The notes under the pieces are model-generated. The model saw nothing but the letters and a program-made list of their open reading frames with translations. It was not told the origin of the DNA and did no database searches. Of a DNA stretch of 64,000 nt, positions 1 through 64,000 are shown in pieces. Numbering within the stretch: position 1 is the stretch's first letter; each line of letters starts with the position of its first letter. The translations under genes and the position numbers were made by a program. Location of the stretch: positions 1 to 64,000 of the forward strand of contig FZLS01000007.1 in assembly GCA_900197625.1 (NCBI GenBank), read 5' to 3'. This DNA is from Rhodobacteraceae bacterium Water-Bin34. Lineage in GTDB: Bacteria; Pseudomonadota; Alphaproteobacteria; Rhodobacterales; Rhodobacteraceae.

Positions 1-136
1 TAATGCTCCAAATATTGCACCTGTTATGATGCAACAAGGCGGAAGTGATGTTACTCAGGTGAGTTATAATGCTGGCAGTGGCAGCGGAGATGGAACATCG
101 TTAAGAGTATACGGGCTGACTGGCGCAATCGCATAA
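1..136 (+). CDS. C-terminal end of an unrecognised protein (partial)
   Basis: The window opens inside a + strand gene read in the frame that starts at base 2 and ends with TAA at 134-136. The visible 44 residues are rich in Gly, Ser, Asn and Gln and end in a short hydrophobic stretch. This composition suits a virion or fibre protein, but no family is recognisable. It converges on the minus-strand genes that follow, with a terminator hairpin directly after its stop codon. Confidence 0.6.
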   Translation, partial: NAPNIAPVMMQQGGSDVTQVSYNAGSGSGDGTSLRVYGLTGAIA

Positions 137-165
137 AAAAACGGAGATAATAAATTATCCCCGTT
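135..165 (-). terminator. Rho-independent terminator of the hsp20 unit
   Basis: An imperfect inverted repeat (about 140-151 against 154-165, one A/C mismatch) is flanked on the left by a run of seven A, which is a T-run on the minus strand. It therefore ends minus-strand transcription from hsp20 and the 40-residue gene. No T-run follows on the + strand. Confidence 0.6.
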
Positions 166-183
166 CCTATGTTCGTTATCAAC

Positions 184-306
184 TTATGCTATAGAGCTTA
201 CGCATAATATCATTACTCCAAGGGTAATAACTGTTAATGCTGTTTGAGCTACCATATCACAAAAGTGGCCGTCACATTCCTTAATATAGGAAATTACTCT
301 GTTCAT
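184..306 (-). CDS. Small single-pass membrane protein (40 aa)
   Basis: A short frame with ATG at 304-306 is preceded by a strong AAGGAGGG ribosome-binding site 9 nt upstream, which is the main reason to believe it. The N-terminal half is polar with two Cys; the C-terminal half is one continuous hydrophobic segment, so an N-out or N-in single-pass topology is likely. It lies between hsp20 and the terminator, so it is the last gene of that unit. Function unknown. Confidence 0.6.
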   Translation of the reverse strand: MNRVISYIKECDGHFCDMVAQTALTVITLGVMILCVSSIA

Positions 307-331
307 TTGGCTTGGCCCTCCTTAAGGCCGG

Positions 332-790
332 CTATTCGTTTAAAAGCGTTCTCTTACCAGATTTACTTTTTTTGCCGATGTCAATTTTACGAGGTTTCTT
401 CTCTTCAGGTATCACGTTCTCTAGTTCAATGGCCAAGATCCCGTTAACTAGATCGGCTCCATTAACCACAATAGTGTCTGAAAGAGTAAATGAGCGTCTG
501 AAGGCTCTAGCAGAGATTCCTTTATGTAGGTATTCACCTTCATCTTTAGAATCTTTTTCTGCGAAGACGTTTAGTACGCCTTCTTTAAGTTCCACCTCTA
601 TTTCGTTCTCATCAAAGCCAGCTACAGCAATTTCAATGGTGTATCTGTCGTCGTCTAACTTTACAATGTTGTATGGAGGGTAATTCGTTTGACCTGGAGT
701 CGAGTTCTGCATTCTATTTAGAACTCTATCAAATCCAATAAAAAATGGATCGCTAAGCAAGTCTGTTGTCATTCTTCGTGTATTAGTCAT
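332..790 (-). CDS. hsp20: Small heat shock protein, Hsp20/alpha-crystallin family
   Basis: A 152-residue protein with the alpha-crystallin domain: an N-terminal arm with 'DPFFIGFDRVLNRM', then the beta-sandwich core with 'YTIEIAVAGFDENEIEV', the 'LHKGISARAFRRSFTL' region and the loop Asn-Gly-Ile-Leu-Ala-Ile. Family members hold unfolding proteins as ATP-independent oligomeric chaperones. Hsp20 is common in marine T4-like phages, where a role in virion assembly or host stress during infection is assumed. A T4-type late element lies 93 nt upstream, so it is probably made late with structural proteins. Confidence 0.93.
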   Translation of the reverse strand: MTNTRRMTTDLLSDPFFIGFDRVLNRMQNSTPGQTNYPPYNIVKLDDDRYTIEIAVAGFDENEIEVELKEGVLNVFAEKDSKDEGEYLHKGISARAFRRSFTLSDTIVVNGADLVNGILAIELENVIPEEKKPRKIDIGKKSKSGKRTLLNE

Positions 791-889
791 TTTGCTATCT
801 CCTTTAAATTAAGCAAGATTTATATTTGGTCGATTAAATCCGACCGGTTTAACATGTAAGAACCCGATAATTCAGCATTCTTACACATT

Positions 890-897
890 TATTTATA
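890..897 (-). promoter_or_regulatory. T4-type late promoter for hsp20
   Basis: The minus strand reads TATAAATA, the exact T4 late promoter element recognised by gp55-RNA polymerase. It lies 93 nt upstream of the hsp20 ATG with only the leader between. Confidence 0.7.
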
Positions 898-917
898 TAC
901 AAAAATTGTATATTCTT

Positions 918-945
918 AAAAAAAGTTATTACTTTTTGTAATAAC
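918..945 (-). terminator. Rho-independent terminator after the dUTPase gene
   Basis: A perfect 8-bp stem (925-932 with 938-945) and 5-nt loop is followed on the minus strand by seven T. It sits 2 nt past the dUTPase stop and ends the clamp-loader/regA/dUTPase transcription unit that starts at the promoter near 5139-5167. Confidence 0.85.
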
Positions 946-947
946 CT

Positions 948-1457
948 TTATTCATCTGTTGAACCAAAGCCACCGTCACGGTCAGTTTTGATTCCTGGTT
1001 TATCTGTTGTCTCTACTATTTTAGTACGAAGAGTTTTTTCGATTAAACATTGAGCAATACGCTCGCCATGCTCGATTAGAGCCATGCTGTCTGAAATGTT
1101 TTCCAGCATCATGAAAGATTCTTCTACATAATCAGAATCGATTATACCAACTCCATTTACCATTGTCAACCCTTTCTTTAGAGCTTGACTGGAGCGAATA
1201 TACATTTTCATTACATGCTTTTCTGGAATATCGAAGATAAGACCGGTTGGTACTAATACTCGAATTCCTGGAGGTAGTTGAAATGAGTCTGGATTTCCAC
1301 CAACACCCTTAACTACAATTTGCATTTCTTTGTTAAATGCGTTATATGATCTTAAACGCTGACCACGAGTAATACATGCTTTAATATCGAAACAAGCTGA
1401 TCCAGCTGTTGCGTATTCAGGCACGGATGCCCGATCATTCACCTTATAAACATTCAT
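948..1457 (-). CDS. dut: Deoxyuridine 5'-triphosphate nucleotidohydrolase (dUTPase)
   Basis: Trimeric dUTPase, hydrolysing dUTP to dUMP and PPi to keep uracil out of phage DNA and supply dUMP. The 169 residues show the family motifs in order: 'YIRSSQALKKGL' (motif 2 region), 'NGVGIIDSDYV' (motif 3, catalytic Asp), 'GERIAQCLIEK' (motif 4) and the Gly-rich C-terminal arm ending GGFGST. It is slightly longer than bacterial Dut (about 150) through an insert near residues 30-60. It lies 3 nt downstream of regA and is last in the clamp operon. Confidence 0.95.
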   Translation of the reverse strand: MNVYKVNDRASVPEYATAGSACFDIKACITRGQRLRSYNAFNKEMQIVVKGVGGNPDSFQLPPGIRVLVPTGLIFDIPEKHVMKMYIRSSQALKKGLTMVNGVGIIDSDYVEESFMMLENISDSMALIEHGERIAQCLIEKTLRTKIVETTDKPGIKTDRDGGFGSTDE

Positions 1458-1460
1458 AAT

Positions 1461-1865
1461 TTACTTTTTCCCAATATTATATTTAGCTTCAAGTGTCCAA
1501 TTTGATTTTTCTTTGTGTGATAAAATTTTGATTTGATTAAGAGGAGCAGCAAGTTCGCCTGTTGCATCTTCATGCACAATAGAACATAACTCCCATTCTT
1601 CCAGAAGTTTAACAATCGTATTACGTCTTGCTTTATCTTCTTCTGTAAATGTATTCTTTTTTCCGTCGAGTATAAACAATTCCTTGAAATGTAGAATTGC
1701 GTATCTTCCCTGCTTATGCAAAATGTGGCATGTTTGATATAACTTCTTTTCTTTACGAGAAGAAATGCCAATTCGAGTTAAAGTCTCTTTAACTTTTAAA
1801 AAACTATCTGGGGAAGGAAGCGAAACTTCTATACCGACACCTTTGAAAATGTCTTCTGTTTCCAT
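1461..1865 (-). CDS. regA: RegA translational repressor of early genes
   Basis: Matches T4 RegA over its length, notably 'DSFLKVKETLTRIGISS' and 'LYQTCHILHKQGRYAILHFKELF'. RegA binds initiator regions of phage early mRNAs, including its own operon, and blocks ribosome entry. I place the start at ATG 1863-1865 (134 aa) because AAGGTG lies 9 nt upstream; an in-frame GTG at 1877 would fall inside that ribosome site. It follows gp62 as in T4, but unlike T4 the polymerase gp43 is not the next gene: here it lies 53 kb away. Confidence 0.95.
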   Translation of the reverse strand: METEDIFKGVGIEVSLPSPDSFLKVKETLTRIGISSRKEKKLYQTCHILHKQGRYAILHFKELFILDGKKNTFTEEDKARRNTIVKLLEEWELCSIVHEDATGELAAPLNQIKILSHKEKSNWTLEAKYNIGKK

Positions 1866-1941
1866 AACGTACAGCACCTTATTTTAAATTATTTTTTGTT
1901 GTTATCACGATGCGTCAAATGTTGCATCCAATATATTTATT

Positions 1942-2346
1942 CTATTTTGAACTTCCACCTATTGTGAGTTTGTTCTTAACAGATTTCATATCATCTTGCG
2001 ATAACGCCTTATAATATAATTTAGCAACTGTACGATTGCAATTATAAACTTGTTGAATAGCATCAAGATCTGTACTTTTATCAGCCTTTGGCCATTTTGA
2101 GAAACGTTTACGTTTACGTAAAGCACCTCGATAATAATCAAATTGAGCTGCATGAAACAGATGATGTCGCATATTCATTTCATTAGCATGAAGGATAGTA
2201 TCTTCAAAGTTAGTAAATCCACGATTAACTACATACGGAGTATATTGCTTTTCGATCTGATCAGGTGTATCATGATTTTTAATGAGATCTTCCTTAGAGA
2301 AAGATACTGCATTCATAAAATCAAAGGGGTTGTAATCTTTAGCCAT
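1942..2346 (-). CDS. 62: Clamp loader small subunit gp62
   Basis: Counterpart of T4 gp62, which with four gp44 subunits loads the gp45 sliding clamp. Recognised by position (between gp44 and regA) and by gp62-like sequence such as 'NPFDFMNAVSFSKEDL' and 'RHHLFHAAQFDYYRGALRKRKRF'. ATG 2344-2346 is preferred over an upstream TTG because GGAG is 9 nt upstream. The length (134 aa) is shorter than T4 gp62 (187 aa), as usual in marine relatives. The start overlaps the preceding 68-residue gene by 8 nt. Confidence 0.88.
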   Translation of the reverse strand: MAKDYNPFDFMNAVSFSKEDLIKNHDTPDQIEKQYTPYVVNRGFTNFEDTILHANEMNMRHHLFHAAQFDYYRGALRKRKRFSKWPKADKSTDLDAIQQVYNCNRTVAKLYYKALSQDDMKSVKNKLTIGGSSK

Positions 2347-2545
2347 CTTTAAATTCTCCAAATACCTCGGGTGCTAACTTCTGAGCTTGTTCTATAGCGT
2401 ATTCACTAGGATAATGTTTTAAACAACGATATGCTTCAAGTCTTATAGCTTTTGGAACACGAGGTGTTTTCTTAGGATCCATTAGATTATATAAAAATAT
2501 TCTGGTATTGTCAACTGCATATTTGCGTTCAACTGGTAGTGTCAT
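2339..2545 (-). CDS. Conserved small protein of the clamp-loader operon (68 aa)
   Basis: A soluble 68-residue protein with the block 'LMDPKKTPRVPKAIRLEAYRC', which looks conserved rather than random and is hydrophilic and helix-forming. It overlaps both neighbours by a few bases, which is strong evidence of translation within the gp44-gp62 operon. Function unknown; context suggests a replication or early regulatory accessory. Confidence 0.75.
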   Translation of the reverse strand: MTLPVERKYAVDNTRIFLYNLMDPKKTPRVPKAIRLEAYRCLKHYPSEYAIEQAQKLAPEVFGEFKDG

Positions 2546-2732
2546 TTCTTACTTCCTCGATAGCTTTAAGAACTTCATTAACTTCATCAGCACATGCTTC
2601 ACATGCTTTAAGAGTATGTAGTCCTTCAGCCGTATTAAATTTTACATTAAACGCGATCTTAGGATCAACGTCTACGCCACAATTAAAACAATGAACGGTC
2701 TTTTCTACTTTTTTAATAGACCAACCGAACAT
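2529..2732 (-). CDS. Zinc-ribbon-like small protein (67 aa)
   Basis: Contains two Cys pairs, 'HCFNCGVD' near residue 15 and 'ACEACADE' near residue 43, arranged like a zinc ribbon. The remainder is charged and helical. It overlaps its neighbours at both ends (TAATG at 2730-2734) inside the clamp-loader operon. It could bind nucleic acid or a replication protein, but no named family is evident. Confidence 0.72.
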   Translation of the reverse strand: MFGWSIKKVEKTVHCFNCGVDVDPKIAFNVKFNTAEGLHTLKACEACADEVNEVLKAIEEVRNDTTS

Positions 2733-2905
2733 TAATCCTCGTCCTTTTCGATAGGATTATCGTAATAATCGTGAGTACCAGCACGGTACCTAGCTTTACG
2801 TTCTTCGAGTATCATTGTAGAAATCCACAAACCTTTAGCCAAAACATATGTTACACCAAGTGCAATTGCACCTTGAAATACATTATAAAAAACATCTAAA
2901 ATCAT
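2732..2905 (-). CDS. Small membrane protein (57 aa)
   Basis: ATG at 2903-2905, TAA at 2732-2734. Residues 1-28 form one hydrophobic segment (Phe, Ala, Leu, Val rich); the rest is a charged tail with 'EERKARYRAG' and an acidic end. It fits exactly between genes that overlap it by 1 and 4 nt, so it is part of the operon. Function unknown. Confidence 0.65.
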   Translation of the reverse strand: MILDVFYNVFQGAIALGVTYVLAKGLWISTMILEERKARYRAGTHDYYDNPIEKDED

Positions 2906-3120
2906 ATTAAAATATCCACGACTTGGCCGTGGTCCTCAAGTGGTTGGTTTAATGTACCATTAGCATTATAAGTGGTGTATTGAACTTTTTCAACTACAAC
3001 TTCACCATTTCTTTCAACATGTCGAACATGTACTTGCATAGTTTTTCCATTAACTACTTCTGTAGTCATATAGGAACTTAACACTATTGGTACGTTTGTT
3101 GATGCTGCTATTTCACTCAT
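2902..3120 (-). CDS. Small protein of unknown function (72 aa)
   Basis: A beta-rich 72-residue protein, with alternating hydrophobic residues in 'MQVHVRHVERNGEVVVEKV', suggesting a small beta sheet. It overlaps the gp44 stop by 4 nt and the next gene by 4 nt. No recognisable family. Confidence 0.7.
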   Translation of the reverse strand: MSEIAASTNVPIVLSSYMTTEVVNGKTMQVHVRHVERNGEVVVEKVQYTTYNANGTLNQPLEDHGQVVDILI

Positions 3121-4088
3121 TTGTATTCAGATTCCAACATTACTTCAGTAAGGAATGCAACCATATTAACTTCGAGATCAGCTACAAAGTTTGCTTTGTA
3201 CATATAATCAGCAAGAGTAACTACGAAGCCTGGCATAGATTTAAGTTCAACTTTATCAGTTGCCATATCATAGATACGTCTGAACATTTCGTTCATATCT
3301 TGATCAGAGTTTGATGCAACCCATTTGCGCATACCTGTAAAGTTTTTTGTTTTAAGAAGTTTAAACATTTCGTCCATAGACTCTTGTTTGAGATTAACAA
3401 AGATACCTTCATCAATACGACCAGAGGAAGCATATGTTTGAAGCTCGGTTAATACTCTACGAAAGTCTGGAAAGTGTCGTTCAATTACTTTGGCAAGAAC
3501 TTTTTTGTCGTATTCAATACCTTCATTATCAAGGATTGCGTTAACTCGTTTAAAGAATTCCATCGCCATTTTAGGACGTTGCGTTGTCTCAATAGTAAAA
3601 TCTACTTCAGACAATCGAGACCTAAGTGGTTCAATGATACGATTTTTAAAGTTACATGTAAAGATAAACCCGCAATTAGAAGAATATTCTTCAATAAAGT
3701 TACGTAAAGCGGGTTGGACTGATGTAGCGTTGAGGTAATCTGCTTCATCAAAGATTACGTATTTACGTCCACCTGTAAGAGATACAGAGGATGCATATGT
3801 AGAAATTTCATATCGAAGAGTATCGATATTAACGTTAAGAGAACCATTCTTTACTATGTAATCACAACCAAGCTCTTCGAGCATAGCTTTAGCGATAGTA
3901 GTTTTACCAACGCCTGGACCACCAGTAAGTAATAGGTTAGGAATGCTTTCGTCTTCTACAAACTTTTTGAAAGCAGCCTTTGTTTTTTCAGGAAGGATAG
4001 TGTCATCGATTTTTTGCGGTCGATATTTTTCGACCCATAACACTTCATTTGCTTTGGATTCAATAGCCATATGTTTCACCATTTTCAT
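3117..4088 (-). CDS. 44: Clamp loader large subunit gp44 (AAA+ ATPase)
   Basis: AAA+ clamp-loader ATPase, homologous to T4 gp44. Visible elements: 'VEKYRPQKIDD' box II at the N terminus, Walker A GGPGVGKT near residues 56-63, Walker B 'VIFDEADYL', the arginine-finger SRL segment 'LRSRLSEVDF' and the C-terminal helical collar. ATP-driven opening of the gp45 ring places it on primer-template DNA. ATG at 4068-4070 (MAIESKAN...) is an alternative start. The gene is followed by four small genes and gp62, an insertion relative to T4 where gp44 and gp62 touch. Confidence 0.96.
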   Translation of the reverse strand: MKMVKHMAIESKANEVLWVEKYRPQKIDDTILPEKTKAAFKKFVEDESIPNLLLTGGPGVGKTTIAKAMLEELGCDYIVKNGSLNVNIDTLRYEISTYASSVSLTGGRKYVIFDEADYLNATSVQPALRNFIEEYSSNCGFIFTCNFKNRIIEPLRSRLSEVDFTIETTQRPKMAMEFFKRVNAILDNEGIEYDKKVLAKVIERHFPDFRRVLTELQTYASSGRIDEGIFVNLKQESMDEMFKLLKTKNFTGMRKWVASNSDQDMNEMFRRIYDMATDKVELKSMPGFVVTLADYMYKANFVADLEVNMVAFLTEVMLESEYK

Positions 4089-4147
4089 AATATAAAATAA
4101 ATGAGGGTTTGTTTATCAACGAGAGCCCTCGATCGTTCTTAAGCTTT

Positions 4148-4441
4148 TTACTGAACTTTATCAGCAAGAGGAGCATCTGCTGGTACGTCAGCTGGAGCTG
4201 CAGCAGGCATAGCGCCTTCAGGAGCTTGTTCACCTTCAGGTGCATTTTGGCGCAAGAAGATTTCTAGCTTATTACGTAGCATACCTACGCCAGCCATCTC
4301 ATTGCCTTCGATACCGCCTCTACGAGATACGACATCAATTAACTGTACAACAGTCGCAATATCTTGCAACGAAATTTGTACTGGTTCTTGTTTTTGCTCT
4401 TGACCCTGAGCAGCTGGGTTTTCATTTTTACTCATATTCAT
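4148..4441 (-). CDS. Conserved 97-aa protein between gp45 and gp44
   Basis: The central block 'ISLQDIATVVQLIDVVSRR' followed by 'LRNKLEIFLRQ' is helical and looks conserved; both termini are low complexity (Gln/Glu N terminus, Ala/Pro C terminus). It occupies the position of T4 rpbA but does not resemble it. It starts immediately after gp45, so it is certainly co-transcribed. A role as a replisome or polymerase-binding accessory is only a guess from position. Confidence 0.78.
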   Translation of the reverse strand: MNMSKNENPAAQGQEQKQEPVQISLQDIATVVQLIDVVSRRGGIEGNEMAGVGMLRNKLEIFLRQNAPEGEQAPEGAMPAAAPADVPADAPLADKVQ

Positions 4442-5104
4442 TTATCCTTTTTTATAAGTCGACTTAGTATCAATAGCCACGAAATACGTGACACCGTCGC
4501 TTTTAAACTCAGAGATACCCTTCGCGCAAAGAGTAACTTTGTAATCCTGAGGTAAAAGCTTGAGATTATCAGTTTTAATGATAATCTTAAATTCATCAGA
4601 GGTTGTGCCGATTTCGACGCCATAATCATCAGAATTATCGTTGCTACTATCAACGGCTTTCAGGTAGATTTTACCATCCTGACCGACGAAAGCAACTTCG
4701 CTAAATTGAAGAACACCAGCAGCTTTAATCACTGACTGAAGATCTTCCCAAGAAACATCTACTTCGACATCAGCAGTTGGCAGAGTAATATCTTTCTCTG
4801 GTGCTGCATGAATCATTGAGATGTCGGCATAAACATACTTAGTACGCTGTTTGCCTGCTGTAATCATGAAATATTTATCATGAAACTCTACTTCTGGATC
4901 TTTGTAAAGACCGAGAATAGATAAGAACCGAGATAGATCATATACACATGCTTGTGATGGGATCTGATCTGGGATTGTTGCTGTTGCCACCAAAGTTTTT
5001 TCTGGTGTTACTGTTTTAAGAACATTACCTTCTTTCATTTGAATAGATTTGTTAATGGTCGAAAAACTTTTAAGAATCGTAAGAGTACGTTCACTGAATT
5101 TCAT
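4442..5104 (-). CDS. 45: Sliding clamp gp45
   Basis: T4 gp45-type trimeric sliding clamp: 220 residues (T4: 228), beginning 'MKFSERTLTILKSFSTINKS', with the DNA-facing helices and beta strands of the two-domain clamp. It confers processivity on gp43 and, in T4, is also the mobile activator of late transcription through gp33 and gp55, all present in this window. First gene of the operon driven by the promoter at 5139-5167. Several window proteins carry a C-terminal motif that probably docks on it (see findings). Confidence 0.96.
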   Translation of the reverse strand: MKFSERTLTILKSFSTINKSIQMKEGNVLKTVTPEKTLVATATIPDQIPSQACVYDLSRFLSILGLYKDPEVEFHDKYFMITAGKQRTKYVYADISMIHAAPEKDITLPTADVEVDVSWEDLQSVIKAAGVLQFSEVAFVGQDGKIYLKAVDSSNDNSDDYGVEIGTTSDEFKIIIKTDNLKLLPQDYKVTLCAKGISEFKSDGVTYFVAIDTKSTYKKG

Positions 5105-5138
5105 TATATAAGCTCCTTAATGCATTGTTTATTTATTA

Positions 5139-5167
5139 ATAATATCATAGTCTATTTGAAATGTCAA
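5139..5167 (-). promoter_or_regulatory. Early sigma-70-type promoter of the clamp operon
   Basis: Minus strand TTGACA (5162-5167), 17-nt spacer, TATTAT (5139-5144), 35 nt upstream of gp45. It abuts the stop codon of the upstream gene, as several copies of this cassette do. Confidence 0.8.
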
Positions 5168-6031
5168 CTATTTTTTCCCTTTTTTATAGCTTTTCTTACT
5201 ACTTGAGCTATCGGCTGTTAACGAAGCACCAAGTTGTCCCATATGTCCAAGAGAACCTTTAAAGATGTAAGACCCAACATGCTGCAATTGCATCCAAGGG
5301 CACATCCATACTTTTAATCCAGCTTCACGCGCTTTCTTACAGAAAAAGTAATCTTCTGATAGATAACGTTTAGTTGTTGGATCAATAATACAATCAAAGA
5401 ATGCTGTAATCATTCGACTTCCGTCAAAATTATCAGTACGAGCATGATCTGGTTTGTATTCAAGTTCAGGGTAAGCTGCAGCAAACTTAGTAAATGTTTC
5501 ACGTGCTATAAGCATAAAGCCTGTACCACCTTCTCCAATCTCCATTGGTTCATTCATCTTAAATGAATTTTGCTTTTTAACTGGATTAAAGACATAATCT
5601 GCAGCATAGTTTTCTAATTCAAATGGGTTTTCTTTACCAAAGCCGGCATCTGCAGCTTTGTTAATCTTTTCCCAAGCAATAGTTTTCTTAGGATAAGGAC
5701 CTGTAACAATATTATATTCTTCTGGATCTTTTAAGTTAACTGCCATTAGACCTAATACGTCACGTGGATTAAAACCAATGTCGGCATCTATAAACAATAA
5801 ATGAGTACAATCAGATCTTAGAAACTCGTCAACGATATAGTTACGTGCCCTCTGAACCAAGCTCTCATTAAATAGGTAATAGAAATGAATACCAATACCA
5901 TTAGTAGCGCACATCGTAGCAAGATCTGTAGATGCTTTGGTATATGTACCAGCACATTGAGCGCCATACATAGGTGTACCTACAAAGATTTTTTGTTTTC
6001 GTAATTCTTCAATACTTACTTCTATTTTCAT
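5168..6031 (-). CDS. GT-A-fold glycosyltransferase-like protein
   Basis: A 287-residue protein with features of family-2-like nucleotide-sugar transferases: a start strand 'IFVGTPMYGAQCAG', a hydrophobic strand ending in the DAD metal-binding motif ('HLLFIDADIGF', near residue 80-90), and later 'SEDYFFCKKAREAGLKVWM', typical of the acceptor side (the ED motif). The target is unknown: phage DNA (hydroxymethylated cytosine) or a surface glycan are both possible. It overlaps dexA by 4 nt and so is co-expressed with it from the promoter at 6697-6725. Confidence 0.72.
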   Translation of the reverse strand: MKIEVSIEELRKQKIFVGTPMYGAQCAGTYTKASTDLATMCATNGIGIHFYYLFNESLVQRARNYIVDEFLRSDCTHLLFIDADIGFNPRDVLGLMAVNLKDPEEYNIVTGPYPKKTIAWEKINKAADAGFGKENPFELENYAADYVFNPVKKQNSFKMNEPMEIGEGGTGFMLIARETFTKFAAAYPELEYKPDHARTDNFDGSRMITAFFDCIIDPTTKRYLSEDYFFCKKAREAGLKVWMCPWMQLQHVGSYIFKGSLGHMGQLGASLTADSSSSKKSYKKGKK

Positions 6032-6672
6032 ATTTCAATTTGCTCCAAATCTGCTTCAGCTCTTACGATAGCTTGTAACCTCAGAATATCTGCAGCAACA
6101 TCATGTTTACTATCATGTGCTTTAAAATTGTATTCCCATTTTGCAATGTCGGATACAGGAATAAATCCGTTCTTTCCACCCGGTACATTAAAATCAAACT
6201 TAGCATCGATATATGTACGAGTATCTCTTACTGCCCAATACTTAAGGTAATCATTTAGCAATGAACTCTTATCAGCATTTTGAGCAATACGTTCTAGTAT
6301 TACTGGATCAAAAGTATTTGATCTTGACCACCAATGACTAATTGGTCCTTCAGCTCTTAAGTAATTGATAAACTTTTCCATAAACTGTACAGGATTAAGA
6401 TCAAGGTCTGGGTTTGGCTTCATATTTGTACGAAGCGCTGGTGGCTGATCTAACCACCATTGAAGATCACGTTCATTGTATTTACAACCGTGATTAACCA
6501 TTTGATCTTTAATATCAAATTTATCTTGAGTCACGCCGAGAACAAGTTCTTTAAAAGAATAAGGTTGCTCGATAAATCGTTCCCATTCAAACGTAGTATA
6601 GGAACAATCAATAGCAGGTACAACTGCAGCATGTTGACCTATAGTCTCAAAATCTATAATAAAGTGTTTCAT
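6028..6672 (-). CDS. dexA: Exonuclease DexA (3'-5' DnaQ-like)
   Basis: Resembles T4 DexA: DEDD-family start 'HFIIDFETIG' (first Asp and Glu), a central 'RSNTFDPVILERIAQ' (Exo II Asp) and the C-terminal 'HDSKHDVAADILRLQAIV' (Exo III His/Asp). The 214-residue length fits T4 DexA (227). It probably trims 3' ends of DNA or degrades host DNA. First gene after its own early promoter. Confidence 0.88.
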   Translation of the reverse strand: MKHFIIDFETIGQHAAVVPAIDCSYTTFEWERFIEQPYSFKELVLGVTQDKFDIKDQMVNHGCKYNERDLQWWLDQPPALRTNMKPNPDLDLNPVQFMEKFINYLRAEGPISHWWSRSNTFDPVILERIAQNADKSSLLNDYLKYWAVRDTRTYIDAKFDFNVPGGKNGFIPVSDIAKWEYNFKAHDSKHDVAADILRLQAIVRAEADLEQIEI

Positions 6673-6696
6673 ATTATTCCTTCAACGTTAGATTAT

Positions 6697-6725
6697 ATTA
6701 TAACTTATATGTGTACAAATGTCAA
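6697..6725 (-). promoter_or_regulatory. Early promoter of dexA
   Basis: Minus strand TTGACA (6720-6725), 17-nt spacer, perfect TATAAT (6697-6702), 25 nt upstream of the dexA ATG. Confidence 0.85.
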
Positions 6726-6728
6726 CTA

Positions 6729-7940
6729 TTAAATGAAAGCTTCTAAAGTTGCTTCTTCTTTGTTCCACAGTTCATGTTTTTGATTGATATTAGATTGGAA
6801 TAAGAAATCTGTATCAGCCCAAGGACGATCATTGTTAAATACTGCTTTAATTTCTTCACACATATCAGAAGCTGTTTGATAAGGTACGTTCTGACAAATA
6901 TGATTAACTGATTTCTTAGGATCTAATAATTCGAAATCAGAAGGTAAACCCATAATAGTCATTGCTTCACGATAATTAATATATCGATCTTCGTATGGAT
7001 GCGTGAGAACAGTTGGATAATGGCCAACAAAAGCTCCAATGTAATCCTTTGGAACAATAGTACCACGTCTCATAATATTACCACCAGATGCAAGCTTTTC
7101 ATATTTACGTTCGCATTTTGGAACTTCACGCTCATATCCTTCTTTATCCATCCATTTACCAACTACATTATAGTCGTGACCAGCCTTTTCGATCATAGAT
7201 TCTACATCATTGCCACGTACATTTTCTGTATTAAGGCTATCGTAATATTCACGATGAGTCATACCATTATTAACTTCTTCAAGCAAATAACGATAATAAG
7301 GATCGTCTTGACTTGGAATCTTTTCATTGATTGGTTCTACTTGGAAGTTTGATTTTACACCAGCAATAATGTCTTCGATCTTCTTATGAGGACGATTATA
7401 ATATGTAAGTAGTGGAGTACGATCGCCAAAACGTTCTTTCTTCCAAAAGAAGTAAAATGTACGCTTACGAAATTGTGGTACACCGTGTTTGATATTCTTT
7501 GTAAGATATAGACTCATTGAATATCCGTTTTCTTCGCCAATCTGTCTAAGCTTTTTCAGCATAAACTCGCCAATCTTACCAACTAATGCAGGAGCATTCT
7601 CTCCCCAGAATACGTTTGGCTTTACTTCGCCTAAAACATATCGAGCAGTTTTTTCCATCCATTGATTGTTTTGATTTTCTTCACCAGGCTTAGAATGATA
7701 TTGACTGAGACCAGCACAAGGACAAACACTAGACATTACATCAATCTTTTCACCAAGTGGAGCAGAACCACCTTTATCAAGTACATGATAAGGAACTTCG
7801 TAATCCCAATAGTTAAGTAAATGTTTTTCGTTGTCTTTAAAAACATCGTATGATAAGATATATTCTGGTCTAGAACCAAATACGTCGGTTGAAGCTAATG
7901 CCTCACCACCGATAAGTGGAATGATTGTCGCGTGTTTCAT
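6729..7940 (-). CDS. C5-cytosine DNA methyltransferase-like protein
   Basis: A complete C5-cytosine methyltransferase scaffold in 403 residues. Visible motifs are the motif I-like start 'IIPLIGGEALASTDVFG', motif IV with the catalytic Pro-Cys at 74-75 (SVCPCAGLSQ), motif VI ENAP at 114-117, motif VIII QFRKR at 156-160, a variable target-recognition region at about 200-320, and motif IX/X near 'YREAMTIMGLP' and 'QNVPYQTAS'. Family members flip out cytosine and attack C6 through the Cys. It overlaps the next gene by 4 nt. The C terminus (EATLEAFI) resembles the phage polymerase C terminus. With a dCMP hydroxymethylase in the same genome, its true substrate or product may not be plain 5-methylcytosine. 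Confidence 0.82.
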   Translation of the reverse strand: MKHATIIPLIGGEALASTDVFGSRPEYILSYDVFKDNEKHLLNYWDYEVPYHVLDKGGSAPLGEKIDVMSSVCPCAGLSQYHSKPGEENQNNQWMEKTARYVLGEVKPNVFWGENAPALVGKIGEFMLKKLRQIGEENGYSMSLYLTKNIKHGVPQFRKRTFYFFWKKERFGDRTPLLTYYNRPHKKIEDIIAGVKSNFQVEPINEKIPSQDDPYYRYLLEEVNNGMTHREYYDSLNTENVRGNDVESMIEKAGHDYNVVGKWMDKEGYEREVPKCERKYEKLASGGNIMRRGTIVPKDYIGAFVGHYPTVLTHPYEDRYINYREAMTIMGLPSDFELLDPKKSVNHICQNVPYQTASDMCEEIKAVFNNDRPWADTDFLFQSNINQKHELWNKEEATLEAFI

Positions 7941-9040
7941 GCAAAAAAGTCCTCTAAGCTTGTTTTCTTAATATTATTGTATTCCAATCCTTGCCAATAA
8001 GGATAGTATTCACGTGATAGATGGACAGATTTTGGTTTTTCCATAGCTTTAAAATCAAGCTCTCCAAGTTCATTATAATAGCTTGGTGTAAGCCATTCGC
8101 GAAATTCAATACCTGTACCTTGAACCTTTTGCATTGCGTACTCTTTAAAATAGAGTCTTGCATCATTTCTTTCAGCCCAAGAACCATAAAACTTCTCACC
8201 CATATACCAACCGCTTTTTGGCAGATTACGTCTTTCGTTTTCGATGGGGAGTAGTTCATAAATCACTTTACTTTCCATATCCAAAGCGCCGACTTGTTCT
8301 ATATAACGATCAACAATATCTCGTATTGCTTGTTTAGTATCGTCTTGTCGGCATAAATGATGTCGAATATCGATGTTACCAAAGTAGCACTCGATATGTT
8401 TAACATTATCTTTATTTATGAATTTTTCAAGACCCATCTCTAAAGCGCCATATAGAGTTTTAAATGGTACTGAATTAACATTACATCCTTCACGGTACAT
8501 ACAAATCGCATGACTATCGCCAATACAAAGCTTATCCCAAGTAGGATGTTGTGGTTTAAGTGTAATTGCTCTTTCCTGCATTTTACGTAGATTATCAATA
8601 TCTACCTGAAGAAACTCTGGTACCATAGTATCAAGCGTTCCATCTTTACGCTTATGACCATTGAATTTGTTTTCAAGCATCGTAGCATAATCAGGCATAT
8701 CCATTTCTAAAGAATATACTTCTCCTTTAAAACGTGATATGTTTCGAATATTATATGCATGTGGAAAGTTACGTGTACCACCAAAGAAGTTAAGATCTGT
8801 AGATTCTGCTTTACGATCGTTACCGTGATAGATATAAAGTCTATCGTATTCATTAAAGTCTTCAGTTTTGTTTGCTTCTTTAGCACCCTCACCCTGTACA
8901 GATGGGCGCGATAAGCTAGCATGGATATTATCTGTATGATAATGTTTTAATAAGTCGGCATAGATTATTCCTTGAGCTGCTCTGTGGCTGCTTGTCTGAA
9001 ACGACATTGGAATAAAAGGAGCTGCAATAACTGATTTCAT
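7937..9040 (-). CDS. SGNH-hydrolase-like protein of the modification block
   Basis: 367 residues from ATG 9038-9040, chosen because AAGG lies 8 nt upstream; an earlier ATG at 9070 lies inside the preceding gene. The segment 'LCIGDSHAICMYREG' (GDSHA at 174-178) is a block I of the SGNH/GDSL fold; 'YFGNIDIRHHL' (near 221-228) could be block III and 'SVHLS' near the C terminus the catalytic His. A hydrolase or acyl/glycosyl-transfer role is inference. It overlaps the methyltransferase gene by 4 nt and ends in TSLEDFFA, almost the same tail as gp43 (TLEDFFS). Confidence 0.6.
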   Translation of the reverse strand: MKSVIAAPFIPMSFQTSSHRAAQGIIYADLLKHYHTDNIHASLSRPSVQGEGAKEANKTEDFNEYDRLYIYHGNDRKAESTDLNFFGGTRNFPHAYNIRNISRFKGEVYSLEMDMPDYATMLENKFNGHKRKDGTLDTMVPEFLQVDIDNLRKMQERAITLKPQHPTWDKLCIGDSHAICMYREGCNVNSVPFKTLYGALEMGLEKFINKDNVKHIECYFGNIDIRHHLCRQDDTKQAIRDIVDRYIEQVGALDMESKVIYELLPIENERRNLPKSGWYMGEKFYGSWAERNDARLYFKEYAMQKVQGTGIEFREWLTPSYYNELGELDFKAMEKPKSVHLSREYYPYWQGLEYNNIKKTSLEDFFA

Positions 9041-9050
9041 AATATTTACC

Positions 9051-10223
9051 TTATATAAAAAATTCTTCAAGAGAGGGTTGTGGTTTTAAGTTCATCTCAG
9101 CTATATTTAGCATTTTTTCAATGTCCTTATCTCCTGCACGTGTAACTACTCGTCTATCGCATGCTTTACGATCGTTACGTAGTTTACAGAAGATACCGTA
9201 TTGACACATTCCAACTTCAGAACCATAAGTCATCATTTCAGTTTGGTCTTTTTGCAGCATTTTATCGCCTTTATAATCTAAGACGTTATGAGCTGATTCA
9301 TGTATTTTAATTTTATCAAATCCAAAGAAGTTTTGATTGTGTCTAAACCATACAACCAAATCACCAGAGTTAATTACGCTGTTTGGCGCATCTGGAAAGA
9401 GTAGTCGTAAAGTGTATTGGGCTCCCGGTCCTGGCTTGACAAAGTTATCATCATTTGTCCATTTGAGGCCAGGGTTAACAGAGTTCGAAGTAGAACAGTG
9501 AAATCCATAATAGTTTCCTATGCCCTCGTGCGAAGTAAGCTCTTTGAATGCATCACTAATAGTTTCGCAATTCATTAAGCGTTCAAACATACCGTCTTCA
9601 CCAAGACCGGCAACCCAATCCATCACGTTACCAGGATGTTTAGCATTAGTACCTTCTTCTAAATCATCACCAAACCGTTCGCGTTGGTACTTGTTTGCTG
9701 CACCCCATAGAGAAGTACGCAATTCTGTAGAACCGTATATAGCGAGTCCAGCAGGTCTTGCAAGAGTCAAGTTATATCGAATTCGTTCTCTTTCACCAGA
9801 GGTAAAATAGTTTTCAAAATCGACATGTGCTTTTTTAACATCATTAGTACGTGTACAAATTTGGTGAATACCACGAGCTCCATAAAAGTGAGAGATAATA
9901 GTATTACCAATTTTGTTATACATCGAGAGATCATCATCAGATAATCCCACGATGTTTTCTGCTATATAAACCATACGATCATCATATGTAATCATAGGGT
10001 GGAAATACTCTGTATCAGGATTAAGAGCATATTCCTCAAATTCATACGACTCGGCAAGTCCTTTTTGCCATTCAGCTCTGAGGTTAACTTGTTCTACAAA
10101 ATATTTGAAGTCTCTAAACTTTTCAACGTCGCACATAGAAAAATACTTATCCAAAGGATAATCTGCGTGCATTGACTGAAAGCCATCAGCTTCGTCAAAT
10201 TTTGTTCCGGTCGCATCAATCAT
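9051..10223 (-). CDS. HMUDK_hel / aGPT-Pplase-like DNA-modification protein
   Basis: 390 residues. The pair 'GIGNYYGFH' (234-242) and 'FVKPGPGA' (261-268) matches my memory of the helical HhH-like domain of 5-hydroxymethyluracil DNA kinases and alpha-glutamyl/putrescinyl-thymine pyrophosphorylases, enzymes that decorate hydroxymethyl pyrimidines in phage DNA. No P-loop kinase domain is attached. In this genome hydroxymethylcytosine, made through gp42, is the more likely substrate base. The C terminus is PSLEEFFI, a probable clamp-binding tail. It lies in one run with the SGNH-like and methyltransferase genes. Confidence 0.62.
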   Translation of the reverse strand: MIDATGTKFDEADGFQSMHADYPLDKYFSMCDVEKFRDFKYFVEQVNLRAEWQKGLAESYEFEEYALNPDTEYFHPMITYDDRMVYIAENIVGLSDDDLSMYNKIGNTIISHFYGARGIHQICTRTNDVKKAHVDFENYFTSGERERIRYNLTLARPAGLAIYGSTELRTSLWGAANKYQRERFGDDLEEGTNAKHPGNVMDWVAGLGEDGMFERLMNCETISDAFKELTSHEGIGNYYGFHCSTSNSVNPGLKWTNDDNFVKPGPGAQYTLRLLFPDAPNSVINSGDLVVWFRHNQNFFGFDKIKIHESAHNVLDYKGDKMLQKDQTEMMTYGSEVGMCQYGIFCKLRNDRKACDRRVVTRAGDKDIEKMLNIAEMNLKPQPSLEEFFI

Positions 10224-10233
10224 TTATCACCTA

Positions 10234-10692
10234 TTAGTATGATGGAATAGTTTGATTATAAACTACATTTTCGTGAGTGTCAACACCTTTATCAACTAAA
10301 TCATGCTTAAGGTGTACGACGTTTATATGTGGCATCATTTGTTCAATCGCCTCGATTTGAATTGGATCATCTTCAAAGTGACATCCAATTCGATATCCCA
10401 TTTGCTCTAAGTAGAACAAAGTCATACCTTTATGTAAACCTGACTGCCTACGATCATTAAAATCTCCAGGCTTATTGTTCATATAAAGAGGATTAGTGAT
10501 GCCCCTCGAAAGGAGCATCGATTCAGTTTCTGCGCGATCATCTTTAGATCTACCAGTAATGATAATATCATCAGGGCCAGGGTTTACACCAGTAAACTTA
10601 TCACCCATAAAGATTACACCATCAATATCGTAAGAATTAATTAATTTTGATGGTGGTTTATCATGTTCAGCAAATGCGTTTCTTTTACTCAT
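10234..10692 (-). CDS. HAD-superfamily phosphatase-like protein
   Basis: 152 residues starting at ATG 10690-10692, which overlaps the inositol-phosphate synthase stop by 8 nt. 'SYDIDGVIF' is the HAD motif I (DxD with the nucleophilic first Asp) and 'IIITGR' fits motif II; 'HFEDDPIQIEAIEQM' fits motif IV (acidic pair). A small phosphatase acting on nucleotides or a sugar phosphate is likely. The overlap with the inositol-1-phosphate synthase gene makes inositol phosphate an attractive but unproven substrate. Confidence 0.7.
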   Translation of the reverse strand: MSKRNAFAEHDKPPSKLINSYDIDGVIFMGDKFTGVNPGPDDIIITGRSKDDRAETESMLLSRGITNPLYMNNKPGDFNDRRQSGLHKGMTLFYLEQMGYRIGCHFEDDPIQIEAIEQMMPHINVVHLKHDLVDKGVDTHENVVYNQTIPSY

Positions 10693-11980
10693 AATCAGTC
10701 TTTCCGTCCTGGTAAGTATATGGTAGTTCTTTTGCCTTAGGCTTAGCTGATGCAAGTTGTGGTCTTGTCATACTTGTAAGTTCTCTACGAGCTAATGCAT
10801 CACATTCAAACTTTGCGTCAGCCGTTGTAAGCTGTACCGGTGGAGTTTTCTGTGTATAAGCACTTGGTCCACGAAGAATACCAACAATATCCATTTCAGA
10901 CGCCACTCGACAGAATCGAATTGCTGAAATAACCACACCACCAGAGTTTGGTGAGTCTTGGCAAGATAGTCTAGCTTGTAATGTATAACGAGCTCCACCA
11001 AATCCGAATGCTACAATATCGAGATCTGCAATCTTATTATCAGATCCAACATAGTCACCACCTGGTTTTTGTAGAACAGTTAATGATGGACCGGCATACA
11101 ATGTATCACCAGCATAATTAACTCCACGAACAGTATTCTGTCCTTTCAAAACATTCTCTTTTGAGATATGCTTATTGTGTAGACGTTCTTTTTCAGCCAT
11201 ATTAATAAAGTCTGTATTTGATGTAACACCGTTACGAATATGTTCGCGACCTTGAGTTGCACCACCAATACGATTTGTTTGAGTGTGATAAGTTACATGC
11301 AAACCACCATCAATCATTGCGCCTTGTAAAACTTCAGACAATCTTGAAGCACCCCAAGCTGAACGCATATCTGAACCAACGAAGGTAAGACCTGCATTGA
11401 TAAACTTTTGTTCAATTTGTTGTGTTTCTTTAGTTTCAATCAGTGTTGGAATACAGTTAACAAAGTGTACTCCTGCTTTTAAAGCTACATCGAGATAAAA
11501 ACGCGTTGCCTTTTCAGAACCAACTGGTAAGTAGTTAACAAGAACTTCTGTACCTGTATCCTTAATAAGCTGTACGATATCATCAAATGATTTAGCTTCT
11601 TCTGCACCTGTTCTAAATGAAACTTCTTCAGGGTAGTAATCCATCCATTCTGCAACACCGTCAAGGGTTGGACTTGAATAAACCATTGCGCCAGGAGTAA
11701 CACAACCTGGAGTATTATTACCAGACTCTAGCAATTCTTCAACGTGATTCATAGCACAGTTTGGTCTAGCACGTAGCGCTTCGATGAGTGGGCGATTTAC
11801 TTTACGTCTATCGACATCAAAGCCAATTACGAATTCAACATCACTTGAACTATATCCTCCAATATCTGGATACATAAGTCCTACATGATCGTTGGGATTT
11901 TCATTATAGTACTGAATACCTTCAACAAGGGATTGAGCACAATTACCGACGCCGATGACGCCTACTTTAATTTTTGACAT
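10685..11980 (-). CDS. ino1: myo-inositol-1-phosphate synthase
   Basis: 431 residues matching inositol-3-phosphate synthases of the bacterial/archaeal type: an N-terminal Rossmann glycine motif 'VGVIGVGNCAQSLVEGI', the catalytic-domain region 'NCIPTLIETKETQQI', 'GDDMRSAWGASRLSEVLQ'-like segment written here as GSDMRSAWGASRLSEVLQ, and the C-terminal 'IVAFGFGGARYTLQARLSCQDSPNSGG'-type NAD fold. The reaction is NAD-dependent cyclisation of glucose 6-phosphate to inositol phosphate. A phage copy is unusual. It heads the unit ending with the putative DNA-modification genes and has its own early promoter at 12067-12095. Confidence 0.9.
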   Translation of the reverse strand: MSKIKVGVIGVGNCAQSLVEGIQYYNENPNDHVGLMYPDIGGYSSSDVEFVIGFDVDRRKVNRPLIEALRARPNCAMNHVEELLESGNNTPGCVTPGAMVYSSPTLDGVAEWMDYYPEEVSFRTGAEEAKSFDDIVQLIKDTGTEVLVNYLPVGSEKATRFYLDVALKAGVHFVNCIPTLIETKETQQIEQKFINAGLTFVGSDMRSAWGASRLSEVLQGAMIDGGLHVTYHTQTNRIGGATQGREHIRNGVTSNTDFINMAEKERLHNKHISKENVLKGQNTVRGVNYAGDTLYAGPSLTVLQKPGGDYVGSDNKIADLDIVAFGFGGARYTLQARLSCQDSPNSGGVVISAIRFCRVASEMDIVGILRGPSAYTQKTPPVQLTTADAKFECDALARRELTSMTRPQLASAKPKAKELPYTYQDGKTDYE

Positions 11981-12066
11981 ATTAGTCTCCTTTATATCAG
12001 TTTATTAACGTGAGTTTTTTGACTGGATCAGAGTAGCTCACTATTATATACTTTGTGTATAGATAT

Positions 12067-12095
12067 ACTATAACACGGTTTTCAAAAAATGTCAA
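12067..12095 (-). promoter_or_regulatory. Early promoter of the inositol-phosphate synthase unit
   Basis: Minus strand TTGACA (12090-12095), 17-nt spacer, TATAGT (12067-12072). The leader to the ATG at 11980 is about 80 nt and holds a short GTGAG/CTCAC inverted repeat (about 12010-12040) that could be a 5' hairpin. Confidence 0.75.
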
Positions 12096-12128
12096 CAAAA
12101 AACTTTAATGTTTTCCGGACGATTGTAT

Positions 12129-12464
12129 TTATGAAACTTTTTCGATGTGTGTTTCAAATTTATGTGGAATATTTTCCCACTCATAAGCATCTTCTTTAGG
12201 TGCTTTTTCTTCATCAATGTTCGGCCATATCTGACTATATTTAGCATTTCTTTCCATCCAAATGATTCTTTCTGGTTCTGGTAAATCAACGTCTGCTACA
12301 ATAGCATCAACAGGACATTCAGGTACGCAGACTCCACAATCGATACATTCATCTGGATTGATTACTAACATATCATCTCCTTCGTAGAAACAATCTACAG
12401 GACAAACTGATACGCATGTGGTGTGTTTACATTTAACACAGTTGTCAGTTACAAGATACGACAT
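12129..12464 (-). CDS. fdxA: Ferredoxin, FdxA (7Fe-8S) type
   Basis: 111 residues of the bacterial FdxA family. The N-terminal cluster region '[18 protein letters not shown]' has Cys 9, 17, 21 and 25 and the second has [12 protein letters not shown] at Cys 40, 43, 46 and 50, binding 3Fe-4S and 4Fe-4S clusters. The C-terminal extension with '[11 protein letters not shown]' is typical of proteobacterial FdxA. It would supply low-potential electrons. The phage also encodes a ferredoxin-dependent bilin reductase at 62260-62940, a possible partner, although that family is best known with 2Fe-2S ferredoxins. Confidence 0.93.
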
Positions 12465-12466
12465 AA

Positions 12467-13024
12467 TTACATACCGAGTACTGTAACTTTAACACCACTT
12501 TCTTTGAACATTGGTAAACTTTTTTCTTCCCATACCTTTTGCCATTCGCCTTTGTCGGTCTTATCAGTTGGTATAACAACATGTTTAACACCAGCTTGTA
12601 TTACACATTTAGCGCAATCAGGACAAATAGGTAATCCATACACATACATAGTTGCACCTTTAAGGCTTACGCCTGAGTACAACGCATTCATAAGTGCATT
12701 CATTTCAGCATGGATAACTAATTGATGCTTTTCAGGACGATTGGCTAAACGTTCAGGAGTATCTTCAATACCCTTTGGAAAGCCATTGTAACCTGTAGCA
12801 AGAATACGACGTTCATCATTAACAGCAACTGCACCAATTTTACTTGATGGATCTTTGCTCCAGTCGGCTATAAGCAAAGCCATATCCATAAAACGATTAT
12901 GCCATTTTTGATCTCTGTCGTACTCGTAACGATCTGCTTCTCTCATTCTTCTTCCCATATAATTGTGGTACGATTCGTATTCTTCGATTTGTTGATCAAG
13001 AACATATGCGCCCATTTTACTCAT
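12467..13024 (-). CDS. cd: dCMP deaminase
   Basis: Zinc-dependent deoxycytidylate deaminase of 185 residues with the family motif HAE at 105-107 and the zinc ligands CPDC (134-137). It converts dCMP to dUMP for thymidylate synthesis. As in T4, it works beside the dCMP hydroxymethylase, here the adjacent upstream gene (2-nt gap), and both draw on dCMP. An N-terminal extension of about 40 charged residues precedes the catalytic domain. ATG 13013-13015 is an alternative start. Confidence 0.94.
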
Positions 13025-13025
13025 T

Positions 13026-13739
13026 TTAATCTACCAAGTTGAAGTGACGGTCATAGACGTGTAAGTTCATTACTTGCCAGATAAGATCGCCTTTAGTAAT
13101 AGTTTGAATAGGATCAGGCACAGTTGTACTTACGTTAAATTCATTAGCAGCATTATTCCATTCAGTAACAAACTTATCCATAAGATATTGAGCCCACGCA
13201 TAATCATTTTTGTAGCCAAAGACTACATCGTTTGATCGCATTTGAGATACCATATGTAACTTATTGTCACGAATATAGAACGTTTGAGCATTAGTACAGA
13301 TAAAATCTGACTTGCCGTTTTCGTTGAATTCAACCCATATGCTTGGACGATTGTAAACCATTTGAGCGCGACGGCTATCAGGATTACGCCATAGTTCAGC
13401 AAAGGCTTTATTAAATTGATTGAAATACTTATCGGAATATACGATATGGCCATAGTTTGAATTGATTTCGCCAGCATCATTTGCTGAGTATTGCCAAGCT
13501 TGTGGTGGTTCTTTTTCATCACCGTGAATATCATTAATATTCGTTGATTGGCTTTCATACCAATCTAATTCAGCTTGAATATACTTTGGAGCAGGCTTAC
13601 CGAAGATTGATTCTTCGTCAGCAATAAAAGATGCACCAAGCATCTCAATAGTTTTAGCACCAGTTTTATCAGTAGTAAATCTTTCAGCAGCTAATTCGCT
13701 TTTGAAATATTCACGTACGTCACTAACTTTCATCGTCAT
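13026..13739 (-). CDS. 42: dCMP hydroxymethylase gp42
   Basis: Close to T4 gp42 throughout ('DKTGAKTIEMLGASFIADE', 'EINSNYG', 'NPDSRRAQMVYNRPS', 'MRSNDVVFGYKNDYAW', 'LHVYDRHF'). With the ATG at 13737-13739 (GGA 7 nt upstream) the catalytic Cys falls at residue 148 and the cytosine-selecting Asp at 179, the same numbers as in T4, where thymidylate synthases have Asn. The product is 5-hydroxymethyl-dCMP, so phage DNA probably contains modified cytosine. The protein ends soon after the LHVYDRHFNLVD motif. An ATG at 13754 is a less likely start. Confidence 0.95.
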   Translation of the reverse strand: MTMKVSDVREYFKSELAAERFTTDKTGAKTIEMLGASFIADEESIFGKPAPKYIQAELDWYESQSTNINDIHGDEKEPPQAWQYSANDAGEINSNYGHIVYSDKYFNQFNKAFAELWRNPDSRRAQMVYNRPSIWVEFNENGKSDFICTNAQTFYIRDNKLHMVSQMRSNDVVFGYKNDYAWAQYLMDKFVTEWNNAANEFNVSTTVPDPIQTITKGDLIWQVMNLHVYDRHFNLVD

Positions 13740-13857
13740 ATTGGTATCCTTCATTTGAACTTTGTTCTAGGTCTTCTACAATTCTGTAGAGTTCTTGCAT
13801 TTTTTCGACATCATTTCTATTTTCAGTGTCGATCTGAATTTCAATTTTTATAATCAT
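13723..13857 (-). CDS. Small acidic helical protein (44 aa)
   Basis: ATG 13855-13857, TAG 13723-13725. Sequence opens with a beta strand (MIIKIEIQIDTE) followed by a helix rich in Glu. It overlaps the gp42 start by 17 nt and begins 3 nt after the diphosphohydrolase gene, so translational coupling is likely. Function unknown. Confidence 0.55.
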   Translation of the reverse strand: MIIKIEIQIDTENRNDVEKMQELYRIVEDLEQSSNEGYQYDDES

Positions 13858-13860
13858 AAA

Positions 13861-14187
13861 TCATTTATTGTAATCGGTTTCTTTGTTAAATCTATCATCT
13901 ATGTCCTCAGTAGCCTCGCGTTGAGTCATTATAAGAATCATCAACTGAGTAAGAGCATGATGCGTGTGTGGTAGGCCAGATTCAGGATCGATATCTTCAC
14001 CTGCATTCCAAGCCAAGAGATGGCGTGATAAAGACGCGTAATGACGAGACAATGGAAACTTGTTAACATCTTTACGCCAATTGTTTTCGCCATATTTGAC
14101 TGCACCAAATGCAAATACTTCGGCTGCAGCAATAATAGCTTCAGACGGTACAAGATTAATTGGTGGTTTGCCAGTATCAAATTTCAT
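13861..14187 (-). CDS. dATP/dGTP diphosphohydrolase-family protein (DUF5664)
   Basis: 108 residues with the family pattern 'KFDTGKPPINLVPSEAI', 'FGAVKYGENNWRKD', 'SRHLLAWNAGEDIDPESGLPH' and 'HHALTQLMILI'. The fold is MazG-like and some members hydrolyse dATP or dGTP to monophosphate and PPi. It probably tunes purine dNTP pools within the nucleotide gene group (gp42, dCMP deaminase). Confidence 0.8.
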   Translation of the reverse strand: MKFDTGKPPINLVPSEAIIAAAEVFAFGAVKYGENNWRKDVNKFPLSRHYASLSRHLLAWNAGEDIDPESGLPHTHHALTQLMILIMTQREATEDIDDRFNKETDYNK

Positions 14188-14199
14188 AGTATATCCTTC

Positions 14200-14808
14200 T
14201 TAGTAAACATTTTCATTATAGACGGCGTATTCATCACCTTTGTGGTTGTAGAAAAACTTAATTTTGTTTTGACCGTACTGATCGACAAGCCAATTGTTTT
14301 CGAACTCTGGATTGCATTTTTTAAGGTTTTCACGAATAGTATTAAAAGGTGCAACACATCTCCAACGTACATCATAAGTATTTTCTGATAGTTTATTATA
14401 ACATCCAAACACTACAATGTCAACACAATTTGGATATAATTTTCTATTACGCGCTAGCTTTTGTCCCATATAGTTTGAGATGGTAAGCCATTTAGTTACG
14501 TGACGTTTATGTGTTGGATCAGCAGAGTTCTTTACTTCGCATCTAAAGCCTTTCCAATCAACATCCCAGTTATGAGATGATGGAACAGTATGATCGAACT
14601 CAGCAGGATTCATTACACCACCTTGTCGAACTAAAGCAAATTCAAGAATAACACCTGCTTTTGTATGAGCATAAACGGTATCGTAATCACGTCCTCGTCT
14701 ACGTACATCGCAAGAGTACATTTCTTTAGCCATTGTTTCTATATGAGAAAGCTCATCCTTGTTTAATTCAAGAATGAGCGGTTCAGGGAGGTAGTATTTT
14801 TTAGGCAT
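14200..14808 (-). CDS. Putative PD-(D/E)xK nuclease-like protein
   Basis: 202 residues. The region 'NWDVDWKGFRCEVKNSADPTHKRH' has the spaced Asp ... Glu-x-Lys that marks the PD-(D/E)xK nuclease core, with a preceding helix 'AGVILEFALVR'. The remainder is unfamiliar. Nuclease activity is inference from this motif alone; a host-DNA or branched-DNA endonuclease are possibilities. Overlaps the next gene by 8 nt. Confidence 0.5.
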   Translation of the reverse strand: MPKKYYLPEPLILELNKDELSHIETMAKEMYSCDVRRRGRDYDTVYAHTKAGVILEFALVRQGGVMNPAEFDHTVPSSHNWDVDWKGFRCEVKNSADPTHKRHVTKWLTISNYMGQKLARNRKLYPNCVDIVVFGCYNKLSENTYDVRWRCVAPFNTIRENLKKCNPEFENNWLVDQYGQNKIKFFYNHKGDEYAVYNENVY

Positions 14809-15037
14809 CGCGAAAATGCTTCTTCCAAGATGATCCTATGATGCCAAGACCAGTACCAGACATATAGACTTGCCACATAATGCGAGACACTTCACCGGAG
14901 TTTGGAGCCTTTGCAATATCGTTTTTAAGACGATTAAGAACAAGTGGTTTAGTCTTTGGACTAATCATTTTAACTGCCGCTGTACGAGCGTCGTCTAACG
15001 GCATCTTATCAAGATTTTGAAGAGTTTCAATTTCCAT
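14801..15037 (-). CDS. Small conserved-looking protein (78 aa)
   Basis: Helical 78-residue protein with a distinctive C-terminal block 'MWQVYMSGTGLGIIGSSWKKHF'. It sits in a compact early unit starting at the promoter 15353-15381. No family recognised. Confidence 0.68.
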   Translation of the reverse strand: MEIETLQNLDKMPLDDARTAAVKMISPKTKPLVLNRLKNDIAKAPNSGEVSRIMWQVYMSGTGLGIIGSSWKKHFRDA

Positions 15038-15038
15038 T

Positions 15039-15323
15039 TTAAGACCTATCGTAAACGTATACGTCAGCGTGAGTAGCGTATTTTAAAGGAAGGGATTGAT
15101 CATAACATCTGCTACGTCCATTGTAATCTGCTCTTGAATGAGCAGCTCTTGGACCACGACCTTGAAGTTTTACGCGCTTTTTCTTATCGAAAGGGAATGC
15201 GGTATTATTCAGCTTTACAACCGTTTTAATTCCATCGAGAACGGCTTGATCTTCTGGAGCGACTTGTCCATCAATCATTTTAATAGTTGCGTAGTAAGCG
15301 GTAGATCTTTCAGAGTATTTCAT
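15039..15323 (-). CDS. Small basic protein (94 aa)
   Basis: Start at ATG 15321-15323, because AAGGA precedes it and the ATG at 15341 lies inside the leader. The protein is basic, with 'KKKRVKLQGRGPR' and a Tyr-rich C terminus, suggesting nucleic-acid contact. First gene after the promoter at 15353-15381. Confidence 0.65.
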   Translation of the reverse strand: MKYSERSTAYYATIKMIDGQVAPEDQAVLDGIKTVVKLNNTAFPFDKKKRVKLQGRGPRAAHSRADYNGRSRCYDQSLPLKYATHADVYVYDRS

Positions 15324-15352
15324 AGTATAGTTCCTTATCAATTTATATAACC

Positions 15353-15381
15353 ATTATACATCATTTAAAAGGAAATGTCAA
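15353..15381 (-). promoter_or_regulatory. Early promoter
   Basis: Minus strand GTTGACATTTCC with TTGACA at 15376-15381, 17-nt spacer, perfect TATAAT (15353-15358). Drives the unit from 15323 down to the ferredoxin gene. Confidence 0.85.
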
Positions 15382-15399
15382 CGGTTTATTTCACTTTTT

Positions 15400-15705
15400 T
15401 TAAACTTTTTTTCTGCTATCAAGGAAATCGTATGCAGTATCGAATGATTGCATATCGTCAGTAAGACCAAGTTTTTCATTGATCATATCGATAAACACTG
15501 AGTGAGCTTCTTCGAACGGAGAATAAGAGTTACTACTTAAGTTATCAAGAGATACTAAGTCGACACAATTTTCACCGTCAACTTTAGCCCACATCCAAGT
15601 GTTTTTATAGAAGCCCTCAGGATCTTCATACAGTTCATTGACAAGAACATAACCTTTATATAGGTATGCCTCATCAAATGAACTAATTCTATTCACTACA
15701 GCCAT
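15400..15705 (-). CDS. Hypothetical early protein (101 aa)
   Basis: Acidic soluble protein of 101 residues containing 'YKNTWMWAKVDGENCVDLVSLDNL', which suggests a small beta domain followed by a helix. It shares its first base with the stop of the upstream gene (coupled translation). No family recognised. Confidence 0.65.
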   Translation of the reverse strand: MAVVNRISSFDEAYLYKGYVLVNELYEDPEGFYKNTWMWAKVDGENCVDLVSLDNLSSNSYSPFEEAHSVFIDMINEKLGLTDDMQSFDTAYDFLDSRKKV

Positions 15706-16145
15706 TATGCAAATTCCTTGAATTTTGCTACATCAAGGATTTTTTCGACGAGCTCTTTCCCGTAAGGAGTAAAGAGAATACCACGTCTCCATACAAAGCT
15801 TTCGACACACTGACCAGAATAGAAGTCTTCGTTCTGAGTTATCCAACGCAAAGCATCAGTCTCAGTTTTAGCGCCAAGATCGATCGCATTTTGGATTTCA
15901 GCTTTCATAGCCGCAACGTCTTCTTTTTCTTGACGTCGAGACTCTTGGAGTTGTTCTTCCATTTCAGCATCCATACGATCGAGCGCTTTTTCAAGAGCTT
16001 CAGGAGAGAGACCTAGGTAGTAATCCCAGGTTGAACCACGCGGACGAAATCCGTTTATATCTTTAAAGAAATCAGAAAAGCACATATCTTGTAGTTCAGC
16101 ATTGCGCTCTACGGTGTTAGCTTCTGTGTTAATTCGATTACTCAT
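15705..16145 (-). CDS. Hypothetical early protein, helical (146 aa)
   Basis: 146 residues, with a central charged helix rich in Glu, Gln and Arg (about residues 55-95) likely to form a coiled coil, then an aromatic C-terminal part with 'WRRGILFTPYGKEL'. Located between two small early genes downstream of the promoter at 16449-16477. Function unknown. Confidence 0.65.
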   Translation of the reverse strand: MSNRINTEANTVERNAELQDMCFSDFFKDINGFRPRGSTWDYYLGLSPEALEKALDRMDAEMEEQLQESRRQEKEDVAAMKAEIQNAIDLGAKTETDALRWITQNEDFYSGQCVESFVWRRGILFTPYGKELVEKILDVAKFKEFA

Positions 16146-16157
16146 TGATTAATCCTC

Positions 16158-16418
16158 TTATTGAGTTCCAAGTTGCATGAATTCTTCGGCTTCTTCTACA
16201 GAAACTCCAGAAAGTTTAAGTACTTCATTAAGATTGCGTGGACCAAAGGTTGATCCAAAACGAGTTAAGGCATCGCCAAAAGAACTCATTCGATTTGATC
16301 TTGCGATCTCCTCATCTTTCAAACCTTTCATTGGCATATTAACAGAGATGTCCATTAATTTACGGCCAATGCTAGCCACTTTGATTTCTGTAGGAGTTGG
16401 ATCGTAAGCTGATTTCAT
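16158..16418 (-). CDS. Hypothetical early protein (86 aa)
   Basis: First gene after a perfect early promoter. The sequence 'LNEVLKLSGVSVEEAEEFMQLG' looks like a helix-turn-helix-like or SAM-like small helical domain. Function unknown; the promoter position suggests an immediate-early product. Confidence 0.65.
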   Translation of the reverse strand: MKSAYDPTPTEIKVASIGRKLMDISVNMPMKGLKDEEIARSNRMSSFGDALTRFGSTFGPRNLNEVLKLSGVSVEEAEEFMQLGTQ

Positions 16419-16448
16419 AATTTAACCTTTTGTTGTTTTGATAAGACT

Positions 16449-16477
16449 ATTATATCATAGTCAGACGGTAATGTCAA
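16449..16477 (-). promoter_or_regulatory. Early promoter
   Basis: Minus strand TTGACA (16472-16477), 17 nt, TATAAT (16449-16454); exact consensus at both boxes, 31 nt upstream of the ATG at 16418. Confidence 0.9.
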
Positions 16478-16486
16478 CAAGTTTTT

Positions 16487-16669
16487 TCACTTATTTTTAA
16501 AAAAATTATCTGCATAGCGCATTTCTTCACGCCATACCTTAACTGCTTCAAGAACATTGTTCGGCTGAGCCATCGGAGACTCATCAGCAAATTTGATTAC
16601 TTCAGCAATAGTCATTCCAAGGAATTCACTTTGCTTCTTAAGAATTGTGGTTGCACCTTTAATTTGCAT
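16487..16669 (-). CDS. Hypothetical early protein (60 aa)
   Basis: A 60-residue helical protein starting MQIKGATTILKKQSEFLG, separated by one base from its upstream neighbour. The small helical domain could bind nucleic acid, but nothing specific is seen. Confidence 0.6.
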   Translation of the reverse strand: MQIKGATTILKKQSEFLGMTIAEVIKFADESPMAQPNNVLEAVKVWREEMRYADNFFKNK

Positions 16670-16670
16670 C

Positions 16671-16889
16671 TTATAACTCCTCTATTGAGATACGGTAAGC
16701 TTTACCATTGGCATCTGTAACATCAATGGTTTTCTTAGTGGATAACATGTAACCCTCTGTAGGGTGCAGATCGTACATAGTACCACCTACTAAACCATTG
16801 ATTACAGGAAACTCTTTAGTCTCCGGCTTAATAGTTACCAGAGCGTTTCTGATGAATGACGCGAATGCGTCGCAATATGCTAAGTTCAT
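16671..16889 (-). CDS. Hypothetical early protein (72 aa)
   Basis: 72 residues with an N-terminal helix and a beta-rich C-terminal half ('TKKTIDVTDANGKAYRISIEEL'). It shares one base with the stop of the preceding gene, a sign of translational coupling. Function unknown. Confidence 0.62.
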   Translation of the reverse strand: MNLAYCDAFASFIRNALVTIKPETKEFPVINGLVGGTMYDLHPTEGYMLSTKKTIDVTDANGKAYRISIEEL

Positions 16890-17260
16890 TACGCTGCCTC
16901 CTTTAAGTTACCAAACATTTTGAAACCAACCGAAGCTACAACAACCATTTCACCGGTTTCGTCAATGATTACGTCAGCCACTGAGATCGAATGCATTTTT
17001 GAAAGCCTTTCAATATTCTCTTCTGGACCGATATTACCAATCTCAAAGACTTGGTTAAGGTTCTCAGCTGTGATATTACAAACGTGAGTATAGTAACCTT
17101 TATCCCAAGCATCTGATGCTTGATCTGCAATCTTCTCTCCTCTAAAGTCCATTGACATATCCATTTTAGCGATATGTGATGGTACAGCGTGGTGACCTTC
17201 TGCATTGATTAGATCAACTTGAGCATCTGAGAGTTGAATTTGGTAGATTGCGTATTTCAT
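16889..17260 (-). CDS. Hypothetical early protein (123 aa)
   Basis: 123 residues, first in its unit. 'YAIYQIQLSDAQVDLINAEG' and 'VADVIIDETGEMVVVASVGFKMFG' suggest a mixed alpha/beta domain. No recognised family. It is preceded by a clear early promoter at 17290-17318. Confidence 0.65.
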   Translation of the reverse strand: MKYAIYQIQLSDAQVDLINAEGHHAVPSHIAKMDMSMDFRGEKIADQASDAWDKGYYTHVCNITAENLNQVFEIGNIGPEENIERLSKMHSISVADVIIDETGEMVVVASVGFKMFGNLKEAA

Positions 17261-17289
17261 ATTTGATTCCTTTATTAATTTATATGTAT

Positions 17290-17318
17290 ATTATACATCA
17301 TCTTAAAGCAAATGTCAA
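17290..17318 (-). promoter_or_regulatory. Early promoter
   Basis: Minus strand GTTGACATTTGC (TTGACA 17313-17318), 17-nt spacer, TATAAT (17290-17295), 30 nt upstream of the ATG at 17260. One of the copies of the dispersed extended promoter cassette. Confidence 0.88.
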
Positions 17319-17374
17319 CAATTAATTCACTTTAAAAGCAAATTAAATTAGTAACGAAATCAATGGCTTGTGAT

Positions 17375-18247
17375 TTATTTTAATTTTTTTATTGGTTTTG
17401 TGTGTGGAGACCACGGAGTATAGTGGCCAGAGATGCTATTTCTATAGCTCTCGTCACGTTTCATAAGATGTAGGGTTAATCCTATCTTACTTCCTGCGAA
17501 TCCTGTCGGTGCATGAAGCACTGAAGTGTCTTGTACAATGGCATTACAATGTTGCCATAATAATATTGCTTCAATAGAAAGACCATCATATACAGACAAA
17601 GGTATATGTTTAGGCATAAGCATTTCGAGTCTATCTTGATCTGGATTTGTTTCATCTATATTTTCTACACCATAGTCTTTATACGACTGTATTTTGACTA
17701 TATTATGATAGTTGGCATATGAGGTTATATCTCTTCCATTCATAAACATAGTGGCATGTCCACGATACCTTTGGTTGAATGTAACATATGTTCCTGGGCC
17801 ATCTATAAGCAATGGTATGATAATATCCTTATATGGTCTGTATCCATCAAGGTGAGTTACTGAGTCGGTGTGTAATCCATACGGTTGTATAGCTTTAAAC
17901 ATTTGATCTCCAACACTCATAGGATCATTACCAGCTATATCTGAATAGAATACTATATCATCTCCAAAATGTTCATAGATTTTTGGCCTTACAATATCAG
18001 ATATTTCTTTAATAAGCATTGGATATGGAATACGGTAAATATGATCGTTTATGATCTCACCTATCGTATCAAATCTATAGTTCCAAACTTCAAGCAGTTC
18101 TAATCGTTCTTTATCTGTTATAAAGTCTGGAATACAATATGACGACTCGTATTGATCTTGAAACAATGTTGTATTTGGATTATGAATAATATCCATATTT
18201 CGAAGTTTACGATCGGCAAATGGTCTATCTGTCCTGTAATATGGCAT
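17375..18247 (-). CDS. Probable 2OG-Fe(II) oxygenase (290 aa)
   Basis: Shows the double-stranded beta-helix signature in outline: 'YGLHTDSV' (His126, Asp128) as the HxD iron ligands and a distal 'VLHAPTGFAGSKIGLTLHL' (His near 251) with a basic residue in the oxoglutarate position. Such enzymes hydroxylate proteins, sugars or lipids using O2 and 2-oxoglutarate. Last gene of the dense unit that begins at the fibre gene. The actual substrate is unknown. Confidence 0.6.
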   Translation of the reverse strand: MPYYRTDRPFADRKLRNMDIIHNPNTTLFQDQYESSYCIPDFITDKERLELLEVWNYRFDTIGEIINDHIYRIPYPMLIKEISDIVRPKIYEHFGDDIVFYSDIAGNDPMSVGDQMFKAIQPYGLHTDSVTHLDGYRPYKDIIIPLLIDGPGTYVTFNQRYRGHATMFMNGRDITSYANYHNIVKIQSYKDYGVENIDETNPDQDRLEMLMPKHIPLSVYDGLSIEAILLWQHCNAIVQDTSVLHAPTGFAGSKIGLTLHLMKRDESYRNSISGHYTPWSPHTKPIKKLK

Positions 18248-18713
18248 TAGGTATTACCCTCATTATTTGCTCGTATGATTCACGCATTACAAATTTTAAT
18301 TGTAAACGTTCATAAGGTACTGGATCCACCCAGTGTCTTATATATCCGTTATTTATTATCATTGCTTCATATGGAACATTACCCACGCCTTCGATTCCTA
18401 TTTCAGGTGTTTGATCCATTAGATTAATTTGTATTGATGTTACATTATCTTCATCAAAATGAATTGGAAGATTAGAGTTTGGTTTAAGCCAATAGAAACG
18501 AGGCTTATTCTGAAATATATGAATACCAAGCATGTGTTCTACTTCAGATATTGCGTCATCTTCTCCTTGAGGTGGATATGTTTGGAACCATTTATCTTCT
18601 TGATCGAATTGTTTCCATTGGTAATACCTACCAGAGCTTCTCCACTTTTCAGCTATTTTTCTAAAGCGAGGTTTATCTATTTTAAAGTTAAGGTGTTTTA
18701 AATTCATATTCAT
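18225..18713 (-). CDS. Probable 2OG-Fe(II) oxygenase (162 aa)
   Basis: A compact beta-helix core: HFD at 85-87 ('LPIHFDEDN'), His127 ('YIRHWVD') and Arg137 ('YERLQLKFVM'), giving the HxD...H...R pattern, similar to aspartyl/asparaginyl hydroxylases. Overlaps its neighbours on both sides by 23-26 nt, which indicates one polycistronic message. Confidence 0.65.
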   Translation of the reverse strand: MNMNLKHLNFKIDKPRFRKIAEKWRSSGRYYQWKQFDQEDKWFQTYPPQGEDDAISEVEHMLGIHIFQNKPRFYWLKPNSNLPIHFDEDNVTSIQINLMDQTPEIGIEGVGNVPYEAMIINNGYIRHWVDPVPYERLQLKFVMRESYEQIMRVIPNAILQDR

Positions 18714-19152
18714 TCAAGCTTTCGAATAATGCTATACAATCATCCATATTCTCTTCGAATGATATGTTTAGGCTATATCTTGTTTGAGCATTATTAAATA
18801 CTGCATGTCGTTGTTGAGTATTTAAGAAAGCCGGCTTAGATGTTGATTCATTATTTTCAAATTGGCATGGCGCATACTGTTCTGATAATGGATAGGTTAA
18901 TGCTATAGTTCTTTTACTGCTATCGGTATGCCAATCAATACGACTATGAGGATTCATTTTAAGAAGGTAAACGTTCTTACCAATAAAAGTAGTTTTTAAA
19001 TCATAATATGAGAATCCGTCCGGTCTACCAGAAGACGTTTTATATGGAGTCCAATGATCTTCATGTAAGTTCTTTGCAACAATTAAGAAATGCGCATGCT
19101 GATGATGCGTTAAAAAGTTTGGAAGATTATAATGACTTATATTATTAAACAT
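18688..19152 (-). CDS. Probable 2OG-Fe(II) oxygenase (154 aa)
   Basis: HTD at 75-77 ('RIDWHTDSSKRTIAL'), His116 ('QQRHAVFNN') and Arg125 ('TRYSLNISF') give the complete iron and oxoglutarate ligand set. The small size suggests a minimal catalytic core without a separate substrate domain. Overlaps the methyltransferase gene upstream by 16 nt. Confidence 0.65.
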   Translation of the reverse strand: MFNNISHYNLPNFLTHHQHAHFLIVAKNLHEDHWTPYKTSSGRPDGFSYYDLKTTFIGKNVYLLKMNPHSRIDWHTDSSKRTIALTYPLSEQYAPCQFENNESTSKPAFLNTQQRHAVFNNAQTRYSLNISFEENMDDCIALFESLNEYEFKTP

Positions 19153-19739
19153 TTTTGCATTCCCATTAATGTTCTAGGACTAAAGATTGTATCATATACT
19201 TTACCACCAAATGTTTTTGCGGCAAAGTCATCATCGTAAAAAGACCAAAGGTATTCTTCGGGTTTAAAGTAATATACATCTGATTCTGTTATTTTGCTCC
19301 AATTAGGCATTCCTAATTTTCGATATCGACATATGTTAGTTAAAGCTTGATGATTTGTATGAGAATAGAATGTAACATATAATGTTTTACAACGTTCTTT
19401 TAATTTTTGTATAGTCTCTATTGCTTCATCTTTTTCCATATGAGTAATAACTGAAAACAACACACCTACATCATAATCCCTATCAAGTACGAATTCTTCT
19501 GTACCATTGGGATTATACATTTTATTGTATCCATCATAATGAATCCATTCGCAGCCAGGATATTGTTCTTTGTTTTGTTCTATAATAGCTTTATTAATAT
19601 CAACACCAGTATAATCGTGGTGAGACTGATACCTTACAAAGTTACCGTGATTGCAACCAAAGTCTAATACTGATTTATTTTCAAAATCAACATATTGCTC
19701 AAAGTATTTTCTTACATCATATTTAAAGTATTTTGCCAT
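19137..19739 (-). CDS. Class I SAM-dependent methyltransferase
   Basis: 200 residues with the SAM-binding motif I 'VLDFGCNHGNFVRY' near residues 20-33 and motif II 'YTGVDINKAIIEQN'. 'VGVLFSVITHMEK' fits motif IV, as in small-molecule or sugar methyltransferases. In this context it probably methylates a glycan or a fibre-associated residue. Confidence 0.82.
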   Translation of the reverse strand: MAKYFKYDVRKYFEQYVDFENKSVLDFGCNHGNFVRYQSHHDYTGVDINKAIIEQNKEQYPGCEWIHYDGYNKMYNPNGTEEFVLDRDYDVGVLFSVITHMEKDEAIETIQKLKERCKTLYVTFYSHTNHQALTNICRYRKLGMPNWSKITESDVYYFKPEEYLWSFYDDDFAAKTFGGKVYDTIFSPRTLMGMQKCLII

Positions 19740-20184
19740 CTATCCAAGCCTGCTCCGTACTATTGAAATCAGCGCTATGATTGATTGTTAAAGCAGTTTG
19801 TGTACCGGTAATTCCAGAATTAGAATTTTTAACGTGTGAATCAATAAGGTACCATTCTCCTGCTACTGCTGTAATAGAAGATGTGATGTTATCGTCTGCA
19901 TCATGTGCATGCAATACTGTACCTGCCGGATCAATCATATATAGAATTCTCCAACGTGATTCTGTTGTAAAAATTCTGTCGTTTTTAGTATTATCTGATT
20001 CTTGATATCGCAATTGAGCGTTATCTAAAATTTCTTGTAATACATTATTAGCCACTAAAGTAGCTGTTTCGTCTGTAACATTCCAAGCTGTATAATTAAT
20101 AATTGAACTATCGTATTCAATTTCTAATGCATTATGAGCAGGTGATGGTAATGTTAGTGCTGGTAAATTTAATCTGTTAATCAT
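19723..20184 (-). CDS. Unrecognised protein of the fibre/tailoring unit (153 aa)
   Basis: 153 residues with Asn, Thr and Ser rich, beta-prone sequence. 'VLHAHDADDN' and 'WYLIDSHVKNS' look superficially like a degenerate HxD region, but no Arg/His pair completes it. It could be a diverged oxygenase or a small structural protein. It overlaps both neighbours, so it is expressed with them. Confidence 0.55.
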   Translation of the reverse strand: MINRLNLPALTLPSPAHNALEIEYDSSIINYTAWNVTDETATLVANNVLQEILDNAQLRYQESDNTKNDRIFTTESRWRILYMIDPAGTVLHAHDADDNITSSITAVAGEWYLIDSHVKNSNSGITGTQTALTINHSADFNSTEQAWIDGKIL

Positions 20185-20690
20185 CTTAAGTCTCCGAATT
20201 TAGTATCGTGGATGCCCATATGAAAAACTATCCTTTCCTTTGTTGGTGATTGTACACCATGCGGTTTCTTTGTGTTTAAAACTGTAAGTGAATCATATAC
20301 AATTGAATCCCGATGAGCCCCGGATTCTACATATAACTCGCCTGTATTCTCTGTTACTGGTATTAATACTGAGCATTCGCTTTTTACATCAACATGTACA
20401 GGCAGCTCACCACCTTCTAATACTCTAAAAAAGTTACAACGAAACTCTCTTGGTCTAATACCAAATTCATTCCATATCTTTTTAATTAACTTTAAGAGTG
20501 GTCGATCAAAATTATGAATCTCTTGAACAAAAAACTTATTCATTTCTTTACCGCCGGTGGCATCACTTACATATTCTGAATATAATTGATTACTGTCTTG
20601 CCATTCACCGGTAAAATATGGAGTCCAAAATTCAGGATCGACTTTAAAATCTGTTACTATAAATGAATCATTGCGCCATTCTTTAAACAT
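20181..20690 (-). CDS. Probable 2OG-Fe(II) oxygenase (169 aa)
   Basis: HVD at 99-101 ('ELPVHVDVKSECSVLIPV'), His144 ('KKPHGVQS') and Arg153 ('KERIVFHMGI') fit the HxD...H...R core. The preceding 'FRCNFFRVLEGG' matches the strand that starts the beta-helix in phage members of this family. Overlaps neighbours by 4 and 8 nt. Confidence 0.72.
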   Translation of the reverse strand: MFKEWRNDSFIVTDFKVDPEFWTPYFTGEWQDSNQLYSEYVSDATGGKEMNKFFVQEIHNFDRPLLKLIKKIWNEFGIRPREFRCNFFRVLEGGELPVHVDVKSECSVLIPVTENTGELYVESGAHRDSIVYDSLTVLNTKKPHGVQSPTKERIVFHMGIHDTKFGDLR

Positions 20691-21486
20691 CTAAATCATC
20701 CTGTCCATTAACAGATATGATAATATGAGATCTTGTAGTAGTTCCTTTATTCCAAGCAGAGTGTCTCATACCTTGATTTAAAAACCAACAAGATCCAGGT
20801 TCCATTGTTTGATATACCTTTTCACCTTCTTGATTAACACAATAGAATCCACAATCATCATTTGTTGTAATAGGAATATGGAAACGAATTGAATAATCAG
20901 TATTATAATCGATATGTTCTGCAACAAACGCGCCAGGATCCATAATAGCAATCCGTGCACGGGTAACTTCACCTTTAAATTGTTTAAGGATTTCTTCTAA
21001 ATAAGTACCTTTGACCCAATCTTTTACGAGATTATAATGACGTTCATCAAGCCTACTCTTAGGAATCTTTTTATCATATATGCGATCTTCTTCGGCAGGA
21101 TTATATTTAGTTAAAGCAATTTGTTTATAAGGCGATCCATTAACTTCAAATTTACCTTTACCATCTTTAACAATATAATCTTCGAACGGTTTTACATAAT
21201 TTCTAAAGTCCCAAGCCATACGCTTACCACCCAAGCCTTTTCTAAACTCAGATTCTTTTACATCATTATCTTGTAGGAATTGATACGCATCTTCGATTGT
21301 ATCAAACTTTAAACCAAATGCTTTTTGTAGCTTTGCAGTTTTACCGCCAACTAAATCTCCATAACCATCCTTTTGTTTTAAGTCATCAGTTTCAGGTGGC
21401 ATGTTTCTCACGTCTTCAATAATCTTCGCGACATCAAATTGCATATCTAATTTTAAGAATGGTGGTAATTCATAACGAGTTTTCAT
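20683..21486 (-). CDS. Probable 2OG-Fe(II) oxygenase, Asp/Asn hydroxylase-like (267 aa)
   Basis: An N-terminal helical domain of about 170 residues precedes the catalytic core: HID at 191-193 ('FVAEHIDYNTDYSIRFHIPI'), His242 ('GMRHSAWN') and Arg252 ('TTRSHIIISVNG'). The order and spacing resemble aspartyl/asparaginyl beta-hydroxylases. The extra domain may choose the substrate. Confidence 0.72.
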   Translation of the reverse strand: MKTRYELPPFLKLDMQFDVAKIIEDVRNMPPETDDLKQKDGYGDLVGGKTAKLQKAFGLKFDTIEDAYQFLQDNDVKESEFRKGLGGKRMAWDFRNYVKPFEDYIVKDGKGKFEVNGSPYKQIALTKYNPAEEDRIYDKKIPKSRLDERHYNLVKDWVKGTYLEEILKQFKGEVTRARIAIMDPGAFVAEHIDYNTDYSIRFHIPITTNDDCGFYCVNQEGEKVYQTMEPGSCWFLNQGMRHSAWNKGTTTRSHIIISVNGQDDLDV

Positions 21487-21980
21487 AATTCGGTATATCC
21501 TTTAAATTGTAAGCAACCATCTCCTTCACAGACGGGTACTCTCTTATCATGTATATGCCATTCAGTATTTGTACCTTTGGCAATTTTATTTATTAGTTCT
21601 TTAAAAACTCGAGGGTTCTTTTCTCGACTTATAAACGCTTTAGTATATCCGAGTTCTTTTGCAAACTTTAATTGTTCAGATACCATAGTAAGTATATGAG
21701 CTCGAGCTAATTCTCTTCCACCTCTTCTTAAAACATCATCTTCCCAATAACGATTTAATATTCTTACTTCACCTTCTTCATAATGTTCTTCTCTATGCCA
21801 TATAGAACTAAACCCAACTATATCATCGCCATCTTGTAATATCGATATGCAATCAAAATCAAACCAAGATATAGTATCATAGTTTATATGATTATATTCA
21901 GCACCGTGTAAACGTCTTAGAATATCAGGACGATCTTCTGGTAAGAACGTAATGACTTTACAGTTTGAGTTTCTCAACAT
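21483..21980 (-). CDS. GNAT-like acetyltransferase
   Basis: 165 residues. A beta-strand run 'CISILQDGDDIVGFSSIWHR' followed by 'VRILNRYWEDDVLRRGGRELARAHILTMV' resembles the GNAT fold with an Arg/Gly-rich acetyl-CoA loop. The call rests on this pattern only. An acyl-transfer tailoring role would fit its glycosyltransferase and oxygenase neighbours. Confidence 0.5.
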   Translation of the reverse strand: MLRNSNCKVITFLPEDRPDILRRLHGAEYNHINYDTISWFDFDCISILQDGDDIVGFSSIWHREEHYEEGEVRILNRYWEDDVLRRGGRELARAHILTMVSEQLKFAKELGYTKAFISREKNPRVFKELINKIAKGTNTEWHIHDKRVPVCEGDGCLQFKGYTEL

Positions 21981-22527
21981 AATTCCAAAACTCTTTTTTC
22001 TTTTTGCCGTGAATTAATAAATGTAATCTATCTTTGTCTGATTCATTTTGTACTGAATGAGCATAATGTATATTTAAAACAAATGCGCCACCGGGATGAT
22101 AAGGTATTTCTTCTCCGTCGTGTACAAATCTTGAACCTTCTGGATATGTAATCGATATATTAAGAGGATCAAGCCAATTATGTTCTGGTACATCGACATG
22201 TTCTGCAATATAACCACCGGCTTTAATAACTAAATATCTTACGTCATCAATACGAGCATATGGTAATGACTGTACGAATTCCATAGTTGCAGGACATTGT
22301 AAACCTATTTCAGTAACATCCTTTTTAGATTTACGACCGTATTCCCAATGACTATTTGTATTATCAGATCCTGTACCATATAAAGTCATAGCACACCAAT
22401 CCTTATGGCCATCTTCTGGTCTATGAATAACTAATGATTCTTTTACTGATTCGTATTCTTTTTCTATTTTATCGCAAGGTACATCAAAATTCATCTTTAC
22501 CCAACGAGTATCGCTATTTCGGTTCAT
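21958..22527 (-). CDS. Aspartyl/asparaginyl beta-hydroxylase-like 2OG oxygenase
   Basis: 189 residues from ATG 22525-22527. HVD at 110-112 ('GGYIAEHVDVPEHNWL'), His157 ('HYAHSVQN') and Arg167 ('KDRLHLLIHG') make a complete active site, and 'ISITYPEGSRFVHDGEEIPY' matches the core of that family well. It overlaps the desaturase stop by 14 nt. An alternative start at 22560 adds 11 residues. Confidence 0.75.
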   Translation of the reverse strand: MNRNSDTRWVKMNFDVPCDKIEKEYESVKESLVIHRPEDGHKDWCAMTLYGTGSDNTNSHWEYGRKSKKDVTEIGLQCPATMEFVQSLPYARIDDVRYLVIKAGGYIAEHVDVPEHNWLDPLNISITYPEGSRFVHDGEEIPYHPGGAFVLNIHYAHSVQNESDKDRLHLLIHGKKKKEFWNYVEKLKL

Positions 22528-23071
22528 GATGTTTAGTATGATTCCCTTCAAATGGCGCAAATAGATTTATCCACCATCTATTTACTGGGTTACCGTTTGA
22601 GTCGTGGCCTGTTACATTAATAAGACCAAAGAATATAAATGATGTTGGTAAAAGAAGTACAAGCCATAAAGTAATCAATGGATTAATTAATAATGTAACT
22701 GCATAGGTAGAAAATAAAACATTCCATTTATATTTGTGAAAGAACATTACTCTTGGATTCTTATATAAATCTCGTACAAACTTTCGTGGAATAGTTTTTA
22801 CTCTATAAGCCGAAAAGAGTATTGAATACCATTTCATATATTTCGGACTATGAGGATCCTTTGGTGTGTCAGCATAAGCATGGTGCATACGATGCATTCC
22901 TGCCCAACCCAACGGCGATAGCGCACTAGCAACTACTCCAACATAGAGAACAAATGCCTCTAAAACGGGATGTAGGTTTATAGATTTGTGGGATACTACG
23001 CGATGAAATCCTATCGTGAATCCTAGAAAGGATACGATCCAATAGAACATATAAAAATATAATAGAGTCAT
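22514..23071 (-). CDS. Fatty-acid (delta-9-type) desaturase, short
   Basis: Membrane di-iron acyl desaturase. All three His boxes are present: FHRVVSH, HRMHH and NHTKHH, with hydrophobic segments between them. The protein has only 185 residues and stops three residues after the third box, whereas cellular enzymes continue for tens of residues, so it is C-terminally short. It would introduce a double bond into host acyl chains, changing membrane fluidity. The downstream gene starts inside its 3' end, so the stop appears genuine. Confidence 0.82.
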   Translation of the reverse strand: MTLLYFYMFYWIVSFLGFTIGFHRVVSHKSINLHPVLEAFVLYVGVVASALSPLGWAGMHRMHHAYADTPKDPHSPKYMKWYSILFSAYRVKTIPRKFVRDLYKNPRVMFFHKYKWNVLFSTYAVTLLINPLITLWLVLLLPTSFIFFGLINVTGHDSNGNPVNRWWINLFAPFEGNHTKHHEPK

Positions 23072-23102
23072 AATACAAATACCTTAATCAGCGGTTACAT
23101 TA

Positions 23103-24827
23103 CTATTTATCGAAAACCAACGAGAAGTTCTTAGAAATAAAGTGTATGATTTGTCTTTTGTTTAACTGATCGGCTATTTTTGCCTTTTCACGAATATATG
23201 TAGTTGTGTCTTTAATATAAGACTCAGGATAGTTTTCGTTATGCTTAAAATGCCAATCCTCGTTTAATCTAAATGAGAACACATTATTCTTAATAACTTT
23301 ATAAGAAGTGATTGTCTCATTATCATATCCAAACGATTTTCTTATTTGAGGTGGATACATTGAATACTCATCTTCTTTAAGTTCTTTCATAACAGATAAT
23401 ACTTTATCTATATCAGAAAAGTAATTAAGTTTATCCATTACTTTTCGACTTGCAACCATAACTCCAGTATTATAAACATCGCATACAGGATCTATTTCAT
23501 CTTCAGCTAAAAGAGCATGTGTGTTCCAATATTTTGCATGTGGACTTCGGAAGTCATAACGATATGATTCAAAGTAATTTCCGGTTCTGTTTATATACAA
23601 ATCTTGGGGAGTACTATAATTACAACAGAATGCCACTTCCCAAGGAACATAATCAAATATAGAAATACCTATCTTTGTAAAATAACAATCTAAATCTACG
23701 TACAATACACCGTCGTATTCTTTTGTGAGTTTATCAAGAAGCCATATTTTATATAAATTGATTACATCGTATTCTGATAAATCAGGAAACCTTTTGTAAA
23801 ACTCTTCATATTGTTCATCTCTACCATAATGAATATATGTTGCATTTATAGCATCTGCCTGTTGTTTATGATTATCAATTAACGCGTCTTTATATTTTGC
23901 TAGTTGATCTTTAACATGCTTAGACTTAGATACTGTCGCATTAAAATGGCCTCGTGGATTATCGAGTTTATCGTCAGGTATATCAACATGTATAGAAAAC
24001 ATTGCATAAGTTTTATCTTTAAAAAACGAATTAAATTTTTTATTAATAAAATGAATTGCTTTCATATCATTAAAATTATATTGTTTTGGAAAGTGGTCAA
24101 CTATACAATGCCATTCATCATCTAAATTATAAAACGGTATATCGTATTCTAAAACCATCCACGCAAACAAAGCTTCGTTATTAGGATAAAAATGCAGAGT
24201 AATATATGATTGTTCGTTTTCCTTTATTGCTTTTCTTTTGATTTCTTCTAATCTATTTAAAGCAACTTGCATATTATTAATAAAGTCTAATTTCTGTATC
24301 CATTTAGAATTTGCAAGCATAATACCAGTATTCATTACATGTATATCTTCGTTATCTTCTCCACCAAGCATTGCTTTTGTAATATGATATTTTAAAGTAG
24401 GAGATCTTAATCCGATTTCATTAAATAATACTTCTTTTACTTGTGTGCTTTGAACATGATCATCTTGATATTTAATATGGTAACCATTCTTTTCTAAATC
24501 GTGTTCATCAAACATATTTTCTTTTGTGTTCAATACAACATCCATATCAACATATAGAACTTCATCGTATTCTTCTGCTAATTTACACATTATATGATGC
24601 TTATATAAATTAACCTTTGTAAACTCTAATGATATATCACAATCAAAATCTTTCATAGTGTTATGATAAAACTTAAAATCAACTCCAATTGATTCAGCAT
24701 AATCTTTTTTGTTTTGCAAAAGCTTATCGAAATATTCATCAACAAGTTTTACTGCTGGCGTGCCAAGATCATGAGTATCATCGACCTCGTTTAAGTCATC
24801 ATATACTGTAAAAATAATTCTTTTCAT
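23103..24827 (-). CDS. Tandem-domain glycosyltransferase (574 aa)
   Basis: Two homologous GT-A domains in one chain: the first has 'EVLYVDMDVVL' (DMD at 94-96) and the second 'GVLYVDLDCYF' (near 375), each followed by a family-8-like 'NTGIMLA' or 'NTGVMVA' block. The duplication suggests two successive or alternating sugar transfers, or one catalytic and one scaffolding half. It overlaps the methyltransferase gene by 4 nt. The acceptor could be a fibre protein or a host glycan. Confidence 0.8.
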   Translation of the reverse strand: MKRIIFTVYDDLNEVDDTHDLGTPAVKLVDEYFDKLLQNKKDYAESIGVDFKFYHNTMKDFDCDISLEFTKVNLYKHHIMCKLAEEYDEVLYVDMDVVLNTKENMFDEHDLEKNGYHIKYQDDHVQSTQVKEVLFNEIGLRSPTLKYHITKAMLGGEDNEDIHVMNTGIMLANSKWIQKLDFINNMQVALNRLEEIKRKAIKENEQSYITLHFYPNNEALFAWMVLEYDIPFYNLDDEWHCIVDHFPKQYNFNDMKAIHFINKKFNSFFKDKTYAMFSIHVDIPDDKLDNPRGHFNATVSKSKHVKDQLAKYKDALIDNHKQQADAINATYIHYGRDEQYEEFYKRFPDLSEYDVINLYKIWLLDKLTKEYDGVLYVDLDCYFTKIGISIFDYVPWEVAFCCNYSTPQDLYINRTGNYFESYRYDFRSPHAKYWNTHALLAEDEIDPVCDVYNTGVMVASRKVMDKLNYFSDIDKVLSVMKELKEDEYSMYPPQIRKSFGYDNETITSYKVIKNNVFSFRLNEDWHFKHNENYPESYIKDTTTYIREKAKIADQLNKRQIIHFISKNFSLVFDK

Positions 24828-25465
24828 CGACCAATTACCATATATCTATTATATTCTCCGCCAGGAGCTTCCATTTCTTCTTTATAAAATATTTCAGATA
24901 GCTTTAATGATTCAACAAACTCATTAAGACTATCGTATGTATTAATATGACTTTGTATTGAATGATAATTATTAGATTGTAAACATACAATGGTATGCTT
25001 TCCTTTGAGATTATTCATTAATATAATATCGTTCTTTTCCATATGTTCACAACTTGTATTAATGATTATATCATGCTTACCATCGATATCAAGCATATAA
25101 TCCAATGCATCTTCATGTTTAAAATTAAGCTTACAAATACCTGTTGATAGTTTTTTACCAATATTAATACATTCTTCATCTGAATCCACTGAGGCTAATT
25201 CTGCGTCAGGATATTTTGTTTTAAGAATGATTCCTAATACACCATACCAACCACCGAGTAAACAAACTCTTTTATGATCTGATTTTTCTATGTAAGGAAT
25301 GATTTTATCTGCAAGCCATTCTTTACTTGCTATTTGATTATCATTTACTGAATTAATTATATCAAAACTACGATACAAATCTACGGCAGGATTATACTGA
25401 GATTCTTTATAGATCCTTTGTATTTCCTTTAACGCATTTTTATATAGTTGTTCTTTATAACTCAT
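24824..25465 (-). CDS. SAM-dependent methyltransferase
   Basis: 213 residues from ATG 25463-25465; the longer frame upstream overlaps the next gene and looks unnatural. 'RVCLLGGWYGVLGIIL' is motif I, with 'AELASVDSDEECINIG' as the following acidic strand, and 'HDIIINTSCEHME' a motif IV-like region. Resembles methyltransferases of glycan clusters. Overlaps both neighbours. Confidence 0.72.
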   Translation of the reverse strand: MSYKEQLYKNALKEIQRIYKESQYNPAVDLYRSFDIINSVNDNQIASKEWLADKIIPYIEKSDHKRVCLLGGWYGVLGIILKTKYPDAELASVDSDEECINIGKKLSTGICKLNFKHEDALDYMLDIDGKHDIIINTSCEHMEKNDIILMNNLKGKHTIVCLQSNNYHSIQSHINTYDSLNEFVESLKLSEIFYKEEMEAPGGEYNRYMVIGR

Positions 25466-26051
25466 ATTGAATTCCATTAAACATTTTAACCGGTGCTTTA
25501 AAATCAGCAGGATTCGCAACACTATCAACAATACCAGTTTCAAATGTATTAAATTTAATATCTTCATGCTTTAAGAATCGATCTATACCAGCATATTTTC
25601 TCATATAGTAATCTTTATTCGACATAAACTTATCCCACACATAATCCTGTTCACCGGCGGTCCAAGTAATAATTGAACTATTGATTTGTACATCATATGC
25701 GTGTGGAGCCATATACATACCAGTTTTCCAATATGCATCGAGTACAGTTAATCCATCCCATTTAATAAAATCAGTAAAGTCATCTTCAATATCCATATCT
25801 AAATCAAAGTATAAGCATTTACCTTCAACAGGAAAGTCTTTACTAAACATTGCAAGTTTATTCCACCAATACTTTAATGTTGGTTTCTCAAAACAAGGAA
25901 TGCATTCTATTTCAACTCCAATAGGATCGTCGGTATAACATAAGTATTGAGCCGTTGGATAATAAGGCATTAACTTATCTCTTAGTCTATTCACATATTC
26001 AGCATCGTATTTTTTACCATGCTTTACAAAAATAATATTATCAGGTTTCAT
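25455..26051 (-). CDS. Glycosyltransferase-like protein with DLDMD motif
   Basis: 198 residues of GT-A type: 'IIFVKHGKKYDAEYVNRL' at the start, then 'KCLYFDLDMDIEDD' with the DxD metal-binding motif. It resembles the short glycosyltransferases encoded beside fibre genes in marine T4-like phages. Overlaps the radical SAM gene by 11 nt. Confidence 0.7.
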   Translation of the reverse strand: MKPDNIIFVKHGKKYDAEYVNRLRDKLMPYYPTAQYLCYTDDPIGVEIECIPCFEKPTLKYWWNKLAMFSKDFPVEGKCLYFDLDMDIEDDFTDFIKWDGLTVLDAYWKTGMYMAPHAYDVQINSSIITWTAGEQDYVWDKFMSNKDYYMRKYAGIDRFLKHEDIKFNTFETGIVDSVANPADFKAPVKMFNGIQYEL

Positions 26052-27165
26052 GTCGCTCTCTCAGTTGATGTTCGGATTTAATTCTGTTGCTGCAGTTTTT
26101 AATGCAGGACCAATTTGGATTATCTCCCTTTATACTTTCAGGTAGTGTTTTTGTAAAATGTTTAGAGTTCATTATATCAATAATAGATGTTTTAAAAACA
26201 TTAAACTCATTTTTATTTTCAATGTAATACTTATATGTAGGATCTTCTTTAATAATATTCTTTGCCCAGTTTCCATAGTAATGATTAGCATGAAAACAGC
26301 AAGGAAGAACTTGACCATCTGGATTTACTACGACTTCGTTTCTTGGTAAAGCCCACCTACATTTAATATTATGCTCTAATGTTTTTTGTGGTTTCATTAC
26401 AACTTTAACTTTTTCTGCTGGAACCGGTTCATTAACTGTTTTAACTGGAATAGTTTCTATTTCTCGTTTAAACGCTCCTGATATAACACCCTTTGGTAAT
26501 GACTTGGAATTTGCTCTTGTTAAAGTAAAGTCGTCACCGTTGTCATCTACAAAATGTTGAGTATTACCACTATGAAATCTATCAGAAATAACAAACTCGT
26601 GTTTTTTAGAACCATATTCTTTTACCAACTTAAGTATCTCATCTTTATAATCTTCGTTATGTTGAAAAAGAATTGTTTGTGATTGTACCATAGCATCTGT
26701 TTGCGCAAGTGTATGCATATTGTCAAGTACTTTATCGAGATCAGTAAACCTTCGATATCTTTCATGCATTTTTTGATCAATTCCATCGATAGCAAATACT
26801 ACTGCAAGTTTTGTACCAAACATACAACCTAACTTCCACCAAAAATCTTCATCGCGAATACTACCGTTTGTATCTACAGATATTAAACATAAAGGTCCTT
26901 GGTTTGATATATATTCAAAAATCTCTAATATATCTTTATTCATAATTGGATCACCCCAAGTACCACAGAATTTAAATCTATGAATATTTTCTAATACTTC
27001 GGGTGGAAACGCAGTTTTAAATTCTTCAACAGACCATTGTATTAATGGTAACCAATCTTCTTTACCAAGTCCATTTGAATTAGTTCTATGACATTGTGGA
27101 CAGCCTGCGTTACAATATGTAGATATATCAAGAAATACATTAAGTTGATTTGAATCCCACTTCAT
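26041..27165 (-). CDS. Radical SAM/SPASM-like protein, second copy
   Basis: 374 residues from ATG 27163-27165, which overlaps the upstream stop (ATGA). The 4Fe-4S motif CNAGCPQC has Cys at 18, 22 and 25; the C-terminal half has further Cys pairs around 'PDGQVLPCCFHANHYYGNW' and 'CIKNC' that suggest an auxiliary SPASM cluster. Such enzymes modify peptides or sugars by radical chemistry. It is a paralogue of the next gene upstream. Confidence 0.85.
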   Translation of the reverse strand: MKWDSNQLNVFLDISTYCNAGCPQCHRTNSNGLGKEDWLPLIQWSVEEFKTAFPPEVLENIHRFKFCGTWGDPIMNKDILEIFEYISNQGPLCLISVDTNGSIRDEDFWWKLGCMFGTKLAVVFAIDGIDQKMHERYRRFTDLDKVLDNMHTLAQTDAMVQSQTILFQHNEDYKDEILKLVKEYGSKKHEFVISDRFHSGNTQHFVDDNGDDFTLTRANSKSLPKGVISGAFKREIETIPVKTVNEPVPAEKVKVVMKPQKTLEHNIKCRWALPRNEVVVNPDGQVLPCCFHANHYYGNWAKNIIKEDPTYKYYIENKNEFNVFKTSIIDIMNSKHFTKTLPESIKGDNPNWSCIKNCSNRIKSEHQLRERHET

Positions 27166-28247
27166 ACTACGCCACACACTTTAGAGCATGCGAAGCAAGG
27201 ACTTTTTGTTTGCCAAGAGTCTGGTAATGTTTTAGTAAACCATTCACCATTAATAATATCTAATAAAGGTGTATGATCTAAATTAAATAAATCAGGATTG
27301 TCGATAAACTCTTGTGCAACTGGATTAATATCTTCGTCTTTACCACCGTACGTAGTAATCATTCGATTAAAACTATCGGGTTTAAATAATGAAGCTGTTT
27401 CTAATGGAGTTGACATATAACAACATGGTGTTACTTGACCAGACGATTGTATTTTAAGATTTTGCTGATTTGCTGCTAGACAATCTATTTTATTATATAG
27501 TTCTACGATTTCAATATGACGATGGTCTCTTACTCGTCTTGATTCTCGTTCAAGTCCTTGTTCTCTATCTTTACGAGTTACTTGTTCTAATTGTTGTTCA
27601 TTACCATCTTCGTCTTTAAACTTATATATTGGTCCACCTTGAAAATTATTACCTTCAACCTCATCAAAGGTTATATCTTTATGAGCCCGATCTCTAACCA
27701 TATCACGTATTTGTTCAAGGTAATCTTCGTTATGTTTAAATATAACAGTAAGAACACTTACCTCAGCAGGTGTAGTGCTAATAGCCTCTACAACATTTAA
27801 TACTTTTTCTAAATCAGAACCACGTCTATAGAATCCATGCATTTCCTGATTAATACCATCGATATCAAGAATGATCTTTAATCGTCGTTGACCTTTTGCA
27901 GCAATATCCCACCAATAATCTGAGTCTCGCATAGAACCATTTGTATTAATAGATATTTTACAAGTACCTTCGTCAATAATATAATCTATTATTTGAGCTA
28001 AGTCTTTGCACATGCCAGGATCGCCATACGTTCCTGAGAAATGTATTTGTTTAAGTGTACATATTACTTTTGGAGGGAACCAGTTTTTAAACTGATCTAT
28101 AGATACAGAATGAAGAGGCAACCAAGATTTCTTTTCAAGGTTATTATGTTCATCTGTTCTTGAACATTGAGGGCATCTTAAATTACAATAAGAAGTTAAC
28201 TCAACATCTAATACTAGTGACCTAAGGTCATAGCTTTTGTTCCACAT
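27162..28247 (-). CDS. Radical SAM/SPASM-like protein, first copy
   Basis: 361 residues with CNLRCPQC (Cys 21, 25, 28), 'HFSGTYGDPGMCKDL', 'ISINTNGSMRDSDYWW' and a C-terminal Cys-rich region ('QVTPCCYMS', 'CFACSKVC') that probably binds an auxiliary cluster. Same architecture as the following gene, so a tandem duplication with divergence. The GTYGDP and TNGSMR blocks are shared. Substrate unknown. Confidence 0.87.
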   Translation of the reverse strand: MWNKSYDLRSLVLDVELTSYCNLRCPQCSRTDEHNNLEKKSWLPLHSVSIDQFKNWFPPKVICTLKQIHFSGTYGDPGMCKDLAQIIDYIIDEGTCKISINTNGSMRDSDYWWDIAAKGQRRLKIILDIDGINQEMHGFYRRGSDLEKVLNVVEAISTTPAEVSVLTVIFKHNEDYLEQIRDMVRDRAHKDITFDEVEGNNFQGGPIYKFKDEDGNEQQLEQVTRKDREQGLERESRRVRDHRHIEIVELYNKIDCLAANQQNLKIQSSGQVTPCCYMSTPLETASLFKPDSFNRMITTYGGKDEDINPVAQEFIDNPDLFNLDHTPLLDIINGEWFTKTLPDSWQTKSPCFACSKVCGVV

Positions 28248-28268
28248 TATTCATACTCACAATATATT

Positions 28269-28844
28269 TTATTCTATAAGATTATCTATAATACTAACTA
28301 GTTGCGTAACTCGTTTTGCTTTTCTTATAGATGATTTTGTAGCCTTATCAGCATTCTTTACAATATCAGTTTCCAATGCCCAAAGCTTTACTTTAAATAA
28401 TATATCTGCATTATCATTAAATTCAAGCATATGATCATATACAACAGCATCTGAACTATTAGCTACTTTTCTTTTAGTATCAGAATAATTTATATTTGCT
28501 TCTTCAAGTTTTACAGTAAGTTTGCCTGTTTCTTTTTCTAAACGTTCTTTTTCTTTTAAGAGGACATCAGAACCAACCATTTGCATTGCTATTTCTTTAG
28601 CTGCAGTATTAACTTCGATATTCCAAGCTTGCGATTGAGCTCGTTTCCATTCAGCGGTTGATTCATTAATCTTTTCAGAATCCCAACCTTCAGCTTCTAA
28701 AGCTTGAAAGTCAGGATGATTAGGATCTACGTCTATAACATGAGGACAAAGATTACCTTCAGGATCTTCATATCTGATTTTAATTAAAGTATATTCTGGG
28801 TTTGCATAAACCACATCCACTATTTTGTCACTAAAAATTGCCAT
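28269..28844 (-). CDS. Coiled-coil protein downstream of the fibre gene (191 aa)
   Basis: 191 residues. The N-terminal 60 form a small beta domain with 'VVYANPEYTLIKIRYEDPEGNL'; the rest is a Lys/Glu-rich helix (about 85-185) predicted as coiled coil. It starts 10 nt after the fibre gene stop. Position and shape fit a fibre-assembly chaperone or a short virion component, but the sequence does not confirm this. Confidence 0.68.
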   Translation of the reverse strand: MAIFSDKIVDVVYANPEYTLIKIRYEDPEGNLCPHVIDVDPNHPDFQALEAEGWDSEKINESTAEWKRAQSQAWNIEVNTAAKEIAMQMVGSDVLLKEKERLEKETGKLTVKLEEANINYSDTKRKVANSSDAVVYDHMLEFNDNADILFKVKLWALETDIVKNADKATKSSIRKAKRVTQLVSIIDNLIE

Positions 28845-28854
28845 TATCTACTCC

Positions 28855-31326
28855 TTATGGATCATTGTTCGCTGTAATTGAAAACGCTCGTGTTGCTAAT
28901 ATTGTTCCAGATGCTTGGTCTCTAATAGATACAGAACCACTTGCGAATGAAGAATCAGGATCGCTTCCAGAATCAGAAACACGTATTGCATGTGTGTTTT
29001 CTGCAGGATACCAAGTTCCAGATGCTGGTACTCCACTAACTCCGTTGACTGTGCCAGAAACACTTCCGCCGCCAGTCATTGTAGTAGAATAAGTAAATCT
29101 TACTTCATAATCTGAAGCAGTTCCAGAATTCTCTATCCAGTCATAAGAAGCAGAAGACGAGCCTGGATTACCCAATGCTGATGGTGCAATAGTAGTAGCG
29201 TTCCAATCAAGCCTTGCACTACAGCTTCCGGTTAATCCGTTACTATTTGCTGTGGCTGTAAGTGCGCCGTCAAGATTTACTAATATCAATTGTTGTCCAT
29301 GCCAGTTAACTTTATAATAACCAGTAGCTACAATATTAGATCCAGCTGCATCGTCAGCAATTTCTACTTTAATTTGTGTAAATCGAGATCCATACGATCC
29401 TTCAGCATCGGTAGAACTCCAGTTAATTGTTTGATCTGTGCCAAGCGAAGTCCAAGATCCAAGAGTACCATTAGTAGGAGTATATCTATCTGCACCAATT
29501 TCTTGGTAGAATACTCCATAATTGTTTGTTGTTTGCAGGTTACCTCTTTCGTATCGCCTGTCACCAATAAAGATAGATGCAGTTGCTAATGCTTCTGATG
29601 TAGGATAATAATCTTTATTCCAAATTACATCACCATTCCAAGTAACAGTAATATTATTATTATTCAATACCCAACTGTATTGAGATGGTCCAGACGCAGT
29701 ATAGTTATCACCGGATGCTGGAGATCTTGCTGTGCCGGTATTAGTTGCGGCAGTATCATCAGTAACTCTTATCCAATAGTTACCCGTAGGAATAATGTTA
29801 CTCCATTCACCAGGATTAATTCCGCCTGCAATTCGAGTTGCGTCGTAATCATTACCATCTTTTTCAACATTACCAGCTGCGGTAAATTTAAATCCGTTTA
29901 TTAAGCTCCAAGACGTAGTATTTTGTGCAACTTCATATGATTCAGAAGCAACTTCATCTGATAAATATGTTGTCGCTTCACCGGCATAACCTATTGTGCT
30001 TGAGCCGCGTTGAGCGCCTCGAGTATACGTAGTGCCGGTGTTTGGATCGACAACAGAGCCTAGAAGATTTTTCTCAGAAGTAGTATAATCAAATCCGCCG
30101 GCGGTACCCGACTCAAATACTGTAACACCATTATATTTAACTTCTAATCTCCAGTTGTTATCCCACGATTCCATATCTCCTTGAGCAAAATACCAAGAAT
30201 AATTACCTTCACCTACTGGCGAAGCATTAGTAGTATATTGATTTGTACCAATTGATTCAGTTCCGAATGGACCGTATGCTATAAATCTGTTTGGATTTGC
30301 TGAAGTACCACTTAATGTAATTACAGGTGTTGCTCCATAAACTATTTTCAATCTTTTCTCAGTTCCAGCTACTGTACTTTCTGTGCCAGTAGGAAATTCT
30401 TGAGTTCGATAATCGTTTGCATTAACAAATCTTGTAGTATAACCTGTACCTGTTGGAGTACGACGTGAATCTGTAAAGATCGCACCTTGGGTTGTACCAG
30501 CGCCATTAATATTGTATGAAATTTCAACGTTTGGATCGCCACCACCAAGATAATATCTTAAGAAAGGACCCAATAACGCAGTCCAAGATGCAAGAGTATG
30601 AGCTTTAATTGTTTCAGTACCAGCATCAAAATAGAGTGGTAAAGATGCTTCCATAGGATCAAATTCAGTAGCAGGATAATCAACTTTAGCAAGCCAGTAA
30701 TCAATATCAGTTGTTTGCTTCGGTGTTTCTCCGATTCCACCCGATGAATATGCGCTTAGGTTAGCAACAGAGTTTGTTGCAACAGGAACTGATCCAATAA
30801 TTGTAGCATTTGCAGGAGTTGCGGATGTTGATAAGAAATATGTACCGCCTTGTTCATTTGCAGTTGCTCCACCCCACATAGGTAAAGCAGGTGTAACAAA
30901 TGTATCAATAAAGTCTTGGCGTGTCATTGCCCTAAGTTGTCTTGGACTCTGGCTCGTTAGATATAGCGGATATTCTAGATTGTTTGTATCAGATGTAGGT
31001 AATGTACCTTGGTTATCAATAACACGTATTCTGTTATATACGTCTGTTGACATAGAAATGTTTGGTGTTTCAGCTTCAGTAGAAAATCTATCTACTCGAG
31101 TTGTTGATGCACCAGCAATATAATATGTGTCAGTAAAGTTTTGATTCGGCATCTGAGTACCGTTTGCAGTATTACATTCGAGTTTTACTGCTGGATCTTG
31201 GGCATGAACATAAGACGCAAATGAAAGAATATCTTCCATATAAGCATCGGTATATTCATAAAAATTTGATGTTACTGGGACCCCGTTTGGATCAGCAAAC
31301 AGGTATACGGGTCTTCTTACAGCCAT
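28855..31326 (-). CDS. Large tail-fibre-like structural protein (823 aa)
   Basis: Begins 'MAVRRPVYLFADPNGVPVTSN'; the remainder is rich in Thr, Ser, Asn, Gly and Tyr with many beta-strand repeats of Ig-like character ('NYSWYFAQGDM', 'QYSWVLNNNN', 'YTSSEKNLL'-type turns). Low-complexity, beta-rich composition and its position ahead of glycan-tailoring genes point to a tail or side fibre that meets the host. It is transcribed from the palindromic late promoter near 31585. The precise part (distal fibre, baseplate wedge) is not resolved. Confidence 0.72.
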   Translation of the reverse strand: MAVRRPVYLFADPNGVPVTSNFYEYTDAYMEDILSFASYVHAQDPAVKLECNTANGTQMPNQNFTDTYYIAGASTTRVDRFSTEAETPNISMSTDVYNRIRVIDNQGTLPTSDTNNLEYPLYLTSQSPRQLRAMTRQDFIDTFVTPALPMWGGATANEQGGTYFLSTSATPANATIIGSVPVATNSVANLSAYSSGGIGETPKQTTDIDYWLAKVDYPATEFDPMEASLPLYFDAGTETIKAHTLASWTALLGPFLRYYLGGGDPNVEISYNINGAGTTQGAIFTDSRRTPTGTGYTTRFVNANDYRTQEFPTGTESTVAGTEKRLKIVYGATPVITLSGTSANPNRFIAYGPFGTESIGTNQYTTNASPVGEGNYSWYFAQGDMESWDNNWRLEVKYNGVTVFESGTAGGFDYTTSEKNLLGSVVDPNTGTTYTRGAQRGSSTIGYAGEATTYLSDEVASESYEVAQNTTSWSLINGFKFTAAGNVEKDGNDYDATRIAGGINPGEWSNIIPTGNYWIRVTDDTAATNTGTARSPASGDNYTASGPSQYSWVLNNNNITVTWNGDVIWNKDYYPTSEALATASIFIGDRRYERGNLQTTNNYGVFYQEIGADRYTPTNGTLGSWTSLGTDQTINWSSTDAEGSYGSRFTQIKVEIADDAAGSNIVATGYYKVNWHGQQLILVNLDGALTATANSNGLTGSCSARLDWNATTIAPSALGNPGSSSASYDWIENSGTASDYEVRFTYSTTMTGGGSVSGTVNGVSGVPASGTWYPAENTHAIRVSDSGSDPDSSFASGSVSIRDQASGTILATRAFSITANNDP

Positions 31327-31350
31327 TTTGATTCCTCACTGGTTAAATAA

Positions 31351-31542
31351 TTAAGGTGCAGCAGCAATGCCACAATATAAAGTTCTAACTACAGCGTTAT
31401 TTGAATCATAAATTGTGAGAATGTTGTTTTGCGCAGCAATTGCGTCATTGATTACCGTATTTGTGCCTGTATCGGAACCCGTAATATTATTGAGTTCTCG
31501 TGTATCACTAATGATAGTGTTGCCTGATACTTTGATTGCCAT
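31351..31542 (-). CDS. Small virion-associated-like protein (63 aa)
   Basis: A 63-residue, Asn/Thr/Ile-rich protein ('NTIISDTRELNNITGSDTGTN') that resembles a short fibre segment. It lies directly upstream of the fibre gene, 43 nt after a late promoter element, so it is a late product. Perhaps a fibre attachment piece. Confidence 0.6.
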   Translation of the reverse strand: MAIKVSGNTIISDTRELNNITGSDTGTNTVINDAIAAQNNILTIYDSNNAVVRTLYCGIAAAP

Positions 31543-31584
31543 CTTCGTCTCTCCTTAAATTGACTATTAGCGTTGTGTTATTTC

Positions 31585-31596
31585 TATTTATAAATA
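31585..31596. promoter_or_regulatory. Palindromic divergent late promoter
   Basis: TATTTATAAATA reads as TATAAATA on both strands: 31589-31596 on the plus strand (EF-hand gene, ATG 62 nt away) and 31585-31592 on the minus strand (63-aa gene and fibre, ATG 43 nt away). The two elements share 4 bp. Confidence 0.78.
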
Positions 31597-31657
31597 TTCT
31601 TATTGAGTCGAGCTTTGTTATGTTAAATAATTTTATATTTTATTAGGAGAATTACTA

Positions 31658-31987
31658 ATGGCAAAGAAAACAATCGACGCTGATGCAGTTGAAGGCATGG
31701 ACGCTAACGGTGACGGCCACATTTCTAAAGAAGAAATGGCAATGCACCTAGAGTTTAAGCGTAAAGAAATGGAAGATGCTGACGCTCAACGCGATGCTAT
31801 GCGTAAAATGACTTGGTTTGCTTTATTCGGAATGTTATTATATCCGTTTGCAATCGTAGCAACGTCATTTTTAGGCTTAGATGAAGCGGCAGGTATTGTA
31901 GGAGATATTGCTCCAACATACTTTATTGCTATTTCAGCATTAGTTGCAGCATTCTTTGGTGCTGACGCTATCAAGAACAAAAGTTAA
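31658..31987 (+). CDS. EF-hand membrane protein
   Basis: 109 residues. A canonical EF-hand loop 'DANGDGHISKEE' at 15-26 (Asp, Asn, Asp, Glu ligand pattern) is followed by an amphipathic helix and two hydrophobic transmembrane segments (about 50-70 and 85-103). Calcium binding by the soluble N terminus is likely. The gene stands alone on the plus strand behind a late promoter, ending at a shared terminator. Confidence 0.82.
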   Translation: MAKKTIDADAVEGMDANGDGHISKEEMAMHLEFKRKEMEDADAQRDAMRKMTWFALFGMLLYPFAIVATSFLGLDEAAGIVGDIAPTYFIAISALVAAFFGADAIKNKS

Positions 31988-31992
31988 GAATT

Positions 31993-32030
31993 AAAAAAAT
32001 AGGGAGGCTAAATCAATAGCTTCCCTATTT
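31993..32030. terminator. Bidirectional terminator between EF-hand and groES genes
   Basis: A stem of about 14 bp (31997-32010 with 32017-32030) with one mismatch and a 6-nt loop. The minus-strand side is followed by seven T (A-run 31993-31999), making it a strong terminator for groES; on the plus strand it can stop the EF-hand transcript. Confidence 0.8.
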
Positions 32031-32031
32031 G

Positions 32032-32292
32032 TTACTCGTTATATACACCTAAAATAAAATCTTCATTTATCAGTATAGCTTTTTCGCCCTTTACTGTTAT
32101 CGGCATTCCTTTGCCCCAGTCCAAAGCAACTCTATCTTTGGGTTTAACGCATTCAACTTGTGGACCAACCGCTAAAACAAATCCTGGTTTAGATCCTGTT
32201 TCAACTGTTGTTTGTAGAATAATACCACCTGCTGTGGTTTTCGTATCTTCGCCAGCATCTACTACTAGCACGTTACGTTTTGTGGGATTCAT
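32032..32292 (-). CDS. groES: GroES-like co-chaperonin
   Basis: 86 residues matching the 10-kDa co-chaperonin fold: 'RNVLVVDAGEDTKTTAGGIILQ' mobile-loop region, 'PGFVLAVGPQVECVKPKDRVALDWGKGMP', and the C-terminal beta strand 'EKAILINEDFILGVY'. T4 uses gp31 in the same role with host GroEL to fold its capsid protein gp23. No GroEL is encoded here. Preceded by a structured leader (32313-32509). Confidence 0.9.
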   Translation of the reverse strand: MNPTKRNVLVVDAGEDTKTTAGGIILQTTVETGSKPGFVLAVGPQVECVKPKDRVALDWGKGMPITVKGEKAILINEDFILGVYNE

Positions 32293-32312
32293 AAGTCTCC
32301 ATAATGTATGTG

Positions 32313-32509
32313 GGTAATTTGGCCCGCCCTATACTTTCGGTGATTGCTTGTTCCGAATAGCATTTGATTTATTCCTGTACCGACGGGCAATACAGGTATA
32401 GGCCGTTACCTAGGTTTCGGTCTAAGATAATTAACAGCCTAACTTATCTTAGCCGCTCTGCGTAGTTTGCGCTTGACCCAATATTTTTGGTCTTAGGCTG
32501 GTCGCAGAG
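32313..32509 (-). ncRNA. Structured noncoding region of unknown class upstream of groES
   Basis: About 200 nt without a convincing reading frame and with several inverted repeats: CTCTGCG 32456-32462 with CGCAGAG 32503-32509; a 9-bp stem 32422-32430 with 32444-32452; CCTATAC 32328-32334 with GTATAGG 32396-32402. The loop of the 9-bp stem (CAGCCTAA 32435-32442) complements TTAGGCTG at 32493-32500, a possible kissing interaction. Strand follows its neighbours and promoters; it may be a leader of groES or a processed RNA. Confidence 0.5.
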
Positions 32510-32514
32510 ATATT

Positions 32515-32823
32515 CTATTGACCAGGCGATCCTGCTGCTTGTTCTTCGGCAATTTCTTCCTCAGTACGTCGCAGCCACATATCACCTTCTTCAATATCAT
32601 TAAAAACTAATTCAATATCACCTTGTAAATCAAGATCTACAAAGACATGATTTTGTACATTTCCACCAGTTACAGGAGAAAAATGTGTAACTTCATATTG
32701 AGCTTCATCAGAGGCATTAAGCTCTAAAAATGAAGAACTTAATAGAGTTACTGATTCACCCATTTCTACCATTAATTCGTTTAGTCTTTCTAATGATAGA
32801 CTTGTTAAATCTTCAGACGACAT
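32515..32823 (-). CDS. Hypothetical acidic protein (102 aa)
   Basis: Strongly acidic, with an N-terminal helix and a beta-rich middle ('VTGGNVQNHVFVDLDLQGDIELVFND'). It is the first gene after the combined early/late promoter at 32849-32877. Function unknown. Confidence 0.68.
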   Translation of the reverse strand: MSSEDLTSLSLERLNELMVEMGESVTLLSSSFLELNASDEAQYEVTHFSPVTGGNVQNHVFVDLDLQGDIELVFNDIEEGDMWLRRTEEEIAEEQAAGSPGQ

Positions 32824-32848
32824 TTGTTTAATTCCTTATTTAAGTTAT

Positions 32849-32877
32849 AATATAATACAGTTATTTATAAATGTCAA
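32849..32877 (-). promoter_or_regulatory. Overlapping early and late promoters
   Basis: Minus strand TTGACA (32872-32877), 17-nt spacer, TATATT (32849-32854). Inside the spacer lies a T4 late element TATAAATA (32862-32869), so the 102-aa gene could be read in both phases. Confidence 0.7.
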
Positions 32878-32888
32878 CAATTAATTCA

Positions 32889-33323
32889 CTAAAAATTAAA
32901 ATTAATTTGTTCAAAACATTCTTTGGCAAGTTCATCTTCTAATCCAAAAGCTTCTGCTTCCCAAGGTGTATTTTCATACTTTGTTTTTCCTTCACGTATT
33001 GAAGGATCTTTTTTCCACATTTGACTTCCGTCAGATCTATGTAGGAGTTGCCCCTTTGCATACTGCTTTACATGAACCATTTCGTGGCATACCGTACTAA
33101 CTAAGTCATACAGGCTTAGACCTTTTTTAATGTCTAAATGAAATTCTCTCTTTGTGTCACCTTCGAGACAATAACCATATGCTCCTGTATTGAATTTCTT
33201 AATTGTAATCTCAATATCCAAAGTACTGAATCTTGGCATAAGTTTGTTGACGCACCAACATGCTACCTTTTCTACCAATTCTCTTTCTTTGGCTTTACCA
33301 CCTTCAACTAATACTATGTTCAT
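32889..33323 (-). CDS. SprT-like zinc metallopeptidase-like protein (paralogue 1)
   Basis: 144 residues with the zincin motif HEMVH (80-84) in 'TVCHEMVHVKQYAKGQ', and a downstream Glu in 'TPWEAEAFGLEDEL' that could be the third zinc ligand. A paralogue at 43569-43958 shares the motif and the 'VKQ' context. Function probably proteolytic or zinc-dependent binding. It starts 33 nt after an early promoter. Confidence 0.8.
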   Translation of the reverse strand: MNIVLVEGGKAKERELVEKVACWCVNKLMPRFSTLDIEITIKKFNTGAYGYCLEGDTKREFHLDIKKGLSLYDLVSTVCHEMVHVKQYAKGQLLHRSDGSQMWKKDPSIREGKTKYENTPWEAEAFGLEDELAKECFEQINFNF

Positions 33324-33355
33324 AGGGCAACATCCTTTTTAACTAGTATGGATAT

Positions 33356-33384
33356 ATTATATAACATTCTGCAGCAAATGTCAA
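33356..33384 (-). promoter_or_regulatory. Early promoter of the metallopeptidase gene
   Basis: Minus strand TTGACATTTGC (TTGACA 33379-33384), 17 nt, TATAAT (33356-33361). Confidence 0.85.
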
Positions 33385-33397
33385 CTGTTAATTTCAA

Positions 33398-33718
33398 TTA
33401 AACAGTAAAACTTTCACCACACCCGCATTCGGCCTGTACATTTGGATTCTTAAATTCAAATCCCTCGTTTAATCCGTTTCTAACAAAATCGAGCTGTGTT
33501 CCTTTGAGATATACATTACTCTTAGGATCTACAAATACATCTATCTCTCCGCATTTAAATACTAAATCATCGTCTTGTGGTATATCGACAAATTCTATTA
33601 CATATGCAAGACCAGAGCATCCGGTAGTAGTTACACCAAGCCGAATACCTGCGCCTTTATTACGAGCAGATAAAGCTTTAGTAACGTGCTCTTCAGCTGT
33701 TGGAGACATAGTAATCAT
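33398..33718 (-). CDS. A-type Fe-S cluster carrier (IscA/ErpA-like)
   Basis: 106 residues with the family Cys triad: Cys34 in 'TTGCSGLAY' and Cys98, Cys100 in 'ECGCGESF'. It binds and transfers Fe-S clusters to apoproteins. Start at ATG 33716-33718; an upstream ATG at 33775 would lie inside the preceding gene and add 19 basic residues. In this genome it could help mature the two radical SAM enzymes or the ferredoxin. Confidence 0.9.
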
Positions 33719-33719
33719 A

Positions 33720-34223
33720 TTATTTTTTAGCTTCTTTTGCTCGTTTCTTTTCCATTTTAATAACAGCTTTGTCATACTTATCTTGAGAAACTAAGCCTTC
33801 TTTAAGTAATCGAGTACGGTTTTTCATATGAGCAGCTTGAGTTTCTTCTTTAGAACCACCAAAATATGGTACACAATGACCTTCTTCAGCCATTATTTCA
33901 GTTACTTTTTTCATTTCACCGTTATATTCTACTTTAAAATCGCCTAAAACACGACCAAACTTGCCTTTCATATCCTCACCTTTTCTATCTTCGGTGGTGA
34001 TAAGTTTACCGCCATTTTTCATAAGCTGCTTTAATCTGAGTTTAGCCGCTTCTCCAAATAGATCTTCTACTTTATCTGATGTACGAGACTCTGGGGTATC
34101 AATACCCATAATACGTACTCTTTCATCTGTTAATGTAATACCGAAGCCAAGATCAATATCTACATCTACAGTATCACCGTCAATTACTTTAAGTACTTTG
34201 ACGTCATATTCGTTAATATTCAT
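33720..34223 (-). CDS. Thermonuclease-like (SNase family) nuclease
   Basis: 167 residues from ATG 34221-34223 (AAAGGA upstream). The staphylococcal-nuclease motifs are seen: '[14 protein letters not shown]' (Asp ligand), '[12 protein letters not shown]' (catalytic Arg/Asp), '[17 protein letters not shown]' (Glu/Arg) and the basic C terminus. Calcium-dependent nuclease that could degrade host nucleic acid. Related nucleases occur in many marine T4-like phages. Confidence 0.9.
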
Positions 34224-34303
34224 GGTTTGTTCCTTTAAAAGTGTTTTATGATTGTCACTATATGAGTGCAATACACTTATTTATCTTGTGGAAAGATTTG
34301 AAT

Positions 34304-34311
34304 TATAAATA
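34304..34311 (+). promoter_or_regulatory. T4-type late promoter of the exported-protein cluster
   Basis: TATAAATA on the plus strand, 41 nt upstream of the ATG at 34352. It places the 34352-39858 cluster among late genes. Confidence 0.72.
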
Positions 34312-34351
34312 TAATGTAAGCATTATGAAGTTATACTACTGGAGAAATGAA

Positions 34352-34921
34352 ATGAGAAATATAGCTATAGCTGCTGTCAGCTTAATGTTATTGATATTTG
34401 CTAATGGCGCTGCTGCACAGGATGCAGAATGCCCGGAAGGTTATGTTTGTACAAAGTCAAACAATGATAGTACGATTACTACTGACGGGAATATGACCAC
34501 CACTATTAAGCAAACACCACCAAGTGCAATTGCACCACAATTTAGCGCAGGGAATAATTCTGATCTGTGTACGATTGGTGTGTCTGCAGCTGTACAAACA
34601 CAAATTTTAGGTATCTCGGGAGGCGGGACTTTTACAGAAGAAAACTGCCAGAGATTAAAGAACGCAAAAGTATTATATGATATGGGAATGAAAGTTGCTG
34701 CGGTATCAGTAATGTGTCAGGATAAAGGCGTATTCGACGCTATGATGCAAGCCGGAACACCATGCCCGTATGATGGACAAATCGGAGAGGCTGCTAAGTT
34801 GGGATGGGAATCTCACGTAGAAGAAACCGAACGAGAATTAAAAGGGATGGGACCTATAGATGCGGAAAAAGCTGCTCCTGCTATTGGCGCTGGGCTTTTG
34901 GCCTTCTTACTCTTACTCTGA
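34352..34921 (+). CDS. Exported protein with C-terminal hydrophobic tail (189 aa)
   Basis: Start at ATG 34352-34354 because GGAG lies 7 nt upstream; an ORF start near 34241 would be upstream of the late promoter. Residues 1-21 form a signal peptide ending in AAA. The mature part has 'LCTIGVSAAVQTQILGISGG' and 'VLYDMGMKVAAVSVMCQDK', blocks shared with proteins of marine T4-like phages, and four Cys. It ends in 'APAIGAGLLAFLLLL', a hydrophobic anchor. The stop is a double TGATAG. It overlaps the next gene by 62 nt. Confidence 0.75.
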   Translation: MRNIAIAAVSLMLLIFANGAAAQDAECPEGYVCTKSNNDSTITTDGNMTTTIKQTPPSAIAPQFSAGNNSDLCTIGVSAAVQTQILGISGGGTFTEENCQRLKNAKVLYDMGMKVAAVSVMCQDKGVFDAMMQAGTPCPYDGQIGEAAKLGWESHVEETERELKGMGPIDAEKAAPAIGAGLLAFLLLL

Positions 34922-35777
34922 TAGCATAGCCCCGTATTACGGATACACGGGTAACGCTATTACAGATCAGAGTTTAAGATGGTCAATGGGCAACGTTCTG
35001 CCTGATGGTACACCTGGACTGGATATACAAAATGTTATATACAGTTATAGAATACAAAAAGAAACGGGCGAATGGGTTACTGTTTACGTCCAAAACGAAT
35101 TTGCCGAAGGAGCAGGCGAAGGTTATATCTTCAGAGAAAGAGATGACTGGAAACCTGGATCTTTGGCGGGAACGCAAATTCAAAAAGCTGTTCCTGTAGG
35201 TAATCTTCCTAGAGCATTATGGGGAGATGGAAGTATAGAGGTTGAAGGAAATGGATCTGTTACTGATGCAAATGTTGTATACACTTATAAAGTAACACCG
35301 TGTTTTGATCCACAATTTGACCCTAACTGTCCTGGTTATAAAACGCCAGTGCCAGAAGTATATGAGGTTGATCTAGGAGATGTTTACGATGCTGTCGCTG
35401 AGGGCGACTCTGAACAGGTCCAATGGGACCCAAATGAAGAAGAATTTGATGAAGACGAGGAACTCAGTGAAGAAGAACTTGCTGAGAAAGAGGCCGATGA
35501 AGAAGATAAAAGAGATGAACGACAAGAAGAAGCATTATTTGAAGCAGGACGCGCAGAACTTTTTGCCTTGGCACTTAGCGCGGCTCAGTTAAAAGATGCA
35601 AATCAACTTAATATTCGTTCATATACTGAAAGGACTATACCGGGTGGAGTCTATAAAGATACCGCAGTATTAGTCGACAATGATTTACCTGATGCAAAGA
35701 GTGGTTTACGAAACGGTTTGGCGCAGCAACTGTTACATCAACAAATGGTTGCAATGCAATATAATTTAACTAAATAA
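34860..35777 (+). CDS. Exported protein with acidic repeat (305 aa)
   Basis: Signal peptide 'RKKLLLLLALGFWPSYSYS', then a beta-rich part (40-180) and a highly acidic Glu/Asp segment (about 190-235, 'NEEEFDEDEELSEEELAEKE') before a C-terminal domain 'SYTERTIPGGVYKDTAVLVDND' that recalls conserved proteins of marine myoviruses. It starts 62 nt inside the preceding gene in another frame, so both products overlap in sequence. Role unknown; likely a periplasmic or surface component. Confidence 0.72.
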   Translation: MRKKLLLLLALGFWPSYSYSDSIAPYYGYTGNAITDQSLRWSMGNVLPDGTPGLDIQNVIYSYRIQKETGEWVTVYVQNEFAEGAGEGYIFRERDDWKPGSLAGTQIQKAVPVGNLPRALWGDGSIEVEGNGSVTDANVVYTYKVTPCFDPQFDPNCPGYKTPVPEVYEVDLGDVYDAVAEGDSEQVQWDPNEEEFDEDEELSEEELAEKEADEEDKRDERQEEALFEAGRAELFALALSAAQLKDANQLNIRSYTERTIPGGVYKDTAVLVDNDLPDAKSGLRNGLAQQLLHQQMVAMQYNLTK

Positions 35778-35791
35778 AATTAGGAGTTAAC

Positions 35792-36313
35792 ATGTTAAAT
35801 AAAAACATAACAACAACAGGACTGGCGTTAACAATTTTGTTAGCGGCACAATCCGGAATAGCGCAAGCTAATGATACACCAATTAATGGTACCGTTCAAT
35901 CACGTTGCATCATTCAAACAGATACAGCGGGAACTTATGGTAACCCGAATGCATATACACTTACCACTGCATCAGCAGACGGTGGTGAAAACGCAGTAAT
36001 TCGTATTGATGTTACATTAGCAAATGCTTACTACGCAGAAATCACTGCACCTACTGAATTCAGTTCAGCACCTTCACTACCAGATCAAGTAACTTGGACT
36101 GGCGATACTGAAGTAAAAACTGTTTCAGATTCTACTACAATGGGCGCTTATGAGTCTGGTAAAGTAGAACTCGGAATGATGGATCGTTATGACCTAACTG
36201 CAACTGGTTCAACTTGGTTTAAAACAAGTTCAGTAGCAACTATGGGTGGTAACAAAGCATTCCCAGGTGGTAACTATACTGCGTTAGTACAGGCTGATTG
36301 TATAGCTAAATGA
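35792..36313 (+). CDS. Exported beta-rich protein ending at an in-frame UGA
   Basis: 173 residues with a signal peptide ending 'AQSGIAQANDTP'. The mature part is beta-rich and Thr/Ser/Ala heavy, with two Cys (near 39 and 170), loosely reminiscent of fimbrial or spore-coat-type subunits. The frame stops at TGA 36311-36313 but continues open for 23 more codons to TAA 36383-36385, coding a Gly/Ser linker and a Cys-Pro end (see findings). Part of the exported-protein cluster; function unknown. Confidence 0.75.
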   Translation: MLNKNITTTGLALTILLAAQSGIAQANDTPINGTVQSRCIIQTDTAGTYGNPNAYTLTTASADGGENAVIRIDVTLANAYYAEITAPTEFSSAPSLPDQVTWTGDTEVKTVSDSTTMGAYESGKVELGMMDRYDLTATGSTWFKTSSVATMGGNKAFPGGNYTALVQADCIAK

Positions 36314-36417
36314 AATGGCGGGGGCAGTAGTTCGGGCAGTAGTTCATCTGGTGCAAGTTGCAGAAGATGGCCTGGGTGTCCATAACTAGAGCTCACTAAT
36401 AACGAAATGAAAAGATT

Positions 36418-36804
36418 ATGATTAAAATGAAATACATTATCGCCGCTATGGCATTACTAATATCTTCTGCAGCCTATGCACATGAGATGGTACCAACTTA
36501 TCCAAAGATGAGTGTTTCTCATATTGATGGGTTGCAGAAGACAACTATGACTATTTTTAATAAAAGAGCAGAAGTAGAGTATTATGAAGTAGGAGTGTTC
36601 ACTGAAGAGTGGGAACCTATAGCTTTCGTGTCCAATTACAAAATCTATAAGATACCGTATTTGAGCACTGTGTCAGTTGAGATTTATATAAGAAATGAAG
36701 ATAAAAAAAGAGCAACTTTTATATGTTCAATGTCTAAACTGAGAAAAAAGCAAATTACAAGAACGGCAGTAAAATCTAGAATCTGTTCAAGGGTGAAACA
36801 ATAA
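36418..36804 (+). CDS. Exported small protein, possibly chaperone-like (128 aa)
   Basis: A signal peptide 'KYIIAAMALLISSAAYA' precedes an Ig-like, beta-rich chain ending in a basic segment 'RTAVKSRICSRV'. Size and the beta-sandwich character recall pilus-assembly chaperone N-domains, but no diagnostic motif is seen. Alternative start ATG at 36427. In the same late unit as the neighbouring secreted proteins. Confidence 0.65.
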   Translation: MIKMKYIIAAMALLISSAAYAHEMVPTYPKMSVSHIDGLQKTTMTIFNKRAEVEYYEVGVFTEEWEPIAFVSNYKIYKIPYLSTVSVEIYIRNEDKKRATFICSMSKLRKKQITRTAVKSRICSRVKQ

Positions 36805-36814
36805 AGGTTAGAAA

Positions 36815-37252
36815 ATGAAAAAGTATATGATGTTATTAGCTTTATGCGTTGCAGGATCTGCTCACGCTGATGGCAATAGTGGTATCGGCATTAACTTGCC
36901 AGGTACTAGCCAGACATATGGCCAAGATAGTATTCGAGCCGGAGATCTTGATTGTAAGAACTCTATTGGTGGAGCTACTAACTTGGAGTTTGGTGTGACT
37001 GGAGTTATTGATAATTATCAGTCTCCATTCGGTGGTGGATCGGTAGATCCATTTGATCGTACAGAAAAAGATATAGGGGTTTATGCTAGGATTACCATTC
37101 CTCTCGATAAACCAAAAGAAAGAATAAATTGTAACTCATTATACCAATTGGAATTGAGAAAAAAGCGACTAGAAGTTCTTAAATTACAACAAGAATTAGA
37201 AGCTTTAAAACGTTTGAATGCATCCGGTGATAGCGAAGAGTTCGAAAACTAA
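36815..37252 (+). CDS. Exported protein with C-terminal coiled coil (145 aa)
   Basis: Signal peptide 'MLLALCVAGSAHA', a Gly/Ser/Asn-rich middle ('NSGIGINLPGTSQTYGQDS'), two Cys, and a Leu/Lys/Glu-rich C-terminal helix (about 105-135) that is probably a coiled coil. It may form oligomers in the periplasm or be secreted. No family recognised. Confidence 0.68.
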   Translation: MKKYMMLLALCVAGSAHADGNSGIGINLPGTSQTYGQDSIRAGDLDCKNSIGGATNLEFGVTGVIDNYQSPFGGGSVDPFDRTEKDIGVYARITIPLDKPKERINCNSLYQLELRKKRLEVLKLQQELEALKRLNASGDSEEFEN

Positions 37253-37265
37253 ATAGGATAATCAA

Positions 37266-37907
37266 ATGGCAGACAAAGATCTTGGAGAAGGAATAGAAAA
37301 TTTTGAACAAGAGGTCGAAAACTTAAAGAATAAGAAGTTTAAACTATTTGGCATTACTCTGACACCTACGACCATTGGTGCTTTATTTGCCATTTTAAGT
37401 ACTATACTTGGTGGTTTATATGGAGCATTCAAAGTTTACGACGATTATAATGCTATGAAAGAAATTGTAGAGAGTATCGATGTGGAAGCTATTCAGGCAG
37501 AAAATGATAAGACAATTATCAAATTAAATGAAGCTTTAGTAAGAATAGATGAAGCAATAGAATATACACGCGATATTAAATCAGGCCTACGAGATGATAT
37601 ACTTGGAATTGAAAAACAAGTAGACCGTATGGATGATAAGATTAGAGCGCAAGAAGAAGAAAATAGAGATGTTATTCAAAATGCTGAAGAACGTTTTGAA
37701 AATAAAAGAGACTCATTATCTAACGACTATGATAAGAAAGCAAATAGTCTACGTAATTCAAATGATTCACGTATGACAGATTTAGAAGCTAAGGTCGAAA
37801 GAGAAAATGAGAACTTAAGAAGATCTCTTGAAAAACAAATGGAAGTATTAGAGAAAGAATTAACTCTAAAATTACAACGGGCTTTGGATAATCCATTAGC
37901 CAATTAA
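37266..37907 (+). CDS. Membrane-anchored coiled-coil protein (213 aa)
   Basis: One hydrophobic segment at about 35-57 ('TPTTIGALFAILSTILGGLYG') with a cytoplasmic N-terminal tail, then a 150-residue Lys/Glu/Arg-rich helix (70-210) that reads as a long coiled coil. Such architecture suits a membrane-linked scaffold or spanin-like bridge. The lack of a second membrane protein nested in it makes spanin uncertain. Confidence 0.7.
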   Translation: MADKDLGEGIENFEQEVENLKNKKFKLFGITLTPTTIGALFAILSTILGGLYGAFKVYDDYNAMKEIVESIDVEAIQAENDKTIIKLNEALVRIDEAIEYTRDIKSGLRDDILGIEKQVDRMDDKIRAQEEENRDVIQNAEERFENKRDSLSNDYDKKANSLRNSNDSRMTDLEAKVERENENLRRSLEKQMEVLEKELTLKLQRALDNPLAN

Positions 37908-37919
37908 GGAGTTAGTTTA

Positions 37920-38036
37920 TTGAAGGGACAAGAACGGTATTGTAAGAAGTGTGGCCATCGTTGCCATTGTTATAGTCCGGACTGTTCTAAATGTGTAAAC
38001 GACGTATGTACGAAGTGTGATTGCAAAGATGAGTAA
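37920..38036 (+). CDS. Small Cys/His zinc-binding-like peptide (38 aa), TTG start
   Basis: TTG start 37920-37922 with AAGGAG eight bases upstream. The 38 residues carry nine Cys and three His in a dense CxxC-like pattern ('CKKCGHRCHCYSPDCSKC'), likely binding zinc. It overlaps the next gene by 8 nt. Confidence 0.62.
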   Translation: MKGQERYCKKCGHRCHCYSPDCSKCVNDVCTKCDCKDE

Positions 38037-38181
38037 ATTATTATGGGTTGGAGGAATTTTAATTCTCCTGGTATCTTTTCAGGTGTTTGCAGAAATATCA
38101 GAACGAAGCGAACAGTATTGGGAGGCAATAGGTCCATCGATGGATAGGACGTTGAATCCTAATAAATATAAAATAAATTAA
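38029..38181 (+). CDS. Small exported or membrane peptide (50 aa)
   Basis: ATG 38029-38031 to TAA 38179-38181. The N-terminal 24 residues are a signal-peptide-like hydrophobic segment ending in Ala-Glu; the remainder is polar and short. It overlaps the previous gene. Function unknown. Confidence 0.55.
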   Translation: MSKLLWVGGILILLVSFQVFAEISERSEQYWEAIGPSMDRTLNPNKYKIN

Positions 38182-38196
38182 ACGAGGAAATAGAAT

Positions 38197-38904
38197 ATGA
38201 GCAGTCATAAAATGGCACGTCTTGCAGAAATTGCATATCTTGATAGCAAAGAAGCAAAGGCATTTAAAAAGGAATTAGGTTTTACAGGACATAAGTTTTT
38301 CGAAGATGATGGAGCACAGTGCCATGCATTTTGGAATAAAACAGAATATGTACTCGCATTTCGAGGTACTGAGCCTGCAGAAATTTCTGACCTATTGGCT
38401 GATCTTAATGCAATTCCTAGAGGAGCAATGACAAACGGTTTAGTTCATTCTGGATTTAGAAATGAAGTTGACAAATTATGGCGTGATGTATCAAAGCATC
38501 AATTAACTCATCAAAAGAAAAACCTATATGTTACTGGTCATTCATTAGGAGCAGCGATGGCTACTATAGCAACTTCTCGTTTTGAAGAATATACTGACGT
38601 AATACAGCTTATAACATTTGGTTCTCCAAGAGTTGGTACACGCAAATTTGTTAAAGCAATTACTACACCGCATAAAAGATACGTAAACAATAACGATCTT
38701 GTTACTAGAGTTCCATTATGGTTAATGGGATATAAGCATCACGGACTATTACAATATATTAATTTTTATGGTAATGTTCGTAAGCTTACATATTGGCAAG
38801 CAGTTAAAGATAAATGGCGTGGTTGGAGATCAGGTATCCTCGACGGCGCATCAGACCACGGAATGAATAATTACGTGAAACACACGGAGAAACTCGATGA
38901 CTGA
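38197..38904 (+). CDS. Lipase (class 3 family)
   Basis: Alpha/beta-hydrolase of the lipase 3 type: the nucleophile elbow is GHSLG with Ser116 ('LYVTGHSLGAAMA'), 'LAFRGTEPAEISDLLADL' is the oxyanion/lid region, a catalytic Asp is likely in 'NNNDLVTRVP' (about 173) and His in 'SDHGMNNY'. It would hydrolyse host membrane lipids or a surface ester. Lipases are rare in phages; expressed late, it may assist lysis or remodelling. It overlaps the next gene by 8 nt. Confidence 0.88.
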   Translation: MSSHKMARLAEIAYLDSKEAKAFKKELGFTGHKFFEDDGAQCHAFWNKTEYVLAFRGTEPAEISDLLADLNAIPRGAMTNGLVHSGFRNEVDKLWRDVSKHQLTHQKKNLYVTGHSLGAAMATIATSRFEEYTDVIQLITFGSPRVGTRKFVKAITTPHKRYVNNNDLVTRVPLWLMGYKHHGLLQYINFYGNVRKLTYWQAVKDKWRGWRSGILDGASDHGMNNYVKHTEKLDD

Positions 38905-39232
38905 AACACTTAGTGCAATGTTCGGAGATACTCTTTGGATATATACAGCTATAGCAGGTTCAATTCTTGGTGCAGCATTTCTAGCTTGGTTTAGAAATAC
39001 AAAAATGGCACTATGGGCTATGGCAAAGTTTGACAGATTTCTAGACTATTTAGTTGATCGTCTAGGATGGGATTTTCTACAGGACGATCCCGAAGCATGG
39101 CGTAAACGTTACCCTAAGGTAACAAAAAAGATCGATGATCTTACGTCTCATATTAATGTACTTGAATTGAGAATTAAATCATTAGAAAATGGTAAAAAGA
39201 CTAAGATCATACGTCAGAAAGATGATAAGTAG
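38897..39232 (+). CDS. Single-pass membrane protein with coiled-coil tail (111 aa)
   Basis: Hydrophobic segment at 10-32 ('LWIYTAIAGSILGAAFLAWF') followed by an amphipathic domain and a charged helix at 80-110. It overlaps the lipase stop, suggesting coupled expression; it may be a membrane-bound partner or immunity factor for it, which is conjecture. Confidence 0.65.
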   Translation: MTETLSAMFGDTLWIYTAIAGSILGAAFLAWFRNTKMALWAMAKFDRFLDYLVDRLGWDFLQDDPEAWRKRYPKVTKKIDDLTSHINVLELRIKSLENGKKTKIIRQKDDK

Positions 39233-39433
39233 ATGTTTAGTCGTAAGTGTAAACTGCACTTAGAGGAAGTTAATGAAACTGCTTTACAGCATGCATATTT
39301 TGCTATTAAATCAGCGGTTAAGTTACAGTTACTTGTACCAGTTTTACTGCTTCATGCTATTGCACCGAGATTTTTCGTGCATACAGCATCAAACATAATG
39401 AATGAAATTCTAAACGAAAGGAGAAAAAAATGA
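39233..39433 (+). CDS. DUF6356-like small protein (66 aa)
   Basis: 66 residues with a central hydrophobic stretch 'LQLLVPVLLLHAIAPRFF' that resembles the short DUF6356 family of capsule- or glycan-linked marine proteins, as I recall it. Its ATG directly follows the previous stop (TAGATG). One membrane-interacting helix is likely. Confidence 0.6.
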   Translation: MFSRKCKLHLEEVNETALQHAYFAIKSAVKLQLLVPVLLLHAIAPRFFVHTASNIMNEILNERRKK

Positions 39434-39588
39434 TTAATTTTATTAAAAATAGATTAAAAGAAAGAACGTCTTTAGACGGAGCTTTACTCATTGGTGGCGG
39501 CATAGCAATGCTGATCGCACCAATCAACCTAGTAGCTTATGCAATGATCGCATATGGTGCTTGGACTCTTCTAAAATCAGAAGACTAG
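39430..39588 (+). CDS. Small membrane protein (52 aa)
   Basis: ATG 39430-39432, overlapping the previous gene by 4 nt (ATGA). Positively charged N terminus (KNRLKERTS) then a single hydrophobic segment rich in Gly, Ala, Ile and Leu. Typical of small late membrane peptides; function unknown. Confidence 0.6.
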   Translation: MINFIKNRLKERTSLDGALLIGGGIAMLIAPINLVAYAMIAYGAWTLLKSED

Positions 39589-39591
39589 AAT

Positions 39592-39690
39592 CACCTAGGA
39601 CCGTTAGCCGTATCGGCTGATAACTAGGCGTAGGTGGGTCGGCCACCTTGGAGCCAGGATTCGCTACCCTTGGTTCCTAAAACGCCGACC
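39592..39690 (+). ncRNA. Structured noncoding segment between small late genes
   Basis: Two stable inverted repeats: CACCTA 39592-39597 with TAGGTG 39631-39636 and GGTCGGC 39637-39643 with GCCGACC 39684-39690, the latter enclosing a 7-bp GGAGCCA/TGGTTCC helix. No convincing small ORF lies here. It is between the 52-aa and 45-aa genes; it may be an untranslated region or a stable RNA. Confidence 0.45.
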
Positions 39691-39720
39691 TCATAATAAA
39701 AATTTACCGAGGACTACACT

Positions 39721-39858
39721 ATGGCGAAAACGTTTACAAAAACAGTAAGAACTGTTAAAAATAATAAGAAAACTTCACAGGGTAATAGGAATGTTAAGAT
39801 GGCTTCTATGAATAAGTCAAAAAAGCGTTCTTATAAGAAATACAGAGGCCAAGGTTAA
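39721..39858 (+). CDS. Very basic 45-aa protein
   Basis: ATG 39721-39723, TAA 39856-39858. 45 residues with Lys/Arg-rich composition (14 of 45 basic) and no acidic residue in the C-terminal half ('KKRSYKKYRGQG'). It is probably nucleic-acid binding. It converges on the minus-strand gene that ends at 39855. Confidence 0.6.
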   Translation: MAKTFTKTVRTVKNNKKTSQGNRNVKMASMNKSKKRSYKKYRGQG

Positions 39859-40079
39859 TAGAACCACCGATATATACCTAACGCATCTACAAAGATAAAA
39901 AACCCGTTTTGAGTAGTCATTGCCCAATCCTTTTCCTTATAAAAGTATACACTTAATAAGACGTGTCCGGATAAAAACAACAAAAACCCAAAACGGGATA
40001 TCTCAATGTTAAGAGATAGTAAGGTACCTGCAGATAAGAATAATGCTGTAGCTAACCACTTCATATATTTCATTCTCAA
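39855..40079 (-). CDS. Small multi-pass membrane protein (74 aa)
   Basis: 74 residues with three hydrophobic segments and a conserved-looking 'DWAMTTQNGFFIFVDALGIYRWF' C terminus resembling small semi-transporter subunits of PnuC type. Short for a transporter, so it may oligomerise. Downstream of the structured RNA at 40103-40270 on the same strand. Confidence 0.6.
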   Translation of the reverse strand: MRMKYMKWLATALFLSAGTLLSLNIEISRFGFLLFLSGHVLLSVYFYKEKDWAMTTQNGFFIFVDALGIYRWFY

Positions 40080-40102
40080 GTCATAACCAAAAAGATATTA
40101 AA

Positions 40103-40270
40103 TTAATGGTGGTCGCTTATTTGGCGTTCCGTTCCTACGCAGTATGTCGGTAGTTCAGGTGTTGCTCCCTAAGGCAGTTCTCCATCGTGGGTCCTAAAAG
40201 TTACGTTATGATACGTTGTTTTTCAAACGTAAGAACAACTTCTCGCCGTCTCGGTTTATCCCACCATTAA
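40103..40270 (-). ncRNA. Probable independent noncoding RNA with 10-bp closing stem
   Basis: The minus-strand transcript from the early promoter at 40285-40313 would begin just at this 168-nt segment. The ends are perfectly complementary (TTAATGGTGG 40103-40112 with CCACCATTAA 40261-40270), and the interior holds further inverted repeats. There is no reading frame of useful length on the minus strand. The 74-aa gene starts about 24 nt downstream of its 3' end, so it could also act as a structured leader. Confidence 0.55.
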
Positions 40271-40284
40271 CTTAATATAGAACT

Positions 40285-40313
40285 ATTATATAACAGTTTT
40301 CAGTAAATGTCAA
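40285..40313 (-). promoter_or_regulatory. Early promoter of the structured RNA
   Basis: Minus strand TTGACA (40308-40313), 17 nt, TATAAT (40285-40290). Predicted start about 40278, just before the 10-bp closing stem of the RNA. Confidence 0.85.
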
Positions 40314-40321
40314 CTGTTTTT

Positions 40322-40483
40322 TTAAATTAATCCTATTAAACTAAATAAAGTTACACTTGCTATAACACCAACAAGTCCACAGGCTGTGCATCCAAGTTCT
40401 GCTTCAGGAGTTTTAGGCTCCCAGAAAAATGAACCAGCTATGATTCCTGCAACCATTCCAATAATTACTGCTGTTATTAACAT
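40322..40483 (-). CDS. Small membrane protein with CxxC (53 aa)
   Basis: ATG 40481-40483 with GAGG upstream and TAA at 40322-40324. Two hydrophobic segments flank a polar turn containing 'GCTACG'. Preceded by an early promoter at 40510-40538. Function unknown. Confidence 0.6.
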   Translation of the reverse strand: MLITAVIIGMVAGIIAGSFFWEPKTPEAELGCTACGLVGVIASVTLFSLIGLI

Positions 40484-40509
40484 TACGTATTCCTCTATTT
40501 GTTAGATAC

Positions 40510-40538
40510 ATTATACATCATTTAAGAGCAAATGTCAA
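40510..40538 (-). promoter_or_regulatory. Early promoter of the 53-aa gene
   Basis: Minus strand TTGACATTTGC (TTGACA 40533-40538), 17 nt, TATAAT (40510-40515). Confidence 0.85.
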
Positions 40539-40546
40539 CTGTTAAT

Positions 40547-40663
40547 TTACTTTTCCCACCACATTTTTGAATGTTCTAGTGATTTAATTGCTGTGATTGC
40601 ACCAAATACCATTGGACATAACATCACACAGCCGATTCCAATAATTAAACCTAAGTTTTCCAT
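40547..40663 (-). CDS. Small membrane peptide (38 aa)
   Basis: ATG 40661-40663 with AAGGAG upstream, TAA 40547-40549. A single hydrophobic segment with two Cys precedes a charged, Trp-containing tail. Its start overlaps the epimerase stop (TAATG), so it is translationally coupled. Confidence 0.58.
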   Translation of the reverse strand: MENLGLIIGIGCVMLCPMVFGAITAIKSLEHSKMWWEK

Positions 40664-41532
40664 TATGTCTCCTTTTCTAAGTTGTATTGATCTAAGCACA
40701 TATCTTCTATGGTCTTTGTTAGATTACAGTACTCTGATAGGTTATCTACCACACTTGATACTGCATCTCCTGGTCTTCGCCCTACTATATTGCACTTTAT
40801 TGGCTTACCTGTAACTGATTGCATAGTGTTAATCACTTCTCGTACACTGAACCCTATGTTACTACCAAGGCATTCGTAATCAGTGAACAGAGGGCCCATT
40901 TCGACAGCACTTACTATAGCAGAAGCAAGATCGACAACATGTATATAATCACGAATGCAAGTACCATCACGAGTATCGTAATCATCGCCAAATATATCAA
41001 TTGAGGCAAGTTTTCCAGCAGCAACCATAGCAGCCAAACGAATAAGATGAGTGGGAGCGCCAAGTTGCCGATTAATGCCGTCAGTACCAGATACGTTAAA
41101 AAAACGAAAAATAGTGTGCCCATCAGCTTTTTCCTTAATAATATCTTCAGCCGCTACTTTACTTCTAGCGTATGGAGATTTCATTTCCCAAGCACTTGAC
41201 GTACTTGCAAAAATGAAGTTGTTTGTCTTTACTTTGTCAAGCAGATGGGATGTACCCATAGTATTGACTCTGTAGTAATCACTCGGTTCACGAAGGCTTT
41301 GTGGTACTACCCCTCTTCCAGCGAGGTGAACGACAGAATCAAATTCAGCATATGCATATGGAATATTTGTAACATCCACCTTCTCGAATCGATCTACATA
41401 TTCTGATATATCGTTATGTTCACCGTGGAAGTTGATATCCCAACCTTCAACATAGTAACCATTCTCTTTTAACAGTTTACAGACGTGACTACCGATATAG
41501 CCTGTTGCGCCTGTTACCAAAACCTTTTTCAC
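40663..41532 (-). CDS. galE: NAD-dependent sugar epimerase (GalE-like)
   Basis: Short-chain dehydrogenase/epimerase. GATGYIGSHV (NAD loop), 'DVVHLAG'-like segment written 'DSVVHLAGRG', YxxxK in 'SPYARSK' and 'RFFNVSGTDG' mark a UDP-glucose 4-epimerase type. GTG 41530-41532 (about 289 aa) is preferred: AGGAG lies just upstream, while the ATG at 41571 lies inside the early promoter. It converts sugar nucleotides for surface-polysaccharide or base glycosylation. Confidence 0.88.
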   Translation of the reverse strand: MKKVLVTGATGYIGSHVCKLLKENGYYVEGWDINFHGEHNDISEYVDRFEKVDVTNIPYAYAEFDSVVHLAGRGVVPQSLREPSDYYRVNTMGTSHLLDKVKTNNFIFASTSSAWEMKSPYARSKVAAEDIIKEKADGHTIFRFFNVSGTDGINRQLGAPTHLIRLAAMVAAGKLASIDIFGDDYDTRDGTCIRDYIHVVDLASAIVSAVEMGPLFTDYECLGSNIGFSVREVINTMQSVTGKPIKCNIVGRRPGDAVSSVVDNLSEYCNLTKTIEDMCLDQYNLEKET

Positions 41533-41561
41533 ACTGTTACACTCCTGTAATAATTTATTAT

Positions 41562-41590
41562 ATTGTAACATATTTATGCTGAGATGTCAA
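41562..41590 (-). promoter_or_regulatory. Early promoter of galE
   Basis: Minus strand TTGACA (41585-41590), 17-nt spacer, TACAAT (41562-41567). This position excludes the ATG at 41571 as translation start for galE. Confidence 0.75.
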
Positions 41591-41592
41591 TG

Positions 41593-41600
41593 TATAAATA
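41593..41600 (+). promoter_or_regulatory. T4-type late promoter of the CHAP-type lipoprotein gene
   Basis: TATAAATA on the plus strand, 31 nt upstream of the ATG at 41631; back-to-back with the galE early promoter. Confidence 0.75.
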
Positions 41601-41630
41601 GATAGTTAACTCACTTAATTATTGAAGCAA

Positions 41631-42299
41631 ATGAAATATATTATTCTTACACTAACCTTGTTACCTCTTATGGCTTGTTCTCTTGTAGAGAACTTTACCG
41701 AAGAAGAACGAATGGTTCCCCTCAAAACTACCCTCACTCATAAAGCGTATTATTACTACGGTTTAAATGAAGAGCGTGATAGAGAACTTATCAAATCGAT
41801 TATGGGTGTAGATCCTGTAACGACTGAATGGTGCGCTGCATTTGTTAATATGGTTTTATTAGAACAAAGATTACCAACATCAGAATTCGTATCAGATAAT
41901 TATCTTCTTGCAAGGAGTTTTTTAGAGTATGGAGAGGAAGTAACTGAACCGGAACAAGGTGACATTGTAGTATTTAAAAGAGGCAATACAGAATGGCAAG
42001 GGCATGTTGGTTTCTATGTGAGTACCACTACATTAAGTAATGGCGCTAAAGTGTATAACATTCTTGGTGGTAATCAAGACAATACAGTAAATGTAAAAGC
42101 ATATCCAGTAAGTCGTGCATTAAGTATCAGAAGAGTAACAGATGCATTTTTAATAGATACAAGTATTCGTCATATTGAAGCAGAAAAAGCTGCTGCAGAA
42201 GTTATAGATAAGAATATTGAAGTCGTTGTAATGGAAAAGAAAATAGAATTAGTTGAAAAAGAAATAGAACTAATTGAAGAGGTAATTGAAGAAAAATAG
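41631..42299 (+). CDS. CHAP/NlpC-like peptidoglycan endopeptidase lipoprotein
   Basis: 222 residues from ATG 41631-41633 (a TTG at 41622 adds three residues). A lipobox 'LLPLMACS' puts the lipidated Cys at 16. The catalytic region has Cys68 in 'TTEWCAAFVN' and His125 in 'WQGHVGFYV', the pattern of CHAP-like amidases/endopeptidases. The C-terminal 40 residues are a Glu/Lys/Ile-rich helix. Expressed late, it probably cuts peptidoglycan for lysis or DNA entry. Confidence 0.8.
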   Translation: MKYIILTLTLLPLMACSLVENFTEEERMVPLKTTLTHKAYYYYGLNEERDRELIKSIMGVDPVTTEWCAAFVNMVLLEQRLPTSEFVSDNYLLARSFLEYGEEVTEPEQGDIVVFKRGNTEWQGHVGFYVSTTTLSNGAKVYNILGGNQDNTVNVKAYPVSRALSIRRVTDAFLIDTSIRHIEAEKAAAEVIDKNIEVVVMEKKIELVEKEIELIEEVIEEK

Positions 42300-42316
42300 C
42301 CATCCTTGGCTGCAGC

Positions 42317-42511
42317 TTATTCCTTAGGCGTTTCTTTTTCTGGAGTTGCATCCTTAACGATTTCACTCGTAGTATCTAGTGTATATGTAACTACACCTGA
42401 TACGTCATCAATGACACCGTCTACGATACCTGTTACACCATCAGTTACTGAACCTACGGTAGAACAACCCAGTAAAAAGAGACTTGCTGCGACTGTTAAT
42501 ACTAACTTCAT
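42317..42511 (-). CDS. Small lipoprotein (64 aa)
   Basis: Signal peptide with lipobox 'LFLLGCS' (Cys 16), then a Val/Gly/Asp-rich acidic chain. It converges on the CHAP gene with a short gap and has its own late promoter (42557-42564). Small lipoproteins beside lysis genes often serve as outer spanins, but no inner partner is seen. Confidence 0.68.
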   Translation of the reverse strand: MKLVLTVAASLFLLGCSTVGSVTDGVTGIVDGVIDDVSGVVTYTLDTTSEIVKDATPEKETPKE

Positions 42512-42556
42512 AGCATTCTCCTATTAGGATACATTGTACAATTACAATGCACTTAT

Positions 42557-42564
42557 TATTTATA
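42557..42564 (-). promoter_or_regulatory. T4-type late promoter of the small lipoprotein
   Basis: TATAAATA on the minus strand, 46 nt upstream of the lipoprotein ATG at 42511. Confidence 0.72.
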
Positions 42565-42641
42565 AGCAGTTTCCTGACCTACTTAGGTCTCCTGGGCACC
42601 ATCTATTCAATTGTTTTAGAACGGGAATAGAACCGTTTGTT

Positions 42642-42726
42642 TGGTACTCTCGACCGGACTCGAACCGGTAAGCCGTGAAGCGACAGATTTTAAGTCTGTT
42701 GTGTATACCAATTCCACCACGAGAGC
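42642..42726 (-). tRNA. tRNA-Leu (UAA)
   Basis: 85-nt class II tRNA with a long variable arm, 7-bp acceptor stem, T-arm GGTTCGAGTCC, encoded CCA and an anticodon loop CTTAAAA giving anticodon UAA. It lies just downstream of a minus-strand gene. Confidence 0.93.
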
Positions 42727-42727
42727 T

Positions 42728-42904
42728 TTAGTTCATATTAATACAAACTGCTTGTTGGCCAGCTTTAAAATATCCGCCGCCTTTTCCAACTTCATCAGCC
42801 AATGTTTCTCTACCTCTAAAACATTCGGTCATTGAAGTATATACATCATATGTTTCTACATATGGAGTTGCGTCATAAAAGTATATGAACACCAAAGCCC
42901 ACAT
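42728..42904 (-). CDS. Small exported or membrane-anchored protein (58 aa)
   Basis: ATG 42902-42904 overlaps the stop of the next gene upstream (TAATG), favouring this start over ATG 42937. The N-terminal segment 'WALVFIYFYD' is hydrophobic; the C terminus has 'TECFRGRETLADEVGKGGGYF' and two Cys. It ends 2 nt before the tRNA-Leu. Function unknown. Confidence 0.6.
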   Translation of the reverse strand: MWALVFIYFYDATPYVETYDVYTSMTECFRGRETLADEVGKGGGYFKAGQQAVCINMN

Positions 42905-43173
42905 TACACAATCAATCCTGATGTAGCTTGATGCCAAGCCTTTACGATTTCCTCATTACACTCAGTTACAAATACAACTTGCATAATGGTTACTTCCTTT
43001 GGATCAGGATTACCTGTCATAGCGATACCCGCCGCAAATCCCATTTGACCATCTTCTGTATATGTAATCAACCGTGGGTTTTGTAATACAATACCGGTTT
43101 CATCAAACTTTAGCATTCTACCTACATACTCGCCGGTGGCTGCTACAACTGTTACTACATCATTCTCTTTCAT
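42904..43173 (-). CDS. Small beta-rich protein, Sm-like appearance (89 aa)
   Basis: Start ATG 43171-43173 with TGAGG upstream; an ATG at 43185 is less likely. The first part 'DVVTVVAATGEYVGRMLKFDETGIVLQNPR' alternates beta strands and turns like an Sm or OB fold. A role in RNA binding is conceivable, without proof. Translationally coupled with the next gene. Confidence 0.68.
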   Translation of the reverse strand: MKENDVVTVVAATGEYVGRMLKFDETGIVLQNPRLITYTEDGQMGFAAGIAMTGNPDPKEVTIMQVVFVTECNEEIVKAWHQATSGLIV

Positions 43174-43210
43174 AATTTTCCTCAATAATAATTTTAAATT
43201 CTTTATTTCA

Positions 43211-43358
43211 AGGGAGAGACTTTCTGCAGTGCCTCTCCCTCTATTCGTATTTCACGTATACGACGACCGACTGGGTTTGATTCGGTACCAGTGCCTATAC
43301 CCACCTAGTATACATTGTACATATGTTACTAGGCTTAACTCCCTATGGTGGAGGAGTT
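43211..43358 (-). ncRNA. Multi-hairpin noncoding segment downstream of tRNA-Arg
   Basis: Three stacked inverted repeats: AGGGAGAG 43211-43218 with CTCTCCCT 43233-43240, CCTAGTA 43304-43310 with TACTAGG 43327-43333, and AACTCC 43337-43342 with GGAGTT 43353-43358. No ORF is convincing. It lies between tRNA-Arg and the 89-aa gene on the minus strand. It could be a leader or a processed small RNA; no class is recognised. Confidence 0.42.
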
Positions 43359-43361
43359 TTC

Positions 43362-43438
43362 TGGCGCGCCCGAGAGGATTCGAACCTCTGACCTGCGGTT
43401 TAGAAGACCGCTGCTCTATCCGGCTGAGCTACGGGCGC
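43362..43438 (-). tRNA. tRNA-Arg (UCU)
   Basis: 77 nt with a perfect 7-bp acceptor stem (GCGCCCG/CGGGCGC), TTCGAATC T-loop, anticodon loop CTTCTAA giving UCU and an encoded CCA at 43362-43364. Confidence 0.95.
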
Positions 43439-43545
43439 TAATCTTCAATAGAGTCTATTTGCGTTTGAAACCACATATATGGCAAATAAGAAATAAAGGA
43501 CCAAAAGATCCAAAATAAAATATTGGCTGTTATGATGTCTTGCAT
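43438..43545 (-). CDS. Small membrane peptide (35 aa)
   Basis: ATG 43543-43545 with GAGGG upstream; TAG 43438-43440 touches the first base of the tRNA-Arg. Mostly hydrophobic and aromatic ('ILFWIFWSFISYLPYMWF'), then a short acidic tail. Confidence 0.55.
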   Translation of the reverse strand: MQDIITANILFWIFWSFISYLPYMWFQTQIDSIED

Positions 43546-43565
43546 TGATTACCCTCTATTAGTTT

Positions 43566-43594
43566 ATACTAATCTACATTCATTAGAATGTCAA
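43566..43594 (-). promoter_or_regulatory. Early promoter of the 35-aa gene and tRNA-Arg
   Basis: Minus strand TTGACA (43589-43594), 17 nt, TAGTAT (43566-43571). It overlaps the 3' end of the metallopeptidase gene and drives the 35-aa gene and probably the tRNA-Arg. Confidence 0.68.
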
Positions 43595-43958
43595 CATATT
43601 TTTTAACTAAATCGAAACTATTTTCTTTTGCTTCAATCTCCCACCAACGTTCTTTGTATACGGGACGATATTCTTCCAATCGCTTGGTAAGGTTGTTCTT
43701 CATAAATTGTTTAACGTGGATCATTTCGTGGGCTATGGTATCATAGATTTCTGTTACGTTACGACCTTCTTTTGATACCATAATAAGGTATTCATCTTTG
43801 AAGTTTACTTCGTAACAGAGACCAGTTGCTCCATCGTTAAATTTGTTATCCCATCCTTCGACAGTAATAAGACTAGGAAATACGTTAAGTTCATCACAGC
43901 AAAAATTAATAAAATTTTCTGTGAGTGTTACATCGAGATCTGATACTTCAATGTTCAT
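43569..43958 (-). CDS. SprT-like zinc metallopeptidase-like protein (paralogue 2)
   Basis: 129 residues with HEMIH (77-81) in 'IYDTIAHEMIHVKQFMKNN' and a downstream 'RWWEIEAKENSFDL' that supplies a candidate third ligand. Matches the organisation of the 32889-33323 paralogue. The two copies probably act on different targets. Confidence 0.8.
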   Translation of the reverse strand: MNIEVSDLDVTLTENFINFCCDELNVFPSLITVEGWDNKFNDGATGLCYEVNFKDEYLIMVSKEGRNVTEIYDTIAHEMIHVKQFMKNNLTKRLEEYRPVYKERWWEIEAKENSFDLVKKYVDILMNVD

Positions 43959-44131
43959 CGCCTCGGTCTTTCACGCTTATGTCTATCGTTTAAGGTTCTT
44001 TCAACCCATACTTCAAGGCAATGATCTGGACTATTCCTATAGAATAAATTGATAAGCCAAGCAAAGTTTATCTTTTTGTCTCTACGTCTTTGATGCTGTT
44101 CATAACAAAACAAGTAAAAACGAAATTCCAT
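43955..44131 (-). CDS. Small basic protein (58 aa)
   Basis: ATG 44129-44131 with AGAGG upstream; TGA 43955-43957 overlaps the start of the metallopeptidase gene by 4 nt. Arg/Lys-rich at both ends ('QHQRRRDKKINFAW', 'RHKRERPRR'), likely nucleic-acid binding. Follows the topoisomerase subunit directly. Confidence 0.58.
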   Translation of the reverse strand: MEFRFYLFCYEQHQRRRDKKINFAWLINLFYRNSPDHCLEVWVERTLNDRHKRERPRR

Positions 44132-44133
44132 CG

Positions 44134-45489
44134 TTAGATTTCCTCTAAGTCCACGGTAAATTGATTTTTAGGAGTTTCTTTACTCCAGAATGTGCGTTCT
44201 GCTTTAGCAGATTTGATTTCCTTTTGTAGTTCCTTCACCATCTCATCTGTAAGTGACATAATGTTAATACGAAGTAGTTTATCCACATCAGTATCAAGAG
44301 CTTCAGTGTTAGCAAGGATTTGATTACCAACATCTGCTTTCTTACGATTTTTAAATACAATCTTATCATCAAGTACTGATTGAATGAATTGCATTTTGAT
44401 GTTCAACCAACGAGCTAATTCCGTTGCTTCTGTTTGACGAAGTTCGATTCTCTTTTGTAGTATACCAAGGCGATAGTCTACAAAGTCTTTAACAAGCTGA
44501 CGTTCATCTTCATATTCACGAAGCTTACCTTCATAATCGATTACTGTAATATTTTCTGAAGCAGGTTTACTTAGCTTAAATTTGCGAATGATTTTTTCGT
44601 CATTCCATTTTGCTGAAGTAGCAAGCTTAAGTTTAACCTCAAAGGAGAAACCTGCTTTATCACATAGATCTTCATAGGATACAATGTCACCATCATCTTC
44701 GAGTTTATCAAGGATCTTAACATAAGACTCTCGATCAAAACCATACGGTACTTCAGTGATCTCCATTACTGTCTTTGATTTCTTTTCATAGACACCTAGG
44801 ATACTATAACGATCGTTACCAGCATCCCATACGACTTTACCTTTAAAGTCTGGAAAGGATATTGGAATGCGATTCTTAATATCGCCAGTAGCAATATATT
44901 CAGTTACAGCTTTTGAAAGCGATTTCTGACTACGTGGAAGAATGTTAGTAGCAAAACCAGTAGCAATACCCTTGGTACCATTAGCTAATACTAACGGAAT
45001 TACAGGTACATAAAATGATGGTGGTTCATGCTCAGGATCATCATGCGCGGGGGCTAGGTCAATGTCGCGGATATACTTCTCAAAGTTTTCACTTAGTCTA
45101 GTATACACATAACGTGGTGCACCTGCTTCTTGAATTAGTCGGGTACCAAAGGAACCACGGCCCTCGACTAGACAGATGTTATTGTTCCACGTCGCGGCCA
45201 TAAGTTGACCCGCCCCCGCTGCGCTTGCCTCCCCGTGGTTATAACCATAGTCACTAATGATACCAGCTACAGCGCTTACTTTTTTGAAGTCGCGCTTTGA
45301 GTTGATAAGTGACGAGTACAGGTAGAATCTTTGAACAGGCTTTAATCCATCGATCATGTTGGGAATCGCTCTTGATTCCACTGTATACATTGCGAAGGAC
45401 TTCCACTCGTTAGATGCTACGTGACTTATAGGGTATTCACCTAGGGAGGTCTTATTGTTCTCTTCAGACATAAATTGATCCAAACTCAT
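44134..45489 (-). CDS. 52: DNA topoisomerase II medium subunit gp52
   Basis: 451 residues equivalent to T4 gp52 (442): the DNA-breaking subunit with the winged-helix active-site region 'GAPRYVYTRLSENFEKY' (Tyr nucleophile after PR), 'GDGSFG'-like 'VEGRGSFGTRLIQEAG' and the C-terminal coiled 'LQKEIKSAKAERTFWS'. Works with gp39 as a type II topoisomerase relaxing replicating phage DNA. First gene after its early promoter. Confidence 0.95.
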   Translation of the reverse strand: MSLDQFMSEENNKTSLGEYPISHVASNEWKSFAMYTVESRAIPNMIDGLKPVQRFYLYSSLINSKRDFKKVSAVAGIISDYGYNHGEASAAGAGQLMAATWNNNICLVEGRGSFGTRLIQEAGAPRYVYTRLSENFEKYIRDIDLAPAHDDPEHEPPSFYVPVIPLVLANGTKGIATGFATNILPRSQKSLSKAVTEYIATGDIKNRIPISFPDFKGKVVWDAGNDRYSILGVYEKKSKTVMEITEVPYGFDRESYVKILDKLEDDGDIVSYEDLCDKAGFSFEVKLKLATSAKWNDEKIIRKFKLSKPASENITVIDYEGKLREYEDERQLVKDFVDYRLGILQKRIELRQTEATELARWLNIKMQFIQSVLDDKIVFKNRKKADVGNQILANTEALDTDVDKLLRINIMSLTDEMVKELQKEIKSAKAERTFWSKETPKNQFTVDLEEI

Positions 45490-45514
45490 ATTCGTTCCTT
45501 TATTTTATAGTACC

Positions 45515-45543
45515 ATTCTATACTAATTTGAAGCAAATGTCAA
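45515..45543 (-). promoter_or_regulatory. Early promoter of gp52
   Basis: Minus strand GTTGACATTTGC (TTGACA 45538-45543), 17 nt, TAGAAT (45515-45520). Confidence 0.82.
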
Positions 45544-45560
45544 CTGTTAATTTCATCAAA

Positions 45561-45764
45561 TTAAAAGTATTTTTTAATTAAATCCAGTTGATCTTCATAT
45601 TCTGCGATAACTTTGAGTTCTGCTTCGATAGCAGCCATCACATCAGGATGTTCACCAATACCAACTGGGTTAGTAAGGTATACCTCAACATTCATCTTAT
45701 GCTTATTGATATGACCAATAGCATGTGACTTCAGTGATTCAAGAATTTGTTCTCTAATATCCAT
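45561..45764 (-). CDS. Conserved small protein between topoisomerase genes (67 aa)
   Basis: 67 residues with a conserved-looking core 'HKMNVEVYLTNPVGIGEHPDVMAAIE' and a helical C terminus. It sits between gp39 and gp52, a position shared by similar small proteins in marine T4-like phages. Function unknown. Confidence 0.75.
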   Translation of the reverse strand: MDIREQILESLKSHAIGHINKHKMNVEVYLTNPVGIGEHPDVMAAIEAELKVIAEYEDQLDLIKKYF

Positions 45765-45780
45765 TTTGTTTTCCTTATAT

Positions 45781-47613
45781 CTATGCCATCATATAATCTT
45801 TACGTAACTGACTGTCACGACCAAACATCATTTCGAATATTTTGGCGTCATCGACAGTAACAGTATCGTAAACTGGATCATTAATGATAGTGCTATATTC
45901 TTCCTCTTGAAGAGATCCCAAGCCTTTGATGTAGCGATGCTTCCACCCTGCTTGATCTGATTTAAATTTACTCGCTTCCTCATAAGCATAGAACCATTTG
46001 ACTGATTTAGCTTTAGTAGAAATCATTATCGGAGTACGAGTGATTTTGACTTTCTTTTCAAGTAATAGACGAGGCCAGAACTTGTAGAAGAAAGCGATAA
46101 GCAATGGACTAATGTGTCCAATACCATCGTGGTCAGCATCAGTTAGAACTGCAATATGACGGTAAGTCATATCATCAACGCTGTTTGGATTAGTAATATC
46201 TAACCCAAGAACTGATATTAATTCTGATAGTTCTTTATTCTTAAGAACATCAGCTGGTTTCATATCCCAAGTATTCATGATTACACCACGTAGTGGATAA
46301 GCACCAACCTTGTTAGGATCACGAACTTTCAGCAAGAATCCCATAGCTGAGTCACCCTCTACAATTTTAAGAGTGGCATCATCACGGTTTGCTGAAATAT
46401 GTTTTGCTACTTTTACTTTACGAAGTTTCTTTTGAGCAAGAGTAGCAGCTCTACGATCAGCAGCAATTTTCTTTGCAAGCTGAGCTTCGACAATCGGATC
46501 AATGATTGAAGGAGTATTTAGAATTTTCTTTGCGATATCGCTAGAGTCTTTAATACCAGCTTCAACTGTATGCTCTCGAACATTACTTGTTGGATTCGTT
46601 AAACGTTCTTTTGTTTGTGAATCAAACTTTGGATTAGTAAAGTTACGAGCAAACATTACAAACGTAAGACCATTCTTAATAGTTGACTTAGCAACTTCGA
46701 TCTTATGTTTACGTTTGATCATTGCCCCTAGATCATCCAGTACGGCATTCGTTAAGAAGTCTACATATGAACCACCTTGACGAGTATTAACACCGTTCAC
46801 ATATGAATTAGAACGGAAACCATCCTCTGAATGAGAATAGAAGAACGCAAGGTTGTCTGATTTTTCAATGATAGCATCTCCATCATCGCCAATAAACAAC
46901 TCAGCGTATTTCTTAAGATTGTTTACCTTAATTCTACGTTTGTTGAATGAGAATGCGATTTCAGGAAACGCCATTTGAAGACTGATCATACGATCTTCGA
47001 TAAGTGCTATAGTATCTAATGACTCAAGATCTTCAACTTCAAACAATGAATAGTCTGGAACAAAAGAAACTTCTGTACCGCTACCTTCAATACCGTTCTT
47101 AGTTTGAACATCGATGGAATCACCACCATTTTTACAACGAACTTCAACTCTTTTACCATTACACCAAGTTTTACCAACAAACTTAGAAGATAAAAAGTTA
47201 GTCGCTGCTGAACCAACTCCGTTAGTACCAATAGTAACTCGTTCATCATCGAACGAAGTACCGGCATTAACTCGTGTCCAAGCAGCAACTGGGCGAAGTA
47301 TCTTATCGCCAGAAGCTTCATCAAAGATTTCATCTTGTGGAATACCACGACCGTTATCAGTAACAGCAACGACGCCATTCTTTACTGATACATCAATTTT
47401 ATTAGCATATTTGAACTTTGTTCGAATTGCTTCATCAATCGAGTTATCAAGAATTTCGTCGACCATTTTAGATAACGCTGGTACATAGTCAGCTTTTTGC
47501 CACTGACCCATAACAAAACGTTCAATTTGCTCTTTCGAGCTTGAACCCATATACATTCCAATACGTTCTCTGACGTGTTGTCGTGCAGTTAAAATTCTAA
47601 AATCTTCAGCCAA
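45781..47613 (-). CDS. 39: DNA topoisomerase II large subunit gp39
   Basis: 610 residues: GHKL ATPase motifs 'EILDNSIDEAI' (Glu/Asn), 'VAVTDNGRGIP', 'GTNGVGSAATN', and the TOPRIM motifs 'KIVEGDSAMG' (Glu) and 'AVLTDADHDGIG' (Asp pair). In T4 this chain is split into gp39 and gp60; here it is fused as in other marine relatives. Provides ATP-driven DNA relaxation with gp52. Confidence 0.96.
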   Translation of the reverse strand: MAEDFRILTARQHVRERIGMYMGSSSKEQIERFVMGQWQKADYVPALSKMVDEILDNSIDEAIRTKFKYANKIDVSVKNGVVAVTDNGRGIPQDEIFDEASGDKILRPVAAWTRVNAGTSFDDERVTIGTNGVGSAATNFLSSKFVGKTWCNGKRVEVRCKNGGDSIDVQTKNGIEGSGTEVSFVPDYSLFEVEDLESLDTIALIEDRMISLQMAFPEIAFSFNKRRIKVNNLKKYAELFIGDDGDAIIEKSDNLAFFYSHSEDGFRSNSYVNGVNTRQGGSYVDFLTNAVLDDLGAMIKRKHKIEVAKSTIKNGLTFVMFARNFTNPKFDSQTKERLTNPTSNVREHTVEAGIKDSSDIAKKILNTPSIIDPIVEAQLAKKIAADRRAATLAQKKLRKVKVAKHISANRDDATLKIVEGDSAMGFLLKVRDPNKVGAYPLRGVIMNTWDMKPADVLKNKELSELISVLGLDITNPNSVDDMTYRHIAVLTDADHDGIGHISPLLIAFFYKFWPRLLLEKKVKITRTPIMISTKAKSVKWFYAYEEASKFKSDQAGWKHRYIKGLGSLQEEEYSTIINDPVYDTVTVDDAKIFEMMFGRDSQLRKDYMMA

Positions 47614-47643
47614 AGCTTAGTCTCCATAATAATTAATATAACC

Positions 47644-47672
47644 ATTCTATACTACTTTAAAGCAAATGTCAA
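47644..47672 (-). promoter_or_regulatory. Early promoter of gp39
   Basis: Minus strand GTTGACATTTGC (TTGACA 47667-47672), 17 nt, TAGAAT (47644-47649). Nearly identical to the gp52 copy. Confidence 0.82.
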
Positions 47673-47697
47673 CGGTTATTTTCATTTAATTTCAAAT

Positions 47698-47994
47698 TTA
47701 TTCGTGCTCTCCACTGTTTGCACGACCGCTGTAGCTTCCAAATACGTTTGGTTTACGTTTCGCAGTTTCGAAGGTTGCAACCGTGATTGCAACTGCTCCT
47801 AATAATAAGGTATGAAGCATCATACTGATTACTCCTGCCCACATGCTACCTACGATGATAGCAAATACAATACACCACATCCATGCTAATACCTGCATAA
47901 TCATATGACGGGTAGAAAAGTCTGGTATGTTGCTTAAGGGATTCTTTTCGTGATCCATCACTACTTCCCAACTATTTATTACAAAATTTCTCAT
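47698..47994 (-). CDS. Two-pass membrane protein (98 aa)
   Basis: Start at ATG 47992-47994 with AAAGGA upstream; the longer frame from 48057 is not needed. A polar N terminus of about 35 residues is followed by two close hydrophobic segments ('WMWCIVFAIIVGSMWAG', 'LLLGAVAITVATF') and a polar tail. Expressed from the promoters near 48112-48149. Function unknown. Confidence 0.62.
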   Translation of the reverse strand: MRNFVINSWEVVMDHEKNPLSNIPDFSTRHMIMQVLAWMWCIVFAIIVGSMWAGVISMMLHTLLLGAVAITVATFETAKRKPNVFGSYSGRANSGEHE

Positions 47995-48010
47995 TATATA
48001 TTCCTTTATA

Positions 48011-48082
48011 TTACATTTTTCCAATCCAGTGGGTACAGTCATCAACAGGATCATCATAAACTATCGGTTTATCCTTAGACAT
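48011..48082 (-). CDS. Possible 23-aa peptide
   Basis: ATG 48080-48082 preceded by GGAAAG four bases upstream, ending TAA 48011-48013. Acidic with 'IVYDDPVDDCTHW'. It sits between promoters and the membrane gene. Its size makes it uncertain. Confidence 0.3.
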   Translation of the reverse strand: MSKDKPIVYDDPVDDCTHWIGKM

Positions 48083-48111
48083 AGCGCTTTCCACTAATTG
48101 TTCTGGTGTTG

Positions 48112-48123
48112 TATTTATAAATA
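48112..48123. promoter_or_regulatory. Second palindromic divergent late promoter
   Basis: TATTTATAAATA: TATAAATA on the plus strand (48116-48123, ahead of the gene at 48163) and on the minus strand (48112-48119, ahead of the small membrane genes). Confidence 0.78.
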
Positions 48124-48149
48124 GTAATACAATACGAATCAAATGTCAA
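48121..48149 (-). promoter_or_regulatory. Early promoter overlapping the divergent late promoter
   Basis: Minus strand TTGACA (48144-48149), 17-nt spacer, TACTAT (48121-48126), partly overlapping the late palindrome. Confidence 0.65.
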
Positions 48150-48162
48150 TAGGAAATTTCAC

Positions 48163-48651
48163 ATGATTACAAATTATTTGTCACCGATCTCGTTTAAGAT
48201 CGTTATAGAGAGGCTTCCGGCTGTTGAATTCTTTACACAAAGGGTCAACATTCCTGGTCTCAGTATGAATGCTCCACAGCAGTTATCTCCTATCCATAAC
48301 ATCTACCAGACACCTGATAGAATAGAATACTCAGATCTTGACCTATCCTTTATAGTAGACGAAAATATGGACAACTACTACGAGATACTGGCATGGATGG
48401 AAGGAATGGGTAATCCTGAGACTTCTAAGCAAAGATCTGATCTTATCGCATCAAAAGAAGGTATGAGATCTGATATTACGGTCATTATTGAAAATAGTGC
48501 TCGTAACGGTAACATCGCATTTACATTCACAGAAGCATTTCCAACAGCCCTCAGTGGTATCGCCCTTGATGCTACAAATTCTGACGTAGTTCCTCCTGAA
48601 GTCAACGTCACTTTCCGCTATACTAATATGACCTGGAAAAAAATTAGTTGA
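48163..48651 (+). CDS. Tail-tube-like (gp19/gp54 fold) structural protein
   Basis: 162 residues. 'PISFKIVIERLPAVEFFTQRVNIPGLSMNA' followed by beta-strand repeats matches the fold of T4 tail-tube and tube-cap proteins (gp19, gp48/gp54 domains), judged by pattern only. Located next to uvsY, near baseplate genes in T4. Expressed from the divergent late promoter. The exact part, tube, initiator or tail-completion protein, is not decided. Confidence 0.66.
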   Translation: MITNYLSPISFKIVIERLPAVEFFTQRVNIPGLSMNAPQQLSPIHNIYQTPDRIEYSDLDLSFIVDENMDNYYEILAWMEGMGNPETSKQRSDLIASKEGMRSDITVIIENSARNGNIAFTFTEAFPTALSGIALDATNSDVVPPEVNVTFRYTNMTWKKIS

Positions 48652-48676
48652 CATTTCGATAAAACTGTATTATAAT
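48648..48676 (+). promoter_or_regulatory. Early promoter of uvsY-uvsW
   Basis: Plus strand TTGACA (48648-48653), exactly 17 nt, TATAAT (48671-48676); overlaps the stop of the structural gene. Confidence 0.9.
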
Positions 48677-48714
48677 ATATTATAAAACGTTATTGAACTG
48701 AGGATAGTTATACA

Positions 48715-49152
48715 ATGAGCACTGAAGAAATTAGCGCAATCTGGGCTGAAGATGTCAAGATCGACGAATCTAATCTTGGCGGAGAAGCTAAGAAGATTCC
48801 GCAACTCCACAACAAATACTATAACATGTATTATAAGGAAGCTTTAAAAGTTAAGAAGCTTCGTTATGATTATAAAGAACTTGAGCTCGCAAAACGCGAA
48901 TGGCTTGACGGTTCTATGGCTGAAGAAGATCTCAAAGATCGAGGTTGGAAACCACAGCAAAAGAAAATTATCAGACAAGACCTTGATAAGCATTTACAAG
49001 CAGATGCTGATATTATTCGTCTCAGTCTCAAAATAGATTACCATACTGCTAACGCCGATTTTTTGGAAGATATTGTAAAGACTATTCATAGTCGTAACTT
49101 TATTATTAATAACATGATCGCAGTGCTTAAATTCCAACACGGAGAATATTGA
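48715..49152 (+). CDS. uvsY: Recombination mediator UvsY
   Basis: 145 residues (T4: 137) of helical, charged composition with 'LHNKYYNMYYKEALKVKKL', a 'KIDYHTANADFLEDIVKTIHSRNFIINNM' C terminus and position next to uvsW, as in T4. UvsY loads the recombinase UvsX onto gp32-covered ssDNA. UvsX itself is not in this window. Confidence 0.88.
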   Translation: MSTEEISAIWAEDVKIDESNLGGEAKKIPQLHNKYYNMYYKEALKVKKLRYDYKELELAKREWLDGSMAEEDLKDRGWKPQQKKIIRQDLDKHLQADADIIRLSLKIDYHTANADFLEDIVKTIHSRNFIINNMIAVLKFQHGEY

Positions 49153-49203
49153 TGCCAATGCAGATAAATAGTGGTATAGTTATTATTAATGAATAGGTGA
49201 TAT

Positions 49204-50697
49204 ATGCCAGATGTATTAAATGTAGAACAAAAGAATGCCGTACACTTATTAGTGACAGGAGATTCAGGTGTTCGCATGGAACTTTCAGAATATTTTTCTT
49301 TTAAGCCTCAGGGATATCAATTTTCTCCTGCTTATAAGAATAGAATGTGGGATGGTGTAATCCGCTTATATCAACCTATGCGTCCAGTTCTATATGTTGG
49401 ACTATTCCCTCGTCTTAAAAAGTTTTGTGAAGAGCGTGGTTATCAACTTAATGCTCCTGATCATTTAATGAATGGTGAAAAGATTCCTGATGACTATGCA
49501 TATGAATTAGCAAAAGAAGTTAATTGTCCATTCGAACCACGTGATTATCAAAATCAATACGTTGTTGATGCTTTAAGGGATAGCAGATCCTTATCACTAT
49601 CTCCTACATCATCTGGTAAATCATTAATTATCTATTTAATGCAACAACATTATTATAGAACATTCGATCATCGTACACTTATTATTGTTCCAACTATTTC
49701 GTTAGTACATCAGATGGCTGGTGACTTTGAAGATTATGGATGCGATAAAAACGATATCTATAAGATACAAGGTGGTGTTGATAAAAATACAACTGCACCT
49801 ATTGTTATATCGACTTGGCAGTCTCTAATGAAAGTCAATAAAGATTGGTTAGGCCAATTCAAAGTTGTACTTGGAGACGAAGCTCATCTCTTCCAAGCAA
49901 AATCATTACAAAAAATTATGGAAGGTCTTGATGAATGTTATTATCGTCACGGCTTTACCGGTACTTTAAAATCAGAAGAAAGCAAAACTCATCGTCTTGT
50001 ATTAGAAGGTTGTTTTGGTTCTGTTCGTAAGCATGTATCTACTAAAGATCTTATGGATGCTGGTACGATCGCTGATTTTAATATTAAAGCAATTGTGCTT
50101 TCTCATAGTAAAGAAGCTCGTAAGAATTTCTATACTGAATTTAAAAAGATTAAAGAGTCTCAAAAACGTTATCCTGCTGAGCGTGAATTCTTGGTAAATA
50201 ACGACAAACGAAACATCTTTATACGAAACCTATTATGGTCTCTTGAAGGTCAGAATAATTTGGTCTTATTTGATTTAGTAGAAAAGCATGGTAAGATTCT
50301 TGCACCAATGCTTGAAAAAGAAGGAAGACAATTGCACTTTATATATGGTGGAACGAAAGGCGACGAACGCGAACGTATTAGACATATGATTGAAAACGAT
50401 CCAGTCAAGCAACATAACATCCTTGCTTCATATGGAGTCTTTTCTACTGGTGTGAACCTTAAGAAGCTTGACAATGTGATCTTTGCTTCTGGTTCTAAAT
50501 CTGAAGTGAAGGTATTGCAATCAATTGGTCGTGCCTTGAGAAAAGGCAACGACGCCGATAAGGCAACTCTATATGATATTACTGATGATTTAACACATGG
50601 ATCATTTGAGAACTATACTCTACAGCATTTTAAGAAGCGGATCGAGATCTATGGACGCGAACAATTTGCTTCTAGAGTCTATACTGTTGACATCTAA
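49204..50697 (+). CDS. uvsW: RNA-DNA and DNA helicase UvsW
   Basis: 497 residues of an SF2 helicase: Walker A 'SPTSSGKSLIIY', DEAH box 'VLGDEAHLFQAK', motif VI 'QSIGRALRKGN'. UvsW unwinds R-loops and branched DNA, moving the phage from origin-dependent to recombination-dependent replication. The start is preceded by AGGTGATAT; a GATAAATA late-like element lies just upstream. Confidence 0.95.
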   Translation: MPDVLNVEQKNAVHLLVTGDSGVRMELSEYFSFKPQGYQFSPAYKNRMWDGVIRLYQPMRPVLYVGLFPRLKKFCEERGYQLNAPDHLMNGEKIPDDYAYELAKEVNCPFEPRDYQNQYVVDALRDSRSLSLSPTSSGKSLIIYLMQQHYYRTFDHRTLIIVPTISLVHQMAGDFEDYGCDKNDIYKIQGGVDKNTTAPIVISTWQSLMKVNKDWLGQFKVVLGDEAHLFQAKSLQKIMEGLDECYYRHGFTGTLKSEESKTHRLVLEGCFGSVRKHVSTKDLMDAGTIADFNIKAIVLSHSKEARKNFYTEFKKIKESQKRYPAEREFLVNNDKRNIFIRNLLWSLEGQNNLVLFDLVEKHGKILAPMLEKEGRQLHFIYGGTKGDERERIRHMIENDPVKQHNILASYGVFSTGVNLKKLDNVIFASGSKSEVKVLQSIGRALRKGNDADKATLYDITDDLTHGSFENYTLQHFKKRIEIYGREQFASRVYTVDI

Positions 50698-50733
50698 CAA
50701 CATGCTCATTAGTGTTTTAAGGATGATAATCCT

Positions 50734-50762
50734 ATTATACCATAGGCTCTACAAGGTGTCAA
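50734..50762 (-). promoter_or_regulatory. Early-type promoter facing backwards into uvsW
   Basis: Minus strand TTGACA (50757-50762), 17 nt, TATAAT (50734-50739), consensus at both boxes. Transcription would run antisense into the uvsW 3' end; no minus-strand gene follows. Confidence 0.6.
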
Positions 50763-50809
50763 CTGTTTTTTTCACTTATTTTAAAAATAATTTTATTTCA
50801 ACAAATCAG

Positions 50810-50838
50810 TTGACATTTGCTTAAAGCTATGTTATATT
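50810..50838 (+). promoter_or_regulatory. Early promoter of gp55
   Basis: TTGACATTTGC with TTGACA 50810-50815, 17-nt spacer, TATATT (50833-50838), 31 nt upstream of the gp55 ATG. Confidence 0.82.
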
Positions 50839-50869
50839 GGTATCAAATATATTAACGGAGGTTGATTTT

Positions 50870-51433
50870 ATGGCCAAAAGACGTGCCACACGAAATTACG
50901 TGAACAACAGGGACCTTCTTGAAGCATTAGTTGCATACAAGGCTTTGTGCAGAGAAGCTGAAGATGCAGGTGAAGGAAGACCAAGAGTACCCGATTATAT
51001 CGGCGAATGTATCTTTCAGATTGCTACAAGACTGGCAACCAAACCAAATTTTTCGGGATACTCTTATAAAGAAGATATGATCTCAGACGGTATCGAAAAC
51101 TGTCTATTATATATCATGAACTTTAATGAAGAGAAATCTCAAAACCCATTCGCCTACTTTACACAGATTATATGGTATGCATTCTTACGTAGAATTGCTA
51201 AGGAAAAGAAACAGATGTATATTCGTTTCAAATCTTCTCAGCATATGATTACTACAGGTGGTACACATACTGGCGGAGAAGAAGACTTAAATATCCATTT
51301 AAGTACAGCAGCTGATTATATGAATGATTTTATTGAAGACTTTGAAGATAAATTAGCAAAAGACAAAGCTAAGAAAAAAGCTGATAAGACGGTAAAAGAA
51401 GAATCTAAAAAATCAGAAGAAAATAAGGACTAA
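50870..51433 (+). CDS. 55: Late-transcription sigma factor gp55
   Basis: 187 residues from ATG 50870-50872 (GGAGG upstream); a TTG at 50837 falls in the promoter. Contains sigma-like region 2 features ('SGYSYKEDMISDGIENCLLYIMNF'...'FAYFTQIIWYAFLRRIAKEKKQ'). gp55 replaces host sigma-70 and reads TATAAATA late promoters with gp33 and the gp45 clamp. Its C terminus is a Lys/Glu-rich tail. Confidence 0.93.
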   Translation: MAKRRATRNYVNNRDLLEALVAYKALCREAEDAGEGRPRVPDYIGECIFQIATRLATKPNFSGYSYKEDMISDGIENCLLYIMNFNEEKSQNPFAYFTQIIWYAFLRRIAKEKKQMYIRFKSSQHMITTGGTHTGGEEDLNIHLSTAADYMNDFIEDFEDKLAKDKAKKKADKTVKEESKKSEENKD

Positions 51434-51436
51434 AAT

Positions 51437-52498
51437 TTGAAAATCGCAATTGTAACTGATATGCACATCGGTGTACGCGGTGATTCTAAGTTATTCTTAG
51501 ATCATCAAGAACGTTTCTTTTCAGAGATCTTCTTCCCGTATATCGACGAGAACAACATCAAAGTCATTTTTGACCTTGGTGACACATTCGATCGACGTAA
51601 ATTTATTAACTATGTTTCATTGGAACGTGGTAAAAAGTTTTTCTTTGATCAAATAGCAAAGCGTGGTATTGAGTATCATGCCTTGGTGGGTAATCATACA
51701 ACCTATTACACAAACACTAATGAAGTCAACTCTATGAATTTGCTTCTACGTGAGTATGATAACTTTAACATCTATGAAGATAAGTGTGAGCATGTTACTC
51801 TTGGATCAACAAAATTCTTAATGGTTCCGTGGATTAACAATACCAACTATAAAGAAATGATGAAAGATATTAAAGAGTCTGATGCACATATGTGTATGGG
51901 TCATTTCTCTATTCAAGGTTTTGAAATGGATAAAGGCCACTTATGTGATCACGGTCTTACAAGAGACGTGTTTACTAATTTTGAAGCAGTTTATTCTGGT
52001 CATTTCCATCATCCATCTACCTATAACAATATATCATATCTTGGTTCTCCATATGAGATGACTTGGTCTGATTATCAAGGTAAACGTGGTTTCCGAGTAC
52101 TTGATACTGAAACTCGTGAGATGGAATGGATACTTAATCCAAACGTTATCTTCTATAAATTAGAGTATGATGATACCGATATGACTATTGAAGATATCGC
52201 TAATCTTGATGTAAGTGCTCTTAAAGATACCTTTATTAAAGTTATTGTTAAGAACAGAACAAATCCGTATATCTATGACTTATTCCTAAATAAATTGACA
52301 GACGCTGGAGCAGCTGATGTTAAATCTATTGAAGATGCTCTTAACCTAGAGATTGAAGTTGGTGAAGATCTTATGGATGAAACCAAAGATACCAAGGAAA
52401 TCTTGCATACGTATATTGATGCTTTAGAAACTAAAGTTGATAAGATACATGTAAAAAGGTTAATTGACGAACTTTATGTTGAGGCACAGAATTTATAA
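51437..52498 (+). CDS. 47: Recombination nuclease subunit gp47 (Mre11-like)
   Basis: 353 residues starting at TTG 51437-51439, as the next ATG is internal. Mre11-type phosphodiesterase motifs: 'DMHIG', 'DLGDTFDRR', 'GNHTTYY', 'GHFSIQGFE' and 'YSGHFHHPS'. With gp46 it resects DNA ends for recombination-dependent replication. Overlaps gp46 by 1 nt. Confidence 0.95.
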   Translation: MKIAIVTDMHIGVRGDSKLFLDHQERFFSEIFFPYIDENNIKVIFDLGDTFDRRKFINYVSLERGKKFFFDQIAKRGIEYHALVGNHTTYYTNTNEVNSMNLLLREYDNFNIYEDKCEHVTLGSTKFLMVPWINNTNYKEMMKDIKESDAHMCMGHFSIQGFEMDKGHLCDHGLTRDVFTNFEAVYSGHFHHPSTYNNISYLGSPYEMTWSDYQGKRGFRVLDTETREMEWILNPNVIFYKLEYDDTDMTIEDIANLDVSALKDTFIKVIVKNRTNPYIYDLFLNKLTDAGAADVKSIEDALNLEIEVGEDLMDETKDTKEILHTYIDALETKVDKIHVKRLIDELYVEAQNL

Positions 52499-54210
52499 TG
52501 AAGATACATTTCAAAAGAGTACGATATAAAAACCTATTATCATCTGGTAACTCGTTCACCGAGATACTATTAGACAAATCTAAAACTACTCTAATCAGTG
52601 GTTCAAACGGTAGCGGTAAGTCAACATTGCTTGATGCTATTACATTTGCTTTATATGGCAAAGCTTTTCGTAAGATTAGTAAAAACCAACTGATTAATTC
52701 TATTAATGAGAAAGAACTGATAGCTGAAATCGAGTTTAGTATTGGCTCTAATAACTACTACATACGTCGTGGTATTAAGCCAAACTTCTTTGAAATCAGT
52801 TTAAATGGTACACTACTTAATCAGGATGCGGCAGTAAGAGATTATCAAGCATACTTAGAACAGAATATTCTAAAGCTTAACTATAAATCTTTTACTCAGA
52901 TTGTTATCCTTGGTAGTGCTACATATGTTCCTTTTATGGAATTATCTACTGGACAGCGTCGAGAGATTATTGAAGATCTACTCGATATCCAAGTGTTTAG
53001 TACTATGAATACACTCTTAAAAGATAAAATTAGTAGTAACAAAACTGATATTACGGAAAATGCTTATCAAAAGGATCTTGTCGAAACTCGTATTGAATCA
53101 GCAAAAGATCATAACCAATCAATTCGTCAAATTCGAGAAGATGAAGCTGATAAGATTCGTGAAAAAATGGATAGACATATTAAGGTTATTGAAGAAGCAA
53201 AACTTGTAATGGAAGCTAAAAATGAAGAGCTTGATGCTCTCATCAAAGATGTAGAAGACAAGCCTAATATGAAATCAAAGTCTGAAAAGGCTAAATCATT
53301 AAGGCGTGATATTGAGTCGCAAATCAGATCTTACAAAAAAGAACTTGCATTCTATCACGATCACGATGATTGTCCAACGTGTAAACAAGGTATTGAGCAT
53401 GATTTTAAATCCAGTATTATTGTTGCTAAAGATGAAAAGGTTTGTGAACTAGAAGAAGGATTAGCAAAACTGGCTGAAAAAGCAAAGATTTATGATGATC
53501 GTTTGGAAGTTATATCAGGTATTGAAGATCAAATGAGAGACATCAATCTTGGTATTGGCGATCAACGAGCATCTATTAAAGTTGCAAAAAATGCTTTAAT
53601 ATCATATAAAAATGAGCTTGATACAGCTGAAGAAGAAGTCGAAGCAGTTGACACGGCAAAACTTGATGGTTACTATAAAGATCTTAAACAGATAGAAAAA
53701 GATCAAACAACACTATACAACGAAAAAGAAGTTATTGGTGTAACTGCCGCTATGTTAAAAGATGGTGGTATCAAAGCTAAGATCATTAAGCAATATGTTC
53801 CTGTTATGAACAAGCTTATTAACAAGTATCTCAGCGCATTTGATCTCTTCGTTGATTTTAGATTAGACGAAAACTTTAATGAAGTAATACGATCTCGTTT
53901 CCGTGATAACTTCTCATATGCTTCGTTCTCTGAAGGTGAGAAACTACGTATTACATTGGCCATTATGTTGGCTTGGAGAGCAGTTGCTAAACTACGTAAC
54001 TCAGTATCGACTAATCTTCTTATTCTAGATGAAACTCTAGATGGCGCACTCGATGGCGTAGGTATTGAAATGTTGATCGATACTCTACATAATTTAAACT
54101 CAGATGATAACATCTTTGTTATCTCGCATCGTGGACATCAGTTTGGTGACAAGTTTATGTCTCACGTAAAATTTGATAAGGTTAAGAATTTCTCACAAAT
54201 AGCAGCATAG
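52498..54210 (+). CDS. 46: Recombination nuclease subunit gp46 (Rad50-like)
   Basis: 570 residues: Walker A GSNGSGKSTL near 36, central coiled coil with the zinc-hook CPTC ('DDCPTCKQG', near 297), signature 'ASFSEGEKLRI' and Walker B 'LLILDETLDGAL'. It is the ATPase partner of gp47 in end resection. Confidence 0.95.
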   Translation: MKIHFKRVRYKNLLSSGNSFTEILLDKSKTTLISGSNGSGKSTLLDAITFALYGKAFRKISKNQLINSINEKELIAEIEFSIGSNNYYIRRGIKPNFFEISLNGTLLNQDAAVRDYQAYLEQNILKLNYKSFTQIVILGSATYVPFMELSTGQRREIIEDLLDIQVFSTMNTLLKDKISSNKTDITENAYQKDLVETRIESAKDHNQSIRQIREDEADKIREKMDRHIKVIEEAKLVMEAKNEELDALIKDVEDKPNMKSKSEKAKSLRRDIESQIRSYKKELAFYHDHDDCPTCKQGIEHDFKSSIIVAKDEKVCELEEGLAKLAEKAKIYDDRLEVISGIEDQMRDINLGIGDQRASIKVAKNALISYKNELDTAEEEVEAVDTAKLDGYYKDLKQIEKDQTTLYNEKEVIGVTAAMLKDGGIKAKIIKQYVPVMNKLINKYLSAFDLFVDFRLDENFNEVIRSRFRDNFSYASFSEGEKLRITLAIMLAWRAVAKLRNSVSTNLLILDETLDGALDGVGIEMLIDTLHNLNSDDNIFVISHRGHQFGDKFMSHVKFDKVKNFSQIAA

Positions 54211-54217
54211 GAGCAAG

Positions 54218-54427
54218 ATGAACCATACTATTGAACAACTTATAGAACGAATTAATGTTATGCATGATAAAGCAATACAAATGCATAGACTAAGAAACGA
54301 AAAACCAGACTTTGATAGGTCTGGTTGTCAACACATTTTAGAAGATATTCAATCAATGGCTTACATGATAGCTAAAGACAAATCACCAAACAAAGAAATC
54401 GCATCAGATATCGACCCACGAAAATAA
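54218..54427 (+). CDS. Small helical protein (69 aa)
   Basis: 69 residues starting 7 nt after gp46 ('MNHTIEQLIERINVMHDKAIQ'); amphipathic helices with Cys 40. No family. It lies between recombination genes and the gp43 promoter. Confidence 0.6.
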   Translation: MNHTIEQLIERINVMHDKAIQMHRLRNEKPDFDRSGCQHILEDIQSMAYMIAKDKSPNKEIASDIDPRK

Positions 54428-54430
54428 TTG

Positions 54431-54459
54431 TTTACAAACTCTCGTTTTTGTTATATAAT
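54431..54459 (+). promoter_or_regulatory. Early promoter of DNA polymerase gp43
   Basis: TTTACA (54431-54436), 17 nt, TATAAT (54454-54459), 27 nt upstream of the gp43 ATG. The -35 box is one base off consensus. Confidence 0.75.
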
Positions 54460-54486
54460 GAATCATATTGAAATACAAGGATTATC

Positions 54487-57030
54487 ATGTCTAGTTTTTA
54501 CACATCTGTCGAACGTTACGGCAACAACATATTATGGCGTGGTTATGAAAATAACAAACGCTTTGAACGTAAGGTAAAGTTCTCTCCCACTCTCTTTGTA
54601 GGTGGTGACAAATCTGGCCAAAGCCAACACAAGTCTCTTACAACTGGTCGCCCTATGACTCCAGTAACTATGGATACTATGCGTGAGGCTAAGGACTGGG
54701 TTGAACAATATAAAGATGTACACGGTTTTGAAATCGGTGGTACTACTAACTACGTCGCTCAATTCATTCAACAAAAATATCCAAGTCAAGTCGATTACGA
54801 CGTAAGTCAGGTTAATATCGTATCATTCGATATCGAGGTTGATATTGCTGATGGATATCCTGATATGAATACTGCTGATAAAGAAATTACCTCTATCGCA
54901 TACAAATCTTCTAAGTCTAATACTTACCATCTCCTTGGTCGTAAAGACTATGATAAATCTCAAACGTTACTCGATATCGATCCTGATGATATTGCCTTTA
55001 TGAAGTTTGATACCGAAGAAGCATTACTTCGTAGGTTCAGACAATTATGGTGTAATGATTATCCAGATATCGTAACAGGCTGGAACGTCGAATACTTTGA
55101 TATTCAATATCTTATTACTCGTATGTCTCGTCTATTTGGCGAAGAGTTTGCAAAAGACTTATCTCCTTGGCGTTCTATTAAACCATATGGTCGTGAATTC
55201 TTCGGTAAAATGCAACAAACTTACCAGATCCTTGGTGTTGCTATTGTTGACTATATGGATGCGTTCAAAAAGTTTGGTTATAAGTATGGACCACAAGAAT
55301 CTTGGAAACTCGATCATATTGCTCACGTAGTTCTTGGTGAAAAGAAACTCGATTACTCTGAGTATGGTAACCTTACTGCTTTGTATGAACAAAATCCACA
55401 ACTCTATCTCGACTATAACCTTAAAGATACTTGGTTGATCCAACGTTTCGAAGATGAAACTGGTCTACTTGCTCTTGTTATGACTGTTGCTTATGGCGGT
55501 GGTGTTAACTTCAATGATGCATTTGGTACAGTTGGTATCTGGGAAACAACACTTTATCGTCGATTGATTAAAGAAGGTCGTGTTCCTCCACTTAAAGGTA
55601 GTCCTGGCCAACGTGCTGGTGATCTTGTTGGTGGTTATGTTAAAGATCCAAAAGTTGGTATGCATCCTTGGGTTGTATCTTTCGATCTTAACTCTCTATA
55701 TCCGCACCTTATGTTACAATATAATATGTCACCTGAAACTTATGTTGAAGATCGTCGTGAATACGTATCTCAAGAAATGGTACTCAAAGGTGACTTCCAA
55801 AACGATGATAAATCTGTCTCTGTTGCAGCCAATGGTGCATGTTTTACTAATGAATTCAAAGGTGTTATTCCTGAAATCATTGACGAGTACTACGGTAATC
55901 GTTCAATAATCAAGAAAAAGATGCTCAGTGTCGAACAAGAACTCGAAGTTACAACTGATCCTAGCCACAAATCTGCTCTTAAACGTGAGGCAAACAACCT
56001 CCATAACCAGCAAATGGCTATTAAAATTGCTATGAACTCGCTATATGGCGCCACAGCTAATATCTACTTCTTGTACTATATTAACGACATGGCTGAAGCA
56101 ATTACTACATCTGGTCAGTTATCTATTCGATATGCTCAAAACTCAGTGAATGCTTATCTCAACAAGATACTTAAAACAAACGACAAAGACTATATCGTCT
56201 ATATCGATACCGATTCAATTTACGTTGACTTCGGTCCTTTGGTTAAAGCTTCGTTTGGTACTACTGATATTGATCGTAAGAAAGGTGAAGAGTTCCTTGA
56301 TAAAGTTTGCTCATCAAAGATCGAAGAAGTAATCGAAAATGGTTACAAAGAACTCGCATCCAAGATGGGTTCTTATCGTCAAGCAATGGTAATGAAACGT
56401 GAAAAGATTACTGATAAATCAGTGTTCATTGCTAAGAAACGATACATTATGAATACCCTCAACTCCGAAGGTGTACATTACGAAACTCCAAAGATCAGTG
56501 TTACAGGTCTCGAATCAGTACGATCTTCAACTCCGGAAGTATGTCGTAACAAACTTAAAGAATCGTTCTCAGTTATTATGAATGGCGATGAAGAAGCTGT
56601 TCAAAAGTTTATTGAAGACTTCCGACAAGAATTCTACAAACTTCCACCGGAAGATGTTGGTCGTAATTCTGGTACTGATAACATCGATAAATATCGTGAC
56701 AAAGGCAATCTATATAAGAAAGGTTGTCCTATGCATGTTCGCGGTTGTATTCTATACAATCATTACCTTAATCAAAAAGGTCTTGCTAAAAAGTTTTCAG
56801 CCGTATCAGGTGGCGACAAAATCAAATTCTGCTACCTCAAAACTCCAAATCCAATCAAAGAAAACATCATCTCATTTCCAGGTGTTCTTCCTAAAGAATT
56901 TGGTTTACACGAATATATTGACTACGAAAAGCAGTTCGAAAAAGTATTCCTATCTCCATTGGAAGCTATCCTCGATGCTGTAGGTTGGTCAGCAGTTAAA
57001 ATCGCAACACTTGAAGATTTCTTTTCATAA
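54487..57030 (+). CDS. 43: DNA polymerase gp43 (family B)
   Basis: 847 residues (T4: 898) of family B polymerase: Exo I 'SFDIEVDI', Exo III-like 'YNLKDTWL', motif A '[10 protein letters not shown]', motif B '[12 protein letters not shown]', motif C 'YIDTDSIYV'. Provides replicative synthesis and 3'-5' proofreading with gp45. Its C terminus [10 protein letters not shown] corresponds to the clamp-binding tail of T4/RB69 gp43 and matches tails of three putative modification proteins in this genome. Confidence 0.97.
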
Positions 57031-57041
57031 GGAGAAATATA

Positions 57042-57200
57042 ATGACAGAACTCGAACATCTTAAAAAGCAGCACAACCATCATCATAAGTTGATCGAAGC
57101 TGCTGAAGCTGAAAAAGCACCAGAAGAATTTATCAAAAAATTAAAAGTAGAAAAGCTTAACCTTAAAGACAAAATACAAAGGATGCAAAATGCGGATTGA
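57042..57200 (+). CDS. DUF465 (YdcH)-like small protein (52 aa)
   Basis: ATG 57042-57044 with GGAG upstream, TGA 57198-57200. Residues 'LEHLKKQHNHHHKLIEAAEAE' and 'LKVEKLNLKDKIQRM' follow the DUF465 pattern of two short helices ending in LKxxKLxLKD. It overlaps the next gene by 11 nt. Function unknown. Confidence 0.72.
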   Translation: MTELEHLKKQHNHHHKLIEAAEAEKAPEEFIKKLKVEKLNLKDKIQRMQNAD

Positions 57201-58353
57201 TAATGAAATCAAACTAGACTACAAGGACGTTTTGATTAGACCAAAGCGTAGTACTCTTCAGTCTCGCAAAGAAGTAGATGTATCTATACGATATAAGTTT
57301 AGAAACTATCAACCAAATTTTCCAGATAATGTCCGTGAAGTCATAGGCCACTACAATGGCGTTCCTATTATGGCTGCAAATATGGATGGTGTCGGTACAA
57401 TGGAAATGGCTGATACATTAGCTGAGCAAAATATGTTTACTTGTCTTGTTAAAACATATTCAGCAAAAGATCTTACAGAATTCTTTGGTGACTTCGAGCA
57501 TTCTCATTCTAGGATAAATAACGTTGCAATGAGTATTGGTATTGGCGAAGATGATTGGTCAAAACTTGCCGAAGTTTATCAATATACATTGGGAACATTA
57601 AAGTACGTATGCGTGGACGTGGCAAATGGTTATACTGAAAGATTTACAGATTTTATACGCGTTTTAAGAGAAACATATCCCGCAATTGTTATTATAGCAG
57701 GTAACGTTGTTACTGCTGATCAAACACAGGAGTTAATTTTAAATGGAGCTGATATCGTTAAAGTCGGCATTGGTCCTGGTTCTGTATGTACTACTCGCAT
57801 ACAAACTGGTTGTGGCTATCCTCAACTCTCCGCTGTCATCGAATGTGCAGATGCTGCGCATGGTCTTGGCGGTCATATTATTGCCGATGGTGGTTGCTCT
57901 ACTCCTGGAGATGTAGCAAAAGCATTTGCTGGTGGAGCAGATTTTGTAATGTTAGGTGGAATGCTTGCAGGTCACGATCAAGGTGGCGGTGAAGTTATCA
58001 CTAAATATTATGATACTGACGAACTAGTATACGAAGTAGCATCTCATTTAGATAAACATACTCGTAAAATAGAAGAAAAACAGTTTGTAAAGTTTTATGG
58101 AATGAGTTCAGACACTGCAAATGGTAAACACTTTGGTGGTCTTAAAGATTATAGATCATCCGAGGGAAGAACAGTGTTGACAAAATACAAAGGATGTGTT
58201 ACAATAACTATACAAGATATATTAGGAGGAGTAAGATCTACCTGTACCTACGTTGGTGCAAACAAGATTAAAGATCTTTCTAAGTGCACGACATTTATTC
58301 GCTGTACTGATACTCATAATCGAGTATTCGAGTCAGCAACTATTGGAAATTAA
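57190..58353 (+). CDS. guaC: GMP reductase
   Basis: 387 residues of the IMPDH/GMPR family. '[16 protein letters not shown]' at the N terminus and the catalytic loop '[20 protein letters not shown]' with Cys200 are typical of GMP reductase. The FMN/phosphate region '[29 protein letters not shown]' is complete and there is no CBS domain, which also fits GMPR. It converts GMP to IMP, shifting guanine to adenine nucleotides, which suits an AT-rich genome. A phage copy is uncommon. Confidence 0.9.
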
Positions 58354-58364
58354 GGAGATATATT

Positions 58365-58799
58365 ATGGCAAAGTGGGCAGAAGTAAAAACTAATGACTGG
58401 GCTGCAGACATTGACGCTATGCATAAAAAGTTTGGCGTTAAAGATTGGTTTGAAGCCAATAAAGACAATCGAGAGCTAATGGAAAAATACATTAAGTTTC
58501 GTCTCTCGATGTGTAAGGAGGAACTAGATGAAACAATGGATGCAATCGATGCAAGAGATCCTGAGGAAATCGTGGATGGTCTTATCGACATGTGCGTTTT
58601 TGCTATTGGTACTCTCGATGTATTTGGCGTTAATGCTAATGATGCTTGGAATCGTGTTTATGGAGCTAATATGGCAAAAAGCCCAGGAGTTAAAGAAGGC
58701 CGTCCAAACCCGTTTGGATTACCGGATTTAATGAAACCAGAGGGCTGGGAAGCTCCATCGCATGAGGGTAACCACGGCGATCTAAAGAAAGCTGTTTAA
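58365..58799 (+). CDS. MazG-like nucleotide pyrophosphatase-like protein
   Basis: 144 residues. 'KFRLSMCKEELDETMDAIDARDPEEIVDGLIDMCVFAIG' gives the EExxD and ExxD metal-binding pattern of all-alpha NTP pyrophosphatases. It may degrade a nucleotide signal or clean dNTP pools. Next to GMP reductase and coupled to the following gene by ATG overlap. Confidence 0.82.
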   Translation: MAKWAEVKTNDWAADIDAMHKKFGVKDWFEANKDNRELMEKYIKFRLSMCKEELDETMDAIDARDPEEIVDGLIDMCVFAIGTLDVFGVNANDAWNRVYGANMAKSPGVKEGRPNPFGLPDLMKPEGWEAPSHEGNHGDLKKAV

Positions 58800-58978
58800 T
58801 GGAACTTGATTATAACGAGCTAATGGAACCAAACCCTCCTGCAGCTTGGGAAAAACCTGAAGAACCTGCTAAGCTAATAGCATTAAGAGAAGCACTAAAT
58901 AAACTTGGTATAGAATACGCTATATCAAACAAAGATCAAAATTTAGTAAGTATTAACATTTGGATAGGCGAAGATTAA
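58799..58978 (+). CDS. Small protein (59 aa)
   Basis: ATG 58799-58801 overlapping the previous stop (TAATG), TAA 58976-58978. The sequence 'IALREALNKLGIEYAISNKDQNLVSINIWIG' looks like a helix followed by a beta hairpin. Last gene before a strong terminator. Confidence 0.62.
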   Translation: MELDYNELMEPNPPAAWEKPEEPAKLIALREALNKLGIEYAISNKDQNLVSINIWIGED

Positions 58979-59001
58979 ACCTTTATTTAAATAAATAAAG
59001 C

Positions 59002-59031
59002 GAGTCGGTGGTAAAAGCCGGCTCTTTTTTT
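59002..59031 (+). terminator. Rho-independent terminator of the gp43-guaC unit
   Basis: 7-bp GC-rich stem (59002-59008 with 59018-59024, one G-T pair) and seven T at 59025-59031. Confidence 0.88.
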
Positions 59032-59078
59032 AACTAAAAACGTGGTAAAAGCGTTTATAAAAATAAAGGAGAAAATCT

Positions 59079-59393
59079 ATGAGGCTATTCATAGCAGCTT
59101 TATTATGTGTAAGTGTAAGTGGTGCAAATGCAACACCATATGTCGAATTTAAGACAAAACAAAAGTTTATTAATGATAACTATGATAAAACAGCAAATCA
59201 TCTTAGACTAGGATTTAAAGCTGATAATAATCTATATTTCGAAGCAGGTCCAATGACAAATGGATACTCAGCAGAAATTGGATACAAAGTTAAATTTAAT
59301 AACTCGTTTACTTTAAAAGGTAAATGGGAAGGTGAAGATACTAATAGATTGAAGCACGGTTTTGAAACCGAACTTCGATATACATTTGATTAG
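59079..59393 (+). CDS. Small exported beta-barrel-like protein (104 aa)
   Basis: AAAGGAG ribosome site; signal peptide to 'VSGANA', then alternating aromatic/hydrophobic beta strands ('YVEFKTKQKF', 'LRLGFKADNNLYFEAG', 'LKGKWEGED', 'ELRYTFD'), the pattern of a small outer-membrane barrel ending in a C-terminal aromatic strand. It sits directly upstream of the PiT-like transporter and could be an associated porin-like element, which is inference. Confidence 0.7.
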   Translation: MRLFIAALLCVSVSGANATPYVEFKTKQKFINDNYDKTANHLRLGFKADNNLYFEAGPMTNGYSAEIGYKVKFNNSFTLKGKWEGEDTNRLKHGFETELRYTFD

Positions 59394-59404
59394 GAGATTA
59401 TATA

Positions 59405-60364
59405 ATGGAATATTTAACTTTATGGAGCACAATCGGGTTCCTATTTGCTGCATACGCAGTAATTGCCAACGATTCAGTACAGACACTTGGTACTTGGATG
59501 GCATCAAATAACGAAAAATTTAACTACAAAACATTATGGGCCGCAGCATCTGCTGTTCTTATCGCGACATTGTGGTATGGTTGGTCTATTAATGGTGGTG
59601 ATATATCATATGGAAGATTAAATAGAATTCCGTGGCAAGAAATCCAATGGTATCATGCGGCTGCGCCTGGTATCCTTGTATTACTAACGCGACTGGGTGT
59701 TCCGGTATCAACTTCCTTTTTAGTGTTGAGTGCTTTTGCAAGTACCTTTGTGCTAGAAAAGATGTTGATGAAATCAATTATGGGTTATGGTATTGCAGCA
59801 ATATTTGCTTATGGAGTATGGTTCTTTGTAAGCCGATGGTTAGATGAAGCTGCAGATGTACAGGAAAGAAACAAAAATCTTTGGAGAGTTCTTCAATGGT
59901 TTGCAACTGGCGGTTTATGGTGGACTTGGTTGTCTCACGATATGGCTAACATTGCAGTATTCTTACCTCGTCAAGTACCGGTAGATCTAATGGTTATGAT
60001 CAGTGTGGTGTTTGTAGTTGGCCTGTTCTTTATGTTTAGAGAACGAGGTGGTAAAATACAATCAATCGTACTTGAAAAGCATAATACAAGATACGTAAGA
60101 TCTGCTACACTAATTGATTTATTCTATTGGTTATGTTTGTATTTCTTCAAGGAACTCAACGATATTCCTATGTCCACAACTTGGGTATTCGTTGGTATGC
60201 TTGCAGGACGTGAACTTGCAATCGCGCAGTTTACTGGCAAACGTAAATTCAGTAGTGTATTCCCATTAGTTGGAAGAGACTTTATGAAAATGATGATTGG
60301 TCTAGGCGCTTCGGTTGCTCTAGTACTATTAATTCATTATGTGATTGTTCCTAACGGATTGTAA
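59405..60364 (+). CDS. PiT-family-like phosphate permease
   Basis: 319 residues with 8 to 10 hydrophobic segments. The PiT-type signatures occur twice: 'AYAVIANDSVQTLG' and 'LSHDMANIAVFLP' resemble GANDxAN/SNDMAN motifs, and 'LGVPVSTSFLVLSAFAS' and 'IPMSTTWVFVGMLAGREL' match the conserved P-x-S-T-T/S-x-x-x-x-G loops. Such proteins import inorganic phosphate with protons or sodium. A phage would use it to relieve phosphate limitation in ocean hosts. The size is below cellular PiT (about 420-500), so a minimal form. Confidence 0.8.
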   Translation: MEYLTLWSTIGFLFAAYAVIANDSVQTLGTWMASNNEKFNYKTLWAAASAVLIATLWYGWSINGGDISYGRLNRIPWQEIQWYHAAAPGILVLLTRLGVPVSTSFLVLSAFASTFVLEKMLMKSIMGYGIAAIFAYGVWFFVSRWLDEAADVQERNKNLWRVLQWFATGGLWWTWLSHDMANIAVFLPRQVPVDLMVMISVVFVVGLFFMFRERGGKIQSIVLEKHNTRYVRSATLIDLFYWLCLYFFKELNDIPMSTTWVFVGMLAGRELAIAQFTGKRKFSSVFPLVGRDFMKMMIGLGASVALVLLIHYVIVPNGL

Positions 60365-60374
60365 CAATTTGTTA

Positions 60375-60409
60375 CCCAGTGTTATCGGTAACATTTCGGT
60401 AACACTGGG
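60375..60409 (+). repeat. 10-bp perfect inverted repeat after the transporter gene
   Basis: CCCAGTGTTA (60375-60384) with TAACACTGGG (60400-60409), 15-nt loop, no T-run after it. Possibly a processing signal or weak terminator before the tRNA-Arg. Confidence 0.55.
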
Positions 60410-60431
60410 ACTTTGATCATAAATAAATCAT

Positions 60432-60507
60432 GCGCCTGTAACTCAGTGGATAGAGTATCGGTCTACGAAACCGAAGGTCATATGTTCGAATCATATCAGG
60501 CGCGCCA
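60432..60507 (+). tRNA. tRNA-Arg (ACG)
   Basis: 76 nt: acceptor GCGCCTG paired with CAGGCGC, TTCGAATC T-loop, anticodon loop CTACGAA giving ACG (read after A34 to inosine if host TadA acts), encoded CCA. Confidence 0.95.
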
Positions 60508-60529
60508 ATTTGATCAAGGAGGTCCCACC

Positions 60530-60775
60530 ATGTGCACACCGTTTGTACGTAAAGAAGCCAACCGACTTAACTGGTTAATTAAAGGCCAGCTTATAGATAT
60601 AAAAGCAAGTGATAGCGTAGTAGAATCAATATACGAATCTTACTTTAAAAGACTTTGGAATAATATCGAAAGAATGGAATATGGTTCTATAGGATTTGAA
60701 GCAGCATATAAAGCTCGTGAAGCTGAAGTCATTAATGCAGAATTAGAATTTGTAGCCAATCGAGGTTACGATTAA
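60530..60775 (+). CDS. Small helical protein (81 aa)
   Basis: Start at ATG 60530-60532 with AAGGAGG upstream. The longer frame from 60413 would read through the tRNA and is rejected. Sequence 'RKEANRLNWLIKGQLIDIKA' and 'YKAREAEVINAELEFVANRG' give amphipathic helices. Function unknown. Confidence 0.62.
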   Translation: MCTPFVRKEANRLNWLIKGQLIDIKASDSVVESIYESYFKRLWNNIERMEYGSIGFEAAYKAREAEVINAELEFVANRGYD

Positions 60776-60782
60776 ATAAAAG

Positions 60783-60813
60783 TTGACAATAAGTCGATTT
60801 TGTGATATAAATA
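60783..60813 (+). promoter_or_regulatory. Early promoter with overlapping late element for tmRNA
   Basis: TTGACA (60783-60788), 17 nt, TATAAA (60806-60811); the same bases form the late element TATAAATA (60806-60813). The tmRNA would be available in both phases. Confidence 0.78.
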
Positions 60814-60817
60814 AACA

Positions 60818-61110
60818 TGTAAACGTTGAAGCAACGTGAAATTGGATCGGACTCGGGGGCAGTACCCGACAGCTCCACCAAAAACATACTAGTGTCCAGT
60901 TAAGTTTGGAACACATCTGATAAAGTGGCTAGTATGTTTTTGATGGGGCTGATATTAGGATCGACGGACGATGTAGTGAAGTGGAGTTTACCGGATGATC
61001 GCGTATAGATCAACATAAACTAAATGCAAATGAAAATTTCGCACCATCTGGATTAGCCTTAGCGGCATAATCACAGGGAGTTGGCCACTTACTTAGCAAC
61101 AGAAAAGTGG
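60818..61110 (+). ncRNA. ssrA: Two-piece circularly permuted tmRNA
   Basis: Acceptor piece first: T-stem TCGGG/CCCGA with 7-nt loop and the 3' end CAGCTCC-A-CCA at 60870-60880. A loop segment 60881-60944 carries a perfect 13-bp helix (arms 60880-60892 and 60931-60943 approximately) that joins the two pieces. The coding piece starts GGGGCTG (60945-60951), pairing with CAGCTCC in a 7-bp acceptor stem with G-U at pair 3, the alanyl-tRNA synthetase identity. The tag frame 61026-61070 encodes ANENFAPSGLALAA then TAA; a CCACTT/AAGTGG helix (61085-61110) follows. The 5' end is inferred from the promoter. The arrangement is that of alphaproteobacterial tmRNA. I could not establish the long P2 helix by eye. 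Confidence 0.88.
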
Positions 61111-61134
61111 TAATTAAATTATTATGAGGATATT

Positions 61135-61686
61135 ATGTCAAGCAAATTAAAAGAGCTTACTTGGGCTCATCACCAAGCAGCAGAACGTAGAGCATTTGCA
61201 AAAGAATTACTTTCCGGCAGTATAGATCCAGCACTATACCACAAGTTTCTTTGTGCACAGTACATGAACTATGAAGTACTCGAGCGCAATGCTATCATTC
61301 CACCAAATCTAAACAAAATTAAAAGATCAAGACGTATCTTTCAAGACATTCGTGAGCTTGAACAGCATTTTGGTCTTGAACCATCAGGAAAGTTTCCTCC
61401 ATCAGTATCTAAATATGCAGCACATATTAATGCATTAGCAGATGCTGACGATAATCATTCGTTACTTGCACATATGTATGTACGCCATTTTGGTGAATTG
61501 CACGGTGGTCAAATGATTAAAAAGAAAACACCTGGAAGCGGACTTATGTACGAGTTCGATGGAGATACTAAAGTACTTATCGCTGAATTCAGAGAGTTAC
61601 TAGATGATAGTATGGCTGATGAAGCAAAGAGATGTTTTGACTTTGCGTCAGAACTCTTTGATGAGTTATCTAAAGAAATAGATTGA
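61135..61686 (+). CDS. hemO: Heme oxygenase
   Basis: 183 residues of the HO family: proximal His at 12/13 ('LTWAHHQAAERRAF') and the distal 'HMYVRHFGELHGGQMI' region. Opens heme to biliverdin IX-alpha, CO and iron with ferredoxin electrons. Immediately follows the tmRNA and precedes the bilin reductase unit, so it supplies biliverdin for the reductase at 62260. Similar pairs occur in oceanic phages. Confidence 0.93.
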   Translation: MSSKLKELTWAHHQAAERRAFAKELLSGSIDPALYHKFLCAQYMNYEVLERNAIIPPNLNKIKRSRRIFQDIRELEQHFGLEPSGKFPPSVSKYAAHINALADADDNHSLLAHMYVRHFGELHGGQMIKKKTPGSGLMYEFDGDTKVLIAEFRELLDDSMADEAKRCFDFASELFDELSKEID

Positions 61687-61711
61687 CATTAAGGAATCTT
61701 TAGTATATAAT
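61683..61711 (+). promoter_or_regulatory. Early promoter of the bilin-reductase unit
   Basis: TTGACA (61683-61688), 17 nt, TATAAT (61706-61711); exact consensus at both boxes, directly at the heme oxygenase stop. Confidence 0.88.
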
Positions 61712-61742
61712 GTAATCATATAGTTAATAAAGGAGCCTCGTT

Positions 61743-61919
61743 ATGCAGGAACAAGAACAAATCGAATCAACTATTCCATTAGAAAAAAATCTTAAACGCG
61801 CTGATCGCATGGCTAGATCAGATGCAGCACGACAAAGACGTAAAGAATTAAAAGTTGTACGCGAAACAGTTATGGAAAATGCATATGCAAAAGCACGAAG
61901 GGCTCGCAAAAACAAATGA
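61743..61919 (+). CDS. Small basic helical protein (58 aa)
   Basis: ATG 61743-61745, TGA 61917-61919. Rich in Arg, Lys and Ala ('LKRADRMARSDAARQRRKELK'), likely nucleic-acid binding. Overlaps the next gene by 4 nt. Confidence 0.6.
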   Translation: MQEQEQIESTIPLEKNLKRADRMARSDAARQRRKELKVVRETVMENAYAKARRARKNK

Positions 61920-62095
61920 ATCATATTCTCGAAGTACAAGTAGATGAAGAAACTGGAGAGCATTTTATAGTTCTGCCAAGTGATGTATTACTTGCTGCTA
62001 ACATTAATATTGGTGACGAAGTTGAATGGAATATAAGTAGTGACAATACTTATGCAACTCTAACCAAAATAAAAGAAGATGATATTTCCAGTTAA
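61916..62095 (+). CDS. AbrB/SpoVT-like small DNA-binding-type protein (59 aa)
   Basis: ATG 61916-61918, TAA 62093-62095. 'EVQVDEETGEHFIVLPSDVLLAANINIGDEVEWNI' has the swapped-hairpin pattern of AbrB or MazE-type antitoxin N-domains. It may be a small regulator. Overlaps the next gene by 17 nt. Confidence 0.62.
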   Translation: MNHILEVQVDEETGEHFIVLPSDVLLAANINIGDEVEWNISSDNTYATLTKIKEDDISS

Positions 62096-62276
62096 AAAAC
62101 GAACAGTTACTCATACACCTTCTCCCGTAGTGTGTTTTACTTCTTATTGGAAGAATACAGGAGAAAAAGAGGTATATAGTGACAACAAGGGTCATAAAAA
62201 GACAAGAGATAAACTTGTATTAGTATATGACGAAAATCCAGAATACAGAGGTAGATCAAATGCAGTTGTGGGATAG
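62079..62276 (+). CDS. Small protein overlapping its neighbours (65 aa)
   Basis: 65 residues, basic, with 'KKRTVTHTPSPVVCFTSYWKNTGEKEVYSDNKG'. It starts within the preceding gene and ends inside the bilin reductase gene (17-nt overlap each side). Probably translated in a tightly packed operon; function unknown. Confidence 0.5.
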   Translation: MIFPVKKRTVTHTPSPVVCFTSYWKNTGEKEVYSDNKGHKKTRDKLVLVYDENPEYRGRSNAVVG

Positions 62277-62940
62277 ATTAAATGAATACGCTTATCAGCT
62301 GACAACTAAATTTGATAGTCACTTTGATCGTTTCGATAATAAAAAGTATACTCAAGCTATGCATTTTACTGGTTGGACCGATACTTTTTGGAGATCAGAA
62401 CTCGTATCAAAGGCACATTTAAAAACTATTGAACCACCGAATGGTAAAGGTTTATGGTTAATGCATGTTAATATCTTTCCACACGAAGGATATGAATTAC
62501 CTATTTTAGGCTTTGATATTGTTGCTGGTCCAAAGAAGATTACTGGATCATTTATGGATTATAGTCCATTACACGGATTTCCGCATCCTTATCATGAGGA
62601 AATGGAAAGAACTGTTAAAAACTTAGAGTGGAATAAAGCTCGTGAATTACCACCTTGGGCAAAAGATATATTCTCAGATGATATGATCGCAGTTGGTAAC
62701 ATTAATACTGATGAAGAATTAGATCAATTTATTGAAGTTACAACTCATTTAGTAGATCATTATCTTGAAAATTTAAAAGAGAATGCTTTTGTATCTCATC
62801 GTAATACCCTTCCAATACTTAATAAGTATTGTTCAAACCAAAAGTTAAACCCTCATCTTCATAGATCTATTCTTGCAATGGGAATATCAGAAGAAGATAA
62901 AAACGCTTATGTGAATGATGTATTATTTGAGGAAAAGTAA
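62260..62940 (+). CDS. pcyX: Ferredoxin-dependent bilin reductase, PcyX-like
   Basis: 226 residues from ATG 62260-62262, with AGAGG upstream. Core 'HEGYELPILGFDIVAGPKKITGSFMDYSPL' holds the conserved Asp86 (in GFD) that protonates the bilin, and the C terminus 'EEDKNAYVNDVLFEEK' matches the PebS/PcyX ending. Reduces biliverdin from the upstream heme oxygenase to a phycobilin (phycoerythrobilin in known phage enzymes) with ferredoxin electrons. The phage ferredoxin at 12129 is a possible donor. The alternative ATG at 62227 has a poor ribosome site. Confidence 0.88.
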   Translation: MQLWDRLNEYAYQLTTKFDSHFDRFDNKKYTQAMHFTGWTDTFWRSELVSKAHLKTIEPPNGKGLWLMHVNIFPHEGYELPILGFDIVAGPKKITGSFMDYSPLHGFPHPYHEEMERTVKNLEWNKARELPPWAKDIFSDDMIAVGNINTDEELDQFIEVTTHLVDHYLENLKENAFVSHRNTLPILNKYCSNQKLNPHLHRSILAMGISEEDKNAYVNDVLFEEK

Positions 62941-63110
62941 TGTTAAAGACAGTGTGGACAATATGGAAACACGCCCTCGGTTCTTTTGATGAAGAAGATG
63001 GTTATGATCCCAAGAATGAAAATTGGGTTTCAGCTATAAGAACTATAATTGTTTTATCTAACATGGCTTGTGCATATGTTATAATGTGGAATATAATTAG
63101 GAGTTGGTAA
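62940..63110 (+). CDS. Small membrane protein (56 aa)
   Basis: ATG 62940-62942 overlaps the reductase stop (TAATG), TAA 63108-63110. The N terminus is aromatic ('VWTIWKHALGSF'), the C terminus one hydrophobic segment ('VLSNMACAYVIMWNII'). May tether or accompany the bilin enzymes; unknown. Confidence 0.6.
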   Translation: MLKTVWTIWKHALGSFDEEDGYDPKNENWVSAIRTIIVLSNMACAYVIMWNIIRSW

Positions 63111-63310
63111 TGCGTATCGAGCCTGTATCTAAAATTGTTGGATATAATTCAAATAAACCGTTGACAATTAACGGCTGTTGTGATAAAATAAACATATCAA
63201 CTGGTAAAAGAACCTTACAACTCGGTGACCATCGTTTTGTAGCAACAGTTGTACACTGCACTTCTTGTGGTAGTGTTAAGGCAACTTCAAATATTAAGGA
63301 GAAAAGATAA
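63110..63310 (+). CDS. Small Cys-rich protein (66 aa)
   Basis: ATG 63110-63112 with AGGAG upstream. Cys pairs 'NGCCDK' and 'HCTSCGS' suggest zinc binding, with beta strands between. Overlaps neighbours by 1 nt. Confidence 0.62.
   Translation: MRIEPVSKIVGYNSNKPLTINGCCDKINISTGKRTLQLGDHRFVATVVHCTSCGSVKATSNIKEKR
63161..63189 (+). promoter_or_regulatory. Internal early promoter
   Basis: TTGACA (63161-63166), 17 nt, TAAAAT (63184-63189), inside the Cys-rich gene; it could boost the gp33-gp59 genes downstream. Confidence 0.55.
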
Positions 63311-63510
63311 TGTCAGAAAAATATCTTATTTCTGAAAGAGATGGCCAAGCTCTTAAAGCTAGCTATTTCGCGACAGAAAATGGCGCCGGTGTACGATTCT
63401 TTATCAATAATGAATTTATTTTAGAAGAAGTATACGAAGGCAAATCACTTCACTTTGCAGAATCAGCGGCTCAAAATTGGCTCGCAGGGATAAAGACTTT
63501 AAATGGATAA
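63310..63510 (+). CDS. Small protein (66 aa)
   Basis: 66 residues, beta-alpha pattern ('ATENGAGVRFFINNEFILEEVYEGKSL'), starts 1 nt into the previous stop. Overlaps gp33 by 8 nt. No family. Confidence 0.6.
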   Translation: MSEKYLISERDGQALKASYFATENGAGVRFFINNEFILEEVYEGKSLHFAESAAQNWLAGIKTLNG

Positions 63511-63784
63511 AAACGAATTAGTACAAAATGTCTTAGTTGACAAAGCAACATTAGTTGCGCCAAGGACGCCTGAAAAGGTACATCATGAAATTCAGTACAT
63601 GCTTAAGAGTGGCATTAGCTATATCGACGCATTATGTGAATATGCACGCATTAATAATTTAGAAATTGAAACAGTGGCAGACATTGTTAAAAAATCTTCT
63701 ATCTTAAAAGAAAAAGTAAGATCAGAAGCAGTTGAAGCGAAATTGGTAATTAAAGATGATCAAGACCTCACTAAGTTATGCTAA
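63503..63784 (+). CDS. 33: Late-transcription coactivator gp33
   Basis: 93 residues (T4: 112). 'ISYIDALCEYARINNLEIETVADIVKKSSILKEKVRSEAVEAKLV' matches the conserved core of gp33, which bridges RNA polymerase and the gp45 clamp in late transcription. Neighbours gp59 downstream, as in T4. The C terminus lacks a full clamp-type tail (ends DLTKLC). Confidence 0.85.
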   Translation: MDKNELVQNVLVDKATLVAPRTPEKVHHEIQYMLKSGISYIDALCEYARINNLEIETVADIVKKSSILKEKVRSEAVEAKLVIKDDQDLTKLC

Positions 63785-64000
63785 CGAGGACAGCTATGTA
63801 TGGTATGTAAAATACCTTGCAATGAAAAAGCATTTTACCTCTGATTATGACTATCATAAGTACAATGGAAAAATAAGAGCGTCTTACGATAAGTATAGGA
63901 CTCGTAATGATGCCTACTTTTTCGAAAAACTTTCAAGAAAAGACGATCCAGAAAAGCTTATGCTATCTAATATGATAGTAAAGCCTAATGTATGGATACG
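63756..64000 (+). CDS. 59: Helicase loader gp59 (5' part)
   Basis: Starts at ATG 63756-63758, overlapping gp33 by 29 nt, and runs off the window. 'WYVKYLAMKKHFTSDYDYHKYNGKIRASYDKYRTRNDAYFFEKLSRKDD' matches the N-terminal domain of T4 gp59, which loads gp41 helicase onto forks. Only the first 81 residues are visible. Confidence 0.88.
   Translation, partial: MIKTSLSYANEDSYVWYVKYLAMKKHFTSDYDYHKYNGKIRASYDKYRTRNDAYFFEKLSRKDDPEKLMLSNMIVKPNVWI

What the first reader, a model, noticed from the sequence alone, without database searches (positions are those of the whole stretch)
60818..61110. Circularly permuted two-piece tmRNA carried by a phage
Acceptor piece precedes the coding piece, the two ends pair into a 7-bp acceptor stem with G-U at position 3, a perfect 13-bp helix bridges the intervening segment, and the tag frame reads ANENFAPSGLALAA. 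A phage-borne tmRNA of this alphaproteobacterial type could keep ribosomes free and tag truncated proteins during host shutdown. It also pins the host lineage. Early and late promoter elements overlap at its 5' end.
Basis: partly seen in the sequence, partly recalled or inferred. Interest (0 to 1): 0.85.

Follow-up and report, generated by a model that had tools for sequence, protein, structure and literature searches.

The report
Phage tmRNA with swappable excised segment
A virus of bacteria carries its own two-piece ribosome-rescue RNA, a kind already known, but the stretch predicted to be cut out of it folds into a conserved long hairpin whose contents appear to be exchanged between phages and in some relatives include a small gene.

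Summary
Window 60818-61114 is a permuted (two-piece) tmRNA gene on a T4-like phage contig: Rfam tmRNA_permuted 94.9 bits, alpha_tmRNA 93.3 bits; tag ANENFAPSGLALAA, whose frame is under purifying selection in relatives. Phage two-piece tmRNAs were already reported in marine phages (PMC9004378, passages).

New here is the intervening segment (60881-60944). Its helix covaries in fixed register across 65 non-redundant phage precursors (pairs 1-11), only weakly in 37 bacterial ones. It continues the acceptor stem through the CCA, with a C-A mismatch (56 of 65) beside the predicted RNase P site. The contents behave as exchangeable cassettes: the window and sister contig L139 are 99.6% identical over 6,870 columns, yet 20 of 28 differences lie in 90 bases covering the segment. 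In other phages the segment carries small protein-coding frames. RNA processing and function are inferred, not shown.

The parts
60783..60813 (+). promoter: -35 TTGACA (60783-60788), 17-nt spacer, -10 overlapping a T4-late-type box TATAAATA (60806-60813)
   Evidence: only exact copy in window; promoters of this kind upstream of many phage tmRNAs, 0 of 64 bacterial ones
60818..60880 (+). acceptor piece of the permuted tmRNA (T arm, acceptor 3' strand, encoded CCA); mature 5' end inferred
60881..60944 (+). intervening segment, predicted to be removed: helix arms 60881-60893 and 60928-60940, UGAU 60941-60944 facing ACCA, inner two-hairpin cassette
60945..61114 (+). coding piece of the tmRNA (acceptor 5' strand, D-arm region, tag frame, last pseudoknot region); 3' end approximate
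61026..61070 (+). tag reading frame ANENFAPSGLALAA plus stop
60432..60507 (+). tRNA-Arg(acg) upstream in the same orientation
61135..61686 (+). heme oxygenase gene (PF01126) just downstream; frequent neighbour
   Evidence: of the best 80 viral heme-oxygenase loci, 45 have at least 1.8 kb upstream held and 34 of these have a permuted tmRNA upstream on the same strand (not deduplicated)

Best explanation
This is a working phage-owned permuted tmRNA gene. Shown from sequence: the tRNA-like domain with the alanine identity pair, the tag frame under selection, the promoter, and an intervening segment that pairs back on itself in line with the acceptor stem. Inferred: the gene is transcribed from a strong sigma-70-type promoter, possibly again late from the overlapping box. 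The precursor folds so that acceptor stem, ACCA/UGAU region and segment helix form one stack of 23 pairs broken only by C74-A(-2). RNase P cuts between U(-1) and G1, other host RNases trim after CCA, and the segment falls out, leaving two pieces. AlaRS charges the RNA, host SmpB brings it to ribosomes stalled on broken mRNAs, and products are tagged for ClpXP. The helix keeps the two ends together and lets its contents vary, so the excised segment is a tolerated place in which RNA or small-gene cassettes are exchanged between phages.
For: Rfam and ARAGORN calls (2, 3); G3-U70 in the window. Tag: 29 distinct nucleotide versions in the window family, summed over pairs 1796 synonymous against 1014 non-synonymous codon differences, expected synonymous fraction 0.26. 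Segment helix: a run of at least 8 bp in fixed register in 132 of 160 distinct viral precursors from two scans whose patterns end at CCA, and of at least 10 bp in 116; with 3' arms swapped between phages 20.3% and 7.0%; bacteria 6 and 4 of 64. Pairs 1-11 reached by 0 of 1000 shuffles. Window type. UGAU before GGGG in 125 of 160 viral, 3 of 64 bacterial; PMC9433436 (abstract and passages) reports A(-2)U(-1) as optimal for RNase P and leader-RCCA pairing as inhibitory. Exchange: of 100 pairs with interior identity of at least 0.85, 47 have core identity of at most 0.80 (median of all pairs 0.71); of 160 pairs with core of at least 0.90, 119 have interiors below 0.60. Sister contig L139: 20 of 28 differences within 90 of 6,870 columns.
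Against: No RNA data. No SmpB was found in the bin, so the partner must come from a host that is not identified. RNase P is hindered by leader-RCCA pairing (PMC9433436), so the long stack could slow cutting. Rfam scores are low beside bacterial copies (window 94.9; the 30 best score 148.8-165.6). Helix pairs 12 and 13 do not covary in general (11 and 815 of 1000 shuffles reach them), and bacteria show a weak signal at pairs 2, 3 and 5 (3-5 of 1000 shuffles reach them). Only 4 of 6 named phages have the helix register with at least 8 bp. Viral contigs are metagenome assemblies and may hold chimeras, as the mismatched halves in L006 could be.
Confidence: 0.72

Rival explanations
1. The segment hairpins are selfish palindromic elements that insert into tmRNA genes and elsewhere; the helix is the element's own terminal repeat and has nothing to do with processing.
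For: The same cassettes occur outside tmRNA genes: window type in 3 of 18 hits (L423, and L428/L429, a free 25-bp hairpin; L428 and L429 are identical over 3,952 bases, so one case); a second cassette in 4 of 24 (L442, L449, L453, L455, one context by eye) and a third in 1 of 14 (L458) (one search lists six of the 24 as outside, two of which are tmRNAs with a variant acceptor). Interiors are swapped.
Against: The helix covaries across segments with mostly different interiors and starts at a fixed place, directly after CCA and four bases before GGGG. Minimal segments of 25-30 nt (L004, L144, L172) are little more than the helix. No target-site duplication was established; the repeats at L481 look like ribosome-binding sites (my reading).
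Confidence: 0.22
2. The phage tmRNA is a decoy or inhibitor of host trans-translation, as suggested for RNAs like the tag-less tmRNA of phage DS6A.
For: PMC4131195 (passages) notes that a molecule similar to the DS6A sequence strongly inhibits tmRNA, perhaps by titrating SmpB.
Against: The tag frame is complete and under purifying selection; 133 of 183 phage tags found end in ALAA, the finder requiring a start AN and an end AA, AS or SA. A decoy needs no tag.
Confidence: 0.08
3. A host tmRNA captured recently by the phage, kept without function.
For: Alphaproteobacterial type; ssrA fragments are known from prophages (PMC9004378, passages).
Against: Phage tmRNAs group apart from the bacterial ones sampled; the family motif was found in the GTDB contigs only twice, in bins labelled Bacteroidetes or Muricauda; tag and helices are maintained.
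Confidence: 0.04

Closest known systems
Two-piece tmRNA of methylophage Melnitz and pelagimyophages (PMC9004378)
   Same: Permuted alphaproteobacterial-type tmRNA in marine T4-like myophages; the Melnitz copy has the same segment helix register and UGAU (L230).
   Different: Different phage group (polymerase at best 44.8% to a listed phage record); the words intervening, secondary structure, acceptor and RNase P do not occur in that paper's main text.
Rfam RF04321 tmRNA_permuted and RF01849 alpha_tmRNA
   Same: Order of pieces, tRNA-like domain, tag, above cut-off.
   Different: In the structure lines the segment is an unpaired loop closed by the acceptor stem, without the long helix.
Tag-less tmRNA of mycobacteriophage DS6A (PMC4131195, passages)
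   Same: Phage-borne tmRNA.
   Different: That one is little more than the tRNA-like domain; the window's has a full tag.
Intervening sequences of permuted tmRNAs holding a tRNA-Ala or a repetitive element (PMC11915505, passages)
   Same: Precedent for inserts in the segment that is removed.
   Different: Single cases in bacterial or nominally archaeal genomes; family-wide exchange, helix or protein frames are not in the passages seen.

Membership tests
permuted two-piece tmRNA | covariance model score above curated cut-off | tested here: met
   94.9 (cut-off 47) and 93.3 (cut-off 50)
permuted two-piece tmRNA | acceptor piece before coding piece, 7-bp acceptor stem, G3-U70, encoded CCA | tested here: met
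   window sequence; in relatives G3-U70 was required by my search patterns, so no count is offered
permuted two-piece tmRNA | tag frame with resume codon, stop and proteolysis-type C terminus, conserved | tested here: met
permuted two-piece tmRNA | precursor cut into two RNA pieces | not testable with these tools
   needs RNA data
permuted two-piece tmRNA | SmpB partner available | tested here: inconclusive
   no PF01668 match in the bin; host unknown
host tmRNA captured from the infected bacterium | groups with tmRNAs of one bacterial lineage | tested here: not met
   the label bacteria (45 rows) needs 2 changes; one viral row (L059) lies inside them
self-splicing intron or known ribozyme | matches a known family | tested here: not met
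   no such match in the window's segment up to E = 5; only microRNA and tmRNA models

The most novel reading that the evidence does not exclude
The excised segment of phage permuted tmRNA genes is a dedicated cargo site: a covarying helix secures removal by tRNA-processing enzymes, so phages can trade structured RNAs and small protein genes inside a working RNA gene, much like an intron without a splicing machinery; the released segment may itself be a phage small RNA.
Probability: 0.45. Interest if true: 0.82.

Novelty: new variant of a known kind. Interest (0 to 1): 0.62.

Why it matters
Phage tmRNAs are known, but I found little work on them. A conserved precursor helix that buries the CCA end, with a mismatch where RNase P should cut, gives a testable rule for how two-piece tmRNA is made. 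If the segment is a cargo site, it is a simple route by which genes and RNAs can sit inside an RNA gene without harming it, in a place where gene callers are unlikely to look.

Tried and rejected
Host pinning by tmRNA: rejected. A phage-specific loss of the helix block after the tag: rejected, because bacteria show both the short and the long form (position of CAACAGA 147-163 and 184-195). Known RNA family in the window's segment: none; around the cassette in L455: none but one chance-level match. Target-site duplication at L481: the repeated GGTGGAGGCA looks like the ribosome-binding site before each of two genes. Late-promoter call from window counts: not supported. A riboswitch in the segment was looked for only through Rfam. 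No structure prediction of proteins was run.

Limits of the counts: the segment parser found 95 of 120 loci of scan 1, 107 of 114 new loci of scan 2, 40 of 80 heme-oxygenase loci, 6 of 7 bin copies, 6 of 7 named-phage copies, 2 of 2 loci and 64 of 71 bacterial loci; the rest were dropped, and identical acceptor-plus-segment sequences were merged, leaving 201 phage and 64 bacterial. It required CTCC (or TTCC) before the ACCA and GGGG, which forces G3-U70. Covariation used 140 segments of at least 30 nt from the two scans, cut to 65. Interior identity was taken over the longer interior, so length changes lower it, and near-equal interiors were sought only within 12 nt of length. The 50 pairs of the identity profile were chosen for interior of at least 0.88 and core of at most 0.82, so it shows where the step lies, not that there is one. 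The tree used 70 of 108 phage representatives and 45 of 63 bacteria. Bacterial loci were the 30 best-scoring, 20 of long span and 20 others. The frame test covered segments of at least 120 nt (34). The codon counts of the 43-aa family included one misaligned row (L508); one search gives them without it.

Full report
What is there. The window is bases 1-64000 of contig 105 (70,986 bases) of a 3.6-Mb metagenome bin. The contig carries T4-like DNA polymerase, two topoisomerase II subunit genes, an SbcC-like endonuclease subunit and a helicase. The best listed polymerase match is 44.8% (Phage C48C1, Kyanoviridae), and megablast of 40000-64000 finds nothing in 50,697 phage records. At 60818-61114 lies a permuted tmRNA. 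A promoter, TTGACA-17-TATAAATA, lies directly upstream.

The bin. RF04321 matches eight places in the bin. One is on contig 169, with fumarase and LptD genes, a bacterial chromosome. Contig 69 carries a family-B DNA polymerase and a DnaB-like helicase, contig 173 a DnaB-like helicase. Contig 172 matches the window at 72-83% over stretches and has a row of frames of nearly the same lengths. Contigs 57, 174 and 256 were not typed beyond a ribonucleotide reductase gene on 256. In a class sample 133 of 142 genomes match, nearly all of them once, so I read the eight as several phages in one bin.

Tag. Tags were found in 183 of 201 distinct phage copies; 133 end in ALAA (the finder required a start AN and an end AA, AS or SA). 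In the window family the codon differences, summed over pairs, are 1796 synonymous and 1014 non-synonymous, expected synonymous fraction 0.26. This argues that the frame is translated. That the ANDNF start and the LAA end are adaptor and ClpX signals is recalled, not from a call.

Lineage. A tree of 214 columns outside the segment, with 70 phage and 45 bacterial rows, keeps the bacterial rows together except that one viral row (L059) falls among them (2 label changes; shuffled mean 36). By my reading of the printed tree the branch below them has SH-aLRT 99; 59 of 112 inner branches are under 80, and the tree is unrooted. The family with the motif is not one clade (6 changes). Three of the window's five nearest rows are from the same bin; the bin's chromosomal tmRNA lies among the bacteria. 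The tmRNA therefore does not name the host.

The segment helix. In phage precursors the helix begins at the first base after CCA and ends four bases before GGGG. In two scans whose patterns end at CCA, 132 of 160 distinct copies have a run of at least 8 bp in this register and 116 at least 10. The arms share some sequence, so swapped partners reach these in 20.3% and 7.0%. Bacteria: 6 and 4 of 64. With 65 representatives under 75% identical in the arms, pairs 2-11 form in 46-64 of 65 and pair 1 in 40; no shuffle of 1000 reaches any of pairs 1-11, while 11 reach pair 12 and 815 reach pair 13. Pairs 2-12 show five or six pair types each. Sliding the register drops pairing from 0.79 to 0.33-0.52. 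In 37 bacteria pairing is 0.49 against 0.39-0.49 when slid, with a weak excess at pairs 2, 3 and 5. The four bases UGAU face ACCA: A73-U(-1) in 59 of 65 (bacteria 28 of 37), C75-G(-3) in 54 (8 of 37), A76-U(-4) in 60 (19 of 37), and C74 meets A(-2) in 56 (18 of 37). PMC9433436 (abstract and passages) reports that leader-RCCA pairing hinders RNase P and that A(-2)U(-1) is optimal. I read the conserved mismatch as the RNase P entry point; this is inference.

The contents are exchanged. Among 147 phages with interiors of at least 30 nt, 100 pairs share an interior (0.85 or more); 47 of them have cores no more alike than 0.80, for example interior 1.00 and core 0.70 for L169 and L303. Conversely, of 160 pairs with cores of at least 0.90, 119 have interiors under 0.60 and 23 of at least 0.85. 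In 50 pairs picked for the contrast, identity is 0.95 in the interior, 0.89-0.94 in the inner arms, 0.79-0.81 in the outer arms and 0.69-0.82 in the mature parts outside ACCA. The window shows it directly: L139, a viral contig assembled apart (IMG/VR 3300034777_000258; whether its sample is that of the bin is not known), has 28 differences in 6,870 columns, 20 of them within 60881-60970, two of these just past the segment. Both versions fold with the helix.

Cassettes outside tmRNA. The window-type cassette is in a tmRNA segment in 15 of 18 viral hits. L428 and L429, identical over 3,952 bases, hold it in a free 25-bp hairpin between genes; L423 has it beside a remnant with the last pseudoknot sequence. 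Two other cassettes lie outside in 4 of 24 and 1 of 14 hits.

Small frames. Of 34 segments of 120 nt or more, 19 hold a frame longer than expected at p of 0.05 and 13 at 0.01; 15 do not. Of ten frames searched, one (L377) matches Pfam DUF6356 at 6.5e-12, above cut-off, and one (L085) a PHROG at 1.7e-4. A 43-aa family is found at 56 viral loci. 38 pass a strict test for lying in a tmRNA segment; of the other 18, by eye 11 have tmRNA flanks of variant sequence, L502 has only the acceptor half, L508 is cut by the contig end, and five (L481, L486, L492, L498, L519) lie elsewhere. Its codon differences, without the misaligned L508, are 2513 synonymous and 1904 non-synonymous, synonymous fraction 0.57 against 0.18 expected (27 distinct frames). 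In L481 it looks like an ordinary gene between two others. The window's own 64-nt segment was not tested for a frame; it is too short for the families seen.

What is in print. Two-piece tmRNA in marine phages is known (PMC9004378: 53 of 133 unique phage tmRNA structures two-piece, 50 of these marine or aquatic; passages). Searches and 97 of the held open papers listed no title on the segment of phage tmRNAs; several lists were capped (20 of 187, 20 of 118, 15 of 726, 10 of 12). One founding paper on two-piece tmRNA is not held; others were not looked for.

Noticed in passing
window 61135-61686 and 62227-62940: Heme oxygenase (PF01126) and a ferredoxin oxidoreductase family gene (phrog_7278) follow the tmRNA, a bilin-type pair by my reading; pelagiphage Mosig has a heme oxygenase next to a putative phycocyanobilin:ferredoxin oxidoreductase.
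   Followed up: partly
bin G000: No SmpB match in a bin rated 100% complete, although it has a chromosomal tmRNA.
   Followed up: no
L442, L449, L453, L455 (about 2727-2836 of L455): A tmRNA-segment cassette sits in a stretch between tRNA genes of large phage tRNA arrays; no Rfam family fits.
   Followed up: partly
L428 529-612, L429: The window-type cassette in a free perfect 25-bp hairpin between two phage reading frames.
   Followed up: partly
L006 (bin contig 172): The two acceptor halves of this tmRNA do not match at pair 5, as if a crossover or assembly join fell within the shared segment.
   Followed up: no
window 31585-31596 and 48112-48123: Two sites where TATAAATA occurs on both strands back to back, each between divergent reading frames; the frame after 48116 is a tail tube gene.
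   Followed up: no
L471, L477: A second cassette-like stretch follows the 43-aa frame within one tmRNA segment (by eye).
   Followed up: no
L007 (bin contig 256): tmRNA with an odd ARAGORN tag, GNQSDYLLAA, 63.4 bits.
   Followed up: no
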